In this document: positions 1 through 64,000 of the stretch, one piece after another | How the letters are laid out: every line of letters starts with the position of its first letter | Position numbering within the stretch: the first letter of the stretch is position 1 | Source of the DNA: an uncultured Flavobacteriales bacterium | Lineage (GTDB): Bacteria > Bacteroidota > Bacteroidia > Flavobacteriales_D > Crocinitomicaceae | NCBI GenBank assembly: GCA_905478665.1 | Contig: CAJQJL010000008.1 | Location: forward strand, 1-64,000 | DNA: 64,000 bases | Direction: 5' to 3' | The notes under the pieces: generated by a model | What the model saw: only the letters and a program-made list of their open reading frames with translations | Database searches by the model: none | What the model was told of the DNA's origin: nothing | Program-made: the position numbers and the translations under genes

Positions 1-936
1 AACAAGAAGCACAAGCTATTATTAGGATTGCGGTACGACAACAATTCCATACATGGTGCGATCTTCACCCCTCGTCTAGGCTATAAGTGGACAATCAACA
101 CCAACAACATCCTGCGATTGAACACAGGAACTGGATATCGTGTGGTCAATATTTTCACAGAAGATCATGCAGCATTAACAGGAGCGCGTGAAGTATTCAT
201 TGAAGACGATATTTCGCCAGAGCAATCATACAACGGAAATCTCAATTTCACCAAATCCATTGTAACGAAAAAGAATAAATTCATCGGATTGGATTTCACG
301 GCTTTCTATACGTATTTCACAAACCGTATCATCGCAGATTACGAGTCAGACCCGAACAAAATTTACTATCAAAACCTAAGCTCTCATGCCGTTAGTCAAG
401 GAATTAGTCTTAAAATCGACTTGAATGTTGTCCGCAACTTAAAGCTACAGGTTGGAGGAACATTAATGGACATTGCGACATTTGAAGGAGGAGTGAAAAC
501 ACAACAGATTCTTACGGAGAATTTAACAGGAACTTGGAGTGCTTCTTACACGATTCCCAAACTCAAAGTCAGTATTGATTATACTGGAAATTTGTACAGT
601 CCAATGCGTCTTCCGCTGTTAAACGACCTCGACCCACGCGCACAATATTCACCATGGTGGAGCCTACAAAACATTCAAGTAACCTATAAAGGTTTTGAAT
701 CATGGGAGATTTATGGCGGCGTGAAAAATCTACTGAATTGGACACCAAACAATAACACACCCTTTATCATCGCCAATAGTGACGATCCATTTGACCAGAA
801 CGTTTCTTTCGACGTAGATGGAAATGCAATTGCAACAGCTGATAACCCCTACGGTCTGACCTTTGACCCATCTTATGTTTACGCACCAAATCAGGGAATT
901 CGTGGCTTCCTTGGAGTTCGATACACCCTAAAATGA
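1..936 (+). CDS. TonB-dependent receptor, C-terminal part (truncated by window start)
   Basis: Frame open from base 1; beta-barrel style repeats and C-terminal GVRYTLK ending typical of outer-membrane receptors. Confidence 0.8.
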   Translation, partial: NKKHKLLLGLRYDNNSIHGAIFTPRLGYKWTINTNNILRLNTGTGYRVVNIFTEDHAALTGAREVFIEDDISPEQSYNGNLNFTKSIVTKKNKFIGLDFTAFYTYFTNRIIADYESDPNKIYYQNLSSHAVSQGISLKIDLNVVRNLKLQVGGTLMDIATFEGGVKTQQILTENLTGTWSASYTIPKLKVSIDYTGNLYSPMRLPLLNDLDPRAQYSPWWSLQNIQVTYKGFESWEIYGGVKNLLNWTPNNNTPFIIANSDDPFDQNVSFDVDGNAIATADNPYGLTFDPSYVYAPNQGIRGFLGVRYTLK

Positions 937-1400
937 AAACGGTAACCACCATATTACTTTCTTGGATTGCATTCGGTGCTCTTTCACAAGAAAGAATAGA
1001 GATGAAATCAATTTCGCAATTAACTGCCGACACCTCACATTATAAAATTATTTTCATAAGTGCAGATTGGTGCAGAATATGTCCTAACGCTCAAAAGGCA
1101 GTTGAAAGCTCAGAAAAATTGGCAATCGCATTGGATGGAGCTATGCTATTCTACAAAATAGAAAACACTTACGAGCTTCCGATTGAGTATATGGATAGCA
1201 CATTTTATTATGTCCAAACTGGAATAAATGAAGGCTATCATCAATTGATAGATCACTTAATGAATAGTACTAAAGTTCAGTATCCCACATTTATCATGTT
1301 AGACAAAAACGACAAGGTCATGGACACCTTCCCAAGAATGTTAAGCGAACAAGACTGGCTTGAGGTTGCCGAAATATTTCATACCAGAATTAAAGGATAG
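933..1400 (+). CDS. Thioredoxin-like fold protein
   Basis: Signal peptide, ISADWCRICPNAQKA (WCxxC) motif; overlaps previous stop by 4 nt. Confidence 0.75.
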   Translation: MKTVTTILLSWIAFGALSQERIEMKSISQLTADTSHYKIIFISADWCRICPNAQKAVESSEKLAIALDGAMLFYKIENTYELPIEYMDSTFYYVQTGINEGYHQLIDHLMNSTKVQYPTFIMLDKNDKVMDTFPRMLSEQDWLEVAEIFHTRIKG

Positions 1401-1404
1401 ATTT

Positions 1405-2247
1405 CTAGTCAATCGCTGGAATAGTAAGCGAATCGATGACCACCGTATCCTTTGCTACAATTTTGAACCAGCGAGAATCTCCAGATTCAGAATCCAACAA
1501 TTGGTATTTATGTGAAGCCGTTATGCGGGACCAAGCATTGAAATGCCACCACTCACTCGGTATGTTGCTAAACTTTTGGGAACGCATTACCTTTCTTAAA
1601 AGCTTTCTGTTCTCGTATTGTTCTTTGGATAATTCACCCGTCTTTAAAAAGTATGCCTCCAGACTTGGGAATGCTATTCTCCGAAAATCATCATATCCAG
1701 CCCCCATGTCCAGCGGCTGTCCTTCTGCGTCAAGAATTGTCAAATCAACCGCCGCACCAAAATTATGTACACTTCCCAACGCTGGATTTGAAACAAATTT
1801 GCCCCTGTTCAATGGAGGAATTGAATCCAAGGCATCCCACATTTCTTTTTGTACCTGCACTGGACGAACTCCGTCATAGACGAGCAACCGATAACCTGAA
1901 TGCAAGGAATCTAAGAACTTTTGTGCCTTCGATAAGCGAATAGCGACATCTTCCTGTAAAAACAATTTTCTGAGCGTATCGTACAATTGATGTTTTGTGA
2001 AATTATCGTCCGTCGCATATTTCAAGTCCACGGAAATCTGATCATTCACCGTTCTAATATCGACCAAACCAATTGCTTTCATTCGAGCCGAAACAAGCGA
2101 ATCTAATGCCCGTCGCTCCAATTCCTCATGATTATCTACAACCTCTGGTTCAGGCAAATAAACTGCGTTATCAATTACAGGGTCAGATGCACATGCGAAC
2201 AGAAGAAGACAAATTGGAATTAACCATTTCATACACCAAAGAAACAA
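1405..2247 (-). CDS. D-alanyl-D-alanine dipeptidase (M15D, VanX/DdpX-like) lipoprotein
   Basis: Lipobox-like LLLFAC; VYDGVRP, SVHNFGAAVDLTI and SEWWHFNAW motifs of M15 dipeptidases. Confidence 0.85.
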   Translation of the reverse strand: MFLWCMKWLIPICLLLFACASDPVIDNAVYLPEPEVVDNHEELERRALDSLVSARMKAIGLVDIRTVNDQISVDLKYATDDNFTKHQLYDTLRKLFLQEDVAIRLSKAQKFLDSLHSGYRLLVYDGVRPVQVQKEMWDALDSIPPLNRGKFVSNPALGSVHNFGAAVDLTILDAEGQPLDMGAGYDDFRRIAFPSLEAYFLKTGELSKEQYENRKLLRKVMRSQKFSNIPSEWWHFNAWSRITASHKYQLLDSESGDSRWFKIVAKDTVVIDSLTIPAID

Positions 2248-2450
2248 AATCTTAAGGATTCACGTTTTAGACTGTTTTAGGATTCCTCCTTGTGCATTCA
2301 ATATATCTAAAAGGAGTTCTTTGAAATTACTACATTGTGCAATAAATTTGTTGAAAAACAAGGAATCATTAAATAGCTGATTTTCTCGTATTAAAATTGA
2401 CAATCGCTAAAATTTTCTGAGTAAATTCGTCCAAATTTATTTTATTAAAT

Positions 2451-3647
2451 ATGCCAACAATCTCTCGCAAGGCTGCCAAAATGCCTGAGTCACCGATTCG
2501 TAAATTGGTTCCATATGCTGAAAAAGCAAAGGCACAAGGAAAGACCGTTTATCACTTGAATATTGGTCAGCCAGACATTGAAACTCCTGCTGTTGCGTTG
2601 GAAGCAATAAAAAATATGGATCGAACGGTAATTGAATACAGTCATTCAGCTGGTTTTCAATCGTACCGCGATCGTCTTTCTGTCTACTACAAAGATGCTG
2701 GCATCAATGTGAATCCAGAAGACATCTTAGTAACCACAGGAGGTTCAGAAGCGTTGACATTTGGTTTTATGACTACGTGTGACCCAAATGATGAAGTAAT
2801 TATTCCAGAGCCGTTCTATGCAAACTACAACGGTTTTGCTGTTGCGGCAGGATTGAATGTTGTCCCAGTCACAGCCCACATTGAAGACGGGTTTGCCTTA
2901 CCTCCTATTGAAGAAATTGAGAAGAAGATTACGCCCAAAACAAAGGCAATTGTGATCTGTAACCCAGGAAACCCAACAGGATATTTGTATTCAAAGGAAG
3001 AACTGGAAAAACTAAGAGATATCGTTCTGAAGCACAACTTGTTTTTGTTTGCAGACGAAGTATATAGAGAGTTTTGCTACGATGGTGCCGAGCCATTTTC
3101 TGTAATGAATTTGGAAGGAATTGAGCAAAATGTGATCATGATTGATTCCGTTTCAAAGCGTTACTCCATGTGCGGTGCTCGAATTGGAGCAATTATTTCT
3201 AAGAACAAGGATGTAATGGCTTCTGCATTAAAATTTGGACAAGCACGCCTTTCTCCTCCAACCATTGACCAGATCGCTGCAGAGGCAGCTCTAGACACTC
3301 CACAATCGTATTTTGATGATGTAGTGACAGAATATGTGATCCGTAGAAATATTATGGTTGAGGGATTGAACAATATCCCAGGTGTATTCTGTCCAAAGCC
3401 TAGTGGTGCATTTTACTGCGTTGCCAAATTCCCTGTGGATAACGCTGAGAAATTTTGTCAATGGCTCTTGGAAGACTTTGATTATGAAGGTGCAACTGTA
3501 ATGATGGCTCCAGCGAGTGGATTCTACTCGTCTGAGGGGCAAGGAACCCAAGAAGCTCGAATTGCTTATGTACTGAACCAAAACGCGTTGAAAAGCGCTG
3601 TAAAGTGTCTAGAGGAAGCTTTAAAAGTCTACCCAGGAAGAATCTGA
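2451..3647 (+). CDS. Pyridoxal-phosphate aminotransferase class I/II (aspartate aminotransferase-like)
   Basis: NPGNPTGYLYSKEEL, SVSKRYSMCGARIG (PLP lysine) motifs. Confidence 0.9.
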   Translation: MPTISRKAAKMPESPIRKLVPYAEKAKAQGKTVYHLNIGQPDIETPAVALEAIKNMDRTVIEYSHSAGFQSYRDRLSVYYKDAGINVNPEDILVTTGGSEALTFGFMTTCDPNDEVIIPEPFYANYNGFAVAAGLNVVPVTAHIEDGFALPPIEEIEKKITPKTKAIVICNPGNPTGYLYSKEELEKLRDIVLKHNLFLFADEVYREFCYDGAEPFSVMNLEGIEQNVIMIDSVSKRYSMCGARIGAIISKNKDVMASALKFGQARLSPPTIDQIAAEAALDTPQSYFDDVVTEYVIRRNIMVEGLNNIPGVFCPKPSGAFYCVAKFPVDNAEKFCQWLLEDFDYEGATVMMAPASGFYSSEGQGTQEARIAYVLNQNALKSAVKCLEEALKVYPGRI

Positions 3648-3680
3648 ATTCAAGACTCTCATAAAAAAATATGAACCAAA

Positions 3681-3710
3681 AAAAGCCCTGATCCGAAGAT
3701 CAGGGCTTTT
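3681..3710. terminator. Rho-independent terminator, likely bidirectional
   Basis: AAAAGCCCTGATC-CGAA-GATCAGGGCTTTT between convergent genes. Confidence 0.9.
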
Positions 3711-3729
3711 CTTTATATCAATGGATTGA

Positions 3730-4566
3730 TTACTTAGTAACCATCATTTTCTTAGTTACAGATCCTTCTGCGAATGTTACATTAATCATGTAAACACCAG
3801 ATGAAAGACTGTTCATATCAACAATGTAAGAACCGTTATTAACCGCACCAGTAGAAACAGTTTGTCCACTTGTAGCGATAACAGTAACCATTCCGTTTGT
3901 CAAGTCACCATTAACTTTTACCAATACAGAGTTGTTTGGTTGGTTCACGAAGTGTACCAATTCTTCAACAGCAGCATCGTCAAGTCCAGCAGCTCCCATA
4001 TCACCAGCAGCGATACCAGTACCAGCAGTTGACTCATAAGCGTAATCTTTCATTGTCCAAATATCACCAATTGCGTCAACATCTAAACGTGCCCAACCGT
4101 AGTAAGTTGATCCACCGAAGTTGAATTGCAATGCCAAATACTTGTCAGTAACACCGTTCCAGTTCTCACTGTATGGGTTTGCACTGTCAACATTGTAAGC
4201 CATTGTGTTAGATGCAGCGATCCAGTTCAATGTATTATCAATCATGTCAGTTGCATTCAATGCCAATGCATAGTTGTATCCAGATGGAGTCTCACCAGCA
4301 ATTGCATTACCTGCAGTTCCGTAAGGTGCTACCCATGTAGTTCTAACTCTGTTTGCTCCACCGAAAATTGAATCAGCAGAATAGATTGCAAAGTCAAAAG
4401 TTGCATCGTTGTTCAAATCTAATCCAACAGCGATTTCATCACCAGCGTGTGTAAAATCAGGATCAACATCCGTGTAAACAACTTGTGCAGTTGCTCCAGA
4501 AGCAGTTACCAACGCAGCAGCGGCAGCAGAATACTTCATCATTTTGTTTTGTAATTCTTTATTCAT
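3730..4566 (-). CDS. Secreted protein with T9SS type A C-terminal sorting domain
   Basis: N-terminal signal; C-terminal LVKVNGDLTNGMVTVIATSGQ...LSSGVYMINVTFAEGSVTKKMMVTK. Confidence 0.8.
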   Translation of the reverse strand: MNKELQNKMMKYSAAAAALVTASGATAQVVYTDVDPDFTHAGDEIAVGLDLNNDATFDFAIYSADSIFGGANRVRTTWVAPYGTAGNAIAGETPSGYNYALALNATDMIDNTLNWIAASNTMAYNVDSANPYSENWNGVTDKYLALQFNFGGSTYYGWARLDVDAIGDIWTMKDYAYESTAGTGIAAGDMGAAGLDDAAVEELVHFVNQPNNSVLVKVNGDLTNGMVTVIATSGQTVSTGAVNNGSYIVDMNSLSSGVYMINVTFAEGSVTKKMMVTK

Positions 4567-4626
4567 AAAATTATAATTAAGTAGATTTCAGCGTAAAATT
4601 AGTGTTTTTTTAACGAATACTCAAAT

Positions 4627-7068
4627 CTATGATAGGTAGTGTGTAATCAGTTCATTATCAACTTCATCGGGTAAATTTATATAGAAAAGATCCAAATTCG
4701 GCTGTTGAGACAACCATGTCCTTGCACGCCGCTCCTGCTCTCGTACCCCATCCATCAGATCGGGATTAAAGGTTTCCTTCCCTGGCCATTCCTTTTCCAC
4801 AAGGTGTCTCATAACGTCTTCTGAGTCATCATTTACAAACATTATACGGTACGAAAATTTAGGCGGTAAACTACCCAAAACCCGCAATGGAATGTAATTA
4901 ATTTTTTGTCCGAGATCTGCAAACCAATTGGGATTAAGAACATCTACAGTATCACCTAGAAGGTCGTTTATGTCTCCACCGATTTCAATTCCTTTGTCCT
5001 TAATTTTTTGCAAAGTCTCTTCAAGTTTTTCTCCAGGCAAACCAGTAACGACAATCTTTTCTCCTAAATCGTAGTGATCGACAATCTTTCTGTAACGATC
5101 ACTCTTCTCCTCATCACCAACGATTTCATATAAATCGAGTAACCATCTGTACGTTTTTGGCATTTGTGGAGCAATTGCTGCTACTACCTCAAATGATTCG
5201 ATTGCTGCCTCGTAATTTTTCATCAAGGCGAATGTTTCTCCCAAATGGAAATGTGCAAAAGGATAATAATAGACGCTCTCTACAGCATCAAGGAAATAAC
5301 CGAGCGCATCTTCATACCTCTCTGTTCTCAACGCCGCAACTCCCAAACCATGCAAACCGTAGGAATTTCCTGGATCCAAATCTACCACGCGTTGGAAGAT
5401 CTTAACTGCATCATCATATTCACAGACAGTGTTCAACAACCGGCCAAAGTCGAGCAGTACATCAATAGCGTCAGGGAAATGTTGAATTGCATCTTTGAGC
5501 AAGCGCATTGTTTTATCTGGCTCATTCAAACCTAATTGCACTTTCGCCTCCAACACATTCACGTAATTCTCCTCCATAAGGTTTCCCTTGCGGATGAAGC
5601 GAATATATTCATTTGCCAGTGCAAAACGATTGGTTTTCACTGCGCATCCTACGATTTCCAATAAAATTCGAAAATCAGGTTTATCTCTATTTTCTATCTC
5701 TAACAAGATCTCAAGCGCTTCCTCGTGATACCCTCCATTCACGTAAGATTTCGCTAGATAGAAATTGTTCTCATTAATCACGTTCTTTAGGTAATTGGCT
5801 GCGTCCTTCTCTGGATCACCGTCTACCTTCATATCATTAATGTATCCAAGGTCAACCAATTGCTGAAGCGCAGCTGCATTTGTTCCGTCATCAGGTACTG
5901 ATTTCACAACCAATTCGCCTCCGAACTTATCAACCTTCTCCCAACTATCTATGTATTGAACCTCTTTTGGGTTTTCATAAATTTCCATCAATGGCTTTCC
6001 GTGCATGTCACGACCTACTGGCATATCAAACAAAGTCAACAATGTTGGTGTAATATCCAGAATACTCGCTCCGAAAATATGCTCACCTTTCTTAATTCCA
6101 GGTCCCATAGCCACAAAGACTCCAAACGGTGCATGTTCAACCGCTGGACCAGAAGGAACCTCTGGTACGTGCGTAGGTCGAAGATGGTCCGAGTGAAAAC
6201 CATGGTCCGAAGCAATTACAACAGTCGTGTCGTCATCAATCATACCTAGCAAACGCTCTAACATCATATCATGGAAAACGTATGCACCAAGAACCACATC
6301 TTTAAAAAGGTCAAAGGCTTCGTCATCCATCCCCTCCATTTGTGGTGGATGAAATTTCATAAATGCATGGCAGAAATGGTCAATTGCATCGTGATAAACT
6401 GCAGTAAAATCCCATTCTTCTGTTTCCATCAATTCTGTAGTAGCAGCATGTATACTCGATGCATGCGCTAAAAAACGCTGAATAACTGTGAGACGTTTAT
6501 CTCCTTTCTTGTCCAGTTTAACTGCCTGAGGCACAAAAGGCATCACAAGGTTTCCAGTTATTTCATTCGGATGAACACGCAATTCTTTCAATCGTTCTAT
6601 GAGTCGCTCAGGGTAAATCGTCCCTTCTGGAATATCCCAATCATCAATATCGACTGTTTCTTTCCCTTTCTTCTCTTGCTGAAAAAGATTCGAGACCATA
6701 CACCCGTTAATATTCTCGACAGGATTACTTGGCCACCATCCTACTACATTTGACTTATGGCCTTCCATCGTCAGCATGTTCCAAATCGCTTTTACCTTTC
6801 GTGAATGTGAAGACACTGGGCGAACTCCTCCGCTCCCATCGTGTTCAACAAATCCAAGAACACCGTGTTCAAACGGTCGAACCCCAGTCGCCATGGAAGT
6901 CCAAAGCATTGGAGATAAAGGTGGATCAAGTGTTGCTAACTGACCACGAACGCCATTATCAACAACCTTTTTCATGGCAGGCATCAAACCACTCGCCATG
7001 AGCTTGTCCATAATTTTCCAATCGGCGGCATCCCAACCAATGAAGAGTACTTTATTTTTTTTCGCCAT
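4627..7068 (-). CDS. Alkaline phosphatase-superfamily phosphodiesterase/nucleotide pyrophosphatase with TPR region
   Basis: LFIGWDAADWKIMDKL.. N-terminal metal motif, DHFCHAFMKFHP, IASDHGFHSDH; TPR-like repeats in the second half. Confidence 0.85.
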   Translation of the reverse strand: MAKKNKVLFIGWDAADWKIMDKLMASGLMPAMKKVVDNGVRGQLATLDPPLSPMLWTSMATGVRPFEHGVLGFVEHDGSGGVRPVSSHSRKVKAIWNMLTMEGHKSNVVGWWPSNPVENINGCMVSNLFQQEKKGKETVDIDDWDIPEGTIYPERLIERLKELRVHPNEITGNLVMPFVPQAVKLDKKGDKRLTVIQRFLAHASSIHAATTELMETEEWDFTAVYHDAIDHFCHAFMKFHPPQMEGMDDEAFDLFKDVVLGAYVFHDMMLERLLGMIDDDTTVVIASDHGFHSDHLRPTHVPEVPSGPAVEHAPFGVFVAMGPGIKKGEHIFGASILDITPTLLTLFDMPVGRDMHGKPLMEIYENPKEVQYIDSWEKVDKFGGELVVKSVPDDGTNAAALQQLVDLGYINDMKVDGDPEKDAANYLKNVINENNFYLAKSYVNGGYHEEALEILLEIENRDKPDFRILLEIVGCAVKTNRFALANEYIRFIRKGNLMEENYVNVLEAKVQLGLNEPDKTMRLLKDAIQHFPDAIDVLLDFGRLLNTVCEYDDAVKIFQRVVDLDPGNSYGLHGLGVAALRTERYEDALGYFLDAVESVYYYPFAHFHLGETFALMKNYEAAIESFEVVAAIAPQMPKTYRWLLDLYEIVGDEEKSDRYRKIVDHYDLGEKIVVTGLPGEKLEETLQKIKDKGIEIGGDINDLLGDTVDVLNPNWFADLGQKINYIPLRVLGSLPPKFSYRIMFVNDDSEDVMRHLVEKEWPGKETFNPDLMDGVREQERRARTWLSQQPNLDLFYINLPDEVDNELITHYLS

Positions 7069-7219
7069 CCTTATTCTCTTTCTCCCATTCTTTTTTTGCC
7101 TTCTTCCAAGCCCTAACGCCTATATTCCCCAGCGCTAAAATCCCCAAGGAACCTCCAGGAGGCACCTCGAAAGGTTTCCCGTCTAGTGTAATCGTATGCT
7201 TCTTATTGGATTCCTTCAT
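7052..7219 (-). CDS. Small conserved-looking protein (MKESNKKHTITLDGKPFEV...), 55 aa
   Basis: Sits between and overlaps the sulfotransferase (by 17 nt) and AlkP (by 17 nt) genes; start chosen at internal ATG. Confidence 0.55.
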   Translation of the reverse strand: MKESNKKHTITLDGKPFEVPPGGSLGILALGNIGVRAWKKAKKEWEKENKDGEKK

Positions 7220-7769
7220 TGCTCTTGTTTCGATATAATTCGGGTTTAACAACCTGCACCAAATCTTCTAGCTTATCATTTAAACTTAAAAACTCAGTAA
7301 TTTTCTTGATTTCATTTTCTGGATCATCCACAAGCGAACTGTATTGCACTTCGAGAAATGGGATCTTTTGTTCTTCTAGAAATTTATAGGTTTTCTTCAG
7401 GTGAAAACCATAGATTGTTCGGTACTTTTCTCGCTCGGACACTTGATCTTTCTCCAGCATTTTTTCCTGCGACATCAATATTTCATCAATATTCCGTCGC
7501 ATGACAATTACACGATAATTCAGGTCTTTCTTGCAAAACGTAATAATTGGAGCAACTATCTTAACAGCCTTACCGACCGCATCGTCCAAAAAGGAATTAT
7601 CCTGAGCAATCCCCATCACTGCTTCTAACTCGTAGTATCCTTGTGGATTATTGATGTCCCTTTCTCTTTTTCCGTCTGAATACACCTCGATTGAAGAGGC
7701 ATCAATTATTTGCATCATTAAAGAGGTTCCTGACCTCGGTAATCCAGTTACAACCGTAATTTCTGACAT
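7203..7769 (-). CDS. Sulfotransferase-family protein
   Basis: ITVVTGLPRSGTSLMMQII P-loop-like PAPS motif; RVIVMRRNIDEILMSQ. Confidence 0.8.
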   Translation of the reverse strand: MSEITVVTGLPRSGTSLMMQIIDASSIEVYSDGKRERDINNPQGYYELEAVMGIAQDNSFLDDAVGKAVKIVAPIITFCKKDLNYRVIVMRRNIDEILMSQEKMLEKDQVSEREKYRTIYGFHLKKTYKFLEEQKIPFLEVQYSSLVDDPENEIKKITEFLSLNDKLEDLVQVVKPELYRNKSNEGIQ

Positions 7770-7805
7770 GATATCATTTAGAAAATGAACTGCAAAATTA
7801 CGATT

Positions 7806-8453
7806 TTAAATGGACCCTAAAACAATTCTGTTTCTGTACAATTGGATTCTACCTTTTTGCTCAAGTTGCTTCAATAAGCGTGAGATAACTACACGTGAAG
7901 AATGCAAATCTTCTGCTATTTGCTGATGTGTATGATGAATTTCCAACGACCCTGTTAATTTAGCTTGATCTGTTAAATATTTTTCAAGGCGCTCGTCTAA
8001 ACGCATAAAGGCTATTGCGTCCACCGTTTCCATTAATTCAAGCATGCGACTATGGTAACTTTCCAAAATATAGCGTCTCCAAGAAGGATACTTATTCATC
8101 CAGTTTTCCATGTACATCACCGGGATCAAAAGAACTTCTGAATCTTCCAGTGCTGTCGCTCTCACTTCACTTACACTTCCTGTCACACTGCATTGCAACG
8201 TCATTGTACATGTATCACCCGACTCAATGTAATAAAGCAAGAGTTCGGAGTCATCTTTATCACGTGATATTTTCACAGATCCGTCAATAACAAAGGGAAT
8301 ATGGAGAATTTCGTCACCATTATCAACGAGAATACTATCTGCTGGAATCTTCTTGATTTTACCAACCTGATAAATCTCCTGCATTAATTCTTCCTCAAAT
8401 AAAAATCCGATTTGCTCCTTAATCTGTTCCTTTTGACTTGTAGACTCGATCAT
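7806..8453 (-). CDS. Crp/Fnr family transcriptional regulator
   Basis: cNMP-like domain and C-terminal HTH HHTHQQIAEDLHSSRVVISRLLKQLEQKG. Confidence 0.9.
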   Translation of the reverse strand: MIESTSQKEQIKEQIGFLFEEELMQEIYQVGKIKKIPADSILVDNGDEILHIPFVIDGSVKISRDKDDSELLLYYIESGDTCTMTLQCSVTGSVSEVRATALEDSEVLLIPVMYMENWMNKYPSWRRYILESYHSRMLELMETVDAIAFMRLDERLEKYLTDQAKLTGSLEIHHTHQQIAEDLHSSRVVISRLLKQLEQKGRIQLYRNRIVLGSI

Positions 8454-8811
8454 ATTTTATAAAAAAGTTGGCCCAAATTATTTTGGACAGCGCATAAAGA
8501 TAAGGAGTTAACAAAAGTGACGCGCCAATTATGATGGAAATTTGTGCTCCTGTGCTCTCAATTGGAAAAATCAAGTTCATTAATCCCCACAGTCCTACAA
8601 AGAGCCCAACTCCAAGTGCATATGAAACATACATTGCTCCATAATAAAACCCAGGTTCCTTAGAATATTTCAATCCACAGTTCGAACAATTCTTATGAAT
8701 GTTACCTGCCTTTCTAAGATCATAGGGGTGCGACTCAAAAAAATCACCTTCATGACATCGTGGACATTTCATTTTAAAAATACTGTACAATCTTGACCCT
8801 TTACCAAACAT
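8419..8811 (-). CDS. DUF983 family membrane protein
   Basis: KCPRCHEGDFFESHP...CSNCGLKYSKEPGFYYGAMYVSYALG pattern. Confidence 0.85.
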   Translation of the reverse strand: MFGKGSRLYSIFKMKCPRCHEGDFFESHPYDLRKAGNIHKNCSNCGLKYSKEPGFYYGAMYVSYALGVGLFVGLWGLMNLIFPIESTGAQISIIIGASLLLTPYLYALSKIIWANFFIKYDRVYKSKGTD

Positions 8812-8856
8812 GCATCTGAATTTAGCACGAATATAGAATTGATAAGGCTAATTAAA

Positions 8857-8872
8857 AGTGACAAAAGTCACA
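8857..8872. promoter_or_regulatory. Candidate Crp/Fnr-type operator AGTGACAAAAGTCACA
   Basis: 14-bp perfect dyad GTGAC-N4-GTCAC in the divergent intergenic region DUF983/paaA. Confidence 0.5.
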
Positions 8873-9007
8873 ATTCTTAATTCGAATGATTTTTTCGAAG
8901 AAAAAAATTGACAACCTGATAAATATCACTTTTTCAACTGTAGATAGTCATTTCGATTTTTTAATTGATGTCTTTTCTTTGTTTCACATATTCAGAGAAC
9001 AACACCT

Positions 9008-9964
9008 ATGAAGGAAACACTGGAAAACACAGCAGAATTATTGAAGGAATTTGAGGCGAAAATTGACGCGGAAATCAAAATTGAACCACGTGATTGGATG
9101 CCAGAAGACTACCGGAAACACTTGATTAGACAAATTTCTCAACACGCGCATTCAGAAGTAATCGGAATGCAACCAGAAGGAAATTGGATTTCACGAGCTC
9201 CATCATTGCGAGCAAAAAAAATATTGCTTGCAAAAATACAAGATGAAGGTGGGCATGGACTTTACTTATATAGCGCCGCAGAAACGCTTGGAGTAAGCCG
9301 TGATCAATACATTCAATGGCTCCATGAAGGAAAAGCTAAGTACGCCAGCGTATTTAATTATCCTGCTCTAAATTGGGCTGACATAGGGGCTATCGGTTGG
9401 CTTGTTGACGGAGCAGCCATCACAAACCAGGTTTCATTACAGCGGACGTCTTATGGCCCGTATTCACGTGCAATGGTTCGTATCTGTAAAGAGGAATCTT
9501 TTCACCAACGACAGGGGTATGAAATCATGTGGAAAATGATGCAAGGAACAGAAGACCAACAACGCATGGCGCAAGATGCTATCGATCGCTGGTGGTGGCC
9601 TGCCTTGATGATGTTTGGACCACACGACTCAGATTCACCAAGAACGAGTAATGCTGTAAAATGGAAAATCAAACGAGAAACGAACGATCGTTTGCGTGAG
9701 AAGTTTATTAATAAAACGATTCCTCAAGCAGAGCTAATTGGCTTAAAAGTTCCTGATTCAGCGATTAAAATTATTGGTCAGGATGCGATGGGCGAAAACA
9801 TGTATGAACACAGCGACATCAACTGGGACGAATTTTGGTCGGTTGTAAACGGAAATGGTCCATGCAATGAACAACGCTTGAATCATCACATCCGTGCGCA
9901 CGAAGAAGGTGCATGGGTTCGAGAATGCGCATTAACATATTACGAAAAATCTAAGGAAAAATGA
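9008..9964 (+). CDS. paaA: 1,2-phenylacetyl-CoA epoxidase subunit A
   Basis: Strong similarity by recall: [51 protein letters not shown] diiron motifs. Confidence 0.95.
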
Positions 9965-10404
9965 ATAAAGAACATATAAAAGAAATGCTATTCACGATGC
10001 AAGAAAACATCATTCGTGAATTTAAAGAGAAGGTTGAAGTGACACATGGAGTTGTGGACATTGACGAAGATGACACACACGATCCTGACGATTACTCACA
10101 TCAATACGAATCAGCAGAGCTAGAACAGTTGATGAAAGTTCAATTAAACAAGTCTAAGAGATGCTTAGACCTTCTAAAGTCGATTGATTTCTCCCCAAAA
10201 ACAAGCGTTGAATCTGGTGCATACGTGGAGACAAACAAATTCAACTTTTTTATTGGATTTGCAACGGTACCTTTTGATGTAGACGGTAAACACATCGTTG
10301 GAATATCAATGGATTCACCAATTTGTCCAATAATGCTTGGAAAGAAGGAAGGCGATAAATTCTCCTTTAGCGGAGTGGATTATGTAATCGAAAAAATTAA
10401 CTAA
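9961..10404 (+). CDS. Gre-factor-like C-terminal-domain protein
   Basis: C-terminal [33 protein letters not shown] resembles GreA/B C-terminal fold; similar to ORF at 28330-28779. Confidence 0.5.
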
Positions 10405-10419
10405 TTAAAAACGACTATT

Positions 10420-10710
10420 ATGGGAACTGAAAATCAAGGGCCAGTTTGGGAGGTTTTTATCCAAACCAAGCCAGGTCAACCATACAAGCACGCAGGTAGT
10501 GTTCATGCATATGACAAGGAATTGGCTATCGAAAACGCACGTGATGTTTACACACGCAGAAATGAAGGAACAAGCTTATGGGTTGTTCCTAGTGATCAAA
10601 TAGTGGCGGTCTCAGCATCTGAAACGAGTTCTTTCTTTGAACCTGCAGATGATAAAATATACAGACACCCTACATTTTACAATTTGCCTGATGGTGTAAA
10701 ACAAATGTAA
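10420..10710 (+). CDS. paaB: 1,2-phenylacetyl-CoA epoxidase subunit B
   Basis: VWEVFIQTKPGQPYKHAGSVHAYDKELAIENARDVYTRRNEGTSLWVV. Confidence 0.95.
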   Translation: MGTENQGPVWEVFIQTKPGQPYKHAGSVHAYDKELAIENARDVYTRRNEGTSLWVVPSDQIVAVSASETSSFFEPADDKIYRHPTFYNLPDGVKQM

Positions 10711-10713
10711 ACT

Positions 10714-11463
10714 ATGGAAGCTAAAGTAAAATACTATCTAGAAATAGCTGATAACGCATTTATTTTGAGTCACCGCTTGAGTGAATGTTCGAGTAACGGG
10801 CCTTTTCTTGAAGAGGATTTGGCAGGAACAAATGTTGCCCTTGACCTTATTGGGTTGGCCGAACCTGTATACAATGAAGCTGCAAAATTGAACAAAAAAG
10901 GAGAATCTGGTGATGACCTTGCATACCGCAGAAGTGAGAATAATTACTTTAATTGTTTACTCACGGAACAACCAAATTCTGATTTCGCGTTTATCATGAC
11001 GCGTCAATTCTTTATGGACGTCTTCAATTATTATTACTTCATGGATTTAGCAAATAGCTCAGATAAATTTCTGAAGGCTGTCGCTTCTAAATCGTTGAAG
11101 GAAGTAACGTACCACCTGAAAAGAAGTTCAGAATGGATGATTCGTTTTGGCGGCGGCACAGATGTCTCTAAAGAGAAAGCTCAAAAGGCTGTTGATTCTT
11201 TGTGGAAATATACGGGTGAATTATTCACAGCAAGCGAAGCTGACCTCGCATTAAGGGAATCTAACGTAAGTGTGGATCTTGAAGCAGTGCGCGACAAATG
11301 GGATCAAAAAATAAGTGAAATTTTCTACTTGGCTCATTTGAAAAAACCAGAAAATGATTACCAAATGCTCGGTGGAAAGTCTGGAGTCCATTCAGAATAC
11401 ATGGGATTCATGCTAGCAGAAATTCAGTTCTTGACGAACAAGTACCCTGAAGCAATCTGGTAA
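10714..11463 (+). CDS. paaC: 1,2-phenylacetyl-CoA epoxidase subunit C
   Basis: ADNAFILSHRLSEC, EVTYHLKRSSEWMIRFGGGTDVS. Confidence 0.93.
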   Translation: MEAKVKYYLEIADNAFILSHRLSECSSNGPFLEEDLAGTNVALDLIGLAEPVYNEAAKLNKKGESGDDLAYRRSENNYFNCLLTEQPNSDFAFIMTRQFFMDVFNYYYFMDLANSSDKFLKAVASKSLKEVTYHLKRSSEWMIRFGGGTDVSKEKAQKAVDSLWKYTGELFTASEADLALRESNVSVDLEAVRDKWDQKISEIFYLAHLKKPENDYQMLGGKSGVHSEYMGFMLAEIQFLTNKYPEAIW

Positions 11464-11466
11464 AAT

Positions 11467-12156
11467 TTAGGCACCAGATACTTTAAGCAGACCTTCTTTG
11501 CTGAGAATTTCAATTTTCCGTGCGTGGGTCTGGATAAGTTTCTCTTCTTTGAAATCCTTAAGTAATCGAATCAACGTTTCTGTAGCTGTACCGACAAAAT
11601 TTGCCAAATCTTCACGTGTGAGATTAATCATCTCATCTTTGTAAACATCTTGCAACAAGATCAGTGAAAATGCGAGACGCTCACGCACTGACTTCTGCGC
11701 CATATTAGTTATAAACGTTGCACGGTCGGCTAACTCAGTTGAAAGTTCCTTCATGATTCCGTTACGCAAGGTGACATTGGTGTCCACCATATCGAGGAAA
11801 TCAGATTTACTAATAAAACAGATGTTGCATTCTTCCAATGTAGTCGCCGAGACTTTATAAGGCTCACCGCTAAACATTGCACGAAAACCTACAATTTCAC
11901 CACCAGCAGATAAATGAATAATTTGCTCCTTCCCTTCTTCCCCTCTTGCAAAGATTTTTACCTTACCACTATTCAAGCAAAAAACACCCCGTGGCGTACT
12001 GCCCTCCAAAAAAAGTGGTTGATTCTTCTTGTAATAAGAACAGGATTTTTTCGAATCCAATCCCTCTACATCTTCGTCGCAAAACGATTTGAATAGGGAG
12101 TTCTGCCTACTCAAACAGTTTTCACACGTTACGTGTCTATGTGATTTCTCTGGCAT
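11467..12156 (-). CDS. Crp/Fnr family regulator, FNR-like with N-terminal cysteines
   Basis: CENC...C...C N-terminus; HTH LTREDLANFVGTATETLIRLLKDFKEE. Confidence 0.85.
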   Translation of the reverse strand: MPEKSHRHVTCENCLSRQNSLFKSFCDEDVEGLDSKKSCSYYKKNQPLFLEGSTPRGVFCLNSGKVKIFARGEEGKEQIIHLSAGGEIVGFRAMFSGEPYKVSATTLEECNICFISKSDFLDMVDTNVTLRNGIMKELSTELADRATFITNMAQKSVRERLAFSLILLQDVYKDEMINLTREDLANFVGTATETLIRLLKDFKEEKLIQTHARKIEILSKEGLLKVSGA

Positions 12157-12205
12157 TCAAGGTTCATTTTTGTCAAAGTTAATAGAATATGTGGTCAATT
12201 CAAAC

Positions 12206-12219
12206 ATGATAAAATTCAT
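12206..12219. promoter_or_regulatory. Candidate FNR-type dyad ATGA-N6-TCAT
   Basis: ATGATAAAATTCAT in the divergent fnr-like/hemN intergenic region. Confidence 0.3.
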
Positions 12220-12229
12220 TTTTTCCCCA

Positions 12230-12237
12230 TATCTTTG
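12230..12237 (+). promoter_or_regulatory. Bacteroidetes-type -7 element TATCTTTG upstream of hemN
   Basis: Matches TAnnTTTG consensus, 33 nt before the hemN start. Confidence 0.5.
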
Positions 12238-12269
12238 CACTTACATTTGTACTCCTTATAAGCACAACC

Positions 12270-13631
12270 GTGAAGAATCTAGTTGAAAAATACAATGTTC
12301 CTGGACCGCGATACACATCCTATCCAACAGTTCCATTCTGGAAAAATAATCCTTTAGAACTGAATGATTGGACGCAAAGTATTGTGCGAAATTATTCTTC
12401 ATTTGGAACGGAGGAATTAAGCCTATACATCCATCTCCCGTACTGCGAGAGCTTGTGTACTTTTTGTGGATGCCATAAACGGATCACAAAAAATCATAAG
12501 GTCGAAGCCCCATATATTGATGCCGTCATTAAAGAATGGGAGTTGTACAAAGAACATTTCAATTTTGAACCTATTATACGCGAACTGCATTTTGGTGGAG
12601 GAACGCCTACCTTTTTTGAAGCAGATCAGTTAATCAGATTGGTTCATGCAATTTTTGGAAAAGACGCGGTAGATCCAAAAGAAACAGAGCTTAGTTTTGA
12701 AGCGCACCCAAACAACACAACCAAAGAACATTTGGAAAAACTGTATGCTTTTGGGTTTAGAAGGTTGAGTCTCGGAATTCAGGATTACAGTCCAACGGTA
12801 CAAGAGGCCATCAACAGAATCCAGCCTTTTGAAAATGTAAAAGAGGTGCATGATCTAGCTCGCTCGATTGGTTATACATCCATTAGTCATGACCTTGTAT
12901 TTGGACTTCCCAAACAGCGAATGACTGACATTTTAGATACCGTTGAGAAAACATTATTGCTAAATCCTGACCGTATTTCCCTTTATAGCTATGCACATGT
13001 TCCTTGGATCAAAGGAAATGGACAGCGTGGTTTTGATGAGTCAGACCTACCGCAGGATTCAGAAAAAAGAGCACTCTACGAAGAAGCTAAACACACACTT
13101 GAAGCAGAGGGATATATAGAAATTGGAATGGATCATTTTGCGATGGCTCATGATGATCTCGCCATTGCTTTTAAGGAGAAAAATCTCCACCGTAACTTCA
13201 TGGGATACACTACCCAAAACACCAATTTCCTTTTAGGATTGGGAATGTCAGCAATTTCTGACAGCTGGTTTGGCTTTGCACAAAATGAAAAAAATACGGA
13301 GAAGTACATAGAACTTGTCAGCAGTGGTCAAATCCCCATATTTAGAGGTCATATTCTGAATGATGCCGATTTGGAAATTCGTAAATACATTCTGGATTTG
13401 ATGTGCCATTTTGAAACAGTTCTCGATGAAAATTCCGAGCGCAAAGAAATGCACAACTCAATCAAAAAGGAACTTCAAGAAATGGTGAATGACGGCTTGG
13501 TTGTTATAGATGGAAATAAAATAACAGTTACTGAAGCAGGTATAGCTTATGTTCGAAATTGCTGCATGGCCTTCGATCAAGATCTTGCCAATTCAGAGCA
13601 ACGCGACAATATGTTCTCGAAGACAGTATGA
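12270..13631 (+). CDS. hemN: Oxygen-independent coproporphyrinogen III oxidase
   Basis: YIHLPYCESLCTFCGCHKRIT radical-SAM CxxxCxxC; GPRYTSYPTVP N-terminus. Confidence 0.92.
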   Translation: MKNLVEKYNVPGPRYTSYPTVPFWKNNPLELNDWTQSIVRNYSSFGTEELSLYIHLPYCESLCTFCGCHKRITKNHKVEAPYIDAVIKEWELYKEHFNFEPIIRELHFGGGTPTFFEADQLIRLVHAIFGKDAVDPKETELSFEAHPNNTTKEHLEKLYAFGFRRLSLGIQDYSPTVQEAINRIQPFENVKEVHDLARSIGYTSISHDLVFGLPKQRMTDILDTVEKTLLLNPDRISLYSYAHVPWIKGNGQRGFDESDLPQDSEKRALYEEAKHTLEAEGYIEIGMDHFAMAHDDLAIAFKEKNLHRNFMGYTTQNTNFLLGLGMSAISDSWFGFAQNEKNTEKYIELVSSGQIPIFRGHILNDADLEIRKYILDLMCHFETVLDENSERKEMHNSIKKELQEMVNDGLVVIDGNKITVTEAGIAYVRNCCMAFDQDLANSEQRDNMFSKTV

Positions 13632-15979
13632 GTTCAAAATCATGTTACCATTGCGGGGATGATATTATCGGAAAGAGCTATCTTCTCGATGAGAAAGAAT
13701 TTTGCTGCAACGGCTGCAAGAGCGTCTATCAGTTACTTTCAGAAAACGGACTGGACTCATTTTACACCTTAGAAGAACAGCCAGGTATTCGACCAACAGA
13801 TTCTAACAATCACAAATTCGCCTTTTTGGATGTTGAGAACATTCGCAAAAAATTTGTCGCCTTTGAAGACGAGTCTTCTATTCATATCACACTATCACTT
13901 CCACAAATTCATTGTTCTTCCTGCATCTATCTTTTGGAAAACATCCATAAAATAGAGCCAAGAATACAATCCTGTCAAGTCAATTTCGCAAAGCGACAAG
14001 CGTCACTCGTATTTTCAAAGGAACTTGAATTATCAGCCCTTGCCAACACGCTAGATGCCATTGGTTATGCACCAAACTTCGGAAGTAAGGCTGAACAGAA
14101 AAAAAAGAAAAACAACAAATACATTTATAAACTCGGTGTGGCAGGCTTCGCTTTTGGAAGTATCATGTTGTGGAGCTTTCCTGAATATTTAGGCATAGAA
14201 CGAGACAATCCAGAGTTTAGAAGTTTCACCTCTTATTTATCGTTTGCCGTTTCCATTCCCGTGCTTTTGTATTCTGCAAATGAATACCTCATCTCCGCTT
14301 ACAAGGCAATCCGATTCAGAAGTTTAAATTTAGATGTTCCTATTTCCATCGGAATTCTTGCGCTGTATTTTCAAAGTCTCTACAATATTTTTACTGGAAT
14401 AGGTCCAGGCTACATGGACAGTTTCGCTGGATTTATCTTTTTCCTATTAATTGGCAAATGGTTTCAGAGTAAAACATACGACTCCTTGTCCTTTGAGCGG
14501 GATTACACGGCCTATTTTCCTGTTGCAGTGACGCGAATTGAGGATAACATAGAAAACATCGTTGAAATTGATCAACTTAAAATCGGCGATGAATTGCTGA
14601 TTCGAAACCTTGAAATCATCCCTTGCGATGCTACATTGGAATCTGACGAAGTAAAAATAGATTACAGTTTTGTAACTGGAGAATCTACACCCGTTCAAAA
14701 AAAGAAAGGCGATTTCATTTATGCGGGAGGAAAGTTGCTCGGACAAAAAAGCAAATTCATTGTTGAGAAAGAAAGCAATCGGAGCCACCTCACCTTGCTA
14801 TGGAATGAAGCGGGAACCAAAGACAAAAAAGGATCTCAACCCGCTGATAAACTCTCTATTTTTTTTCTTGCCGCAGTTCTCTTCATTGCCTTGGGAACAG
14901 GAATCACTTGGTTCTTTCTTGATCCTACGCGACTAACTGAAATTGTAGTTTCCGTCTTAATCGTTGCTTGCCCCTGCGCGCTAGCACTCTCAAAACCATT
15001 CACTTACGGAAATACCATGCGTGTGTTGGGTCGAAAAGGACTTTACCTTAAGAATACTTCAGTTATTGAGAAACTAAACAGCATAACAGACGTTGTTTTT
15101 GATAAAACAGGAACCTTAACGACAGGTAGTGCAAATCATGTTGAATATATTGGGTCAGAACTAAGTCAACATCAAATCAACGCCATATTGGTATTAGCCA
15201 ATTCATCAACTCACCCTTTGTCTAAATCAATTGTTTCCTTTTTAATGGAAACTGCACAAACCAATGAATTGGAAATTAGTGCCTTTAATGAAATTGGAGG
15301 CGAAGGTATTGAAGGAATAATTGATGGTATAAAAATTAAAATTGGCTCATCAAACTTTGCTCATCCAGAGGCAAAAACGGAAGTAAACGAGACTGCTTCT
15401 CACGTTTCATTTGACGGAAATTATCATGGTAAATTTGTGTTTGAATCTGAATTTAGAGCAGGTATTTTAGCCTTACTTACTGAACTTAATGATGACTCAA
15501 CGATTCACGTTCTTTCCGGTGATCGAGACAAGGATAAAAGCATTCTCGAAACAAATGTAAAAGGCATAAAACATTTGCATTTCAACCAGTCTCCACAAGA
15601 TAAATTCGACTACATTTCCAAATTGCAGAAATCAGGCAGTAAAGTACTAATGATTGGCGATGGTCTCAACGATTCTGGCGCATTAGAATCAGCAGATGTA
15701 GGGATTGCCGTATCTGAAGATGTCTTTCGCTTCACACCTAGTTCTGACGCAATTATTGAAGCTTCTCGACTGCATCAACTCAAGCGATTTCTGCATGTTT
15801 CAGCGCGTTCAAAAACCGTTTTGGCGGCCTGCTATATCTTTTCCATTGTGTACAACATTATTGGATTATCCTTTGCGTTAACAGGACATTTGACTCCATT
15901 GGTTGCCGCAATTTTAATGCCTTTAAGCTCAATCAGCATCGTTCTTCTCAGTACACTTCTTGTCACACTAAAAAAGTGA
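13628..15979 (+). CDS. ccoI: Heavy-metal translocating P-type ATPase (CcoI/FixI-like)
   Basis: CPCALALSKPFT, DKTGTLTTG, GDGLNDSGAL motifs; within cbb3 locus; start set at MSSKSCYHCGDD. Confidence 0.92.
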   Translation: MSSKSCYHCGDDIIGKSYLLDEKEFCCNGCKSVYQLLSENGLDSFYTLEEQPGIRPTDSNNHKFAFLDVENIRKKFVAFEDESSIHITLSLPQIHCSSCIYLLENIHKIEPRIQSCQVNFAKRQASLVFSKELELSALANTLDAIGYAPNFGSKAEQKKKKNNKYIYKLGVAGFAFGSIMLWSFPEYLGIERDNPEFRSFTSYLSFAVSIPVLLYSANEYLISAYKAIRFRSLNLDVPISIGILALYFQSLYNIFTGIGPGYMDSFAGFIFFLLIGKWFQSKTYDSLSFERDYTAYFPVAVTRIEDNIENIVEIDQLKIGDELLIRNLEIIPCDATLESDEVKIDYSFVTGESTPVQKKKGDFIYAGGKLLGQKSKFIVEKESNRSHLTLLWNEAGTKDKKGSQPADKLSIFFLAAVLFIALGTGITWFFLDPTRLTEIVVSVLIVACPCALALSKPFTYGNTMRVLGRKGLYLKNTSVIEKLNSITDVVFDKTGTLTTGSANHVEYIGSELSQHQINAILVLANSSTHPLSKSIVSFLMETAQTNELEISAFNEIGGEGIEGIIDGIKIKIGSSNFAHPEAKTEVNETASHVSFDGNYHGKFVFESEFRAGILALLTELNDDSTIHVLSGDRDKDKSILETNVKGIKHLHFNQSPQDKFDYISKLQKSGSKVLMIGDGLNDSGALESADVGIAVSEDVFRFTPSSDAIIEASRLHQLKRFLHVSARSKTVLAACYIFSIVYNIIGLSFALTGHLTPLVAAILMPLSSISIVLLSTLLVTLKK

Positions 15980-16024
15980 TCTTCAATCGCTTAGCGAAGA
16001 CGATTTTATGCGCAAAAATTAAAG

Positions 16025-16038
16025 ATGACTTTAATCAT
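16025..16038. promoter_or_regulatory. Candidate FNR-type dyad ATGA-N6-TCAT
   Basis: ATGACTTTAATCAT upstream of ccoS/ccoNO. Confidence 0.35.
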
Positions 16039-16095
16039 GTTTTTTAATGATGAGTGGTCATTCTTTATCCTTCAGAGTGTAGCTTTCTTTGTTCC

Positions 16096-16287
16096 ATGGG
16101 AGTAATATACCTTATGCTTATTGTCAGTTTAGTCATTGCACTATTCTTCTTAATCGGATTCTTTTGGGCGGCAAAAACTGGCCAATATGACGATGACTAC
16201 ACGCCTTCGGTACGCATACTCTTTGACGACGAAGAAATATCAAACACAGAACCAAATACAGAAACAAATGGAAATACAGAAGTTTAG
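16096..16287 (+). CDS. ccoS: cbb3-type cytochrome oxidase assembly protein CcoS
   Basis: MGVIYLMLIVSLVIALFFLIGFFWAAKTGQYDDDYTPSVRILFDD. Confidence 0.92.
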   Translation: MGVIYLMLIVSLVIALFFLIGFFWAAKTGQYDDDYTPSVRILFDDEEISNTEPNTETNGNTEV

Positions 16288-18550
16288 TTACGACAATAAG
16301 ACTGTCAAAAATTTCGCGTATGCAACTATCATCTGGGGAATCATCGGAATGCTCGTTGGGCTTATCGTTGCTTTACAGTTAGCATTCCCGGCATTTTTTG
16401 ACGACTACCTTGGATTCAGTTTTCTTTCCTTCGGTAGAATTCGACCGCTGCACACCAATGCTGTCATCTTCGCATTTGTAGGAAACGGTATTTTCATGGG
16501 AGTCTACTACTCTCTCCAGCGTTTATTGAAGACGCGGATGTGGAGCGACAAGTTAAGTTCAATTAACTTTTGGGGATGGCAACTAATTATTCTTTGTGCG
16601 GTACTCACATTGCCGTTCGGTATCACAACTGGTAAAGAATATGCGGAACTCGAATGGTGGATTGACATCATGATTACGCTTCTTTGGGTTGTGTTTGGAT
16701 TCAACATGTTTGCAACGATATTTACACGTCGTGTAAAGCACATGTATGTTGCAATCTGGTTCTACATTGCGACTTTCGTTACAGTTGCAATTCTTCACAT
16801 TTTCAACTCATTTGAATACCCAGTATCATTCTTTAAAAGTTACTCATGGTACGCTGGAGTTCAGGATGCATTGGTACAATGGTGGTACGGACACAACGCC
16901 GTAGCATTCTTCCTAACAACTCCTTATTTAGGATTGATGTACTACTTCGTTCCTAAGGCAGCTAATCGACCAGTATATTCCTACCGATTATCTATTGTTC
17001 ACTTCTGGGCATTGATCTTCTTGTACATTTGGGCAGGACCTCACCACTTGCTATACACCTCTCTACCTGACTGGGCACAGAGTTTAGGTGTTGTATTCTC
17101 TGTAATGCTGATCGCTCCATCTTGGGGTGGTATGTTGAACGGACTATTGACCTTGCGTGGTGCATGGGACAGAGTTCGTGACGATGTGATGTTGAAATTT
17201 ATGGTTGTCGCCTTAACATGTTACGGTATGGCAACCTTTGAAGGGCCACTACTCTCGTTGAAAAACGTGAATATGCTTTCTCACTTTACTGACTGGACAA
17301 TTGCACACGTGCACATTGGTGGATTGGGTTGGAATGGAATGTTCACATTCGGTATGCTTTACTGGCTATTCCCAAAAATGTTCCGAGTAAAATTATACTC
17401 TAAAAAATTAGCGAACCAACATTTCTGGATTGCAACTTTAGGAATTATCCTCTATGCAATTCCAATGTACATCGCTGGATTCGTTCAAGGACTAATGTGG
17501 CAAGATTTCAATCCTGACGGAACACTTGTTAATGCTGACTTCTTGAAGACGGTTACAGCACTTGAGCCATACTACATGTTACGTTCATTAGGAGGTCTCT
17601 TATTTATTGTCGGTGCGGTAATGATGTTCTATAACTTAATTAGAACAGCTAAGTCAGGAAACTTCCTTGCGAATGAAGAAGCTGAAGCAGCTGACATGCG
17701 TACTGTACCCGCTAAGATTGTTGGAAAGAAATTCTGGCACAGAGCGATTGAGAAGCGTCCAATTCGTTTCATGGTACTATGTATTGTAGTTGTCGGAATC
17801 GGTGGATTGGTTGAGATCATACCAACGATGATTGTTGATAGTAATGTTCCATCTCTTGGAAATGTCGTTCAACCATATACACCTCTTGAATTGGAAGGTC
17901 GTGACCTTTACATCAGAGAAGGCTGTTACAACTGTCACTCTCAAATGGTAAGACCGTTGCGTTTTGAGACAGAACGTTATGGAGAATACTCCAAGTCTGG
18001 TGAATTCGTATACGATCACCCATTCCAATGGGGATCTAAACGTACTGGGCCTGATTTAGCGAGGGAAGGTACAGCTAAACTCAAAAAGTCTAATTATTGG
18101 CACTATGACCACTTAATACGACCGAAAATTGTATCACCTGGATCTGTAATGCCAGCATATACATGGATGGCAGAAGACGACATGGACTTTTCTCTAATGG
18201 AGAAAAAGATTAACGCCATGCGTACAATGGGGGTTCCATATGAAGAAGGCTTCGAGAAGCTTGCAACGGCAAATGCGGAAGCACAAGCATTGCTAATTGC
18301 AACTGACATCGTAGACCAAATGGATAAAGATGTTTTAGAAGGAAATGGAGGTCGAGAAAAGGTTCTGAGCGAGTTGAAGAACAAGGAGATTATCGCGTTG
18401 ATTGCTTACTTACAACGTCTGGGAACCGATATCGAGAAGGCAGAAAATGCAGCCGCTGAGTTGATTGAATCAGAAGAGGCGGAAACTATGGATGAAGTTA
18501 CTCCAACAGAAGGTGAAGAAAGCGATACGTTAAATAACCAAAATCAATAA
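16268..18550 (+). CDS. ccoNO: cbb3-type cytochrome c oxidase subunit I/II fusion (CcoN-CcoO)
   Basis: CcoN-type helices with HTNAVIFAFVGNGIF, then CcoO GRDLYIREGCYNCHSQMVRPLRFET in one frame. Confidence 0.95.
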   Translation: MEIQKFSYDNKTVKNFAYATIIWGIIGMLVGLIVALQLAFPAFFDDYLGFSFLSFGRIRPLHTNAVIFAFVGNGIFMGVYYSLQRLLKTRMWSDKLSSINFWGWQLIILCAVLTLPFGITTGKEYAELEWWIDIMITLLWVVFGFNMFATIFTRRVKHMYVAIWFYIATFVTVAILHIFNSFEYPVSFFKSYSWYAGVQDALVQWWYGHNAVAFFLTTPYLGLMYYFVPKAANRPVYSYRLSIVHFWALIFLYIWAGPHHLLYTSLPDWAQSLGVVFSVMLIAPSWGGMLNGLLTLRGAWDRVRDDVMLKFMVVALTCYGMATFEGPLLSLKNVNMLSHFTDWTIAHVHIGGLGWNGMFTFGMLYWLFPKMFRVKLYSKKLANQHFWIATLGIILYAIPMYIAGFVQGLMWQDFNPDGTLVNADFLKTVTALEPYYMLRSLGGLLFIVGAVMMFYNLIRTAKSGNFLANEEAEAADMRTVPAKIVGKKFWHRAIEKRPIRFMVLCIVVVGIGGLVEIIPTMIVDSNVPSLGNVVQPYTPLELEGRDLYIREGCYNCHSQMVRPLRFETERYGEYSKSGEFVYDHPFQWGSKRTGPDLAREGTAKLKKSNYWHYDHLIRPKIVSPGSVMPAYTWMAEDDMDFSLMEKKINAMRTMGVPYEEGFEKLATANAEAQALLIATDIVDQMDKDVLEGNGGREKVLSELKNKEIIALIAYLQRLGTDIEKAENAAAELIESEEAETMDEVTPTEGEESDTLNNQNQ

Positions 18551-18553
18551 ACG

Positions 18554-18754
18554 ATGTTACGATTTATCAAACACAACTTAACAGGTATAGATGGCGTAGC
18601 AATCTACCCGATTCTATCATTGCTCATCTTCGTAATATTCTTTGCACTCGTAATTACGTACGTGATCCGAATGAAGAAGAAAGAAATTGAAATACTGAGT
18701 TCAATTCCTTTAGAGGAGGATTCTGTAGCAGATAGTATCCATACACAAGATTAA
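18554..18754 (+). CDS. ccoQ: CcoQ-like small membrane subunit
   Basis: Single-TM 66 aa protein between ccoNO and ccoP. Confidence 0.7.
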   Translation: MLRFIKHNLTGIDGVAIYPILSLLIFVIFFALVITYVIRMKKKEIEILSSIPLEEDSVADSIHTQD

Positions 18755-18773
18755 TGTTCAACGATATAAAAGC

Positions 18774-20189
18774 ATGAATATGAAAAGCTTAAAAAATAAC
18801 ATATTACTGATGATCATCGCACTGAGTTCAAGTCTAACTTTTGCGCAAGATGGTGAGGGATTGTTTAAAGCAAAATGTAGTGCATGTCATATGCTTGGGA
18901 AGGACGCAACAGGTCCTGATCTCAATGGTGTGAAGCTCAAATGGGAAGAAGCAGGTGAAAGTGAAATGCTCTATCGTTGGATACAAGATCCAGGAGCGTT
19001 AGTTGAATCTGGAGACAGTAAACTCGCCAGAGAAGTAGAGAAGTATAGCGATGCTGCAATGACGCCTCAGGATGTTACAAATGAGGAAGTGGACGCAATA
19101 TTAGATTATGTAGATAACTATGTAGCGCCAGTTGAACCGCCAGTAACAACTGCTGATACAGGAAATGAAGTGAATATTGTTTATGTTCCGAATTATGATA
19201 AGAACTTGACCATATTCTATTTCCTTCTCTTTGCCATTTTGGTGCAGTTGATTGCAATTCTGATTTTAAGTAATTCTTCGCGAACGTTCGTGAAACTACA
19301 GAACTACAAAATCAAGAAAGCTGCAGAGAAAACAGGTAAAACCTTACTTATTCTTTTGGGAGTATTTGCAGCGATGACGGCAAACAATTCGTCTCTCGCT
19401 CTTGAATTTATGGAGCCAGGAGCAGCAGAAAGTGGTCCTTGGTTATTGGTAGAAGATGCAGATCTTTATGTACTAATTGCAGTGAACATAGCAATGTTAT
19501 TATTGGTGCTTCACTTCAGAAGATTGTTCCTCGATATCGCAGCGATGGTTAGACCACAGACTGCAGCAACGAAGAAAATGTCGAAACGTAAGCAACGTAA
19601 GATGAACGAAGTATTAACCGCTGCGGTTCCAATTGAAGAAGAGCACACTATCCTACTTCACCACGAATACGACGGAATTAAAGAGCTGGATAACAACCTT
19701 CCACCATGGTGGGTCTGGGGATTCTATGCAACTATTGTATTCGCTGTCATTTACATCTTTAACTACCACGTATTTAAGACGGGAGACTTACAAATGGCTG
19801 AATACGACAAGTCAATGGAAGAGGCTAAAATTGAAGTAGCCGAGTACCTGGACAAAATGGCAATGAACGTTGATGAAACAAACGTGACCTTGCTAGTCGA
19901 TGGGTCTGATCTTTCAACAGGAAAAACATTATTCGAAACGAACTGTATCTCGTGTCACAACATCGATGGAGGAGGAAACCAAATTGGACCAAACCTTACT
20001 GACAAGGCATGGATCTATGGGTTCGATATTACTGAAGTCTTTTCTTCGATAAAGTACGGTCGAGCCAATGGAATGCCCGCGCACAATACCAAGTTGAATC
20101 CTATTCAACTACAGCAAGTAGCTTCTTTTGTTTTATCACTCCCAGAAGTTAAAGGGAGAGAGCCGCAAGGTGAAATAATAGAGGAGTAA
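18774..20189 (+). CDS. ccoP: cbb3 oxidase subunit III (CcoP) with N-terminal secreted cytochrome c domain
   Basis: CSACH near N-terminus after a signal peptide, CISCH near C-terminus, several TMs between. Confidence 0.9.
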   Translation: MNMKSLKNNILLMIIALSSSLTFAQDGEGLFKAKCSACHMLGKDATGPDLNGVKLKWEEAGESEMLYRWIQDPGALVESGDSKLAREVEKYSDAAMTPQDVTNEEVDAILDYVDNYVAPVEPPVTTADTGNEVNIVYVPNYDKNLTIFYFLLFAILVQLIAILILSNSSRTFVKLQNYKIKKAAEKTGKTLLILLGVFAAMTANNSSLALEFMEPGAAESGPWLLVEDADLYVLIAVNIAMLLLVLHFRRLFLDIAAMVRPQTAATKKMSKRKQRKMNEVLTAAVPIEEEHTILLHHEYDGIKELDNNLPPWWVWGFYATIVFAVIYIFNYHVFKTGDLQMAEYDKSMEEAKIEVAEYLDKMAMNVDETNVTLLVDGSDLSTGKTLFETNCISCHNIDGGGNQIGPNLTDKAWIYGFDITEVFSSIKYGRANGMPAHNTKLNPIQLQQVASFVLSLPEVKGREPQGEIIEE

Positions 20190-20266
20190 TAGGAAGTAAC
20201 ATAGGTAACATATTGTCCTGCCACTATTCACTATATTAGGGACTCTAAAAACAGAGGTAGATAGAC

Positions 20267-21679
20267 ATGACAGAATATGAAGAGATTAAGGGTGATGAAG
20301 AACGCTTCAGAGATCATATCTCAACGGTAAACGAAGACGGAAGCCGGAAGTGGGTTTACCCAAAAAAAGTGAAGGGGAAATTCTTCACATGGCGGAAAAT
20401 TGTCAGCTATTTCCTTCTTGTCACCTTGTTTGGTGCACCCCATTTATATATCAATGGTGAGCCTTCTATCTTGTTCAATATCTTGGAGCGAAAGTTCGTT
20501 TTCTTTGGCAAAGTATTTTGGCCTCAAGATTTGTACCTCTTCGCTATTGCGATTATAATTGGCGTCGTATTTATTATACTGTTTACCATAATTTTTGGTC
20601 GAATTTTTTGCGGGTGGATCTGCCCGCAGACCATTTTTATGGAAATGGTGTTCCGTAGAATTGAATACTTCATCGAAGGAGATTGGACCCATCAAAAGAA
20701 ACTGAACAAAGCTCCGTGGACGGCAAATAAAATATTTAAGAAAACACTCAAACATTTTATTTTCTGGGTTATCTCCTTTCTGATAGCCAATACTTTCTTG
20801 GCATATATTATAGGCGCAGAAGAACTGTGGAAAATTCAGACAGATCCAGTTGGTGATCACTTGGGTGGCTTCATTGCTATTTTCGTTTTTACAACAATCT
20901 TTTACCTCGTATTCTCATTCCTTAGAGAGCAGGTTTGCACAACCATATGCCCTTACGGAAGGTTACAAGGCGTACTTCTCGATGAAAACTCTATGGTCGT
21001 TGCCTACGATCACAAACGTGGAGAAGGAAGAGCAAAATTCAGAAAGAACGAAGATCGTGCAGCGGAAAAGAAAGGAGACTGTATCGATTGTTCTCAATGC
21101 GTACAAGTGTGCCCAACGGGAATTGACATTCGACACGGAACGCAATTGGAGTGTGTGAATTGTACAGCATGTATCGATGCATGTGATCACATGATGGATA
21201 GTGTAGGAATGGACAAAGGCCTCATTCGTTTCGTCTCTGAAAATGGAATCAAAAACGGAACTCGTTTCCAATGGACAAGAAGAGTTAAAGCTTATACAAC
21301 CTTGCTTATAGGAATGATAGTTGTGCTTGTCGTTTTATTGGTCACACGAAAAGATTTTGAAACAACGATATTACGCCAACGTGGCTCAACTTATCAGATT
21401 TTAGACGGAAGTGTCAGCAATATTTTTGAAATCAACTTGACGAACAAAACTCGTAATGATTATACGATTGAACTGAAAACTGAGGATCCTGATGCTGAAA
21501 TTGAAATGGTTGTCAGTAATCTCACATTAGAGAAAGAAGAAGAAGTGACAGAGCGTTTTATTATGAAAATTCCACTCAACACTATCAAGAATGGAAGGAA
21601 AAACGTGACTGTGATTATTATGGGGAACGGAAAAGAATTACAGCGGGAAGAAGCTCAATTTATTGGACCCGTACTTTAA
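20267..21679 (+). CDS. ccoG: Cytochrome c oxidase accessory protein CcoG (ferredoxin-like)
   Basis: CGWICPQTIFMEMVFRRIE, CTTICPYGRLQGVLLDENSM, 4Fe-4S motifs CIDCSQCVQVCP. Confidence 0.95.
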   Translation: MTEYEEIKGDEERFRDHISTVNEDGSRKWVYPKKVKGKFFTWRKIVSYFLLVTLFGAPHLYINGEPSILFNILERKFVFFGKVFWPQDLYLFAIAIIIGVVFIILFTIIFGRIFCGWICPQTIFMEMVFRRIEYFIEGDWTHQKKLNKAPWTANKIFKKTLKHFIFWVISFLIANTFLAYIIGAEELWKIQTDPVGDHLGGFIAIFVFTTIFYLVFSFLREQVCTTICPYGRLQGVLLDENSMVVAYDHKRGEGRAKFRKNEDRAAEKKGDCIDCSQCVQVCPTGIDIRHGTQLECVNCTACIDACDHMMDSVGMDKGLIRFVSENGIKNGTRFQWTRRVKAYTTLLIGMIVVLVVLLVTRKDFETTILRQRGSTYQILDGSVSNIFEINLTNKTRNDYTIELKTEDPDAEIEMVVSNLTLEKEEEVTERFIMKIPLNTIKNGRKNVTVIIMGNGKELQREEAQFIGPVL

Positions 21680-21685
21680 AATTGA

Positions 21686-22114
21686 ATGCATATGAATTGG
21701 GGAAAAGGAATTACGATTGCACTGGCATTATTTATCGGTTTTATCGTCTTCATGGTTGTTGGATTTTTTTCGCACAAGGTCGATCTAGTAAGTGAAGATT
21801 ATTACCAACGTGAGATTGCTTACGAAGAAGAAATTGATGCGATGAGCAACGCGAATGAATTGGAGAGCAGACCTGTAATCTCAATGTCTGAAACGCACTT
21901 TATCGTTCAATTTGATGGCGAACAAAATTTTGAAAATGCGGTACTGACTTTTAAACGACCAAACAACAAAAAACAAGATCAACAGTTTGTAATTCAGAAT
22001 ACAAAGACTTTTACAATTCTGAAGACTGATCTCGTCCCTGGCGTTTACTCAGTCAAGCTGTCGTACGATATTGAAGGCAAAAATTTTCTGCAAAAAGAAG
22101 AAATCTACATTTAA
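21686..22114 (+). CDS. ccoH: FixH/CcoH family protein
   Basis: NWGKGITIALALFIGFIVFMV...KVDLVSEDYYQREIAYEEEID. Confidence 0.9.
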   Translation: MHMNWGKGITIALALFIGFIVFMVVGFFSHKVDLVSEDYYQREIAYEEEIDAMSNANELESRPVISMSETHFIVQFDGEQNFENAVLTFKRPNNKKQDQQFVIQNTKTFTILKTDLVPGVYSVKLSYDIEGKNFLQKEEIYI

Positions 22115-22870
22115 ATGGAGTTGTTCGTATTAACAGGTTTTATCCTTGGATTGACATCAAATCTGCATTGCATTGGCATGTGTGGACCGATCGCCATGGC
22201 CATACCTGTGAAGCGTACAAGTAACCTTTCCATATTATCTGGTTCTCTGCAATACAACTTCGGAAGAATTATTACCTATGCCATATTGGGGTTAATTGTA
22301 GGATCAATCGGTTTAACTATTAATACTATCGGAGTTCTGCAATGGCTAAGTATCGCAGCTGGAGTTGGTCTAATTCTATTTGCTTGGCGTAAGTATTTCC
22401 TAAATCTTTTTAGCGGACGCTTGCCTAGTTTTAAAATTCAGTCATTTCTAAACAAGGGGCTTGGACGCGTATTGAAATCAAAATCCCCGTTTCGCTTGTT
22501 CTTACTAGGGAACATCAATGGTCTTCTTCCTTGTGGAATGGTCTTCGCTGCACTCCTTAACGCAATATTAACAGGTGATTTCCTCTACAGTGGACTTGCC
22601 ATGGTCGCATTTGGAGTTGGCACCCTTCCTGCAATGATCGCGGTTACTTTTGTTGCCAATAAAATAAGTGGTTCTGCTCGACAAAAAATGAATAGAGCTG
22701 TTCCTTATCTTCTTACGCTCGTTGGTTTATTGATTGTTCTTCGCGGAATGAACTTGGACATTCCATTCTTAAGTCCTAGAGTAAACCTGATTGAAAATGC
22801 ACAAGCTGGAAATTCAAACGAGCAAAACCTAGAAATGAGTTGTTGCCATAGCGCAGATGACTGCGAATAA
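22115..22870 (+). CDS. Sulfite exporter TauE/SafE family protein (cbb3 locus type)
   Basis: GFILGLTSNLHCIGMCGPIAMAIP, NGLLPCGMVFAAL. Confidence 0.88.
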   Translation: MELFVLTGFILGLTSNLHCIGMCGPIAMAIPVKRTSNLSILSGSLQYNFGRIITYAILGLIVGSIGLTINTIGVLQWLSIAAGVGLILFAWRKYFLNLFSGRLPSFKIQSFLNKGLGRVLKSKSPFRLFLLGNINGLLPCGMVFAALLNAILTGDFLYSGLAMVAFGVGTLPAMIAVTFVANKISGSARQKMNRAVPYLLTLVGLLIVLRGMNLDIPFLSPRVNLIENAQAGNSNEQNLEMSCCHSADDCE

Positions 22871-22999
22871 CAGATTTCGTAGCTTATCCACACTTTTTTT
22901 TTAGAACTTCAGAAAGAACGCTGTCGAATATTGTGTATTAAACTTAGATAGTCCAGAAGTTATAACTCCTAGGGATATTTTGCGAAATTTGCTACTGGA

Positions 23000-23494
23000 A
23001 TGATTTTAGAAACGACACGTACAACCATCACCCCACTCGCAAAAAGTGACATTCCCGAAATTATGGAAATGTATCACGAACCCGATTCCAATAAATTCAT
23101 TCCTCCCCTACTTGATAAAAATGAGGACTATTACATCGATTTTTTGAACAAGAAGATCGAATACAATAAGAATGAGATTGGCTTTTGGACTGTTCGGCAC
23201 ACAACCGATAATGCGTTTATTGGGACTGTTAATCTAAATCAATTTGCTGACACAGATATGATTCATATAGGTTGTCACCTTAAACGCGAATATTGGAATC
23301 AAGGCTATGCATTTGAATTAATGTCACGCCTTCGAGATTATGGAATTGAAGACAAGCATCTAAAAGCTATTCATGGCATTTTCAGCGAAGAGCACGAGGT
23401 TTCTGCAAAACTTTTAGAAAAGCTCAATTTCGTATTTTTCAAATCATGGATAGAAAACGAAAAACAAATCAATATCTATCGCTATACTCCATAA
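23000..23494 (+). CDS. GNAT family N-acetyltransferase
   Basis: IGCHLKREYWNQGYAFELMSRLRDYGIE. Confidence 0.85.
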   Translation: MILETTRTTITPLAKSDIPEIMEMYHEPDSNKFIPPLLDKNEDYYIDFLNKKIEYNKNEIGFWTVRHTTDNAFIGTVNLNQFADTDMIHIGCHLKREYWNQGYAFELMSRLRDYGIEDKHLKAIHGIFSEEHEVSAKLLEKLNFVFFKSWIENEKQINIYRYTP

Positions 23495-23501
23495 ATTAAA
23501 G

Positions 23502-24161
23502 ATTCTGAACATTAACAACGACGATAAAATCTATTGCTTAAGCGGACTCGGAGTCGACGAGCGCGCCTTTCGAAACTTCAAACCCCAAGGTATTGAACTC
23601 ATTCACCTTCCATGGATTCCGCCTGTGAAAGGAGAATCATTGAAAGACTATGCATCGAGACTATTTAAAGCCACGAAACTTCCAGATGATTACAACCTCC
23701 TAGGCGTTTCCTTTGGTGGAATGATCGCCGCAGAATTTGCAAAAATTAAACAACCTCGAAATTTATTTTTGGTTTCCACTGTTTCAAATAGCAGTGAGAT
23801 GCCGCTTCAATTTCGCTTTGGCAAACTAATTCCATTGCATAAAATCACGCCGACATTTCTTCTAAAATCGGCAAACTTCATCACGTATTATCTTTTTGGT
23901 GTTAAAACACAGGAGGACAAACAACTCCTAAGTCAAATATTGAAAGACACAGATCCAGATTTTTTACGATGGGCAATGAACGCTATGCTCCATTGGAATA
24001 ACACAGTTAAACAAGGAATAAAAATCCACGGTTCAAAGGATCGAATGCTTCCAGCCAAAGGCAAAATTGATTATTTAGTCGATCAAGGCGGGCATTTCAT
24101 GATTGTGAACAAGGCTGATGAAATTCAAGCAATTGTGCAATCTATTCTTCGCAATCATTGA
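23502..24161 (+). CDS. Alpha/beta hydrolase; apparent N-terminus lacks ATG/GTG/TTG
   Basis: Reading upstream in frame gives ILNINNDDKIYCLSGLGVDERAFRNFKPQGIELIHLPWIPPVKGESLK, a typical hydrolase N-terminus; listed ORF start (GTG 23625) removes it. Confidence 0.65.
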   Translation: MLNINNDDKIYCLSGLGVDERAFRNFKPQGIELIHLPWIPPVKGESLKDYASRLFKATKLPDDYNLLGVSFGGMIAAEFAKIKQPRNLFLVSTVSNSSEMPLQFRFGKLIPLHKITPTFLLKSANFITYYLFGVKTQEDKQLLSQILKDTDPDFLRWAMNAMLHWNNTVKQGIKIHGSKDRMLPAKGKIDYLVDQGGHFMIVNKADEIQAIVQSILRNH

Positions 24162-24279
24162 TTCAGCAACCTCCCTTGGAACAAAAATTAATTTCTTTTT
24201 GAACCTTTCTTAAATGTTCCTGTACCGAGGTGAAACAACATCACGCTAAATCAGAAAGCTTGATAAAAAAAACAGTGAC

Positions 24280-25431
24280 ATGAAAAACATTCTTTTAACA
24301 TTCGCCTCAATTATTTTTGGATCAATCTTCGCGTTTTCACAGCGTGTTCCACCGCCAGACAGTCCACGAAAAGTTCAAGTTGCCATCTTATTCGATACTT
24401 CCAACAGCATGGACGGTTTGATTGATCAGGCTAAATCAAGAATCTGGAACATCGTTAACGAAGTCAGTTCACTTCAATACAACGGGCAGACACCAGCCAT
24501 TGAAATTGCACTTTATCAATACGGCAATGATGGATTGAGTAAATCAGGGAACTACATTGAACAATTATTAGCGCTCACAAGTGATTTGGACGTGATTTCT
24601 GAGAAATTGTTTGGACTGAGCACCAATGGCGGAAGTGAATATTGCGGTGCGGTAGTCGGTAGATCACTAGCGGACCTTAATTGGTCTGTAAATCCAACGG
24701 ACTTAAAAATGATCTACATTGCTGGAAACGAGAGTTTTGCTCAAGGCCCTGTTGACTACAAAATTGAATGCAAACGCGCAGCAGACCGTGGAATATTCAT
24801 CAATACAATTTATTGTGGAAACTACGATCAAGGTGTAAGAGAGTTTTGGCAAGATGGCGCGTCATGCAGTAAAGGAGATTACTTTAATATAGATTCAGAC
24901 CGCAAAATTGCACATATCGACACACCTTATGACGAAGAAATCAATACATATAATGACTCATTGAATCAAACATACTATGGCTATGGAAGTGCTGGAATGG
25001 CACGTAAATCGACGCAAACATTTCAAGACAGCAATGCAGAAATGGAATCAGTTGCGGTTAAGACTGAACGTTCTATTTCAAAATCGAAGAAAGGCGTGTA
25101 CATGAACTCTTCTTGGGATTTGAATGATGCCGTTGAAGAAGGTGAAGTAGACTTAACAAAAATGGACGACAAAGATCTTCCTGAAGAATTTCGCGGCAAA
25201 ACAACAGAAGAAAAAGAAAAAATGCTGGAAGAAAATAGCGCTGAGCGTGACCGCTTTCAAGCCAAAATTGCTGAATTAGCGAAAAGTCGTCAGGCATTCA
25301 TCGATGAAGAACGAAAAAAGAAAGCCGCAGCAGGTGAAGAAGTGGATGACTTTGGAACTTCTGTAAACACAAGTATTATGGAGAAAGCCGTTGAAATAGG
25401 TTTTGAGAAAGAAGCTCAGAATGAAGAGTAA
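24280..25431 (+). CDS. vWA-domain secreted protein
   Basis: VQVAILFDTSNSMDGLIDQAKSRIW MIDAS-like DxSxS; charged C-terminal tail. Confidence 0.82.
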   Translation: MKNILLTFASIIFGSIFAFSQRVPPPDSPRKVQVAILFDTSNSMDGLIDQAKSRIWNIVNEVSSLQYNGQTPAIEIALYQYGNDGLSKSGNYIEQLLALTSDLDVISEKLFGLSTNGGSEYCGAVVGRSLADLNWSVNPTDLKMIYIAGNESFAQGPVDYKIECKRAADRGIFINTIYCGNYDQGVREFWQDGASCSKGDYFNIDSDRKIAHIDTPYDEEINTYNDSLNQTYYGYGSAGMARKSTQTFQDSNAEMESVAVKTERSISKSKKGVYMNSSWDLNDAVEEGEVDLTKMDDKDLPEEFRGKTTEEKEKMLEENSAERDRFQAKIAELAKSRQAFIDEERKKKAAAGEEVDDFGTSVNTSIMEKAVEIGFEKEAQNEE

Positions 25432-25448
25432 GTAAGTTTTCATGTTTT

Positions 25449-25470
25449 AAGCCTCGCTTCGGCGGGGCTT
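25449..25470 (+). terminator. Rho-independent terminator
   Basis: AAGCCTCGC-TTCG-GCGGGGCTT followed by T-run. Confidence 0.85.
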
Positions 25471-25490
25471 TTTTTTTGCTACTTTGGTAT

Positions 25491-26009
25491 ATGCAAAAAA
25501 CCTTTGATTCGAAAATTGACTATTTGCCAAAACTCAAATTGCACCATGTAACGGTTAGCAACAAAATATTGAAAGAGTTCGCTGGAGAAGAAGCAAAGTC
25601 CATTTATAACCAACGTTTCATCATCACCATCAACAACGAAATCACATGGAGAGGAGGAACTGTTTCGCTTGGAAACAACACTGCATACATTACTCTTTCT
25701 AAAGAAAGGATGAAAAGTCTTGGAGCGCATTTGGGCGATACTGTTCAAATAACTTTAGAGTTAGACAAATCAAAATACGGGTTTGACGTTCCTGAAGAAT
25801 TTGAAGAACTCCTTCGTCAAGACGATCAAGCCAATGCCCTATTTCATGCCTTGAGAATGGGGTTACAACGTGCAATTATCTATCGAGTAATTCAATATAA
25901 GTCTTCAGACAAACGCTTGGAGAAAAGTCTATTCTTTCTTGAAAACCTAAAGAAATCTCCCAAAGGAGAAACTACAATGCGTCACATCATTGGAAAGGAT
26001 TTACCCTAA
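25491..26009 (+). CDS. YdeI/OmpD-associated (DUF1905-like) family protein
   Basis: ITWRGGTVSLGNNTAYITLSKERMKSLGAHLGDTVQITLELD and EFEELLRQDDQA pattern. Confidence 0.65.
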   Translation: MQKTFDSKIDYLPKLKLHHVTVSNKILKEFAGEEAKSIYNQRFIITINNEITWRGGTVSLGNNTAYITLSKERMKSLGAHLGDTVQITLELDKSKYGFDVPEEFEELLRQDDQANALFHALRMGLQRAIIYRVIQYKSSDKRLEKSLFFLENLKKSPKGETTMRHIIGKDLP

Positions 26010-26018
26010 TAAATTCAC

Positions 26019-26026
26019 TATCTTTG
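26019..26026 (+). promoter_or_regulatory. Bacteroidetes-type -7 element TATCTTTG
   Basis: TAnnTTTG 25 nt before cysteine desulfurase start. Confidence 0.45.
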
Positions 26027-26050
26027 TCAGGATTTTTAACGATTTGAACA

Positions 26051-27190
26051 ATGGTAGTTTATCTTGACAATGCTGCGACAACTCCTATCGCCCCTGAGGT
26101 TATAGAGGCAATGTTGCCTGTTTTAAAAGACGGATTTGGGAATCCTTCGTCAACGCATTCTTTTGGAAGAAAGTCAAAGGCGCTTATTGAAACATCTAGA
26201 AGATCTATCGCCAAACACTTGAATTGCCAACCTTCAGAAATTATTTTCACTTCTGGTGGAACCGAAGCTGATAATATGGCTTTACGTTCATCTGTAAACG
26301 TATTAGGTGTTACGCACATCATAACGTCACGCATTGAGCATCACGCCGTTGGACATACAGCTGAATCAATTAAGAAGGAAGGGAAGGTTAGTGTTTCCTA
26401 TGTTAACATTGACGAAAAAGGACATGTAGACCTGTCTCATCTTGAAGAATTGTTGAAAATCGATAAAAAGACCCTTGTTTCTTTAATGCATGCCAACAAT
26501 GAAATAGCGACACTCTTGCCGATGCAAAAGGTTAGCGACCTCTGCCGTAAATACGGAGCATATTTTCACTCCGATACTGTTCAGACGATGGCACATTATG
26601 CAATTGACCTTCAAGAACGGGATCTTGATTTTCTAACGGGTGCTGCTCATAAATTTCACGGACCAAAAGGTATTGGATTTATCTATGTCAATAAAAAAAC
26701 AAAAATTGGATCACTCATTCACGGTGGCGCACAAGAAAGAGGATTTCGAGGCGGAACGGAGAACGTATACGGTATAGTTGGAATGGCGAAAGCAATGGAT
26801 TTGGCTTATGAAGATGTGGTTGGTCATCAACAGCATGTTCAAGAACTGAAGTCGTATATGATTGATGAATTGAAGGCTTATTTCGATGACATCTATTTTC
26901 ATGGAGAAACTGATCCAAAAAAATCTTTGTACACCGTACTTAATGTTTGCTTCCCTGCAACTGATAAGTCAAGTATGCTTTTGTTTACATTAGACTTGAA
27001 AGGAGTTGCCGTTTCGGGAGGAAGTGCTTGTTCTTCAGGCTCAAGTAAAGGCTCTCATGTATTAGAAGCAATTAATGCAGATATGACCCGTCCAAACGCG
27101 CGTTTCTCATTTTCTCGCTATACAACAAAAGAAGAAATTGATTACGCATTAGAACAAGTCAAAGCGGTTTTTGAAAAGACCTTGGCATAA
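26051..27190 (+). CDS. Cysteine desulfurase (NifS/IscS-like)
   Basis: VYLDNAATTPIAPEV, SAHKFHGPKGIGF, SGGSACSSGS. Confidence 0.93.
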   Translation: MVVYLDNAATTPIAPEVIEAMLPVLKDGFGNPSSTHSFGRKSKALIETSRRSIAKHLNCQPSEIIFTSGGTEADNMALRSSVNVLGVTHIITSRIEHHAVGHTAESIKKEGKVSVSYVNIDEKGHVDLSHLEELLKIDKKTLVSLMHANNEIATLLPMQKVSDLCRKYGAYFHSDTVQTMAHYAIDLQERDLDFLTGAAHKFHGPKGIGFIYVNKKTKIGSLIHGGAQERGFRGGTENVYGIVGMAKAMDLAYEDVVGHQQHVQELKSYMIDELKAYFDDIYFHGETDPKKSLYTVLNVCFPATDKSSMLLFTLDLKGVAVSGGSACSSGSSKGSHVLEAINADMTRPNARFSFSRYTTKEEIDYALEQVKAVFEKTLA

Positions 27191-27209
27191 ATTTGTATTT
27201 TGTCGCTGA

Positions 27210-28340
27210 ATGTCGAAAAGTAAGGTTCATATTCTTATTATTAGTTCTTGGTATCCGAACAAAAAACATCCGTTTCTAGGGAACTTTGTGCAGCGACACG
27301 CCTCCCTCCTTTCACGTAATTACGTCGTAACGGTTGTTAATACAGAATACTCAGAAACGAAGTCAGAACAGACAATTGAACTTACGAAACAAGATGGGTT
27401 TAACGAAATTCGTGTTGTCCATCCTCGTGGAAAAGGACTGATTGAACGACGTAAATTTCTAGACAAAGCAATTGATGCAGGCTTGAGTAAAGTAAGCAAT
27501 GTCGATCTTGTTATTGGTCACGTTGTAATTCCAAAAGGTCTTCAGTTTGTTCAGGCGAAAAAGCACTTCAACTGCCCTTTAATTCTTGTTGAACACGCCT
27601 CTTCTTATCGTCCAGAGATTCGTAAAGACAGATCACTGGTACACAAGCTCATTTTGCGAAAAACGAGAAAGAATGTTGATCAGATTGTTGCTGTTTCTGA
27701 ATTTTTGAGACACGATATGCACCCTGACTTTCAGCGCCATTCTATTTCAATAATTGGGAACCATGTCGACACAAGGCTATTCAAGTATGCTCCCAAAAAG
27801 AAAAGTGGAGTCGTTAAGTTTTTGCACGTGTCTACAATGGACGAAAGGACCAAGAACCCTGAAGGTATTCTTTGCGCCTGTAAAAGCTTGAAAGAACAGA
27901 CTTCGGATTTTCAACTGACGATAATCTGTGACGAAGATGTCATGCAATGGAAACATCTCGTTACTCAGTTCGGATTGGATGATCAAATTAAATTTCTCGG
28001 CCCTTTACAATGGTCGGAATTACCCCCGTACTATCATGAAGCGGATGCCTTCTTATTATTTTCCGATTACGAGTCTTTTTCGATTGTACTTGCGGAAGCG
28101 TGGATGACGGGAACACCAGCAATAACTACACCTGTGGGAATTGCACATAACATGTCTAAAGAATTAGGAATCCTTGTTGACATCGGTGATAAAAAAATGC
28201 TGGCTTCGACGATGCTTGATTTCATTAAAAATGGACGTGACCGTTTCAATAATCAACTTATAGCTAACCACGGCGAGCATTACAGCGACAGTTCCATTCT
28301 TAGTCAATGGACAAGCTTAATTGAAAAACATGTTGGATAA
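27210..28340 (+). CDS. Glycosyltransferase (GT4-like)
   Basis: SSWYPNKKHPFLGNFVQRHA; EADAFLLFSDYESFSIVLAEAWMTGTPAITTPVG. Confidence 0.88.
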   Translation: MSKSKVHILIISSWYPNKKHPFLGNFVQRHASLLSRNYVVTVVNTEYSETKSEQTIELTKQDGFNEIRVVHPRGKGLIERRKFLDKAIDAGLSKVSNVDLVIGHVVIPKGLQFVQAKKHFNCPLILVEHASSYRPEIRKDRSLVHKLILRKTRKNVDQIVAVSEFLRHDMHPDFQRHSISIIGNHVDTRLFKYAPKKKSGVVKFLHVSTMDERTKNPEGILCACKSLKEQTSDFQLTIICDEDVMQWKHLVTQFGLDDQIKFLGPLQWSELPPYYHEADAFLLFSDYESFSIVLAEAWMTGTPAITTPVGIAHNMSKELGILVDIGDKKMLASTMLDFIKNGRDRFNNQLIANHGEHYSDSSILSQWTSLIEKHVG

Positions 28341-28779
28341 ACAAGATACTTTTGATATCGTTCAAGCAGAAGTCCATAAACGGATAACGACAATTCAGCA
28401 TGCTTTTGATGACCTCAATGCTGCACTTACTTCCAACACAAAGAGTTCTGCAGGTGACAAGCACGAGACAGGAAGAGCAATGGCACAACTGGAACAGGAA
28501 AAGCTTTCGCAACAGTTGAATGCTTCCTTAAACCTTCGGAACGCACTTGCTCAAATCGATCCCTCTGAAAAACATGAAACTGTTCAGTTCGGCAGTCTTG
28601 TTAAAACGTCAAGCGGCACTTTTTTTCTTTCTGTGGGAATAGGAAGTATTGGTAATGCAGGTTCTGAATTTTTCTGCATCTCGCCTATCACTCCAATGGG
28701 TAAAGTACTAATGGGTGCTAAGAAGGGGGACACCGTGAAATTCAACAATAAAACAATCGAAATTCTGAATCTAACCTAA
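28330..28779 (+). CDS. Gre-factor-like C-terminal-domain protein
   Basis: C-terminal FFCISPITPMGKVLMGAKKGDTVKFNNKTIEIL resembles GreA/B C-terminus. Confidence 0.6.
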   Translation: MLDKQDTFDIVQAEVHKRITTIQHAFDDLNAALTSNTKSSAGDKHETGRAMAQLEQEKLSQQLNASLNLRNALAQIDPSEKHETVQFGSLVKTSSGTFFLSVGIGSIGNAGSEFFCISPITPMGKVLMGAKKGDTVKFNNKTIEILNLT

Positions 28780-28807
28780 TAAAAGATCTACTTCTGCGAA
28801 GAAGCTA

Positions 28808-29530
28808 TTAGATCAATTCCGTAAGATCCACAACACCAGGAATACGCTCTACCGTAAACCCTTCTGCATAGTCAGTTCCTATCCTCCTTCCAAAATCGAT
28901 CATTCGCGCAGAGATAAACTTCAAGAAATGTTCTCCCGAAATTGGTGTTTCTGGCTCTAATGATTCTGGATTGTAAAACTGCGTCTTGTAAGCCTGAATT
29001 GAAGCTATTTTTCGATCGTGAAACTCAGAAACATCGACAACAAAATCAGGATGGATGTATTCGTCTTGAATGTAATGATAAACCGCTTTAGGTCGATAAG
29101 CCTCCTGTTCAACCCCATCATAGGTTGTTTTAAACTTCACCAGTCCTGCAAGAAAACAAGCCTCTGATACTAGTTGGCTTCCTCGTCCGTGGTCAGGGTG
29201 TCGATCTCTCACGGCGTTTGCCAGAACTACTTGAGGACGAAAACGACGAATTTGCTCGACAATCAAACGTTTGTTCGCCTCATTGATTTCAAAAAGACCA
29301 TCGGCCATCTTGAGGTTTACGCGCTCGTGAATCCCCATTATTGTCGCCGCTTCTGCAGCCTCGGAATAACGCGTTTCAATGGTTCCTCTAGATCCCATCT
29401 CCCCTTGTGTCAAATCTACAATGCCTACCTTTTTACCTGCCGCAATGTGTTTCATCAACGTTCCCGAAGCTGAAATTTCAACATCGTCGGGATGAGCTCC
29501 AAAAGCCAATATGTCGAGTTGATCCTTCAC
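28808..29530 (-). CDS. bshB1: Bacillithiol biosynthesis deacetylase BshB1
   Basis: ILAFGAHPDDVEISASGTLMKHIAAGKKVGIVDLTQGEMGSRGT; RHPDHGRGSQLV. Confidence 0.92.
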   Translation of the reverse strand: MKDQLDILAFGAHPDDVEISASGTLMKHIAAGKKVGIVDLTQGEMGSRGTIETRYSEAAEAATIMGIHERVNLKMADGLFEINEANKRLIVEQIRRFRPQVVLANAVRDRHPDHGRGSQLVSEACFLAGLVKFKTTYDGVEQEAYRPKAVYHYIQDEYIHPDFVVDVSEFHDRKIASIQAYKTQFYNPESLEPETPISGEHFLKFISARMIDFGRRIGTDYAEGFTVERIPGVVDLTELI

Positions 29531-29531
29531 T

Positions 29532-32500
29532 TTATGAGTTAATCATTTTCGTACTAAGATAAGAGTATCCAAAGAGAACGCCATTCGTTATCACTATGTA
29601 TAGCACAAACATCCCTACGTATCCAAACATTTCCTTTGTTTCAAGAACACCAAATGGCGCAGCTAAAATGGCAAGTAATAAAAATACACCGGATAGAATA
29701 AATGTTTTCTTAATAAAGAATTTGACAGGCACAATACCTGATTCCGTTTCATACATTTTTCTGCGAACTGCTGCAATTTCTGTAAAGATGTAGAACGCTA
29801 GAATTGCCCAACCAATCCATTCTGGAATTTTCCCAAGACCTTCGCCCTGCGCATAAGAATGCAGTCCAACTAAGTAGAAGTTAACCCCAAAGAATGTGAA
29901 TAAGATGGTCGCGTACCCCCAGAATCCAGCAACGTTGAATGTAAATTTATCCTTAAGTGCAGGAATGTAACGGAAGTGTAAAATGACTGCATACGCCAAA
30001 ATTGCAACAAGCGCCCATGTTTCTTTCGGATCCCAACCCCAATAACGACCCCAGGACTCATTCGCCCAAATTCCCCCAAGGAAAGTTCCTATAGTGAGCA
30101 TGAAGACACCTATTGTCATAACCATTTCTGATACGTAAGTGATCTCATTGATGTTCATGGTCACAATCTTCCCATTTCGCTTATTTCTAAATATGTACAG
30201 AAAGAGATTAAACAAACCAAGGATACATGCGATTCCCAACGGAGCATAACTTCCTGTAATTACAGCAACGTGAATCATTAACCAATAAGATTTCAGTACA
30301 GGTTGGAGTTGTGTGATTTCAGGATCTAACAGGTTCATTTCCGTGACAAAGATCATTAGAGCAGCCAAGATTGCTGCACCCGCAAGAATTGTAGCGTTTC
30401 TTCGTGTGAATGCTAAACCGCCAGCAATAGTCACCCATGCAATAAACACAACTGCCTCGTACGCATTACTCCATGGAGCATGTCCAGAAATAGACCAACG
30501 CATATACAAACCGTAACCATGGTATACGAAGGTTAATGCGACGAGCACAACAAGTACAGGTTTTAAATACTTAGCTATATAGTACAGAATCATATGAATA
30601 ATTGAACTAATCTGCCAGCGAATGAATAATAACATCCTAAGAGACTTCCCAATTTTGGAAACAGGTTCTCTAAACTTGTTGGAAGGTTTGAAGATCATAA
30701 TGAACGCAAAAACCAACAAGCCTAGTCCTAGAAGCGTATACGACATGTAAGAGTTCTTAAAGATGTTCATCTCATTGTAGCTAATTTCCATCGCTACTTT
30801 TGATTCGCTTGGTACTACAATATTCTTTGCAGCATCGCGCTGAAACTTCTTAAGGTCTGAGAGGTAATCATTCGCCATGCCATACTTTTCCTCAACAGGA
30901 GCTTCATTCAGAGCCGTGAAGTAACGCATTCCATAACCGTAAGCGATAGAGTCTCCCTCAACCAATTCACGATCGAAAGGAACGAACCACTTATTATTTT
31001 CATGCGTCTCCATAGGAATCAATTGCATATAGTCCCAACGGAAAATCATGCTCATTACCTGATAACGCTCTCCAAGCTTCAATAATCGTTTATCGAACTC
31101 ATTTCTTTTCGACTCAATTTTTTGATGCGCCTTCGCGTGTTCATCCTTTAAAATAAACTCTTGCGTTTCTTCATTTGTAAGGTCTATATAGGAAATCAGA
31201 CCTCCCTCCATTCCCAACTTCTCACGTAAATTGGATTTTGAAGAAACATAAATCACATTCTCTCTTGCCCAATGTCCTTGATACATGTGCATGCTCATTA
31301 TCGTTTGAACAGCATTGTACTCTCCATATACATTATTGTGGGAAACTTTACGCAAAATCTGATCGCACAAGGTATGCATCGGAACAATTCTTCCTTGGAA
31401 ATTTTGAACCAACAAAGAGGCTAGTTCTTCCGAATGCGCTTCAGACATAATTCTGAATGGAGGCTCAACAGCTTCTGCACTTACTTCATTTGTGTGATTG
31501 TGTCCATCTCCCTCCGTATGTTCATGCGCATGCTCCTGTCCAAAAACGGACGAAGACATCAACAAGACTCCGACAAAAATGGAAACAAATTTCTCCAACT
31601 TATTGTCTGGCTCATCTAGAATACCTTCTCGCTTCTTACTCGATTTACTAAGCTTTCTGTCTAACACTCTAAATCTGCTATCTGGTGCAATCAAGGATAA
31701 AAACATACCTATCCCCATCATTAAATACCCAAAATAAGAGATATTCGTTCCCCACCAATCATGACTTACACTCAAACGCGTACCTCCTTCATCAGGATCA
31801 TACCCCGACTGAAAAAAGCGATACCCCCTGTAATCCGTCACGTTGTTCATGAAGATTCTTCTGTCTTCTGTGAAGTCCATTTCTTTATCGACCACCGTTA
31901 TTTCACTTGCAAATGATGAAGGTGAGTCTGAACCTGGGTATTTATCTAATTGAAAATCTCTACAGCGGATATAGAAAGGAATTTCTATCGGCATTGAACC
32001 ATATTGCATCTGATAGCTAACTCCGTTGAACGCGAACACCTGGTTGTCAGCCAATTGCCCGAATCCACCAATCAGGTCAACAAATTTCGTTTTTTCACCA
32101 TCTGTAATCTTCAATGTCAAACAATCTTTGCCAACATCCTTTCTTCCAGACGGTAGTTTCATTTCTTTCGCATTCTGAATGACTTGCTTAAAAACAAACT
32201 GCCCACCTTCTATCTGATATAACGTAGTCGTTTCAAAGGGAACGAGCGTATCCATCGGAATCACTTTGTACAGAGAATCATTCACTTCCATCCCTGATTG
32301 TCGCGCCTTCTGCATCTCACTCATTGGCAAGTAGCGTAAAGGAACCTTCGTGTTTACGAGAATCTTTCGGCCTTGTTTGAACAATTCAATTCCCGCAACT
32401 GCATCTCCCTTATTGAAAGATATAGCTACATCTCCAACCATCAGAAACTCTCCTTCCGAAATGTAATTTGAACTCATTCCGTCCGTAACAATATCAAGAA

Positions 32501-33065
32501 CAGTGCCCTGAATTGAATCATTTATGACCAATGAGTCGACTAGATTCTTACGGAAGTCAGCATACTCTATAACTATCGGACTCTTCCTATTTGGAAAGTT
32601 CTCCAACTCAACTTGAAAGTAGTTGCTCGTTTGCTCCGACATGTACACTTTTCTGCTGTACGGGGAAGAATTCACCTCACCTTCACTGGCAGTAAACCAG
32701 AAATAAGGATCGGCTGAATACATGTAATTTACTTCCTGATTTTCCCGCACCATCAACATTCCTTCAAATCCCATGAATCGTGTAGCTCCAGCTCCAATGA
32801 TCATCACAATGAACGCTAGGTGAAACATGAACATGGCTATTTTTTCACGTCGATACATCCGATAGTTGAAAATATTCGCGATGAGATTTATGCACAAATA
32901 CGCCAGCAATAATTCAAACCAGAGCGCATTATAGATCATAATTTTCGCCGTTTGAATATCGTACTGCGACTCTAAAAGTGTCGCCCATCCAATAGCGAGA
33001 AAAAAGACAGTTAGCCCAACTGCCATCATGCGCATTGAAAAGAAGATTCGTGCGATTTTTTCCAT
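29532..33065 (-). CDS. ccsBA: Cytochrome c biogenesis protein, ResB/CcsB-CcsA fusion
   Basis: N-terminal ResB-like helices, C-terminal WGRYWGWDPKETWALV haem-handling motif. Confidence 0.9.
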   Translation of the reverse strand: MEKIARIFFSMRMMAVGLTVFFLAIGWATLLESQYDIQTAKIMIYNALWFELLLAYLCINLIANIFNYRMYRREKIAMFMFHLAFIVMIIGAGATRFMGFEGMLMVRENQEVNYMYSADPYFWFTASEGEVNSSPYSRKVYMSEQTSNYFQVELENFPNRKSPIVIEYADFRKNLVDSLVINDSIQGTVLDIVTDGMSSNYISEGEFLMVGDVAISFNKGDAVAGIELFKQGRKILVNTKVPLRYLPMSEMQKARQSGMEVNDSLYKVIPMDTLVPFETTTLYQIEGGQFVFKQVIQNAKEMKLPSGRKDVGKDCLTLKITDGEKTKFVDLIGGFGQLADNQVFAFNGVSYQMQYGSMPIEIPFYIRCRDFQLDKYPGSDSPSSFASEITVVDKEMDFTEDRRIFMNNVTDYRGYRFFQSGYDPDEGGTRLSVSHDWWGTNISYFGYLMMGIGMFLSLIAPDSRFRVLDRKLSKSSKKREGILDEPDNKLEKFVSIFVGVLLMSSSVFGQEHAHEHTEGDGHNHTNEVSAEAVEPPFRIMSEAHSEELASLLVQNFQGRIVPMHTLCDQILRKVSHNNVYGEYNAVQTIMSMHMYQGHWARENVIYVSSKSNLREKLGMEGGLISYIDLTNEETQEFILKDEHAKAHQKIESKRNEFDKRLLKLGERYQVMSMIFRWDYMQLIPMETHENNKWFVPFDRELVEGDSIAYGYGMRYFTALNEAPVEEKYGMANDYLSDLKKFQRDAAKNIVVPSESKVAMEISYNEMNIFKNSYMSYTLLGLGLLVFAFIMIFKPSNKFREPVSKIGKSLRMLLFIRWQISSIIHMILYYIAKYLKPVLVVLVALTFVYHGYGLYMRWSISGHAPWSNAYEAVVFIAWVTIAGGLAFTRRNATILAGAAILAALMIFVTEMNLLDPEITQLQPVLKSYWLMIHVAVITGSYAPLGIACILGLFNLFLYIFRNKRNGKIVTMNINEITYVSEMVMTIGVFMLTIGTFLGGIWANESWGRYWGWDPKETWALVAILAYAVILHFRYIPALKDKFTFNVAGFWGYATILFTFFGVNFYLVGLHSYAQGEGLGKIPEWIGWAILAFYIFTEIAAVRRKMYETESGIVPVKFFIKKTFILSGVFLLLAILAAPFGVLETKEMFGYVGMFVLYIVITNGVLFGYSYLSTKMINS

Positions 33066-33314
33066 GTTTCAAAAATAAGATTGCACAAAGATAATTAGAT
33101 ATTCACTTCGTGGGTCATGAAAGTGTCACAAGCGAAGCAAGACTCCTCTCATTTAGACCATCACATTGGCTTGAATTGAATGCAACAAACGGAACAATCC
33201 TTGTAGTGCAAGACATATATTTTTTTATACAAAGGCTTAACAAAAATTAAGATTCCGCCTGAGATTTGTATATTAGATTCGTAATAAATTAAACACCGCT
33301 AAGCGTCATATCAA

Positions 33315-36167
33315 ATGAAGAAATTTTTCAAAAAATTTTTAAAGTGGACAGGGATCACTTTTCTTGTACTTATCATCTTACTTATTCTTATTCCAATCCT
33401 TTTCAAGGATCAAATTAAGCAGATGATCATTGATGAAGTGAATAAATCATTAACGGCTGAATTATCTATCGACGACTTTGATTTAACCTTCATTAGTACG
33501 TTCCCGAACATGACCATCGAATTGATGGATTCAAAATTGACGGGTTTGAATGAATTCAAAGGTGTGAAACTGATGGATATTGAAAATATTACAGCGCACG
33601 TCGGATTTTGGAGTGTGGTTGCTGGAGATCAAATTGAAATAGATGAAATACACATAACAAACCCCGTGTTTGATGTACGCGTTTTGGAAGACGGTTTGGC
33701 GAATTATGACATTGTGAAACCAGATTCACTAATGACGGAGGAAGAACTTGAAGAACCTTCTAGTTTTAAATTGTCGCTGAGAGAATACAGCATAAATAAT
33801 GCACAGATCAAATACGACGACCGTTCATCGAATATGAGCGCGGATATTTCCAATTTGAACCACACAGGAACAGGAGATTTGACAGCCGATGTGATTGACT
33901 TTGCAACAACTACAACGATGGATCACCTAACCTTTGACATGGGAGGTGTTTCCTACCTCACCGAGGTGAAAACAGATGCGAATGTGAACTTGTTGATGGA
34001 ATTCAAGGAAAACTCATCGAAATTTACACTTAAGGAAAATGAAATTAAACTCAATGAAATAACACTTTCTGTAGACGGATTCTACGAAATGTTGGAAGAC
34101 CATGACGACATGGAACTTAAACTTGATGCTTCAAAAGCGACGTTTAAGGAATTCTTGAGTTTGATTCCTACATTCTACCAGTCAGGCTATGAGAATATGG
34201 TTTCATCTGGAACTTTGGCACTGAATGGCGAAGTGAAAGGAAAAATGGACGAAAAAAGCCTTCCAGGTTGGGACCTAAACATGAAAGTGAACAACGGATC
34301 TATCAATTATCCTTCTCTTCCTGGTAAAATTCACAACATTCAGGTAGATGCAGGTTCAAAGTTTAAAGGCGGTGAAGATTTAGATTTAATGACGGTTGAT
34401 GTACCTAAATTCCACGCCAATTTCTCTAAGAATACGATTGATGCGAACCTGAGTTTGAAACGTCTGATGTCGGATCCTTTTATTCAATCAAAGATTTTGG
34501 CGCATGTGGACTTGGCAACATTGAAAGACTTTGTTCCAATGACAGAGGGAGAGTCGTACAACGGTCTTCTAGATGCAGATGTAGAGCTTAAAGGAAAAAC
34601 AAGTGATCTTGAAAACGGTGATTTCGAAAAGTTCAAAGCTGAAGGCGAATTGATCTTGTCGGATGTTGTTTACAAATCAGCTGATATTCCAGATGATATA
34701 GATATTAAGAAAGTCATGTTTACTTTCTCTCCGCAAAACTTGACGCTCAATGAGCTCAATGCCAAAATGGGTAAATCTGACTTCGCCATGAATGGTAAAG
34801 TGGACAACTATTTGGGCTATATGTTACGTGATCAAGATCTGAAAGGGGATTTTACCTTTAACAGTAATTACCTCGATTTAGAAGGTTTAATGCCTGCATC
34901 AGAAGAAGGTACCGAAGCAAGTGGAGAAACTGCAGCAAATGAAGCAGGCGCTGACGAACCACTCCTCGTTCCAGACAATATTGATTTTGAATTAAACACG
35001 AACATTCAAAAAACACGTTACAATGGCATTGATGTGAAGAACGTAAAAGGAAATGTTCGATTGAAGGATGAAATTGCAACCTTGAACAACCTTTCTATGA
35101 ATGCGATGGGCGGTTCAATTGGTCTGACAGGAAGCTATAATACACAAGACCACAGCAAACCAAAAATGGACTTCGGTTACACCCTCAAGGATGTTGACAT
35201 CAATTCATTGTCGAGACACTTCTTAACTGTTGAGAAGCTCGCTCCGATCACGAAGTATGCGTATGGTAAAATTTCATCGAACTTCAATATGACAACTGAT
35301 TTGACTCCTTCTTTTGAGCCAATCATGTCTTCGCTTTCAAGTGTAGGAGATTTAAGTTCCAACAGTCTTTCCATTAAAGGATTTAAGCTTCTGGATAAGT
35401 TGGAGTCTGCGACGAAGTTGAAGAATATTTCCAACCAAACATTGAAAGCATTCAAGACACGCTTCACTGTGAAAGATGGCAAAGTATCGGTGACACCGTT
35501 TAAAGTAAACCTTGGAAAAATAGACACAGATGTTTCTGGATACACAACATTGGATCAGCAAATGGATTACAAGCTAAAAATGAATGTTCCAAAAAATCAG
35601 CTTCCTGCTTCTGTCATAAAGCAAGTTGAAGGTTTGTTAGGACAGGCGAACGCAGCAATCCCATTTGTTGAAATAGGTAAACTTCCAGACATTATTCCTG
35701 TAAACGTCAAGATGATCGGAGATGTGAAAAACCCAAAAATTACAACGGATATGAAAGAAGCCATCATGAATGCGATGGGCGTTGAAGGGAACCTTATTGA
35801 CAACATCACCGAAACAATTAAGGATACAATTACGGAAGTAATCCATGATGTAATTGACGATGGTAAGGAAGAGCTGGAGAAACAAAAACAGAAAATCCTG
35901 GCCGATGCACAAAAGCAAGCTGACAAAGTGATTGCCGAAGGAAAGAAACAAGGCGACAAGCTACGGGCTGAAGCGAAAAAACAGGGTGATGATTTGATCA
36001 AAGCCGCTGGGTCGAACCCAATAAAGAAAATGGCAGCTCAGAAAAGCGCGGAGCAGTTGAATAAGACGGCAGACAATCAAGCCAAGAAAGTAGAAGCCGA
36101 AGCCAAGAAACAGGCAGACAATATAATGGCGAAAGCCAGGGCCGAGGCCGACAAGTTAGGAAAATAG
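33315..36167 (+). CDS. AsmA-like family protein with C-terminal coiled coil
   Basis: N-terminal TM then AsmA-type ELSIDDFDLTFISTFPNMTIELMDSKLTG; K/A/Q/E heptad-rich tail. Confidence 0.85.
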   Translation: MKKFFKKFLKWTGITFLVLIILLILIPILFKDQIKQMIIDEVNKSLTAELSIDDFDLTFISTFPNMTIELMDSKLTGLNEFKGVKLMDIENITAHVGFWSVVAGDQIEIDEIHITNPVFDVRVLEDGLANYDIVKPDSLMTEEELEEPSSFKLSLREYSINNAQIKYDDRSSNMSADISNLNHTGTGDLTADVIDFATTTTMDHLTFDMGGVSYLTEVKTDANVNLLMEFKENSSKFTLKENEIKLNEITLSVDGFYEMLEDHDDMELKLDASKATFKEFLSLIPTFYQSGYENMVSSGTLALNGEVKGKMDEKSLPGWDLNMKVNNGSINYPSLPGKIHNIQVDAGSKFKGGEDLDLMTVDVPKFHANFSKNTIDANLSLKRLMSDPFIQSKILAHVDLATLKDFVPMTEGESYNGLLDADVELKGKTSDLENGDFEKFKAEGELILSDVVYKSADIPDDIDIKKVMFTFSPQNLTLNELNAKMGKSDFAMNGKVDNYLGYMLRDQDLKGDFTFNSNYLDLEGLMPASEEGTEASGETAANEAGADEPLLVPDNIDFELNTNIQKTRYNGIDVKNVKGNVRLKDEIATLNNLSMNAMGGSIGLTGSYNTQDHSKPKMDFGYTLKDVDINSLSRHFLTVEKLAPITKYAYGKISSNFNMTTDLTPSFEPIMSSLSSVGDLSSNSLSIKGFKLLDKLESATKLKNISNQTLKAFKTRFTVKDGKVSVTPFKVNLGKIDTDVSGYTTLDQQMDYKLKMNVPKNQLPASVIKQVEGLLGQANAAIPFVEIGKLPDIIPVNVKMIGDVKNPKITTDMKEAIMNAMGVEGNLIDNITETIKDTITEVIHDVIDDGKEELEKQKQKILADAQKQADKVIAEGKKQGDKLRAEAKKQGDDLIKAAGSNPIKKMAAQKSAEQLNKTADNQAKKVEAEAKKQADNIMAKARAEADKLGK

Positions 36168-36170
36168 ACA

Positions 36171-36201
36171 AAAAGCCCCGTGAAGTTCACGGGGCTTTTT
36201 T
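36171..36201 (+). terminator. Rho-independent terminator
   Basis: AAAAGCCCCGTGAA-G-TTCACGGGGCTTTTTT. Confidence 0.9.
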
Positions 36202-36231
36202 ATCGTTATCTCGTTCAAAAATACAGCCATA

Positions 36232-36260
36232 AAAAAAGCCTATCATAAATGACAGGCTTT
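36232..36260 (-). terminator. Rho-independent terminator of the cold-shock gene
   Basis: AAAAAAGCCTATCA-TAAA-TGACAGGCTTTT, imperfect stem, downstream of minus-strand csp. Confidence 0.7.
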
Positions 36261-36286
36261 TGCAAAAATATGATGAAAGTAATTTA

Positions 36287-36478
36287 TTAAACTACTTTGA
36301 CATTTATCGCGTTCAATCCCTTAGGGCTTTCTTCTACATCGTAGCTTACTTTGTCCCCTTCATTGATTTCATCAACTAGTCCATTTACATGTACAAATAC
36401 ATCTTTGCCATCCTCTTCTGGAGTGATGAATCCAAATCCCTTAGAATTATTGAAAAATTTTACCGTTCCGTTACTCAT
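36287..36478 (-). CDS. Cold shock protein (CspA family)
   Basis: MSNGTVKFFNNSKGFGFITPEEDGKDVFVHVNGL. Confidence 0.95.
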   Translation of the reverse strand: MSNGTVKFFNNSKGFGFITPEEDGKDVFVHVNGLVDEINEGDKVSYDVEESPKGLNAINVKVV

Positions 36479-36729
36479 AATTAATATGTTATATATGTTG
36501 TAAATGTAGGGTTTAAATCTGACTATCAACCAGTTTAAAAATTCTTAGCGAAGATTTAATTAATAATAGTTGTAGGAAATGCAGTTTTTGAGATTCGAAA
36601 ATCAATTATCCCGCATACTTAAACACCAGTGTCATAGCTGCTTTAACTCGTAAAATCTATAAATCTCGTCGAAACAAAGCAAAGAGAAACTGATCGTGAG
36701 AATAAAATGGAATATTCTTTATTAAGTCT

Positions 36730-37461
36730 CTAAAATGGTGCAATAACCTTAACAAGTGTGCCAATTCCAGTAATTAGAATCAGGATAAGAACAATCGTTC
36801 TGAACTTTGATTCGGATATTTTGTTCAACAGTTTCTTTCCGATGTATGTTCCTACTATACTTGCCAAAACCAATAAAGGAATTAAGTATAAATCATGCGG
36901 ATGGACATAACCATTCATCCAATAAACAACCCCTCTTCCTGAATCAACGCCCAAATCAATGATTGCGGACGTAGCTATAAAAATTGCAGGTTTAAGTTTA
37001 AAAGAAGTTAATGTTAAACCTCTTATCGCACCGCCTGTGCCAATTAACCCTGCAATTCCTCCAGACAAGACACCGCCAATGATTGAGTTTCGTTTTGACG
37101 GAGTCACTGATATATTCTTTACGAATAGGAAGGTTAAACTTGTGAGCACTAAAAAGATGGCTAGACCGACTTCTAAACCTTCAGAAACAATAAATTTGCT
37201 AAAATAAGCACCTATGAGCACAAAGATGACTGCGGGAATTCCAAGATAGATGATCAAGTTCTTATCGAACCCTTTCCTGAACATTGCAATTTTTGTCAAA
37301 TTACTGGAAACATGGAATAATGCTGTAATACCAAGTACGGAGTGAAAGTCAAGAAATAGGGCTGCAATCGGAATAAAAAAAACAGACGATCCAAATCCTC
37401 CAACTGTGCCAAGAATCTCGGCTACAAGTGCGAGAAGAATGAAGATGATCAAATAGTCCAT
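36730..37461 (-). CDS. Sulfite exporter TauE/SafE family membrane protein
   Basis: Eight-TM pattern, EILGTVGGFGSSVFFIP and GLIGTGGAIRGLTL. Confidence 0.88.
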   Translation of the reverse strand: MDYLIIFILLALVAEILGTVGGFGSSVFFIPIAALFLDFHSVLGITALFHVSSNLTKIAMFRKGFDKNLIIYLGIPAVIFVLIGAYFSKFIVSEGLEVGLAIFLVLTSLTFLFVKNISVTPSKRNSIIGGVLSGGIAGLIGTGGAIRGLTLTSFKLKPAIFIATSAIIDLGVDSGRGVVYWMNGYVHPHDLYLIPLLVLASIVGTYIGKKLLNKISESKFRTIVLILILITGIGTLVKVIAPF

Positions 37462-37617
37462 TTAATAATTAAGGAGTTGACGGTAGGCAAATCGCGATAG
37501 TAACATGGTCTGAACTTTTGAACTTGATACAGAAAGTGGCTCAAGTTATGTTTTCATCAAAGTTAAGAATGATTCTTCAGTCAATGCATTGCAGATCTTT
37601 CAAAATGCATCGACCTA

Positions 37618-38934
37618 TCACTCAACTTTGAACACTTTTTCTGTGGAACCATCACTATATATGTAGATTAAGACAGCGTTTTGTTTGTCTGTCGTCTCTC
37701 TGCCGATCAAATCAATTATTCGAATCACTTTCTTATCACCATGATTGAGTTCACCTATCCCCAACTCGCCACAGTCGGGCAGTATGCTTGAAGTAGGATT
37801 TAATGATCGTGCGTAATCGTATAATTCATCGCAAATATAAAGTGCATCCCCCTCACCGTTTGTAAGAACGCAAATACCAATGTTGTTAATTGGATCCAAA
37901 TACATATCGGTCGAAACACCGTTTTCTCCGCCATTGTGTCCCCAAAGCATTTCACTGCCACCACTGTAAAAAAGCTCCTCTTGATACCAATTTAATCCTT
38001 GTGTAGGATCTAAAGTTGGAACTTGTGCTGACCACATTTCAGAAATTGAAGAGCTATTAAGTAATGTGTTTGTCCCCAAAGTCCCTCCATTCAAATAGGC
38101 AATCATGAAATTTCCAAGGTCGTGAACGTTGCTCCTTAACTGTCCATCTGGATAATCTGCAAAGCCATAATGTGCATAAGGAACATAATTGCCTCCCACA
38201 TACTGATAAGGTCTAGCGACATGGGCAGAATCAAAATCAGCGAAGTGCCAAGCGGTTTTTTCCATACACAAGGGATTAAAAATGTTCGCATCACAAAAAT
38301 CGTCAAAAGGCATTCCACTAACTGCCTCGGTTATATAACCATTGAGTGCTGTTCCCATATTGGAATAATTGTAAACTGATCCAGGTGCGCTATTATAAAA
38401 ATTGGCAGCTGGATCGTAGTCAGCTCCACTCATTGAAAAATAGCGTTGCATACATTCCTGCAAAGAAATCGTTGGATCTGGATAATCGTAATATCCATCC
38501 ATGGCTAGACCATTGTCTTCTATGGAAGATGTGTGGGTCATTAACTGACGGATTGTAATCGAATCATTTTGGAATCCAGGGATGCCAACTGGCCATGTCA
38601 AATAGTTGCTGACATCTTGATCCAAATCCGTAGTTCCGGCTTCGTACAATTGCATGCTTGCAGTTCCTGTAAAAACTTTCGACATTGATGCAAGAAGGAA
38701 AACAGTTGTATCCTCAACCGCAATAGCATTTTCGACATCAGCAAAGCCATACGACTCAACCCATACCACTTCTCCGTTTTTAACAATGATGGTCGAAACG
38801 CCAGGAAAGCGCTCAGTGCTCATTTCACTTTGTATTAACACATCTACAGATCCATCTGGATTAGGATTTCCTTGTCCATTCGACTGGATGGTGAGACCAA
38901 CAGCGAACAGTAATAGTGTGTAACTTATTTTCAT
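37618..38934 (-). CDS. Serine hydrolase, class C beta-lactamase-like, with short T9SS-type tail
   Basis: LLASMSKVFTGTA (SxxK), YNYSNMG (YxN); C-terminal KKVIRIIDLIGRET...LIYIYSDGSTEKVFKVE. Confidence 0.85.
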   Translation of the reverse strand: MKISYTLLLFAVGLTIQSNGQGNPNPDGSVDVLIQSEMSTERFPGVSTIIVKNGEVVWVESYGFADVENAIAVEDTTVFLLASMSKVFTGTASMQLYEAGTTDLDQDVSNYLTWPVGIPGFQNDSITIRQLMTHTSSIEDNGLAMDGYYDYPDPTISLQECMQRYFSMSGADYDPAANFYNSAPGSVYNYSNMGTALNGYITEAVSGMPFDDFCDANIFNPLCMEKTAWHFADFDSAHVARPYQYVGGNYVPYAHYGFADYPDGQLRSNVHDLGNFMIAYLNGGTLGTNTLLNSSSISEMWSAQVPTLDPTQGLNWYQEELFYSGGSEMLWGHNGGENGVSTDMYLDPINNIGICVLTNGEGDALYICDELYDYARSLNPTSSILPDCGELGIGELNHGDKKVIRIIDLIGRETTDKQNAVLIYIYSDGSTEKVFKVE

Positions 38935-39108
38935 TGTATAGAATATTCAGTAGCAAAGAATTTATATAAACTTCAACCGTGCTTTGCCTTTTAAAAGTAA
39001 GAATGATTTTTGATTTGAAGTCAAACACGATAGTCGAAATCTACTGGACACCAACTGAATAACACAATCATACATTGAAAAAATTGTATTTTCCATGTTC
39101 AACGTAGT

Positions 39109-39507
39109 CTATTTAACTTTGATAACCACAGAATGTACAACTGTATCGTGAATTGCTTTGCTTTCATCATTGGAAGAAACGGTAAACAACGAAATTATTC
39201 CGAGAATCATCTTTATGAAGTATCGAACAATGGCCATTGGAAAGGCGATGTTCTTTTTCAAATTATTATCTCTTTTCACTCTCAGTCCATTCACATAATG
39301 TCCTATTGTGCCACCGAATAAGCTCACAAACAATGGCTCATAGAGTCCAAATATTCCAATAAAGGCAATTATTCTGGCTGATGTGGGAACATTTTCCATC
39401 GTTGAAAAAATATTCGTTACCAAAAACATTAACCCAACGAATACCAAACCATCAGTGATGGCTGCCTTTAACCTATCCACTAACTCTGCATATTTATTTT
39501 CTTCCAT
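39109..39507 (-). CDS. RDD family membrane protein
   Basis: AITDGLVFVGLMFLV; GGTIGHYVNGLRVKRDNN. Confidence 0.8.
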   Translation of the reverse strand: MEENKYAELVDRLKAAITDGLVFVGLMFLVTNIFSTMENVPTSARIIAFIGIFGLYEPLFVSLFGGTIGHYVNGLRVKRDNNLKKNIAFPMAIVRYFIKMILGIISLFTVSSNDESKAIHDTVVHSVVIKVK

Positions 39508-39580
39508 ACCTATCGGTGCAGGTCGAGAAGCAAAATGATGCTATACTCAACCTAATTTTTTGTGTTAAAATAATGAATAA

Positions 39581-39709
39581 TTAACTAGAAGAAATCAGTA
39601 TAGCATTGTTCATACCTTTGAATGCAGCTTGATCCGTTGCTTTCTCTACTTGTGCGAAAGTTGAAGTATGTGCTACGCGCGTTAATAAAATGGTGTATAT
39701 GCTTTTCAT
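39581..39709 (-). CDS. Possible 42 aa signal-peptide-bearing peptide or gene remnant
   Basis: MKSIYTILLTRVAHTSTFAQVEKATDQAAFKGMNNAILISSS*; signal-like N-terminus, below ORF-track cutoff. Confidence 0.25.
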   Translation of the reverse strand: MKSIYTILLTRVAHTSTFAQVEKATDQAAFKGMNNAILISSS

Positions 39710-39749
39710 GCTTTAAGTATTAGCTGTGTGTTTATTTTTCTTTTAATTG

Positions 39750-40118
39750 TTAATGTTGGAACAACCATTGAACGCGCTCGTAGGAAACTGCGTAGTGAAC
39801 TACAACAACAATCGCCATTATCAAGCTTAAGTTTGTTGATTCCATGTCGTACAAAGCCCAAACTCCAGCTGCGAAAAAGAACAGCTCAATTGTCAAGCGA
39901 ATGATGCCTGGTGTAACCACTGGCGCCGATCCTGATCTACTTGGATCATCAGGCACAGCAAAAGTTCCCCAAATTGTCATAAGGACAATGGGCAATCCAA
40001 AAGCCAGTATAAATTTAGGCCAGCTATCACTTTGTTTCCATCCCCAAATGCCTATAGCTGATAAAGTGGACAACTCAAGAAGAAATCTTATTGCAAGGTT
40101 AATTGGATGCGTCGCCAT
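39750..40118 (-). CDS. YrdB family (DUF2568) membrane protein
   Basis: NLAIRFLLELSTLSAIGIWGWKQ, WGTFAVPDDPSRSG. Confidence 0.85.
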   Translation of the reverse strand: MATHPINLAIRFLLELSTLSAIGIWGWKQSDSWPKFILAFGLPIVLMTIWGTFAVPDDPSRSGSAPVVTPGIIRLTIELFFFAAGVWALYDMESTNLSLIMAIVVVVHYAVSYERVQWLFQH

Positions 40119-40233
40119 AATCGTTGTTTTTTTTGTTGAGCGGTCTGAAAACACTGCGCATCCAGACCACGTGAATAATTGTAATTTATCGCGGGTATTA
40201 ATGTTATTTTTCATGTTTATGCGTTTCTAGCGA

Positions 40234-40674
40234 CTAATTGACTTTCCATTCTACCAAGGTTTTAAGCGATGAATTCATTGCTTCAAATCCAGTTTTGGTG
40301 TCCTCCCCTATCATCTTTAGAATCACTCCCGTTAACATTCCAGTAAACTGCTCTCCATGAGTAAAGCGCGTTTTTGAAGCCCCTATCTTCTCTAAGATGA
40401 AATAATGCTCACCATCAAAGAGTCCCTTAACGAACAACTTCCCTTTCCACCTGAACTCTTTATTCGTTTCATTTACCAGAACAATTGGGGCAAATTCCAT
40501 AGGTTTCTTTCCCTCGTTTTGAATGGTTGCGGACAATTTTTCGCCCGGACGCGTTGACCCCGAAATTTGTTTGATAAACGGATTCCAATTTGGATAGGCT
40601 TTGTGATCCATTAAGACATTCCATACATCTTCTACTGATGCATTGATTTCGATTACTGTTTCTAATTTTCGCAT
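40234..40674 (-). CDS. SRPBCC (START-like) domain protein
   Basis: VIEINASVEDVWNVLMDHKAYPNWNPFIKQISG. Confidence 0.88.
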   Translation of the reverse strand: MRKLETVIEINASVEDVWNVLMDHKAYPNWNPFIKQISGSTRPGEKLSATIQNEGKKPMEFAPIVLVNETNKEFRWKGKLFVKGLFDGEHYFILEKIGASKTRFTHGEQFTGMLTGVILKMIGEDTKTGFEAMNSSLKTLVEWKVN

Positions 40675-40719
40675 GCTAAATTGATTTTTTATTAATTCTT
40701 ACTAATTCAGTGTTATTGA

Positions 40720-41274
40720 TTAAAATGACCATCCAAGGTGAACAGTTGGAAAAATGGAGATTGGTTTTCGCGTATATGTTTTTCCTCCAACTTCGATGTC
40801 TTTTGATTTGGTAAAAGCACTTACTCCCAACCAAGGCGTAACATAAAGTCCATTAAATGCTTTGCTTTTCTTGAAAAGATCAAATTTGTACCCTCCCCGA
40901 ACTCCAAGACTCAACTGGTCTTCTTTGTACGTTTCACTGAACTCATCCTCGTACGTTAAGAACAAATAATCAAATGTTGGCCCGACGAAGAATCCTTGAT
41001 TTGCATTGTGCTTTCCAAAAAAGTAATCCCATTTCAATGAAATTGATTTAAAGCTTTCCGACAAGTTCTCATGATTTCGCAATGCTTCAGGCATTGAAAG
41101 TTGAGCATAACCCAATTGAAATCTTTCATTCTTCCATGTGAAAGCGGCATGACCAGATGCTCCACCCAGGACATAAGCGATTGGATCGATTTCAAGTTCG
41201 AAGTGCTTCTCTGCTTGCGCATTTACGTTTACTGATGCTATTGCGATGATTGCTGTAACTAGTACCTTTTTCAT
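40720..41274 (-). CDS. Predicted outer-membrane beta-barrel protein
   Basis: Signal peptide, alternating strands, C-terminal aromatic (VHLGWSF). Confidence 0.6.
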   Translation of the reverse strand: MKKVLVTAIIAIASVNVNAQAEKHFELEIDPIAYVLGGASGHAAFTWKNERFQLGYAQLSMPEALRNHENLSESFKSISLKWDYFFGKHNANQGFFVGPTFDYLFLTYEDEFSETYKEDQLSLGVRGGYKFDLFKKSKAFNGLYVTPWLGVSAFTKSKDIEVGGKTYTRKPISIFPTVHLGWSF

Positions 41275-41350
41275 AATTATTTGTTTTTATTGATTCATTA
41301 AATTGATACTACAAATGTCCAGAAATCATCTCCCCAAGAATTTGCATTAA

Positions 41351-41379
41351 GCGCCAATAGCTAGACATTTTGCGCCAAT
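41351..41379. promoter_or_regulatory. Direct repeat GCGCCAAT x2, 21 bp period
   Basis: GCGCCAATagctagacattttGCGCCAAT between divergent beta-barrel gene and AraC regulator. Confidence 0.55.
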
Positions 41380-41401
41380 CATATTATCTATATATTTGAG
41401 A

Positions 41402-42418
41402 ATGTCTTTTAACGGAAGGTTTTTATTGAACATGGCTCACCAGGCCACCAAGCAAGGCGGAGATTTGGATCAGATTCTTACCATCACGGGTAAATCTGCC
41501 GATGAACTCCATGAAGAAACCTGCGTGGTTGATGATATGACCTACAATAAAGTTGTAGAGTTAACAGTTGAAATTTCTGAAGACAATTTTTTCGGATTGC
41601 ATTCTGGTGAAAATCTCAACCTAGCAGCGGCAGGAATTATTGTTCAGCTTGCTCAAACAAGCGAAACGGTTAAACAAGCAATCGAGCTCTGCTGTCAATA
41701 TGCCAATTTAGGATGCAGCGCACTGCCATTGACCTTAATCGAGGCGAATAAGCAGTATAAAGTGATTCTGACACCAAATGAATTGTGGAAAAACCAATCA
41801 ACGGTCTCTTTTCAACATACCACTGAAGGGGTTATTGCTTTTACAATTAAGGAGTTCAGTTCGCTAACTCGAATGAGGCAGAATCCTATTGCTGTTCACT
41901 TAACATGGCCAAAAGCAAAAGATAAAGACATTGCTGAATACGAACGGGTCTTTGGATGCCCTGTGCATTTTAGCCAAGATGAAATTGCCATTGTTCTAAA
42001 AAAGGAACATGTGGAAGAGAAAGTAATAACAGCCAATTACAATTTACTGAGTGTTCTAATTTCACATGCTACGGAGAAGTCGGCTAGTTTAACGAAGACG
42101 CTTGGATTTGTTTCCTTGGTCAAACAATCCATGCTCAAATTGATTAAACCTGAGTTTCCGACAATCGATCAAGTAGCGAGTCACCTGAATATAAGCGCAC
42201 GAACATTGCAACGGAAATTAAAGGATGAAGGAAACACTTATAAAGAGCTCATTGATGAATTGAAATTGGACTTCGCGATCAGCTATTTGAATCAACCAGA
42301 ATTGCATATTTCTGAAATCGCCTATTTACTGAGTTATGCCGATGCGAGTGCATTCAATCGTTCCTTTAAACGATGGACGGGCAAAACGCCTGGGGAATAT
42401 CGGTTGAATTATGAGTGA
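41402..42418 (+). CDS. AraC family transcriptional regulator
   Basis: C-terminal PTIDQVASHLNISARTLQRKLKDEG ... FNRSFKRWTGKTPGEYR. Confidence 0.92.
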   Translation: MSFNGRFLLNMAHQATKQGGDLDQILTITGKSADELHEETCVVDDMTYNKVVELTVEISEDNFFGLHSGENLNLAAAGIIVQLAQTSETVKQAIELCCQYANLGCSALPLTLIEANKQYKVILTPNELWKNQSTVSFQHTTEGVIAFTIKEFSSLTRMRQNPIAVHLTWPKAKDKDIAEYERVFGCPVHFSQDEIAIVLKKEHVEEKVITANYNLLSVLISHATEKSASLTKTLGFVSLVKQSMLKLIKPEFPTIDQVASHLNISARTLQRKLKDEGNTYKELIDELKLDFAISYLNQPELHISEIAYLLSYADASAFNRSFKRWTGKTPGEYRLNYE

Positions 42419-42443
42419 GGAATGATGAATAAAAAAGGTACTT

Positions 42444-42992
42444 TTAGATGCTATTCGGCGAATCCAAAATACTTGATTTAACCAAAACCAACGTTTCCGC
42501 TAATTTTTCCAAATGCTCAACACTTCGATATCCATGAGATGGAGTAATGATAATGATATTGGGCGTTTTTTTAGGAATATTAATACAGACATATTCTCCG
42601 TCAATTTTCTTTAAAAATGTTGAGTTTTGCTTCAACTTAGAAATTAACTCTCTGGATCCGGTAAATTTATACTGTTGGTGAATCGCTTCCGCAAGCGTGT
42701 TACGTTTACTTAAGAACCATCTTCTAAATTTTATACTCCAATAAGACCTAGGGAACATTAAGATCTCAGTATCAAATGAATTCTCATGAATCAATTTCAT
42801 CCTGAACAATTCAGCAACGGGATTTGCACCGCCTACTTCATTAATAAAAACGGTGAGCTTATTTCCTTTATACAACACCCTGCCCCTTTTCTCTTGTGAA
42901 GTAAACTTCCCAATTGGAGAATGTGCAGAACTCTCCTGCTCCTCGTGGTATACGCCACCGTACTTTTCAATAAATGTTTGGATGATCTCCAT
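42444..42992 (-). CDS. Hypothetical protein
   Basis: Intact 182 aa ORF, no recognised family. Confidence 0.55.
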   Translation of the reverse strand: MEIIQTFIEKYGGVYHEEQESSAHSPIGKFTSQEKRGRVLYKGNKLTVFINEVGGANPVAELFRMKLIHENSFDTEILMFPRSYWSIKFRRWFLSKRNTLAEAIHQQYKFTGSRELISKLKQNSTFLKKIDGEYVCINIPKKTPNIIIITPSHGYRSVEHLEKLAETLVLVKSSILDSPNSI

Positions 42993-43058
42993 TCAAGCTC
43001 TTAATTGATGATTGAGTAGTTCAATGCCCCTAACCATTCTTCGCTTTTTCAAGGATTC

Positions 43059-43454
43059 TTATTGATTTGCACCTTCTACAATTGATATTTTTAGTTGCGC
43101 GCTTCCACAGTTTTCGGAAGTGGCGTAAACCGTATAAACATATTTATCGCAATCTGTTATTGTCATTCGCATTGTGTCTCCTTTCTCAAGGCATCCAGGA
43201 GAATTAATTGCTTTTACAAAAGTCAAAATATACTCATTATCACTAATCCACTTGATCTTGTTAATCAACTTAGCGTTGCCATTATCAATAAGTTCAATTT
43301 GTTTCTTTTTCGTTCGAATAACCGTGACAATACCATCGGGCGCCGTGTATTCGAATTTTCCAGTCTTGATATTCTTCAAACATTCCGTAGACTGTGAATG
43401 CCCATTAAAACAAAGGAGTAAAGAAAAAAAGTAGAGTGCAGTTAATGTTTTCAT
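43059..43454 (-). CDS. Hypothetical secreted protein
   Basis: Signal peptide; 131 aa. Confidence 0.6.
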   Translation of the reverse strand: MKTLTALYFFSLLLCFNGHSQSTECLKNIKTGKFEYTAPDGIVTVIRTKKKQIELIDNGNAKLINKIKWISDNEYILTFVKAINSPGCLEKGDTMRMTITDCDKYVYTVYATSENCGSAQLKISIVEGANQ

Positions 43455-43606
43455 GGTTGGTGTTTACCGTAATGTACTTAAATTATTGCTGGCGCATGTT
43501 CATTTCTGCTGTATGAATCGCTTTTCCTTTTATTAATGAACTTTAGTTGTGGATCTCATCTTTCAGCGATTGTTATACGCATCGATACTACTCACAGTCC
43601 AAAGCT

Positions 43607-44485
43607 CTAATCGAGGTAATCATTTACATTTACTAATTGATATTCTGGAGAAGCTTCAAAAAATACATTTAACAAATTCATGTGATCAGAACCAAAAATC
43701 ACTAAAACTCTGTCTTCAGGTGTAGCATTAATGCGCTGGATATTTCTAAGAATTCTCAAATTTCGATTAAACCACCAACCAGAGGTGAAATCTGCTCCAA
43801 ACTGTTCGTTTTCTGGCGTTTCATATTTAAACGTGCCTATAAGATAATACCCCAAAGATTTAGTTACGTTATCCTTGTCGTTAATTCGTTTTAGCTCAGC
43901 TAAAATCCCTTGAGTTTTAAATAGCTCATTTTCATTTCTAAACGGATCTAAAAGACTGTCTGGATGGTTGTAGAAAAAATCCATGAACTTTTGTTTTGCA
44001 ATAGAATCAGTACCTTCAAATAATTGCGTCACGTCCTCATAGTCAGCACCCCATGCATCCGCACAATGCAATTGTTTTAACCCCAATCGTTTTGCTAATC
44101 TAAATCCAATTTGTTGTTCTTCACCTCTAGCTAATTCATGCTTTCCATCCAAATAAGCTGTATAAAGTGAATCATATTTCTCTTGAAACTCAGGCCTGCT
44201 CTCAATAACAATAACGGTCGGTTTGAATTTTTCCAATTTATCAACTATTGATTCGATTTCTTTCTGATATTTTGGCTCTAGTACATCAATTTGATCTTCA
44301 CTCTCTGTTTTTTCTATATCCAAATTAGGGAAGTTAAAATGAAATGAACCAAGTGTAAGTACCTGAATTTGCTCTGAATTACTTTCGTTTTCTTCATTGG
44401 GCAAATTGTATTGATCCACTTCTTTTTCATTCTCACATGAATTAAAAATGCTTATTAATAGTACTAGTGCAATTATCCTTTTCAT
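43607..44485 (-). CDS. DUF5694-like lipoprotein (TraB/GumN-like)
   Basis: Lipobox ISIFNSC; IQVLTLGSFHFNFPN, VIVIESRPEFQ, VLVIFGSDHMNLLNVF. Confidence 0.7.
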   Translation of the reverse strand: MKRIIALVLLISIFNSCENEKEVDQYNLPNEENESNSEQIQVLTLGSFHFNFPNLDIEKTESEDQIDVLEPKYQKEIESIVDKLEKFKPTVIVIESRPEFQEKYDSLYTAYLDGKHELARGEEQQIGFRLAKRLGLKQLHCADAWGADYEDVTQLFEGTDSIAKQKFMDFFYNHPDSLLDPFRNENELFKTQGILAELKRINDKDNVTKSLGYYLIGTFKYETPENEQFGADFTSGWWFNRNLRILRNIQRINATPEDRVLVIFGSDHMNLLNVFFEASPEYQLVNVNDYLD

Positions 44486-44952
44486 AATATCTTTTATTAA
44501 AAATTAATTTATTCTGTGTTTGTTACGATTTGATTTTTTTGCCAGTGGCCAAGGCTGAACCAACATGCGAAATGTCATCTCCAATTAGTTATTCAAACAA
44601 TGGATAGGACTCCATGAAACGGTTTCGATTGTATAAAGTTGATGTGCGTTTTTTTCTGATGTCATCTTTTTCGGAATTTTGGTAAACAAACACTTTTCCG
44701 TAAGACAACGATTCAATCTAAAAGTTACAATGTTCAATATTCAGAAGAACGGCTATGAATAGGCCATGTTCGGATCGCTATTTATTCCATTTTTCTTATC
44801 TGCAACCAATTTTTGCTTCACCTATTGAGCATTGAGTTTTTCCGATGGTTCGCTGCCAAATACAATTTTACTCCGTTCGGATTTTCGGCGCCAATGACTT
44901 ATATCATTGATATAAAAACATGATCAGCGTATTTTTAGGTAAAGTAATCTTT

Positions 44953-47292
44953 ATGAAAATTCGGTTTTTTGTTAGTAGTCTATTTATTTGTGGTTCGTTC
45001 ATCGGGCATTCTCAGGTCGTTTCGTATGAGCATAATAAGTCTTCCGTTCAACGCGTTGTTGTTTCTCAACCAGCAACTGTTATTGGTGACACACTAGAAC
45101 GAACCAATATTGCCAGTGAGTCGAAGAAAGAGCCAACAGTTTTGCCTGATCCAAATAGCCTCCCTGTTCCTCCTGCAAATAAAACTGTACTGGAAAACGA
45201 AAGAACGATGGATCTTCCAGATACAACTTCCAATTTCTCTCCAGCTCCATCAGCATCTTTTCAGGCATTGGGAGACAACAATGCACAGATTCCTCCAGAC
45301 ACACACGGCGCTGCAAGTGCCAATTACCTAATGACGACCTTAAATACTGAAATAAGGATTCAAAATAAAACGGGCACTGTACTTTCTACCCAATCACTGA
45401 GCAGCTTTTGGTCGAATTTCAGCTTTTCAACAATATTTGACCCCCGCGTTCATTACGATTCTTATTCGAACCGTTGGGTTACTGTCGTTTGCATTGACAA
45501 GAACTCTGCGAACTCGGCAATCTTAGTTGCAGTTTCGACCACTTCAAATCCTACGGGGACGTGGATGCAATGGAAAATTGATGCAGATGCTTCAAACTTG
45601 AATTGGGTTGACTACCCTACTGTTGGAATTAATAATCGATGGATTGTTGTTTCAACAAACATGTTTTCTAACTCCGTAAATGCTTGGGCAGGACCACAGA
45701 TTTTTGTGTTGGACAAACTCAACTTTTACAGCAATGGAGTTGGGAACTATTCATCCATTTACCCAGGCACGAATGTCGGAAACACTTTCGCTCCCGCGGC
45801 AACCTATGACAATTCAATTTCGACGATGTTTCTCGTTCAAAATTACAATGGAAACTCCAGTGGTTTAGGCTATCTTGGTTTGTCGAAAATTAATGGATCA
45901 ACGAGTGCTCCTTCGCTTAATTTACTCTATTCATATCCCTCAACATCAAGTACGTGGAATTGGAGTGCTGGAGCAGCAGATTTTGCGCCACAATTGGGCT
46001 CTGTGCAGAAATTCCAAAATAACGATGCAAAAATGCAAAATGTGGTCTATCGAAACGGGAGTCTTTGGTGTACACATCACATATTCTTGCCTACAACTGG
46101 GACTACGCATACAGCCGTGCAATGGTGGCAACTTGACACGCTGGGATCAATAACGCAGCGCGGTCGAATTGAAGATGTTAGTGGAACGAATTATTATGCT
46201 TTTCCTTCCATTGCTGTTAACGCCAACAATAATGTACTGATTGGCTATAGTAGTTTTTCTTCTTCGCAGTATGCGAGTGGTGAATATTCCTATCGATCTG
46301 CCAATGATCCACTGAACACCATGCAATCTTCCTATCAATACATTGCTGGTCAGGCTCCCTATTACAAAACACACACAGGATCGACCAACAGATGGGGCGA
46401 TTATTCAGCGACTGTAGTTGATCCAAGCAATGATATTGACTTCTGGACAATCCAAGAATATGCAGCTCAACCCGTGTCTAATATTGACCGCTGGGGAACC
46501 TATTGGGCGAATGTGCAATGCCCTGTCCCGTCGGCACCTACGCAAGTTACCTGGTCAATGCCACATTGTGAAGGTTCTGTAGCGACCTATACGGCGGCAA
46601 CTGTTCCTTCAGCAACAAGTTATACATGGACAATTCAAAATAGCCCACCTGGATGGTCTGGGGGAACAAGTACAACGAACGTAGCGAATTTTACGGCTGG
46701 ATCTTTCCCTGCTTACATTGACGTCACTGCAAATAACAGTTGTGGATCAAGCACGCCTTACGGATTTTGGAGTAATCCAGTTCCACTGCCTTTATCGACA
46801 TTTACAGCAGTTCCAACAACGACATCGATTGGTGTGCCAATAACTATTACCGCAGACGAGACAAACGCTAGTGTGAATTTTAATTGGAATTTTGACAGCG
46901 GAAATGCAGTGCCGGGAATTGGGCAAGGACCGCATAACGTCGATTGGTCGACATCAGGACAAAAAAATGTGTCATTGCTTACCTCGTTCAATGGTTGTAA
47001 TGCCGTTCAAACAACGCAGATGATAACTGTTAATCCTTTTATTGGACTGGATGAACACGCTCCATTCAATTTTCAAGCCTACCCAAATCCATTTAGTGAG
47101 TCCTTAACAGTTGTTTTTAATGATGACGCCTTCAGTCTAAAGCTGTATGATCTGATGGGCAAAGAAGTGCTCACTGAAAATCATCCAACATCACCACTAG
47201 AAATCGACACACGTCTCTTGGCGCAAGGGCAATATTTATTGCAGTTAACAGGGAGAAATTCTGTGATGGTTGTGAGGGTTGTTAAGGAGTGA
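44953..47292 (+). CDS. Large secreted protein with T9SS type A sorting domain
   Basis: Signal peptide; PKD-like segments; C-terminal FQAYPNPFSESLTVVFNDDAFSLKLYDLMGKEVL...LAQGQYLLQLTG. Confidence 0.85.
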   Translation: MKIRFFVSSLFICGSFIGHSQVVSYEHNKSSVQRVVVSQPATVIGDTLERTNIASESKKEPTVLPDPNSLPVPPANKTVLENERTMDLPDTTSNFSPAPSASFQALGDNNAQIPPDTHGAASANYLMTTLNTEIRIQNKTGTVLSTQSLSSFWSNFSFSTIFDPRVHYDSYSNRWVTVVCIDKNSANSAILVAVSTTSNPTGTWMQWKIDADASNLNWVDYPTVGINNRWIVVSTNMFSNSVNAWAGPQIFVLDKLNFYSNGVGNYSSIYPGTNVGNTFAPAATYDNSISTMFLVQNYNGNSSGLGYLGLSKINGSTSAPSLNLLYSYPSTSSTWNWSAGAADFAPQLGSVQKFQNNDAKMQNVVYRNGSLWCTHHIFLPTTGTTHTAVQWWQLDTLGSITQRGRIEDVSGTNYYAFPSIAVNANNNVLIGYSSFSSSQYASGEYSYRSANDPLNTMQSSYQYIAGQAPYYKTHTGSTNRWGDYSATVVDPSNDIDFWTIQEYAAQPVSNIDRWGTYWANVQCPVPSAPTQVTWSMPHCEGSVATYTAATVPSATSYTWTIQNSPPGWSGGTSTTNVANFTAGSFPAYIDVTANNSCGSSTPYGFWSNPVPLPLSTFTAVPTTTSIGVPITITADETNASVNFNWNFDSGNAVPGIGQGPHNVDWSTSGQKNVSLLTSFNGCNAVQTTQMITVNPFIGLDEHAPFNFQAYPNPFSESLTVVFNDDAFSLKLYDLMGKEVLTENHPTSPLEIDTRLLAQGQYLLQLTGRNSVMVVRVVKE

Positions 47293-47344
47293 ATGGGGGA
47301 ATTAATTTGTGTGGGGCAGGGTTTCGTTGGGGGGATGGTTGTAG

Positions 47345-47399
47345 CTGTAACGGTTCATTCTATTCGGTCGTTTTAATGCCGCTTATACATTTGTTAGCA
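47345..47399 (-). repeat. Candidate short attC-like site ending cassette 3
   Basis: TGCTAAC 4 bp after the TAG of 47403-47966, complementary to that cassette's 5' GTTAGCA; weak internal stem CGGCATT/AATG-aa-CCG; other end GTTACAG uncertain. Confidence 0.4.
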
Positions 47400-47402
47400 T
47401 TT

Positions 47403-47966
47403 CTACTTAATTTTTGCGTATTTCCTCCAAGTGTATTCGGTGTTTCCTGCTGCCATTATCAAAATCATGCCGGCTCTGCACTCGCCTTTTGTAACAACAA
47501 CTTCTGTTTCTGTAAAACTTAAAACAGTAATTCGTGCATAGTAGTTGAACCAAATACAGGGTATTCCTATGGGTCTAACCAGTCGTGACATGACGAACGA
47601 ACTATCTTTCCATTTACCACTGATATTGCGGGTGTATACTAGGCTATCTCCATCATAAGCTTCTACCAATATTTTTTTATCCAATCTCGTTAAATTAACT
47701 TTTAGATTTGACCAGATGTCGATAGTCTTCTTAGATAAGGGGCGGTGAGTAATTTGCTGTAACAAGGAATTATAAAATGTTGAATCAGTTGAATTATTTA
47801 GGTATTCACCACTTGTAAAATAGTGCGGTACATGAGCAGGTATGGTTTTTATTGTTTGCCGAGATGAAACACAACTCGAAATTAAAGAAAGCAATAATAG
47901 CAGGATGATTATGTGTTTGTAACTCTTCATTCTGACCAACGTTTTTTTCAAATGTTTAATTGTCAA
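47403..47966 (-). CDS. Hypothetical lipoprotein (cassette 3 cargo)
   Basis: Signal with LISSCVSS lipobox; 187 aa. Confidence 0.6.
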   Translation of the reverse strand: MTIKHLKKTLVRMKSYKHIIILLLLLSLISSCVSSRQTIKTIPAHVPHYFTSGEYLNNSTDSTFYNSLLQQITHRPLSKKTIDIWSNLKVNLTRLDKKILVEAYDGDSLVYTRNISGKWKDSSFVMSRLVRPIGIPCIWFNYYARITVLSFTETEVVVTKGECRAGMILIMAAGNTEYTWRKYAKIK

Positions 47967-47979
47967 TGTTTTACAATTT

Positions 47980-48078
47980 AGTAATTCTCTCGAAAATCAA
48001 CTTCCTTAAAGTTAGCCCTTGGAAGTCAGTTTCACTTCGTGGCTGCTGCGCGGTCTCTCGGAGACAGGGAGAATTACT
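47980..48078. repeat. 99-bp imperfect inverted-repeat leader at the start of cassette 3
   Basis: AGTAATTCTCTC / GGGAGAATTACT arms (11/12), nested AACTTCC/GGAAGT; abuts the attC core GCTAAC at 48079. Confidence 0.45.
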
Positions 48079-48277
48079 GCTAACGCTTAATCTATGTTTT
48101 TGTAGGGCGATTTAAAAGTACAATTTTTCGTTTACCTAATTAGCCAAAACTTTGGCTTTGGGGTTTAACTTTTTCTGCTGATAAATGCCAAAACAAAGTT
48201 TTGGCGGTGTTTATTAATTGCTGCTTTGTTTCAATTTACTATCAACTGCCCTATAAAATATAGATGTTGTTGTGCAT
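48079..48277 (-). repeat. Large attC-like recombination site A (~199 bp)
   Basis: Cores GCTAAC...GTTGTGCAT; arms ATCTAT..TTT..TAGGGC / GCCCTA..AAA..ATAGAT; internal GCCAAA..TTTGGCGGTGTT. Confidence 0.65.
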
Positions 48278-48279
48278 AG

Positions 48280-49347
48280 TTATTGATTAATTAGTTTCTT
48301 TAAATGACGATGTCTGTCAAATCTATTAGCTTTTTGCCTTGTTCCTTCTTTAACTAATGACTTGTAATTATAAATATCAGATATTAATTCCGGATAATAC
48401 TGTACTAAAAGTTCCTCATTGTCATAGTTGTCTATGAAATTTCTGTAATTCGAAATTTGTTTATCAGTTAAACTTTCTTGGCTGTTTAAAAAGTCAAAAA
48501 CAACGGTGAAAAGTGTGTAAAAGTGAACTTGTCTTTTTAGTATTTTAATTCGCTCGTTATTTCCATCAATTATTGAATTGATTACATTTAAAATAACTAT
48601 AAATTTATCTTTATCACTTTCTCTGTTAGGGTAATCATCATTGTATAAATCGTATATCTGATTCAAATTCGAATTCCCTATATCTTCTTCAATTCCTTTT
48701 TTTAGAAAAACTAATAAAGTACTTACAAATGAGACATCTCTCATTCTTCTTCTATCAGCAATACCAAAAAGTTTGTTTTCTTCCCAAAAGTCAAGTTCTG
48801 CTAGTTCTGATGAAATTAGCATAAATTCTCCTTCGAATTCAGCATTTCTCAATTCTTGAGGATTTAATGTCATGTTATTACTATTCAGTCGAAGAAACAT
48901 ATTTACAATAGAAATCCTTTCTACTTGGCTTCTAACTAATCTCACAGAGAAAACATATGACCAAATTGCTTTTTTGTCATCAGGCTCTAAATCCTTAAAT
49001 AATCTATCTTGAATAGTAGATTTTTTAGGATTGTTTGGATCTAAACTTGCTGCTTTTAATTTATATGTGTTAGCAATATATTGGAATACAGCTCCACATC
49101 GTTGTTGTCCATCAATTATAGAATATTTAGTGTCTCCAGTATTTTCATCTGTTCCGGTATTCCATAGATATATTTCTGGAATAGGATAACCAATCAATAT
49201 TGATTCTATTAATTGAATTTGGTTTTTTTCAGTCCAAACATAATTTCTTTGGAATGAATTATCAACTTCTAATAATCCTTTTTGGCTTAAATCATAAAGC
49301 CATTTTGCCGTTTGGGGCTGAATATCTATTTGTTCAATTAATTTCAT
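48280..49347 (-). CDS. DUF262 domain-containing protein
   Basis: KYSIIDGQQRCGAVFQYI (DGQQR motif), N-terminal FQRNYVWTEKNQIQLIESILIGYPIPEIYLW; no obvious DUF1524 HNH. Confidence 0.85.
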   Translation of the reverse strand: MKLIEQIDIQPQTAKWLYDLSQKGLLEVDNSFQRNYVWTEKNQIQLIESILIGYPIPEIYLWNTGTDENTGDTKYSIIDGQQRCGAVFQYIANTYKLKAASLDPNNPKKSTIQDRLFKDLEPDDKKAIWSYVFSVRLVRSQVERISIVNMFLRLNSNNMTLNPQELRNAEFEGEFMLISSELAELDFWEENKLFGIADRRRMRDVSFVSTLLVFLKKGIEEDIGNSNLNQIYDLYNDDYPNRESDKDKFIVILNVINSIIDGNNERIKILKRQVHFYTLFTVVFDFLNSQESLTDKQISNYRNFIDNYDNEELLVQYYPELISDIYNYKSLVKEGTRQKANRFDRHRHLKKLINQ

Positions 49348-49924
49348 TGATAATATTTTTTAATTTTGTTATTCCTTTTAGATGATATTCTTCAACTGAT
49401 TCCCAGTCAGTATATATCCTGTAATTTATGTCGTGCTGTATATTAAATGTTAATTGAAGTTCAGCTTTAAACGAAAGCACTTTTTTTTGCCAATTTTCAA
49501 GGGTTTCATTCCCATAAGTTTTGTCATCATCTTTAATGCTTATAAAGCCGCTAAAAATATTTCCACATTTCTGTCCATATTTTTCTAGGTATTGACCTTG
49601 GGATACTTCTTTGTATGCAGACCATATATCATAAAAAAGCTTCCTTGAAACAATGATTAAATCAAAATCTGATTTATCGTGGAATTCTGCCAAATTCTTT
49701 GATGGAGAAAAGCTAAACCTTGTTTTAGCACTGCCGACAATTGATATGTTATTAAAAGGGATATTGAGTTTTTTAGAAATGAATTTTTTAAATGAATCAT
49801 AGTCAGAACTAAAATCATCTCCATTGTTTTTAAAATACCAGACTTCTTGTCCAAGTAGATATTCATAATAAATATCTAATTCAGATTTTGAGTTTATTTT
49901 ATGGATTAAATTTTCTTTGTTCAT
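49334..49924 (-). CDS. Nucleotidyltransferase-like protein
   Basis: ISIVGSAKTRFSF...FHDKSDFDLIIVS resembles GS..DxD NTase motif; overlaps DUF262 gene by 14 nt. Confidence 0.55.
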   Translation of the reverse strand: MNKENLIHKINSKSELDIYYEYLLGQEVWYFKNNGDDFSSDYDSFKKFISKKLNIPFNNISIVGSAKTRFSFSPSKNLAEFHDKSDFDLIIVSRKLFYDIWSAYKEVSQGQYLEKYGQKCGNIFSGFISIKDDDKTYGNETLENWQKKVLSFKAELQLTFNIQHDINYRIYTDWESVEEYHLKGITKLKNIINEIN

Positions 49925-49934
49925 TTTTAATTAT

Positions 49935-50129
49935 GCACAACGTTTAGTATATGGCAAGTAGGGCAGTAGAAAGTGATAAATTTTCAACTTTGCACTGAGC
50001 CAAAGTGTTGTATTTTGTTTTTAACTTATTCATTTTAAAAGCCAAATCAATGATTTGGCGGTATTGGTAAATAGCTCTGAACTTTCCTTAACTACCGAAC
50101 GCCCTATTTGTTATATACAGTGTTAGGTG
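49935..50129 (-). repeat. Large attC-like recombination site B (~195 bp)
   Basis: Cores GCACAAC...GTTAGGTG; arms GTATAT-gg-CAA-g-TAGGGC / GCCCTA-t-TTG-tt-ATATAC; internal GCCAAA..TTTGGCGGTATT. Confidence 0.7.
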
Positions 50130-50650
50130 TTTTTTTCTTTAATTAGTGTATATACTTTTGCTAATTGATTATCTTCAATAATCTCTTTTTCATATTTGAA
50201 ATTGAGCTTTTCGAGAACATGAATTGAACCTGTGTTTTCTGGAAGAACCATTGCAATCATTTTTTTTAATTCAAGTTTGTTAAATCCAAGATCCACACAG
50301 GCTTTTCCAGATTCAGTAGCAATTCCTTTTCCCCAATATTCTTTCATAAACCTATATCCAAGATCCACTTCGTCCATATCATCTAGATATTTTAGACCTG
50401 TAAATCCAATAAATTTATTTTCTCCTTTTAATTCAACTGCAAGTCGCCCAAATCCGTATTTTTCGTAATCTCCAAATACATTCTCGACAATCCTTCGTTC
50501 AATTTCTTTTTTGGATACAATCCCTCCGTCTCCTGTGTATTTACTAACTTCTGCATCTAAATTCATTGTGTAGGATGGCTCTATGTCTTCCATTTTAAAT
50601 GGTCGAATTAATAGTCTTTCAGTTTCAATAAATAAATTCGAATTAGTCAT
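50123..50650 (-). CDS. GNAT N-acetyltransferase (RimJ/RimL-like), cassette 1 cargo
   Basis: FIETERLLIRPFKMEDIE, DLGYRFMKEYWGKGIATESG; stop codon lies inside core CACCTAAC. Confidence 0.85.
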   Translation of the reverse strand: MTNSNLFIETERLLIRPFKMEDIEPSYTMNLDAEVSKYTGDGGIVSKKEIERRIVENVFGDYEKYGFGRLAVELKGENKFIGFTGLKYLDDMDEVDLGYRFMKEYWGKGIATESGKACVDLGFNKLELKKMIAMVLPENTGSIHVLEKLNFKYEKEIIEDNQLAKVYTLIKEKNT

Positions 50651-50933
50651 TTATTAGTTTTTTAAATTGCACCTAACAACTGAATATAGTGCACAAATGC
50701 ACCATATCTAAAATCTATATAAATACGCACCTCTCTTACATCCCCCATTAACAAAGCTCCTAAACGATATTTACCATTTATAAGCAATTGTCAAGCAGAC
50801 ACAGGCACGCCGGCCCAAGATACAGACTCTCATATCTTCCATCAAGCGTATAAATACCTGTTTTTCAGAATATTTTAGTCAGCTATTCTTGTTCTAATTG
50901 GAAATTGTACACGCTAATGCTTTACAGACGTCG

Positions 50934-51299
50934 TTATTTATCTTCCTTAACCTTCAATCGAGTTTTTGAAATAAGATCATGCCCTCCTTGTTCTTGTCCA
51001 AATAGGTATGAAAACCCATCAAACGGGTACAATCGCAGTATCGTTCGATACAGTACTTTCCGAAGGCTAGGTTTTGAGTTCTGCATGTCAACAACGATGG
51101 TCTTTGTAATCATTTTGCCAGGTGTCTGCCCCAAGAAATATTCAAAAAAGAAATAGTAAACAAGGAACACGGAATAATAGACCAGTACAGGACTCACTAA
51201 GAAGAAAAGGATGGCCTTTGGAATACTCGCAATTAAACTAATAATTGCAACATCAATTAGGTAGTTTATGATTCTGGTTCCTTTACTAATCTCCTTCAT
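50934..51299 (-). CDS. RDD family membrane protein
   Basis: GTRIINYLIDVAIISLI, FEYFLGQTPGKMITKTIVVD. Confidence 0.85.
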   Translation of the reverse strand: MKEISKGTRIINYLIDVAIISLIASIPKAILFFLVSPVLVYYSVFLVYYFFFEYFLGQTPGKMITKTIVVDMQNSKPSLRKVLYRTILRLYPFDGFSYLFGQEQGGHDLISKTRLKVKEDK

Positions 51300-51444
51300 T
51301 TAATCGATGGTGGTTTCGGTGGTCGTTTACGTCACATAGGGATCTAGAATGCACTATAAGTTTTGTTGTAAGCCGTTTTTTAATCTGAATGGGTTTCCAT
51401 CTTGTATGTGCTGATAACTCACGTAGACCTCAACAAAATAACAA

Positions 51445-51476
51445 AAATCCCCCGATGCCTAAACAAAGGGGGATTT
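51445..51476 (-). terminator. Rho-independent terminator
   Basis: AAATCCCCC...GGGGGATTT hairpin downstream of the minus-strand gene 51511-52224. Confidence 0.75.
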
Positions 51477-51510
51477 CGTTGCGCTCCAATCTTGGATGTA
51501 AGCTTATCGC

Positions 51511-52224
51511 CTACGCTTCTCCATCATCGGGCTCCTCGGGTGTTAAGCCAGCATCATCACCGCTTCCGGAATGGTGTCCGCCGTAGTCAACTACGATGCG
51601 TGCATCCATGTAATTTCCGTGAAAAGTGCGATGTGTGTCTTCCATTAGGTTTACCAAGGTGTCCAGTTTGTCTTTCAACAATGAGTCGAGCTCAGTTGCC
51701 AATCGATTAATGGATCGGGTGATTTCCTTACGCTTCACAATCGCATCTCGCGGAGCTGCCATCAAGGCTTTGAACTCGTCTCGCAATGCCTCTGCGGCTT
51801 GAATTCGCGCTTCTGAAATTCCGTAGTCTTCCAGGTCATTCGCAAACTCATTCGCACTTTCCAGCACAAACTCAACGATTTCCATGGCCTTGATTTCAGA
51901 TTTTAACTCAAGAGTAGTGCGGTTGACATTTAAACGTTGGCGTAAGATTATCAAGCCCTTGTCCATTGTCATCGCACGAAGTCCTTGAGCCAATTTGAGA
52001 ATCTCGATCGTCAATTTTCTACGAACGGCTCTTTTCTTTGAATAGATTCCTTCCGTTGAAAATGACTGCGATTTGCCGAGTGAAATCAATTGCGCTAACT
52101 TTTCTGAAAATGCCGCGTAGGCAGTTGCAAATGCTGGTAACGCACTCCAGCTTTCCTGGTTTCCGGATATGGTCGATTTTACGGCCTTGTACATCCGAAT
52201 CCTGTTTTGAATTGATCTTTTCAT
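51511..52224 (-). CDS. Hypothetical, mostly alpha-helical protein
   Basis: Intact 237 aa ORF with terminator; acidic C-terminal tail GGHHSGSGDDAGLTPEEPDDGEA. Confidence 0.6.
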   Translation of the reverse strand: MKRSIQNRIRMYKAVKSTISGNQESWSALPAFATAYAAFSEKLAQLISLGKSQSFSTEGIYSKKRAVRRKLTIEILKLAQGLRAMTMDKGLIILRQRLNVNRTTLELKSEIKAMEIVEFVLESANEFANDLEDYGISEARIQAAEALRDEFKALMAAPRDAIVKRKEITRSINRLATELDSLLKDKLDTLVNLMEDTHRTFHGNYMDARIVVDYGGHHSGSGDDAGLTPEEPDDGEA

Positions 52225-52415
52225 AACAAAAGATTTAGTGTCTGATCATCGTCTCTACCTCGTGCAGATTCGACACACAAACGTTATGCACACATAAAAA
52301 CCAACACCGTGCCAAAAATGGTTTTGGCCGCGTTAAAAAATGTTAAGACCTACTAGCGAAAGGTGTTTGAAATAGAAAGAGCAAATGTGTAAAAGGCGAA
52401 AAACTGAAATTTCAC

Positions 52416-52730
52416 GGCAACAGATTTTATTTTCATGGCATAAAATTGTTCGTTCACTGCTCCGGATTTTCATTCCAAGGCAGCAGATTTTGTTTTCACA
52501 GCATAAAATTGTTCGTTCACTGCTCCAGATTTTCATTCCAAGGCAGCAGATTTTGTTTTCACAGCATAAAATTGTTCGTTCACTGCTCCGGATTTTCATT
52601 CCAAGGCAGCAGATTTTGTTTTCATGGCATAAAATTGTTCGTTCACTGCTCCAGATTTTCATTCCAAGGCAGCAGATTTTGTTTTCACAGCATAAAATTG
52701 TTTGTTCACTGCTCCAGATTTTCATTTCAA
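52416..52730. repeat. Tandem repeat, five full 63-bp units plus a partial sixth
   Basis: Units start at 52416, 52479, 52542, 52605, 52668; consensus GGCAGCAGATTTTGTTTTCACAGCATAAAATTGTTCGTTCACTGCTCCAGATTTTCATTCCAA. Confidence 0.97.
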
Positions 52731-52827
52731 GGCATGCTATTCTGCCCCACTCTCCTATTAAACTGACACCATTCAAAGAATAAAGAAGTATCTTTCGGAA
52801 CACAATCGCCTATAAACAGCTGTAACA

Positions 52828-53199
52828 ATGGAAGATGAATTAGACGAAGATTTTGGACAAGGAATCCGTGAAGAACTAGTAGATATTCTGGAACTCTGGA
52901 TTTCTAAAGATGAACAAGTTGAATTACTGACGAATAGAGCGCCTTCTGATGTCTACCAAGTGCTCTTTGCCAATTGGTATACGTTCTTCAACCCCACTTT
53001 TGACCGAAGCGTATATGAATTCAACACAAAAGAAATGGAGTTGTTGGATGAATTTGATAATCTCATGCTTGAATGGCAGGCCGTGGAGAAAGGAGAAAGA
53101 CGGATGCCAGAGATTAGTGAATTTGTAGATTCGGCAGAATGGAAACAACTAAATAGTCTAGCGCAGGATTGTTTAAAGACGATCGCTGAGAGGAAATGA
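52828..53199 (+). CDS. Hypothetical protein
   Basis: Intact 123 aa ORF, overlaps next start. Confidence 0.55.
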   Translation: MEDELDEDFGQGIREELVDILELWISKDEQVELLTNRAPSDVYQVLFANWYTFFNPTFDRSVYEFNTKEMELLDEFDNLMLEWQAVEKGERRMPEISEFVDSAEWKQLNSLAQDCLKTIAERK

Positions 53200-53663
53200 T
53201 AAAGCGAATTGCTCATACCTTACTGTTCTTTTTGTTTGCTAGTTTTTCGAATGCACAAGACGCTGTTAGTCCAGACACAACAAACTTCATCGACTATTTA
53301 AACGTATCGGGTTATTTCACCTACAATGGTGAATTGTGGAGAGATCCTAATGGTGATTTATTTGGACTAAAGGACAACAATATTTGTATGATGTATCATT
53401 CCAAAGTTGTTGGACAAAATGCGGTCTCCTACAATGAAGTCATAGCTCAATACAGAATGGAACCAAATCACGTCACGCTCTACTACGATGACGTTGTCTA
53501 TTATGTGAAGCTTAAGAAGATTGATTTTTGGGACTTTTTAAAACAGAATACAGAAAATGGCAAATTGGTTTCACCTGAACGCTTGACGATCAACGGAAAA
53601 AAAGCCAAGACCTACTGCTACATGGAAGCACGAACGCATAAGCTATCAAACAACTGTATCTGA
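53196..53663 (+). CDS. Hypothetical secreted protein
   Basis: Signal peptide ending FSNAQ. Confidence 0.6.
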   Translation: MIKRIAHTLLFFLFASFSNAQDAVSPDTTNFIDYLNVSGYFTYNGELWRDPNGDLFGLKDNNICMMYHSKVVGQNAVSYNEVIAQYRMEPNHVTLYYDDVVYYVKLKKIDFWDFLKQNTENGKLVSPERLTINGKKAKTYCYMEARTHKLSNNCI

Positions 53664-53715
53664 CAGAAGTTGGAATTCAACTTTTACTATTTACCTTCAA
53701 CCTTTAGACCTAATT

Positions 53716-54720
53716 ATGTACCTGAAATATTTCATACTTACAGTTGTCCTTCTATTCGGACTCACAACATTCGCTCAAGATTTTAACGAAATCAAGGATA
53801 AGGAAATCGAGCTTGTTGGTTACTCAGAGGAAGACTTGGAAGTAATTAATAAAAACATTTACACCTTTCTGGGAGACGATTTCGACTCATTGGATTTGGA
53901 TTTTTTCACACATCCGCGTACGCTAAGTGCAATGCTCATAGGGTTAGTCACAAGTGAAGAACAGCCAACCTATGGACTTTTATACGACCAGTTTCTGGAA
54001 ATGAAACGAATGCCACATTACCCTAAATTAAAAAGGAAGTATGGAATCGGAATCAAGTTAATGCAGCGTACAGCGGACTTCGCTAATTGGGAAGAAGACA
54101 AAGCGCTCATTATGGAATTGGAACTTGAGCCAGATGTATTTGATTCACTTCGCGCATATATAAAAGAACACTCCAGTACTTCCGAAAAATATGAAACAGT
54201 TCTTGTTGGATTTAGTGAACAGCAAGAAAAACAAAAATTAGCTGCGCGAAAAAAGGAAATAGGAGAACTAGATAATTTGCTCGCCGTTTCATCGCTTTTT
54301 AATGAAACGGAGCTTTTAGCGCAAAGCAAACTTGAAAACAAACCAATTATGCTCTACTTCACGGGCTATGCGTGCGTGAACTGTCGGAGAATAGAACACT
54401 CTACCCTATTAGACCCCGATATTGCAACGTTGTTAATGAATGAGTTCATTTTTGTCCCACTTTTCGTTGATGATAATAGTGAATTGGCTTTAGAAGATCA
54501 GAAAAAGGTATATGTCGGAGAACGCGCCATGGACTTAAGATCCATTGGTGATAAGCACCACCATTACCAAGTTTCGCGCTTCCAGACTTCTAGTCAACCT
54601 TATTTTGTTGTGTTGAATGGAGAAAATGAAATCCTTGAAATTGCTGATTATAGTACTAGTTCTATCGAAGATTACTTGTTATTTCTACAAAATTCGCTAG
54701 ACGCGTTTTACAAGAAATGA
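53716..54720 (+). CDS. Thioredoxin-family secreted protein
   Basis: Signal peptide; KPIMLYFTGYACVNCRRIEHSTL (CxxC). Confidence 0.8.
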   Translation: MYLKYFILTVVLLFGLTTFAQDFNEIKDKEIELVGYSEEDLEVINKNIYTFLGDDFDSLDLDFFTHPRTLSAMLIGLVTSEEQPTYGLLYDQFLEMKRMPHYPKLKRKYGIGIKLMQRTADFANWEEDKALIMELELEPDVFDSLRAYIKEHSSTSEKYETVLVGFSEQQEKQKLAARKKEIGELDNLLAVSSLFNETELLAQSKLENKPIMLYFTGYACVNCRRIEHSTLLDPDIATLLMNEFIFVPLFVDDNSELALEDQKKVYVGERAMDLRSIGDKHHHYQVSRFQTSSQPYFVVLNGENEILEIADYSTSSIEDYLLFLQNSLDAFYKK

Positions 54721-54761
54721 ATACAGCACTAGTACTGATTGAAAAATCCTAAAGTTGAACC

Positions 54762-55004
54762 ATGAGCCCACAGTATTTTTTTAGAATATTTTTCCTACTC
54801 CTTCTTGTAGCCATTATCTGGTGGGAAATTAGAAAAGCGCGCAAAAATGCAGTGCAGAACGAAGAAGTTGATGATGATGAAGAACTAGAGTTCAACGAAG
54901 AAGCTGAAGAATTGGTAAAGGAGGCTGAGGAACTTCAACGACGCATCCACAAAATGACGAAGCAGATGGACGAAGAACTGAAAGAACTCGATCGTGAGGA
55001 CTGA
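54762..55004 (+). CDS. Small membrane-anchored coiled-coil protein
   Basis: N-terminal TM followed by acidic/EAEEL repeats. Confidence 0.5.
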   Translation: MSPQYFFRIFFLLLLVAIIWWEIRKARKNAVQNEEVDDDEELEFNEEAEELVKEAEELQRRIHKMTKQMDEELKELDRED

Positions 55005-55045
55005 AAAGAATCACTAATTTGATTCATCTTAAAAAATTCAAAACC

Positions 55046-55369
55046 ATGAGAGAAGCCAAACTAAAAATCTACGACGACCTAGTTTCCAAGTGCAGCCGCT
55101 TCGAGCGCAAAGGAAAAACAATGCCGTATACCTCAGCAAATGGTCACATGTTTTCACTGTTCAACAAAGACAATGAATTAGGAATCCGATTTTCGAAGGA
55201 AGTACAGAATAAGTACATCGAAACCTACGGAACGACACTTTATAAATCCTACAATGCCGTCATGCGCGGGTACATTTTGATCACTGAAGAAATGCTAAAG
55301 GATAAGCATAACGTTGTAAAGTTGTTGAATGAAAGCTATGATTACGTAATGAGCCTTGATCCGAAGTAA
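55046..55369 (+). CDS. Hypothetical protein
   Basis: Intact ORF from internal ATG MREAKLKIYDDL. Confidence 0.55.
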   Translation: MREAKLKIYDDLVSKCSRFERKGKTMPYTSANGHMFSLFNKDNELGIRFSKEVQNKYIETYGTTLYKSYNAVMRGYILITEEMLKDKHNVVKLLNESYDYVMSLDPK

Positions 55370-55414
55370 TTGAATCTGATAGATTTTACCCCCCCTTTTA
55401 ACCTTCTACTTTTT

Positions 55415-55439
55415 GTACACTGAGGCTCTCGAAGTGTAC
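55415..55439. repeat. Palindromic element GTACACTGAGGCTCTCGAAGTGTAC
   Basis: GTACACT/AGTGTAC arms, immediately after purC stop. Confidence 0.7.
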
Positions 55440-55441
55440 TT

Positions 55442-56395
55442 CTACACTTCCACCGTCTCCAAAAAGGCATTTACATTCCCCTGAATCCGCTCAGTAATAT
55501 TTGAAGTATCTGCGCGCTCAAAAGGCTTTCCAGTAATCTTCTCGTACAACTCAATGTAGCGATCCGTTACCACCTTCACGAACTCGTCTGGCATCTCAGG
55601 CATTGTCTGTCCTTCCAATCCTTGGAATCCATTTTCAATTAACCATTGGCGAACAAATTCCTTCGATAGTTGTTTCTGCTCCTCCCCGTTCGCTTGGCGA
55701 TCTTCATATCCTTCTGCATAGAAGTACCGCGATGAATCGGGTGTGTGAATTTCGTCAATGAGCATGATTTCCCCATCACGCATTCCAAATTCGTATTTCG
55801 TATCGACAAGGATCAATCCTTGCTCAGCCGCCATTTCCGTTCCTCGTTGAAACAAGGCGCGTGTATATTCTTCTAACTTCAGGTAAATGTCTTCAGGAAT
55901 GATTCCCTGCGCAATTATCGCTTCGCGAGAAATATCTTCATCGTGCCCTTCTTCAGCTTTCGTTGCTGGTGTGATAATCGGAACGGGGAACTTATCATTC
56001 TCTTTCATTCCATCGGGCATTGGGACTCCACACAATTCTCGCTTTCCCGCCTTGTATTCACGTGCCGCATGTCCTGACATGTAACCACGAATTACCATTT
56101 CAACACGAATTGGCTCACACGCATATCCAACAGCTACAGAAGGATCTGGAGTTCCAATCAACCAATTAGGAACGATGTCCTCCGTTGCATTTAAAAATAA
56201 TGTCGCTACTTGATTCAACACTTGTCCCTTGTGAGGAATTCCTTTTGGAAGGACATGATCAAAGGCTGAAATACGATCAGATGCTACCATTACCAACAAA
56301 CCATTGTCGAGTGTGTAAACATCCCGAACCTTTCCGTTGTAGACTTCTTTCTGACCTTCAAAAGTGAATGTGCTTTTCGTAATTGCGTTTTCCAT
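55442..56395 (-). CDS. purC: Phosphoribosylaminoimidazole-succinocarboxamide synthase
   Basis: [50 protein letters not shown]. Confidence 0.95.
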
Positions 56396-56489
56396 GGTGT
56401 AAATTTCTTACGACAAAATTAGGAAATCAGATCACTAAAAAATGCTTTTTTACACAGAAGTTACGAGCATGATTTCAACAGTCTTTTTC

Positions 56490-56536
56490 GTACACTTCGT
56501 TACTTCAAAAGCGATGCTTTCTCTTGCTCAGTGTAC
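56490..56536. repeat. Palindromic element with longer loop, GTACACTTCG...CTCAGTGTAC
   Basis: Same outer 10-bp arms as 55415-55439 (reverse orientation), 27-nt loop. Confidence 0.65.
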
Positions 56537-56545
56537 AAAACTACA

Positions 56546-57556
56546 TCAGTCCTTTGCTCCGTCTGATTTTTTCCGGTATTCCTCTTCTTTTGCCTCCTTG
56601 GCTTCAGCTTCTTTAGCCTCCGCAGCTTCAAAAGCAGCAATAATCTTTTTCACCAAACCGTGACGAATCACATCTACTTCTCCCATTCGAATGATTCCTA
56701 CACCTTCCACCTCTTTTAAGACATCCAATGCATACGCCAATCCCGAACGTTGTTTTCGTGGAAGATCAACTTGAGACATATCTCCCGTTACTGCAAACTT
56801 GGCCGTCATTCCCATTCGTGTAAGGAACATTTTCATTTGCATCGTTGTAGTGTTCTGGGCTTCATCTAAAATAACGAAGGCCTTGTCAAGGGTTCTACCA
56901 CGCATAAATGCAAGTGGTGCAATCTCAATGATTCCAAATTCAATCATGTCCGCCAACTTCTCTGGGGGGATCATATCGCGCAAGGCATCGTACAATGGCA
57001 TCATGTACGGATCCAGTTTTTCCTTTAAATCACCAGGCAAAAAACCAAGATTCTCCCCTGCTTCTACTGCTGGTCTTGTCAAAATGATGCGCTTCACTTC
57101 CTTGTTTTTCAAGGCACGTACGGCCAATGCCACAGCAGTATAGGTCTTCCCCGTACCAGCGGGACCAACAGCAAACACCATATCGTTTTTACCAACGGCC
57201 TCCACAAGCTTTCGCTGATTAATTGTTTTCGCCTTGATCTTAGAACCATGCGTTCCATGCACCAACGTTTCCGATCCATCATCTGAAATCAACATCTTCG
57301 ATCCATCTTCCATCATCAAATTGTCAATGTTACTCTTCGTGAGGCTATTGAACTTATGAAAATGGCGTAATACTAAGTCGAACTTACGTTCAAACTCATC
57401 CATTACTTCCTCATCACCCGCAATTGTGACTATGTTTCCACGGGCAACGACTTTCAACTTTGGGAAATACGTTTTTAGGTGCTTTAGCTTTGCGTTGTTA
57501 ACTCCGAACAACTCAGCGGGATTGATCCCTTTAATTTCGATTGTCTTCTCTAGCAA
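56546..57556 (-). CDS. PhoH family ATPase
   Basis: FAVGPAGTGKTYTAVALAV, VILDEAQNTT, VTGDMSQVDLP. Confidence 0.95.
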   Translation of the reverse strand: MLEKTIEIKGINPAELFGVNNAKLKHLKTYFPKLKVVARGNIVTIAGDEEVMDEFERKFDLVLRHFHKFNSLTKSNIDNLMMEDGSKMLISDDGSETLVHGTHGSKIKAKTINQRKLVEAVGKNDMVFAVGPAGTGKTYTAVALAVRALKNKEVKRIILTRPAVEAGENLGFLPGDLKEKLDPYMMPLYDALRDMIPPEKLADMIEFGIIEIAPLAFMRGRTLDKAFVILDEAQNTTTMQMKMFLTRMGMTAKFAVTGDMSQVDLPRKQRSGLAYALDVLKEVEGVGIIRMGEVDVIRHGLVKKIIAAFEAAEAKEAEAKEAKEEEYRKKSDGAKD

Positions 57557-57643
57557 ATGTATTCAGTGTTTTATAAGGCTTTTTCTTACTTTTGAATCAA
57601 ATTTAGAAAATAATCGGCCCTGATGCGCTGAATTTTATTCACA

Positions 57644-58504
57644 ATGGGAATAATAACATTAACAACAGACATGGGATTGAATGACCACTACGTGGCGTCA
57701 CTCAAGGGTACCATTCTAGGCGCTGTTGAAAATGCTTCCATTGTTGATATCTCGCACACCGTTCGCCCTTTCGATATTTCTGAAGCATCATTTTTACTTG
57801 CAGCGTGTTACAAAGATTTTCCTGACGGTACAGTTCACATCATTGGTGTAGACAGTGATCCTGTGATTAACTTTGGAGGCTCTGATGGTTCTTTTCCTTC
57901 CGTAATGGTTTATGAAAAGCAATATTTCATTTCAAATGACAATGGCTTTTTTGGTGCTTTCCTTAAGGAGAACAAACCAGAATCTTTTTGGAGATTAGAC
58001 AATGTACTGTCGAATCCTAAACTGTTTAAGTTTCCAACAAAGAATATGCTCCTTCCTGTGGGAATCAAACTTCTTCAGGGAGAAAAGGTTGAATCCTTTG
58101 CGTCGCCACAAGAGGAATACAAGAATGCATTTACACCAACGGCTATTTCAGAACCCAATCTTATCAAAGGTCACGTTGTTCACATCGACAGTTATGGAAA
58201 TGCCATCACAAACATCAACGAAAATCTCTTTGCGCGTTTTGGCAATGATGCACCTTTTGTCATCCATTTCAAGAAGAAGGATTATTTCATTGATATCATC
58301 TCGAACACGTACAACGAAGTTCCAGAAGGTGAAAAAGTTGCCATTTTTAATGAGAACGGACTGTTGGAAATTGCCATTAACCGAGGTGCGAATAGAAGTA
58401 CGGGAGGTGCAGAGCAACTTTTCGGTCTTCACGTAGGTGATATGATTCGTGTTGAATTTACACCCAAAGGATCTCGCGAAACACTTGATTCATTCTTCAC
58501 ATGA
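57644..58504 (+). CDS. SAM hydrolase / SAM-hydroxide adenosyltransferase (DUF62)
   Basis: ITLTTDMGLNDHYVASLKGTILG, HIDSYGNAITNI. Confidence 0.9.
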   Translation: MGIITLTTDMGLNDHYVASLKGTILGAVENASIVDISHTVRPFDISEASFLLAACYKDFPDGTVHIIGVDSDPVINFGGSDGSFPSVMVYEKQYFISNDNGFFGAFLKENKPESFWRLDNVLSNPKLFKFPTKNMLLPVGIKLLQGEKVESFASPQEEYKNAFTPTAISEPNLIKGHVVHIDSYGNAITNINENLFARFGNDAPFVIHFKKKDYFIDIISNTYNEVPEGEKVAIFNENGLLEIAINRGANRSTGGAEQLFGLHVGDMIRVEFTPKGSRETLDSFFT

Positions 58505-58803
58505 TCACACGCATTGTAAAGCTCGAATTCCAAGACGATAAAATTGATGATTTCATCGCCTTTTTTGAAACGATTAAGCATGTCGTTAATGAATTTCCTG
58601 GTTGTTATGGAATGAAATTGTACCGCGACATCGATCAGCCAACAATCGTGATGACCTATAGTCATTGGGAGTCTCAACAAGACCTCAACAATTACCGCGA
58701 CTCAGAAGCGTTCGGAAAAATATGGCCAAGCATTAAACCTTGGTTCGCCAAAAAACCAGAAGCGTGGAGTGTAAAGGCACATTTCAATGGATTTGAATCA
58801 TAG
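58501..58803 (+). CDS. Antibiotic biosynthesis monooxygenase (ABM)-type small protein
   Basis: FPGCYGMKLYRDIDQPTIVMTYSHWESQQDLNNYRDSEAF. Confidence 0.8.
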   Translation: MITRIVKLEFQDDKIDDFIAFFETIKHVVNEFPGCYGMKLYRDIDQPTIVMTYSHWESQQDLNNYRDSEAFGKIWPSIKPWFAKKPEAWSVKAHFNGFES

Positions 58804-58940
58804 ATTCATCATTCATAATTCCGCAATTCCTTTAGTCTTCAACAATTACATCTTAATAAATGAAGTAACCACTTCACGTTTTCCCGTTGATGTTTCAAGT
58901 TAGAAACCGTATTTTTGAGCAACGTTTACCAAACGATAGA

Positions 58941-59681
58941 ATGAGAGCACTTTACTTCAAAGAAATCAGAAGTTTTTTAAGTTCAGTTATCGGATATGTT
59001 TTTATCCTGATCTACTTAATTGCTTCGGGAATAATGCACTGGGTAGCATCAACAGACGCGAACCTTCTGGAGGGATCTGAGGCGGACTTAATTCCCTTTT
59101 TCAATTCATCCCCTATCATTTTTCTAATCTTAATTCCAGCCATTACGATGCGGTCGATCGCTGAGGAACGAAGAACTGGAACAATCGAACTCTTGTTCAC
59201 CCGGCCTATTTCTGATATCAAGATTTTACTCGCAAAGTATTTTGCCAGCGTCACGTTGATGCTCATCGCAATTCTACCAACGATTGTCTACTACTATTCA
59301 ATGTATTCACTTTCACTGGAACCGGAAACATTTGATCACGGTGCTACGATAACATCCTACCTTGGACTGATCTTACTCGGGTCGGCCTTCGTTGCTATGG
59401 GGATCTTCACTTCCGCATTGACAAGCAGTCAAATAGTCGCCTTTATTCTCGCCTTGTTTTGCTGTTGGTTCTTTATGCCAGAAATTGGTGCCCTTGCATT
59501 GGTTGGATCATACAACGTAATGGGAAGTTTAGACTCTGTGACGCAGTACTTCGGAATGAGCTATCATTATGATGGGATTCAAAAAGGAGTGATTGACACG
59601 AAGAATATAGTATACTTCTTGTCGCTTATCACCTTCTTCATTTACGCAGCATTCATTGTTCTAAAAATATCCAAAAGATGA
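58941..59681 (+). CDS. gldF: Gliding-motility ABC transporter permease GldF
   Basis: ALYFKEIRSFLSSVIGYVFILIYL; SIAEERRTGTIELLFTRPISD; followed by gldG. Confidence 0.88.
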   Translation: MRALYFKEIRSFLSSVIGYVFILIYLIASGIMHWVASTDANLLEGSEADLIPFFNSSPIIFLILIPAITMRSIAEERRTGTIELLFTRPISDIKILLAKYFASVTLMLIAILPTIVYYYSMYSLSLEPETFDHGATITSYLGLILLGSAFVAMGIFTSALTSSQIVAFILALFCCWFFMPEIGALALVGSYNVMGSLDSVTQYFGMSYHYDGIQKGVIDTKNIVYFLSLITFFIYAAFIVLKISKR

Positions 59682-61885
59682 GTGGTTCAGATAAAAATGC
59701 ACGTTGGATAACCATTTTCGGACAGGTTATTCTTGGAATAGGAGTTTTAAAGCTGCTCTTTCTTGTATGGATATACATGATAGCACCTACTGCAAGTAGT
59801 GCGTCTTACATCTTTGAGTATGTTGGTTCAAGCGCAATCGGTGGGATGCTATTTATCAGCTTTGGAGCTCTCATTTGGAAGCGATCTACAAAAAAATTGA
59901 AACTCCTACTTTGGATCCTTTTCGCGTATATACTTATCTCGCTCAATCTCATCGCCATAGTTATAGGCATTGATGCATTTGCTGGGTATCTTTTAGCATC
60001 CTGGTTTCATTTACCCATCGCACTGATGTTAACCATTATGGCATTGGGTAAATTGAGTAGTTTACCCTCAGAATCTGACGGTACTTATGCACTTCAAAGC
60101 CGTAAAAAAACGGCGACGAAGCTTTATTTCTTCTCGCTATTAGCCGTTGTTTACATTGGGGTTGTCCTGGTGAACGTCATTAGCTCGAACATGTCTAGGC
60201 GTTATGACATGACTGAAGATCAACGCTATTCTTTAGCAAACGGAACCATTGAATTCCTAAATGATGCTGAGAATTTCAAAAGTCGATTGAATATCAAAAT
60301 TTACCTGGAAGGAAATCTCCCCGCTGAGTTAAGCTATTTCAGAGATGCTGTAGAGGAAAAGCTCAAGGAGTTTAAGCAACATACGGGCGATCGCATTGAG
60401 TATCAGTTTATCGATCCACACGTTGGTACCGAACAGGAACAAGAAGAGCTTTTTCAAACACTTTTCGCGAAAGGAAAGGGAATTCTCCCGATGGACCTCG
60501 TGTACATGAAAGATGGTTCACAAAGTCAAATGATGTTGTGGCCAGGTGCTATTATTGAATACGGCGGATCTACGGTCAACAGTATTCAATTGCTTCCAGG
60601 ATCAAAGACAGGACAGCCGTTTCAGTTGAACGGAATGTCGGATATTATTCAAAACTCGATCAATAACTTGGAATACATGTTGGTGAGCTCGCTCCGACGT
60701 GCAACACAAGAAACGAAACCGCGAATTGCCTTTTTGCAGGGACATGGTGAATTGACCTATGCACAGACGCAACGTTGTCGTGCGTTGATCTCTCCGTATT
60801 ATTCCATCGCAGACATTACAATCAATGATTCTCTCGCAGCATTGGACAATGTTGACGGTTTAATCATTGCTCAGCCTCGTAAAACATTTACACAAAAAGA
60901 ACTGTTCATCATTGATCAATTTGTGATGCGTGGAGGTCGACTGATGTGCTTTATTGACAAGCTCTTCCTTCCAGAAGACACTTTAAATACGCAAGGACAA
61001 ACACATACGACACGTTACGCACAAGGGAAACTAGGAATTGACGGAATGCTCTTCGATTATGGACTAAAAGTCAATGACAAATATGTAATGGACGTGCGCT
61101 GTGTCCCCAAACAAGTGCCTTTTGCAAATCAATCCATGATCCCATGGTTCTTCCATGTATTGGCAACACCAACAGATCATCCGATATCTCGTAATGTTGA
61201 ACCCGTTGCTCTAAAATACACTGGAGAGGTGGAATTTGTTACAACGAATCCTTCTGTAGCTTTAACACCAATATTAACTTCCAGCACCAATTCTACCGTT
61301 ACAGGTTCGGCGCCGCTTGTTAACCTTGCTTTTCCGCTCAACTACGGAAAGAACCCTGAGCTTGTTCCAAATCCAGACAGCGAAGCAAACAAGATGTGCC
61401 TTGCGGGTCTTGCGGAAGGGAAATTTGTCTCACACTTTAGAAATAGAATTGTTGATGAATATGCTTTGAACAAAGCGGTAACAATTCTTGACTCCAGTGA
61501 GGTTGAAGGAAAAGTATTTGTGATTGGAAACGGTCGTTTCATTGCGAATCAATACGACTCTATGCCGAACAGAACAGGAACGGCTTTCATGTATCGTCCA
61601 AAGCAGATCAATGATTTGCAAGTGAGCGAAGAACTCATGAAGTTGAACATTCCCCATTTCTTCGGTAATCAAGAGTTCTTCCAAAACTTAACAGATTACA
61701 TGATGGGAGACAACTCTGTACTGGATATCCGAAGTCGACAAATTGACATTCACGAAATTGACAATGAACAGGTTAAGGAATTTGCAAGCTTCTACAAGCT
61801 GCTTAACATAGGATTACCTATTGGTATCATTCTACTCCTGGCCCTTATCATTAATTACATCCGTAAACGCAAGTTTGCCCAATAA
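59678..61885 (+). CDS. gldG: Gliding-motility ABC transporter substrate-binding protein GldG
   Basis: SRRYDMTEDQRYSLANGTIEFL; IAFLQGHGEL; 4-nt overlap with gldF. Confidence 0.9.
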   Translation: MSGSDKNARWITIFGQVILGIGVLKLLFLVWIYMIAPTASSASYIFEYVGSSAIGGMLFISFGALIWKRSTKKLKLLLWILFAYILISLNLIAIVIGIDAFAGYLLASWFHLPIALMLTIMALGKLSSLPSESDGTYALQSRKKTATKLYFFSLLAVVYIGVVLVNVISSNMSRRYDMTEDQRYSLANGTIEFLNDAENFKSRLNIKIYLEGNLPAELSYFRDAVEEKLKEFKQHTGDRIEYQFIDPHVGTEQEQEELFQTLFAKGKGILPMDLVYMKDGSQSQMMLWPGAIIEYGGSTVNSIQLLPGSKTGQPFQLNGMSDIIQNSINNLEYMLVSSLRRATQETKPRIAFLQGHGELTYAQTQRCRALISPYYSIADITINDSLAALDNVDGLIIAQPRKTFTQKELFIIDQFVMRGGRLMCFIDKLFLPEDTLNTQGQTHTTRYAQGKLGIDGMLFDYGLKVNDKYVMDVRCVPKQVPFANQSMIPWFFHVLATPTDHPISRNVEPVALKYTGEVEFVTTNPSVALTPILTSSTNSTVTGSAPLVNLAFPLNYGKNPELVPNPDSEANKMCLAGLAEGKFVSHFRNRIVDEYALNKAVTILDSSEVEGKVFVIGNGRFIANQYDSMPNRTGTAFMYRPKQINDLQVSEELMKLNIPHFFGNQEFFQNLTDYMMGDNSVLDIRSRQIDIHEIDNEQVKEFASFYKLLNIGLPIGIILLLALIINYIRKRKFAQ

Positions 61886-61893
61886 GCATTGCC

Positions 61894-62946
61894 ATGAAGA
61901 AAATTATCACAATTGTTATAGCCGTTAGTGTGCTCTCTTTTCTAGGATACTATGCCTACAAACTATCTTCAAACAAAGGAAAATCAGATACGGAACTCAT
62001 TGAGTTTAACATTGAGGATGTCGAAGGTGTTGATCGTGTCATCATCTCGGATGCATTCGGAAAAACCTTTGAAGTGATCAAGGGAGACAAAGGAATTTGG
62101 ACAGACAAAAATGGTGGATGCATTGCTCAGGAGCCTGTTGGCTTTATGTTAGAGGCGATTAAGAACATCGAGTTCAAAGGATACTTGCCAGACAATTCGC
62201 ATGCGCATTACACAAAGATGATGTCTACCCAGCACACGAAGGTTGAAATATTCGAGAATGGTGAATGGGCAAAAACATGGTACATGGGACCTGCCGCACA
62301 AGATCATTACGGACAAATTATGCTACTGGATGACAAGGTCTACGGAAAGAGTACAACGCCTGTCATGATGAAAATTAAAGGCCTCAACGGCATCATTGAA
62401 CCACGCTTTTTCGCTGATGCACGTAAATGGATGTGTACAAACATTTTTAGCGTTCCAATCAGTAAAATCTCAAAGGTAGACATCAAGTTCAACGAGGAAA
62501 AAGAAAGAAGCTTTACTGTTGTGAAAGACGGAAGCAAAATGAATGTATATCAGCAAGGGAAGGTCCTCAACAATGTTGATACAGCAATGATCTTTAGATA
62601 CTTGAACAATTATCAAAAGATTCACTTCGAAAAACCAAATTACACGCTCAATGACAAACAAATTGACAGTGTAAAAGCGACAAGACCCTTTTGCGTATTG
62701 ACCTTGAAGGAAACATCTGGAAAGACAACGAAGCTGAGATGTTTCAGAACAAAACGAAAGGAAGTGTCACAACAAGGTGTTATTGAATATAAGAACAATG
62801 ATCACGACCGCTTTTGGTGCCAATTGCCAAACGGTGAACTTGTACACTGTCAGTACTTCGTTTTCAATCCTCTCTTTCTAGGTCACATCTATTTCCCAAT
62901 GGATGTTTCTATGCTTGAGACAGCCGATGGCATCCCTGAAGAGTAG
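61894..62946 (+). CDS. DUF4340-like protein downstream of gldG
   Basis: KGIWTDKNGGCIAQEPVGFMLEAIKNIEFKG; genomic position gldG-x-dnaN. Confidence 0.6.
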   Translation: MKKIITIVIAVSVLSFLGYYAYKLSSNKGKSDTELIEFNIEDVEGVDRVIISDAFGKTFEVIKGDKGIWTDKNGGCIAQEPVGFMLEAIKNIEFKGYLPDNSHAHYTKMMSTQHTKVEIFENGEWAKTWYMGPAAQDHYGQIMLLDDKVYGKSTTPVMMKIKGLNGIIEPRFFADARKWMCTNIFSVPISKISKVDIKFNEEKERSFTVVKDGSKMNVYQQGKVLNNVDTAMIFRYLNNYQKIHFEKPNYTLNDKQIDSVKATRPFCVLTLKETSGKTTKLRCFRTKRKEVSQQGVIEYKNNDHDRFWCQLPNGELVHCQYFVFNPLFLGHIYFPMDVSMLETADGIPEE

Positions 62947-63014
62947 CTAACAATTTGTTGATAACTCGTTGAAACCTCAGCGATTTTAGGTCATTCATAT
63001 TGACCCGAAATTGA

Positions 63015-63022
63015 TAGCTTTG
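63015..63022 (+). promoter_or_regulatory. Bacteroidetes-type -7 element TAGCTTTG upstream of dnaN
   Basis: TAnnTTTG 24 nt before start. Confidence 0.45.
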
Positions 63023-63045
63023 GGGTACAAATACAATTGTTTGAA

Positions 63046-64000
63046 ATGAATTTTGTAATCTCTAGTGCTTCACTGTTAAAGCACCTTCAAGGAATCTCTG
63101 GTGTACTTAGTACCAGTAATACATTGCCGATACTGGATAACTTCCTTTTTGAAATAAATGACGGTCGCCTAACAGTTTCTGCTTCCGATCTTGAAACAAC
63201 AATGCGTACTTCAATGAATATTGAAGCAAAGGAAGAAGGCAAGATTGCCATTCCAGCAAAGTTACTTCTCGACGTATTGAAGAATCTTCCAGATCAACCG
63301 TGTACGTTCACTGTTAGTATGGACAATTTCTCTATTGAGATTGCCTACGACAATGGAAAATCAAAAATGGTTGGATACAACGGTGAAGATTTCCCAAGAA
63401 CGCCAGGGCTGGAGAATGCCAATTCTATTCGTATTTCAGGAAGTATTCTTGGAAATGCGATCAACAAGACTTTATTCGCGACAGGTGTTGATGATTTGAG
63501 ACCTGTAATGAGCGGTGTGTTCTGTGAGTTCTCTCCAGAAAGTATCACCTTCGTTGCAACAGACGCGCACAAATTAGTACGTTACACACGAACAGATTCA
63601 CAAGCTTCAGGTAGCTCTTCTTTTATTCTACCTAAAAAACCTTTAAATCTTTTGAAGACGAACTTGTCGGGTGACGAAGAAGTACAATTGGAATACAACG
63701 ATTCAAACGCGGTATTTACATTTAATGACATTGTACTTATTTGCCGATTGATTGATGGTAAATATCCAAATTATGAGGCTGTGATTCCGAAAGAGAATCC
63801 GAATGTCCTTACAATTGATAGACTTCAGTTTTTAAGTTCAATTAAGCGTGTTTCGATCTTCGCGAACAAGACAACGCATCAGATCAAATTGAAACTTGCT
63901 GGATCAGAGCTTTCACTTTCTGCTGAGGATATTGATTTCTCAAACGAAGCCAACGAACGATTGACATGTAATTACTCGGGTGAAGACATGGAAATAGGGT
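63046..64000 (+). CDS. dnaN: DNA polymerase III sliding clamp beta subunit (truncated by window end)
   Basis: MNFVISSASLLKHLQGISGVLSTSNTLPILDNFLFEI; not in the ORF track because there is no stop in the window. Confidence 0.95.
   Translation, partial: MNFVISSASLLKHLQGISGVLSTSNTLPILDNFLFEINDGRLTVSASDLETTMRTSMNIEAKEEGKIAIPAKLLLDVLKNLPDQPCTFTVSMDNFSIEIAYDNGKSKMVGYNGEDFPRTPGLENANSIRISGSILGNAINKTLFATGVDDLRPVMSGVFCEFSPESITFVATDAHKLVRYTRTDSQASGSSSFILPKKPLNLLKTNLSGDEEVQLEYNDSNAVFTFNDIVLICRLIDGKYPNYEAVIPKENPNVLTIDRLQFLSSIKRVSIFANKTTHQIKLKLAGSELSLSAEDIDFSNEANERLTCNYSGEDMEIG

Follow-up and report, generated by a model that had tools for sequence, protein, structure and literature searches.

Of the natural systems known to gather and reshuffle genes, integrons are the main one. 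In a classical integron, each cassette carries an attC site with the ends R'' (RYYYAAC) and R' (GTTRRRY), and the R'' of a cassette is complementary to its own R'. The integrase, IntI, binds extrahelical bases in L'', and recombination involves the bottom strand. Surveys have found almost no integrons in Bacteroidetes; in Bacteroidetes proper, IntegronFinder 2.0 reported one complete integron, in Salinibacter ruber (PMC9024848). Here, we ask which recombination system assembled three neighboring gene units in a 64,000-nt stretch of Flavobacteriales DNA (the window). A first-pass annotation had described them as an integron-like array of three cassettes without an integrase, each cassette bounded by a GTT core and its reverse complement. 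All six of the cores that it listed are present, on the minus strand. Our reading, drawn from sequence, is that the window very probably contains an orphan array of cassettes, part of an integron-like system that extends across Bacteroidota and has its own integrase, not IntI. The features of the array, all on the minus strand, are as follows.

50678..50710, minus: attI-like site tagatatggtgcatttgtgcactatattcagtt, directly before the first GTT; an imperfect palindrome centered 18.5 nt before GTT
50668..50677, minus: R' core of cassette 1 (GTTAGGTGCA, then ATT), which fits the R' consensus GTTRKNNNNMATT
50670-50677 and 50122-50129, minus: core pair of cassette 1 (GNAT), GTTAGGTG and CACCTAAC, from sequence, with an 8-bp match
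50123..50650, minus: GNAT acetyltransferase gene of cassette 1 (Pfam Acetyltransf_3, 2e-28)
49932..50131, minus: attC-like site 1, 200 nt, R'' AACACCTAAC ... R' GTTGTGCATA, from palindromic arms and homologues
48084..49940, minus: cassette 2, putative whole mobile unit (with a cut at G^TT), from homologues elsewhere whose similarity ends at or near the cores
49933-49941 and 48269-48277, minus: core pair of cassette 2 (DUF262), GTTGTGCAT and ATGCACAAC, from sequence
49334..49924, minus: nucleotidyltransferase-like gene, gene 1 of cassette 2 (ORF with a GS...DFD motif)
48280..49347, minus: DUF262 / GmrSD_N gene, gene 2 of cassette 2 (Pfam GmrSD_N, 5e-25)
48075..48278, minus: attC-like site 2, 204 nt, R'' TATGCACAAC ... 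R' GTTAGCAGTA, from core match, arms and fold
48078-48084 and 47393-47399, minus: core pair of cassette 3 (lipoprotein), GTTAGCA and TGCTAAC, from sequence, with a 7-bp match
47403..47930, minus: lipoprotein gene of cassette 3 (ORF with a lipobox-like start)
47349..47402, minus: possible decayed site at the end of the array, from R'' AAATGCTAAC to the GTT at 47351, with a 7-bp core match only

Cassettes were detected with a script that scores palindromic arms together with the core match. In its strict form, the detector called nothing in 174 kb of DNA that had been shuffled. The DUF262 unit is the sole unit of the window to pass: its cores match exactly over 10 bp (GTTGTGCATA), followed by one mismatch and then three further matches. 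The GNAT (8 bp) and lipoprotein (7 bp) pairs fail on their own. The relaxed form (core match of at least 7) gave one call in the window that is clearly false, at +43868, and nested calls in one other locus (L229); because of such false and nested calls, the cassette counts (about 90 to 104) are approximate. The script took the place of a covariance model, because the palindromes made MAFFT misalign sites of different types. The R' consensus GTTRKNNNNMATT was derived from about 90 cassettes.

The regions between the cassettes are two imperfect palindromes. Site 1 has homologues in 28 of 388 Bacteroidia genomes and in 13 of 34 genomes within the genus. Matches of up to 94% identity occur in other Bacteroidia genera and families, and a Persicobacter plasmid carries a homologue that is 86% identical. 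We take site 1 to be a real mobile site, because it recurs across Bacteroidia with matches that typically begin at the AAC of R'' and stop at the GTT of R'. The R'' of site 2 matches the R' at 49932-49941 over 10 bp, with an arm score of 26, and the bottom strand of the site folds with z = −2.4. Folding of the region 3' of the lipoprotein gene (47349-47402) is no better than that of shuffles (z = +0.35). The GNAT unit and the nucleotidyltransferase plus DUF262 unit are clearly cassettes. In the lipoprotein unit, the start core is good but the end is weak, with a 7-bp match and no hairpin above shuffles. Pfam searches assigned no family to the lipoprotein gene or to the first gene of cassette 2, for which the GS...DFD motif suggests a nucleotidyltransferase function.

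Directly 5' of the GNAT cassette lies the attI-like palindrome, with a score reached at ~1% of R'-like positions in shuffled DNA (17 of 1840). In integrase-bearing relatives, the center of attI lies 16–19 nt before GTT. The palindrome is supportive of an attI at 50678..50710 but not conclusive. It precedes the GNAT cassette at the spacing of integrase loci; on this moderate evidence, the array probably does not represent the distal portion of a longer one, the alternative that the first-pass annotation had raised. The search for IntI that was proposed earlier found none in the window's assembly (an 89% complete metagenome-assembled genome [MAG]). Nor did this genome contain an array-type recombinase, the best match being an Xer-like protein of 38% identity. 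Relatives yielded no empty site, as the neighboring RDD gene lacks conservation within the genus. As part of the same explanation, and with the same high confidence, the window would contain an orphan array that consists of an attI-like palindrome and three cassettes, the integrase being absent.

The claim of an integron-like array without an integrase is backed by homologous arrays in other genomes. Cassette 2 is 83% identical to DNA of Mesonia phycicola over 48253-49951 and 79% identical to DNA of Winogradskyella over 48276-49936; in both, similarity stops at or near the cores. Moreover, the genes of the DUF262 unit sit inside cassette arrays in Mesonia and Flavobacterium aquicola. The Mesonia locus (L008) has three successive cassettes with 10-bp matches, of which the third is the window's DUF262 cassette. 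The F. aquicola locus (L013) has six successive cassettes, five of which have an R' and R'' of their own that match over 9–10 bp; the core sequences vary from cassette to cassette. These are unambiguous cassette arrays.

Sites across Bacteroidia follow rules of their own. Their cores are paired over 10 bp, with position 11 almost always mismatched (match in 2%), whereas the cores of IntI arrays, analyzed with the same pipeline, pair over 7–8 bp and do so without the mismatch at position 11. Median site length is 138 nt in Bacteroidia versus about 85 nt in IntI arrays. The Bacteroidia sites have AACA...CGTT cores, the bases after GTTR are only loosely R/Y-restricted, and the R stem carries an asymmetric mismatch. 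Folding of the bottom strand was only marginally more stable than that of the top strand, being favored in 55 of 93 sites (p = 0.03). An Rfam scan of three array loci returned no family.

Intact loci consist of a tyrosine recombinase of ~380 amino acids, a palindromic attI-like site ~45 bp past its stop codon, and then, with the same strand orientation, a tandem run of cassettes. In most of them, the first GTT lies at +42 to +54 nt from the recombinase stop codon and is preceded by the palindrome. A matching R'' (at least 9 bp plus A) was found downstream at 18 of 19 testable loci, as compared to 45 of 380 control positions. When recombinase loci were chosen on protein similarity alone, 15 had at least 2.5 kb of sequence, and 10 of these 15 had same-strand downstream cassettes, with a maximum of 10 cassettes in a complete genome (G038). 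Four control loci of the XerC/D type had no cassettes.

The catalytic residues R, K, H-R, H, and Y are invariant in 16 of these recombinases. The best-scoring family is NF040815 (XerA-like, NCBIfam; 230–238 bits); TIGR02249 matches in two pieces with 184–228 bits, below its cut-off of 265. The array-linked recombinases have ~95 extra N-terminal residues and lack the IntI-specific insert, the I2 helix region, with 58–60 residues between the KDR and HxLRH motifs versus 100–106 in 32 IntI proteins. A Pfam scan found no family for the N-terminal domain of class A, and one class B member has an N-terminal match to DUF5710 (30 bits). In a phylogenetic tree, XerC/D fall outside a clade of array-linked recombinases and IntI (support 100/100), within which the array-linked recombinases form a clade of their own, separate from IntI. 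XerA-like or “integron-like” simple tyrosine recombinases, which share the catalytic residues, were defined on protein sequence alone (NF040815; PMC8138268), and in the papers that we read we found no link between them and cassette arrays or a palindromic attI.

Could the window instead hold the remnant of a classical integron, whose cassettes were acquired through IntI elsewhere and now lack an integrase (a CALIN; IntegronFinder, PMC9024848)? The core logic is the same (AACA/CGTT, complementarity of R' and R''), and the DUF262 gene pair is present, too, in two MAGs of Gammaproteobacteria with a true IntI. CALINs are recognized by two or more attC sites within 4 kb and the lack of an integrase; the two attC-like sites of the window are 1.9 kb apart, and neither an array-type integrase nor IntI was found in its assembly. 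However, the window's sites are not of the classical attC type, and, unlike in a CALIN, an attI-like site is still present. Furthermore, IntI exceeded the cut-off in 1 of the 289 Bacteroidia genomes sampled; among gammaproteobacterial genomes, it did so in 109 of 274. Analyzed with a single pipeline, the sites of the two kinds of array differ in core length, mismatch and site length, and it is a different recombinase that is linked to the Bacteroidia arrays. We consider this origin unlikely and have rejected it.

Movement by the housekeeping XerC/D, as pdif-like modules of short-site-flanked genes or by dif-based hitchhiking, was likewise considered and rejected as very improbable. XerC/D are universal and could act on orphan arrays, and the array-linked recombinase is XerA-like according to NCBIfam. 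However, dif is a fixed sequence at one chromosomal place, unlike the variable, multiple and cassette-bound sites of Bacteroidia, which are long palindromes with cassette-specific matched cores. Xer loci are also without arrays, and XerC/D branch outside the clade described above. Finally, short GTT/AAC matches near stop codons could arise by chance in AT-rich DNA and coincide with unrelated intergenic palindromes, and the lipoprotein and GNAT pairs are weak when taken alone. The absence of calls in shuffled DNA, the approximately 90 cassettes in related genomes, and the boundaries of similarity in Mesonia and Winogradskyella leave chance a negligible probability for the array, and for the DUF262 unit they refute it.

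The integron-like system that we favor shares several properties with classical integrons, such as the sedentary chromosomal ones of Vibrio and Xanthomonas: an integrase beside attI, tandem cassettes in one orientation, palindromic AAC...GTT sites with cassette-specific complementarity of R' and R'', and, in F. aquicola, sites that are homogeneous within one array. It differs in that its integrase is without the IntI insert and is encoded on the strand of the cassettes, its attI forms a nearly perfect palindrome, and its cores match over 10 bp and are almost invariably mismatched at position 11.

What the sequences display (cassette architecture, matched cores, attI, a linked recombinase, and the DUF262 cassette in varied contexts) suggests the following model. 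Each cassette comprises one gene or operon together with a palindromic site. While the cassette is a free circle, the two halves of this site, R'' (N7AAC) and R' (GTTN7), would match over 10 bp and then show a fixed mismatch at position 11. Cassettes would enter attI at its GTT, on the integrase strand, and insertion would split the cassette's site, R' going to the front of the cassette and R'' to the back. We infer that the array-linked recombinase does the cutting, that the cut is at G^TT, that the substrate is a folded single strand, and that the position-11 mismatch sets polarity. The window's integrase may have been lost, or may lie in the unassembled part of the genome; its cassettes could still move if an integrase were supplied in trans.

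It is likely that Bacteroidota have a second, IntI-independent capture system, with its own clade of I2-less integrases, a palindromic attI, a mismatch-marked 10-bp R stem, and an ancestry shared with IntI. If so, cassette recombination at hairpin sites needs no I2 and may predate it. This bears on a chicken-and-egg paradox: was the I2 of IntI selected before attC sites, or attC before I2 (PMC4792948)? The order of events can be tested by experiment, because attC-like sites here accompany a related, I2-less integrase. Genome-wide detection is possible by means of GTTRN6A cores, the mismatch at position 11, and the palindrome about 45 bp past the integrase.

The integron-like system is apparently widespread across the class Bacteroidia and undescribed; we found no description of it in the open literature available to us. 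Its occurrence over Bacteroidia families would mean that a large stock of mobile genes, the DUF262 pair among them, has gone unrecorded. In PADLOC, the DUF262 gene matches NsnA (1e-37) and PD-T4-2_A (1.6e-19), and its role is likely phage defense.

The six GTT- and AAC-type cores of the first-pass annotation are all present at the positions proposed for them, and the DUF262 unit holds a nucleotidyltransferase-like gene that was absent from that description. The genes are as follows:

50123-50650, minus strand: GNAT gene
49334-49924, minus strand: nucleotidyltransferase-like gene, inside the DUF262 unit, overlapping the DUF262/GmrSD_N gene
48280-49347, minus strand: DUF262/GmrSD_N gene
47403-47930, minus strand: small lipoprotein gene

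The units are separated by two imperfect palindromes, of 200 and 204 nt. The sequence 5' of the GNAT core, tagatATGGTGCAtttgTGCACTATattcagtt followed directly by GTT, forms a palindrome that is weaker than those at integrase loci, with equal spacing; in shuffled DNA, ~1% of equivalent positions score as high. From its sequence, the window appears to contain an attI-like site, a GNAT cassette, a two-gene cassette (unit 2) that resembles PADLOC NsnA and PD-T4-2_A, and a lipoprotein cassette with a putative end. Of the proposed three-cassette array, the GNAT and DUF262 units are clearly cassettes; the lipoprotein cassette has a good start core but its end was not confirmed. Between the R' core and the start of the lipoprotein gene (47990-48080) lies a long hairpin, GTAATTCTC...GAGAATTAC, possibly a regulatory or small inserted element. 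A repeated unit at 52333-52803 leaves long ORFs uninterrupted on the minus (156 aa) and the plus (132 aa) strand; the peptide is repetitive, and the unit is probably non-coding repeat DNA.

Seven further loci carry the two genes of unit 2. DNA identity to the window is 83% over 48253-49951 in Mesonia phycicola, 79% over 48276-49936 in Winogradskyella, and 68-73% over shorter stretches at additional loci. In these homologues, similarity ends at or near the cores. The Mesonia locus has three cassettes in succession, each with a 10-bp core match, the last being the window's unit 2 with an identical core (GTTGTGCATA). A 5.5-kb Flavobacterium aquicola locus has seven near-identical palindromic sites; its cores vary from cassette to cassette, and each cassette's own R' and R'' match over 9-10 bp in five of six cases (5 bp in the sixth). 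A strict detector, which calls a cassette only if it has two palindromic arms and cores matching over 8 bp or more, gave zero calls on 174 kb of shuffled sequence. Sites of the window's ~200-nt type are present in 28 of 388 sampled Bacteroidia genomes, spread over 26 genera (genome samples being even draws, not censuses), with identity up to 94% and strong matches spanning AAC to GTT. Within the genus, it occurs in 13 of 34 genomes, and a Persicobacter psychrovividus plasmid carries it at 86%.

A recombinase profile search revealed a ~380-aa tyrosine recombinase (class A) immediately upstream of arrays. Relatives were chosen on protein similarity alone, and the cassette detector was then applied to the downstream DNA. 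Fifteen class A loci (49-100% identity) had 2.5 kb or more of downstream sequence, and in 10 of them cassettes lie on the recombinase strand. Counts, which are approximate given a few nested or false calls, are 10 in G038, 7 in G255, 5 in G373, 3 in G340, ~6 each in G088, G405 and G281, and fewer in the other cassette-bearing loci. Four relatives at a greater distance, termed class B (L252, L253, L255 and L261), have cassettes at their loci as well; the same detector found none at four XerC/D-type control loci. Several draft contigs stop 80-200 bp past the recombinase, the expected behaviour at a repeat. Recombinase matches at 1e-35 occur in 206 of 388 genomes, a count that includes unvalidated relatives.

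An attI-like palindrome lies 3' of the recombinase stop codon, its arms often perfect over 11-17 bp and its centre 16-19 nt before a GTT that is mostly 42-54 nt past the stop. Downstream of this GTT core, a matching R'' (at least 9 bp, then A) was found in 18 of 19 loci with sufficient sequence, usually at 0.4-1.8 kb and once at 3.3 kb. The rate at control positions, 45 of 380, is an overestimate because true cores sit among them.

Among 93 distinct cassettes chosen for at least nine matching bases, position 11 never matches (R' has A in 98%; the complement of R'' has G in 78%), positions 12 and 13 match in ~85%, and A directly follows R'' in all. The detector imposed the C before GTT, but neither the mismatch nor this A. 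In a pipeline shared by both sets, Bacteroidia match rates at positions 8-13 are 96, 91, 62, 2, 83 and 81%, whereas cassettes of classical IntI integrases (n = 32, from 20 gammaproteobacterial loci) match over 7-8 bp and then at chance, with positions 9 and 11 both at 38%. Median site length is 138 nt in Bacteroidia versus ~85 nt in IntI arrays.

A classical IntI integron is made unlikely by the scarcity of IntI, by sub-cut-off profile scores, by the missing insert length and by a separate clade. The curated IntI cut-off is passed in 1 of 289 Bacteroidia genomes versus 109 of 274 gammaproteobacterial genomes, and the Bacteroidota recombinases score 184-228 bits against the IntI profile, under the 265-bit cut-off. 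Their KDR-HxLRH stretch, the site of the IntI insert, spans 58-60 residues, compared with 100-106 in IntI and 59-66 in Xer. Their catalytic arginine is at ~233 versus ~140, i.e., ~95 additional N-terminal residues. In the tree, IntI, class A and XerC/D-type proteins each form one clade (100/100, 100/98 and 100/100). A further split (100/100) sets IntI plus the Bacteroidota recombinases apart from Xer; class B members do not group as one clade. Scores, spacing, N-terminus and tree argue that the system, though apparently resembling an IntI integron in its working, is not one under the usual definition.

IntegronFinder 2.0 reported one complete integron in Bacteroidetes proper, in Salinibacter ruber, and earlier only In0 elements (PMC9024848). 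A survey of attC, the classical cassette site, covered 11 taxa, Bacteroidetes not among them (PMC8352920); a paper on archaeal integrons names Bacteroidota in passing as integron bearers (PMC9668308). In a tyrosine recombinase classification, one integron-like subgroup shows incomplete conservation of the insert (PMC8138268); relatives of the Bacteroidota integrase may belong to it. No earlier description of the system was found in the literature searched, mainly open-access journal papers, though one may exist.

No class A recombinase was found in the window's own assembly (G000, an 89% complete MAG in which the window lies on contig C8), whose best match is 38% to class A. We therefore read the window as an orphan array, in line with the integrase-less cluster first proposed; an integrase may still exist, given that the MAG is incomplete and that contigs break at loci of this kind. 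The same genome has a second array on contig C65 (8995-11869), with two cassettes that have 10-bp core matches and lipoprotein-like products. The nearest public match, a 5567-bp uncultured Flavobacteriales contig (L007, G021:C19), is 100% identical to 46535-52101. It belongs to a different species-level MAG of the same genus and is likely shared between MAGs or mis-binned; that assembly carries a class A recombinase (60% identical) on another contig.

In the mechanism we propose on the basis of comparative sequence analysis, a circular cassette with a folded R stem, 10 bp matched, would be joined to attI at G^TT by the recombinase, becoming the new first cassette, with R' kept on the attI side. 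Adjacent R'' and R' in an array derive from two separate cassettes, and past GTTR their pairing is poor; matched pairs would thus exist only in the free circle. Most cassettes have kept these matches, which points to selection on how the circle's site folds. The fixed mismatch at position 11 could be a strand marker, a role that extrahelical bases have in attC (PMC2727003); fold energies lend weak support to strand bias. In IntI, the I2 helix is described as the part docking those bases (PMC7790495), and the I2/attC paradox has been stated (PMC4792948); the N-terminal domain is a candidate stand-in for this helix.

The nucleotidyltransferase + DUF262 pair also occurs outside Bacteroidota, in two Gammaproteobacteria MAGs (L011 and L012) and on a Pseudoalteromonas plasmid (L402), at 67-70% DNA identity. 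Because both MAGs have a true IntI, and GTTATGGC/GCCATAAC cores flank the pair in L011, the pair may be exchanged between the two cassette systems. Arrays that follow these core rules (a 10-bp match and a mismatch at 11) occur on IMG/VR contigs of 70-208 kb (L325, 1269-7046; L326; L328; L331; L337), which may be phage or mis-sorted bacterial contigs. These arrays adjoin, divergently, a short recombinase of ~270-300 aa that lacks the N-terminal domain; the cassette genes of L325, which encode DNA methyltransferases, are oriented opposite to the sites, as in a reversed integron. Lastly, the Chondrinema litorale plasmid NZ_CP111070.1 (L401, 6870-10600) carries a recombinase (WP_284690009.1), an attI-like palindrome and a GNAT cassette. 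A group II intron (RF02001) is seated in the R'' region of that cassette, on the bottom strand, recalling the group IIC-attC introns of classical integrons.

Follow-up and report, generated by a model that had tools for sequence, protein, structure and literature searches.

An unnamed NTase-DUF262 gene pair in an integron cassette of a Flavobacteriales bacterium is a candidate mobile defence module

The window analyzed here, a stretch of 64,000 nucleotides from an uncultured Flavobacteriales bacterium, carries two overlapping genes, one for a likely NTase and one for a DUF262 protein, that together form one integron cassette (Table 1). The pair is best described as a so far unnamed variant of DUF262-based defence. 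We infer its defence function, as well as which partner senses, which one acts and what the NTase targets. With close to an even chance of being right, we propose an integron-mobile two-gene defence module in which the DUF262 protein would sense infection and control the NTase as effector. DUF262 has a known role as the sensor half of enzymes cleaving modified phage DNA, and many DUF262 proteins come without a nuclease. The pair offers a minimal two-protein case for what a nuclease-free DUF262 controls, with natural copies in E. coli prophages. Furthermore, integron cassettes were recently found to store defence genes and have been reviewed as carriers of them (PMC12409362); the pair adds a Bacteroidota example, a cassette with a known defence system next to it in Mesonia.

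Table 1. Coordinates of the cassettes, attC-like sites and genes of the pair in the window
Feature	Position	Strand	Basis
Integron cassette with NTase and DUF262 genes	48085-49941	minus	terminal cores; homology to Mesonia (L007)
NTase-like gene, 196 aa	49334-49924	minus	ORF
DUF262 (GmrSD_N) gene, 355 aa	48280-49347	minus	ORF and Pfam
Reading-frame overlap, 14 nt	49334-49347	minus	ORF coordinates
attC-like site of the pair's cassette, ~200 nt, core TATGCACAAC ... GTTAGCA	48078-48278	minus	
attC-like site of neighbouring cassette, core CACCTAAC ... GTTGTGCATA	49932-50129	minus	
Neighbouring cassette with GNAT acetyltransferase gene (50123-50650)	49942-50677	minus	8-nt matching cores
Neighbouring cassette with predicted lipoprotein-like gene (47403-47966)	47393-48084	minus	7-nt matching cores

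An earlier sequence-only reading had placed both genes in one putative cassette, and the ends of the element bear this out. The two cores of the cassette, GTTGTGCATA (49941-49932) and TATGCACAAC (48278-48269), are exact 10-nt inverse complements, and similarity to a copy in Mesonia breaks at those cores. The attC-like site begins just past the stop codon of the DUF262 gene, and the GC content of the cassette is 28%, against 39% for the window. Scanning for attC-like arms by themselves was uninformative, with the window sites scoring 15.0 and shuffled sequence 15 to 18.8 and hence no separation, so the cassette claim rests on the terminal cores and on comparisons with Mesonia and Flavobacterium aquicola. 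The best match to the integron integrase profile TIGR02249 in the genome of the window (89% complete) reached 73 bits, the cut-off being 265, and the array is therefore one without a detected integrase. The far attC of the lipoprotein cassette is apparently truncated. The flanking RDD gene was used to look for an unoccupied insertion site within the genus, but its sole close match came from a genome with the same segment. One further locus (L006, genome G021) was rejected as an independent recurrence, its segment being identical and having the same flanks. The lipoprotein-like gene, in the array's third cassette, belongs to no recognized family and is separated from the start core by a leader of more than 100 bp. 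Elsewhere in the window, at 52409-52734, a 63-bp unit is repeated in tandem 5.2 times with 94% matches, and several reading frames are open across this stretch.

The pair has moved between Flavobacteriia as an integron cassette. Mesonia phycicola carries a pair 90% and 88% identical to that of the window and bounded by the same terminal cores; homology ends precisely there because the attC bodies differ. A related pair in F. aquicola is the fourth of six cassettes, and the pair of Pseudoalteromonas THAF3 has cassette-like genes around it and the remnant of an integron integrase beside it. Some details of these arrays can be added. The F. aquicola contig (L012:1-5530) is a pure integron array, the ~132-nt attC sites of its six cassettes being mutually 90-96% identical; no integron integrase above the cut-off was found in that genome. 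The Pseudoalteromonas remnant (L013, NZ_CP045419.1 535958-536101) lies on a megaplasmid and comprises the first 48 residues with one stop.

Both genes are under purifying selection, linked and co-diverging. The ORF coordinates agree with the two minus-strand genes and 14-nt overlap described earlier, and this overlap and the gene order are preserved in seven loci from two phyla (Bacteroidota and Gammaproteobacteria). Between the window and Mesonia, dN is ~0.06 and dS >1.2 in both genes, and the identities of NTase and DUF262 proteins correlate across loci with r=0.98 (105 pairs from 15 loci). Adjacent NTase and DUF262 genes were found in 17 of the 21 distinct loci of the NTase family that were examined, that is, in the window and 16 further loci spread over many genomes and mobile elements. 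Since the overlap and order are preserved, dN is far below dS and recurrence is wide, the pairing is more than chance. Among these are the loci of Mesonia, Winogradskyella, two other Bacteroidota (L009 and L012), Methyloglobulus, another gammaproteobacterium and the THAF3 plasmid. Three prophage contigs (L029, L030/L031 and L032) and E. coli ETEC1738 also carry the pair, and a second subfamily is represented by G025, G294, a Cronobacter plasmid of 6.2 kb, G654 and E. coli 1500. The pair thus occurs in distantly related bacteria, its carriers comprising Flavobacteriia, Gammaproteobacteria, integron cassettes, plasmids and E. coli prophages. The NTase family is rare, being present in 5 of 395 Bacteroidota genomes and in 2 of 369 genomes in the class of L011. 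None was found in phage records; IMG/VR prophage contigs do carry the NTase.

The upstream protein is likely an NTase, with an activity predicted from its motif and from weak fold matches. Residues G64, S65, S71, S85, D86 and D88 are unchanged in all 14 sequences of an alignment of divergent homologues that includes the window protein, to which the other members are 16-84% identical. Of these residues, G64-S65, D86 and D88 form the GS...DxD active-site motif of the Pol-beta fold, here with the spacing GS-x20-DxD; the spacing is x17 in the second subfamily. D/E165 may be a third acidic residue in the subfamily of the window protein and is unconserved family-wide. Searches with the window NTase gave no Pfam, NCBIfam or PADLOC profile match and a single unnamed PHROG family, while NTP_transf_2 (PF01909) was grazed by three of nine homologues, the best at E=0.053, none above the cut-off. 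For the AlphaFold model (mean pLDDT 76.6), Foldseek gave no significant match (E 0.47), the top rows being NTases. Structural re-alignment placed the minimal NTase HI0073 first, with a weak Z of 5.0 over 91 residues at 3.7 Å, and Pol-beta-type NTases made up about two-thirds of the 48 listed structural neighbours (Z <=5.0), among them MntA, cGAS, CutA, terminal uridylyltransferases, AAD(9) and SpoT. Although each structural value is weak, the fold class is consistent and accompanied by the GS...DxD motif, and an NTase is therefore likely. The NTase-like identity suggested at the outset is thus supported by an invariant motif and, weakly, by the fold and the kind of structural neighbours found. 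Matches of the NTase profile to nitrophorins, the sole ones among the sequences of solved structures, were discarded as chance, as were weak matches in two loci (L004 and L005), both in 541-aa repeat-type proteins.

The identification of the downstream protein is firmer. It matches Pfam GmrSD_N (PF03235) with 89.1 bits (cut-off 33.2), and its FQR/YQR and DGQQR motifs are preserved among its relatives, DGQQR, noticed in the sequence-only reading, being invariant. That reading had also taken DUF262 for a nuclease domain, which was wrong: DUF262 is the NTPase or sensor part of GmrSD-type enzymes, and the nuclease is the DUF1524 domain that is missing here, as had been noticed. A Pfam search of both proteins found no DUF1524, HNH or other nuclease domain. 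DUF262 acts as an NTP-binding switch in GmrSD, BrxU and SspE, and six phage-defence systems have been reported with DUF262 proteins (PMC10952713). The whole structural model is poor (mean pLDDT 63), with an unreliable N-terminal part (pLDDT <50), and only its helical half was therefore interpreted. This half (residues 163-355) aligns with BrxU 243-420 at Z 6.9, the next rows having Z 3.7, and the alignment stops at BrxU residue 420-421 of a chain of 557-580 residues. Because the helical match ends before the C-terminal residues of BrxU, the protein looks like BrxU minus its nuclease. With its intact DGQQR and BrxU-like helical domain, it could also work in a type IV-like restriction, recognizing modified phage DNA and relying on a host nuclease or on an unrecognized cleavage activity of its own, the NTase being an accessory. 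We regard this as very unlikely, since no DUF1524, HNH or other nuclease domain is present and the tight co-divergence of the NTase argues against a mere accessory role.

It is important to consider how the pair differs from named systems. GmrSD, BrxU and SspE share with it the GmrSD_N domain with DGQQR and, in BrxU, the helical middle; however, they have a DUF1524 HNH nuclease, in whose place the window pair has an overlapping NTase gene. Among PADLOC profiles, the DUF262 protein best matches NsnA of Menshen, almost over its full length, with 128 bits, whereas Bacteroidota NsnA proteins with ATPase neighbours reach 300-450 bits (maximum 449). The DUF262 gene of Menshen likewise lacks DUF1524 (PMC10952713). 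However, the window pair consists of two genes with no adjoining ATPase or OLD partner, its neighbours being other cassettes and unrelated genes. The second profile is that of PD-T4-2, a defence system of E. coli that includes a DUF262 protein (PMC10952713), compared here by its A component only, for which the score of 68 bits is below that of NsnA. Like the pair, HepT-MntA (HEPN-MNT) is a two-gene unit with a small NTase that is among the best structural neighbours of our model, but the window has a DUF262 partner and no HEPN gene, and its NTase is larger, without PF01909 at the cut-off. The MNT antitoxins have the motif GSX10DXD (PMC7641770) where the window NTase has GS-x20-DxD. The pair was set apart from GmrSD/BrxU, Menshen and HEPN-MNT because of the nuclease, the partner, and the motif and partner, respectively. 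Regarding CBASS, defined by a CD-NTase with a cyclic-nucleotide effector, the NTase had no PADLOC match and the window held no effector-type neighbour. No name for the pair was found in Pfam, NCBIfam, PADLOC profiles or the literature search, and no PADLOC model covers the NTase, consistent with the earlier impression that this pairing is not a recognized system.

The neighbours of the pair in other genomes are often defence genes. The E. coli 1500 copy is flanked by the genes for the replication endonuclease (gpA) and the portal protein, which places it at the P2-like gpA-gpQ site, described as an anti-phage defence hotspot (PMC9122126). In E. coli ETEC1738, it is prophage cargo between replication and antitermination genes. 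Prophage copies also adjoin genes of the PADLOC candidates PDC-S20 and PDC-S06, and the Mesonia pair follows a cassette-like unit with a complete Olokun system (OloA 256 bits, OloB 441 bits). These locations bear on the idea that the pair is an addiction cassette, or a general toxin-antitoxin pair, that would stabilize arrays, plasmids and prophages and have no real anti-phage activity. Such a role would fit the cassette arrays, prophages and tiny plasmid that carry it, as well as the DUF3990 gene that adjoins it in Pseudoalteromonas. However, copies in the P2-like hotspot and beside Olokun, PDC-S20 and PDC-S06 genes, together with the six phage-defence systems that include DUF262 proteins (PMC10952713), make it quite improbable. 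The Olokun unit of Mesonia (L007:1186-4846) is itself an apparent integron cassette, with GTTGGCGGTA as its starting core and the inverse of this core past OloB.

Short DUF262 genes sampled from 247 Bacteroidota genomes suggest how labour may be divided within the pair. A common adjacent partner is a HEPN protein: of ten partners chosen, nine gave HEPN-family matches at E 0.01 or better, six of these above the curated cut-off, and in an alignment of ten such partners the catalytic R-x4-H never varies. This invariance indicates that the slot beside DUF262 tends to hold an active enzyme. These pairs (MAE_28990 / RiboL-PSP-HEPN) resemble ours in having a short DUF262 gene co-directional with a small catalytic partner; the HEPN RNase lies downstream, whereas our NTase lies upstream. 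A ParB-HEPN operon link has been listed before (PMC3710099). That DUF262 stays the same while the enzymes beside it change suggests a shared sensor with variable effectors, a pattern that favours the NTase as effector, and by this analogy the NTase probably occupies the effector slot. As side observations, DUF262-then-HEPN loci with R-x4-H intact (L064-L075, L081 and L047) come from Bacteroidota as well as from a mini-plasmid of E. coli, and DNA methyltransferase genes adjoin several of them. On two plasmids, of Asticcacaulis and Pseudanabaena, a protein kinase gene comes directly after the DUF262 gene (L044:4980-7126 and L045:4962-7206).

In the mechanism that we propose, the DUF262 protein would be an infection sensor and NTP-driven switch of BrxU/GmrS/SspE-like build without the HNH nuclease. 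The trigger, in the likeliest case DNA of the phage or a DNA modification, would signal infection, change the NTP state of DUF262 and thereby release or activate the co-translated NTase. The latter would transfer a nucleotide onto an RNA or a protein of the host or the phage, so that phage growth is blocked or the cell stalls. We hold it possible, at somewhat below even chances, that the pair represents a nuclease-free branch of GmrSD/BrxU in which phage DNA detection leads to this nucleotide transfer and not to DNA cutting; sister modules would couple the same sensor to HEPN RNases and kinases.

The roles may also be reversed, as in HEPN-MNT-like (type VII) toxin-antitoxin systems, with DUF262 as a toxic effector that the upstream NTase silences by attaching nucleotides until infection lifts the brake. 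In antitoxins, an upstream-first order with overlap is typical, and the NTase gene is indeed upstream and overlapping; moreover, the MNT antitoxins HI0073 and MntA are among its best structural matches. A precedent exists in MntA, which polyadenylylates HepT through GSX10DXD (PMC7641770). However, the DUF262 protein has no recognizable nuclease or other toxic domain, the NTase has the spacing x20 (x17 in the second subfamily) and no PF01909 above the cut-off, and relatives of the NTase also occur alone or with a transglycosylase-like protein. We consider reversed roles a serious rival but less likely, and favour DUF262 as the sensor.

Four of the 21 NTase loci are without DUF262, three with the transglycosylase-like partner (L025, L026 and L089) and one with none (L027), which leaves room for a general regulatory function of the NTase as well. 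The NTase-transglycosylase pair is a second unnamed two-gene unit, in which the NTase-family gene overlaps a small transglycosylase (GT51-like) gene (L025:5291-6575, L026:2175-3501 and L089:3235-4489). Its hosts are two Bacteroidota genomes and an Aliarcobacter plasmid, and nearby lie a TIR (PDC-S35) gene, an AbiE-like gene pair and DrmC/DUF4365-like genes.
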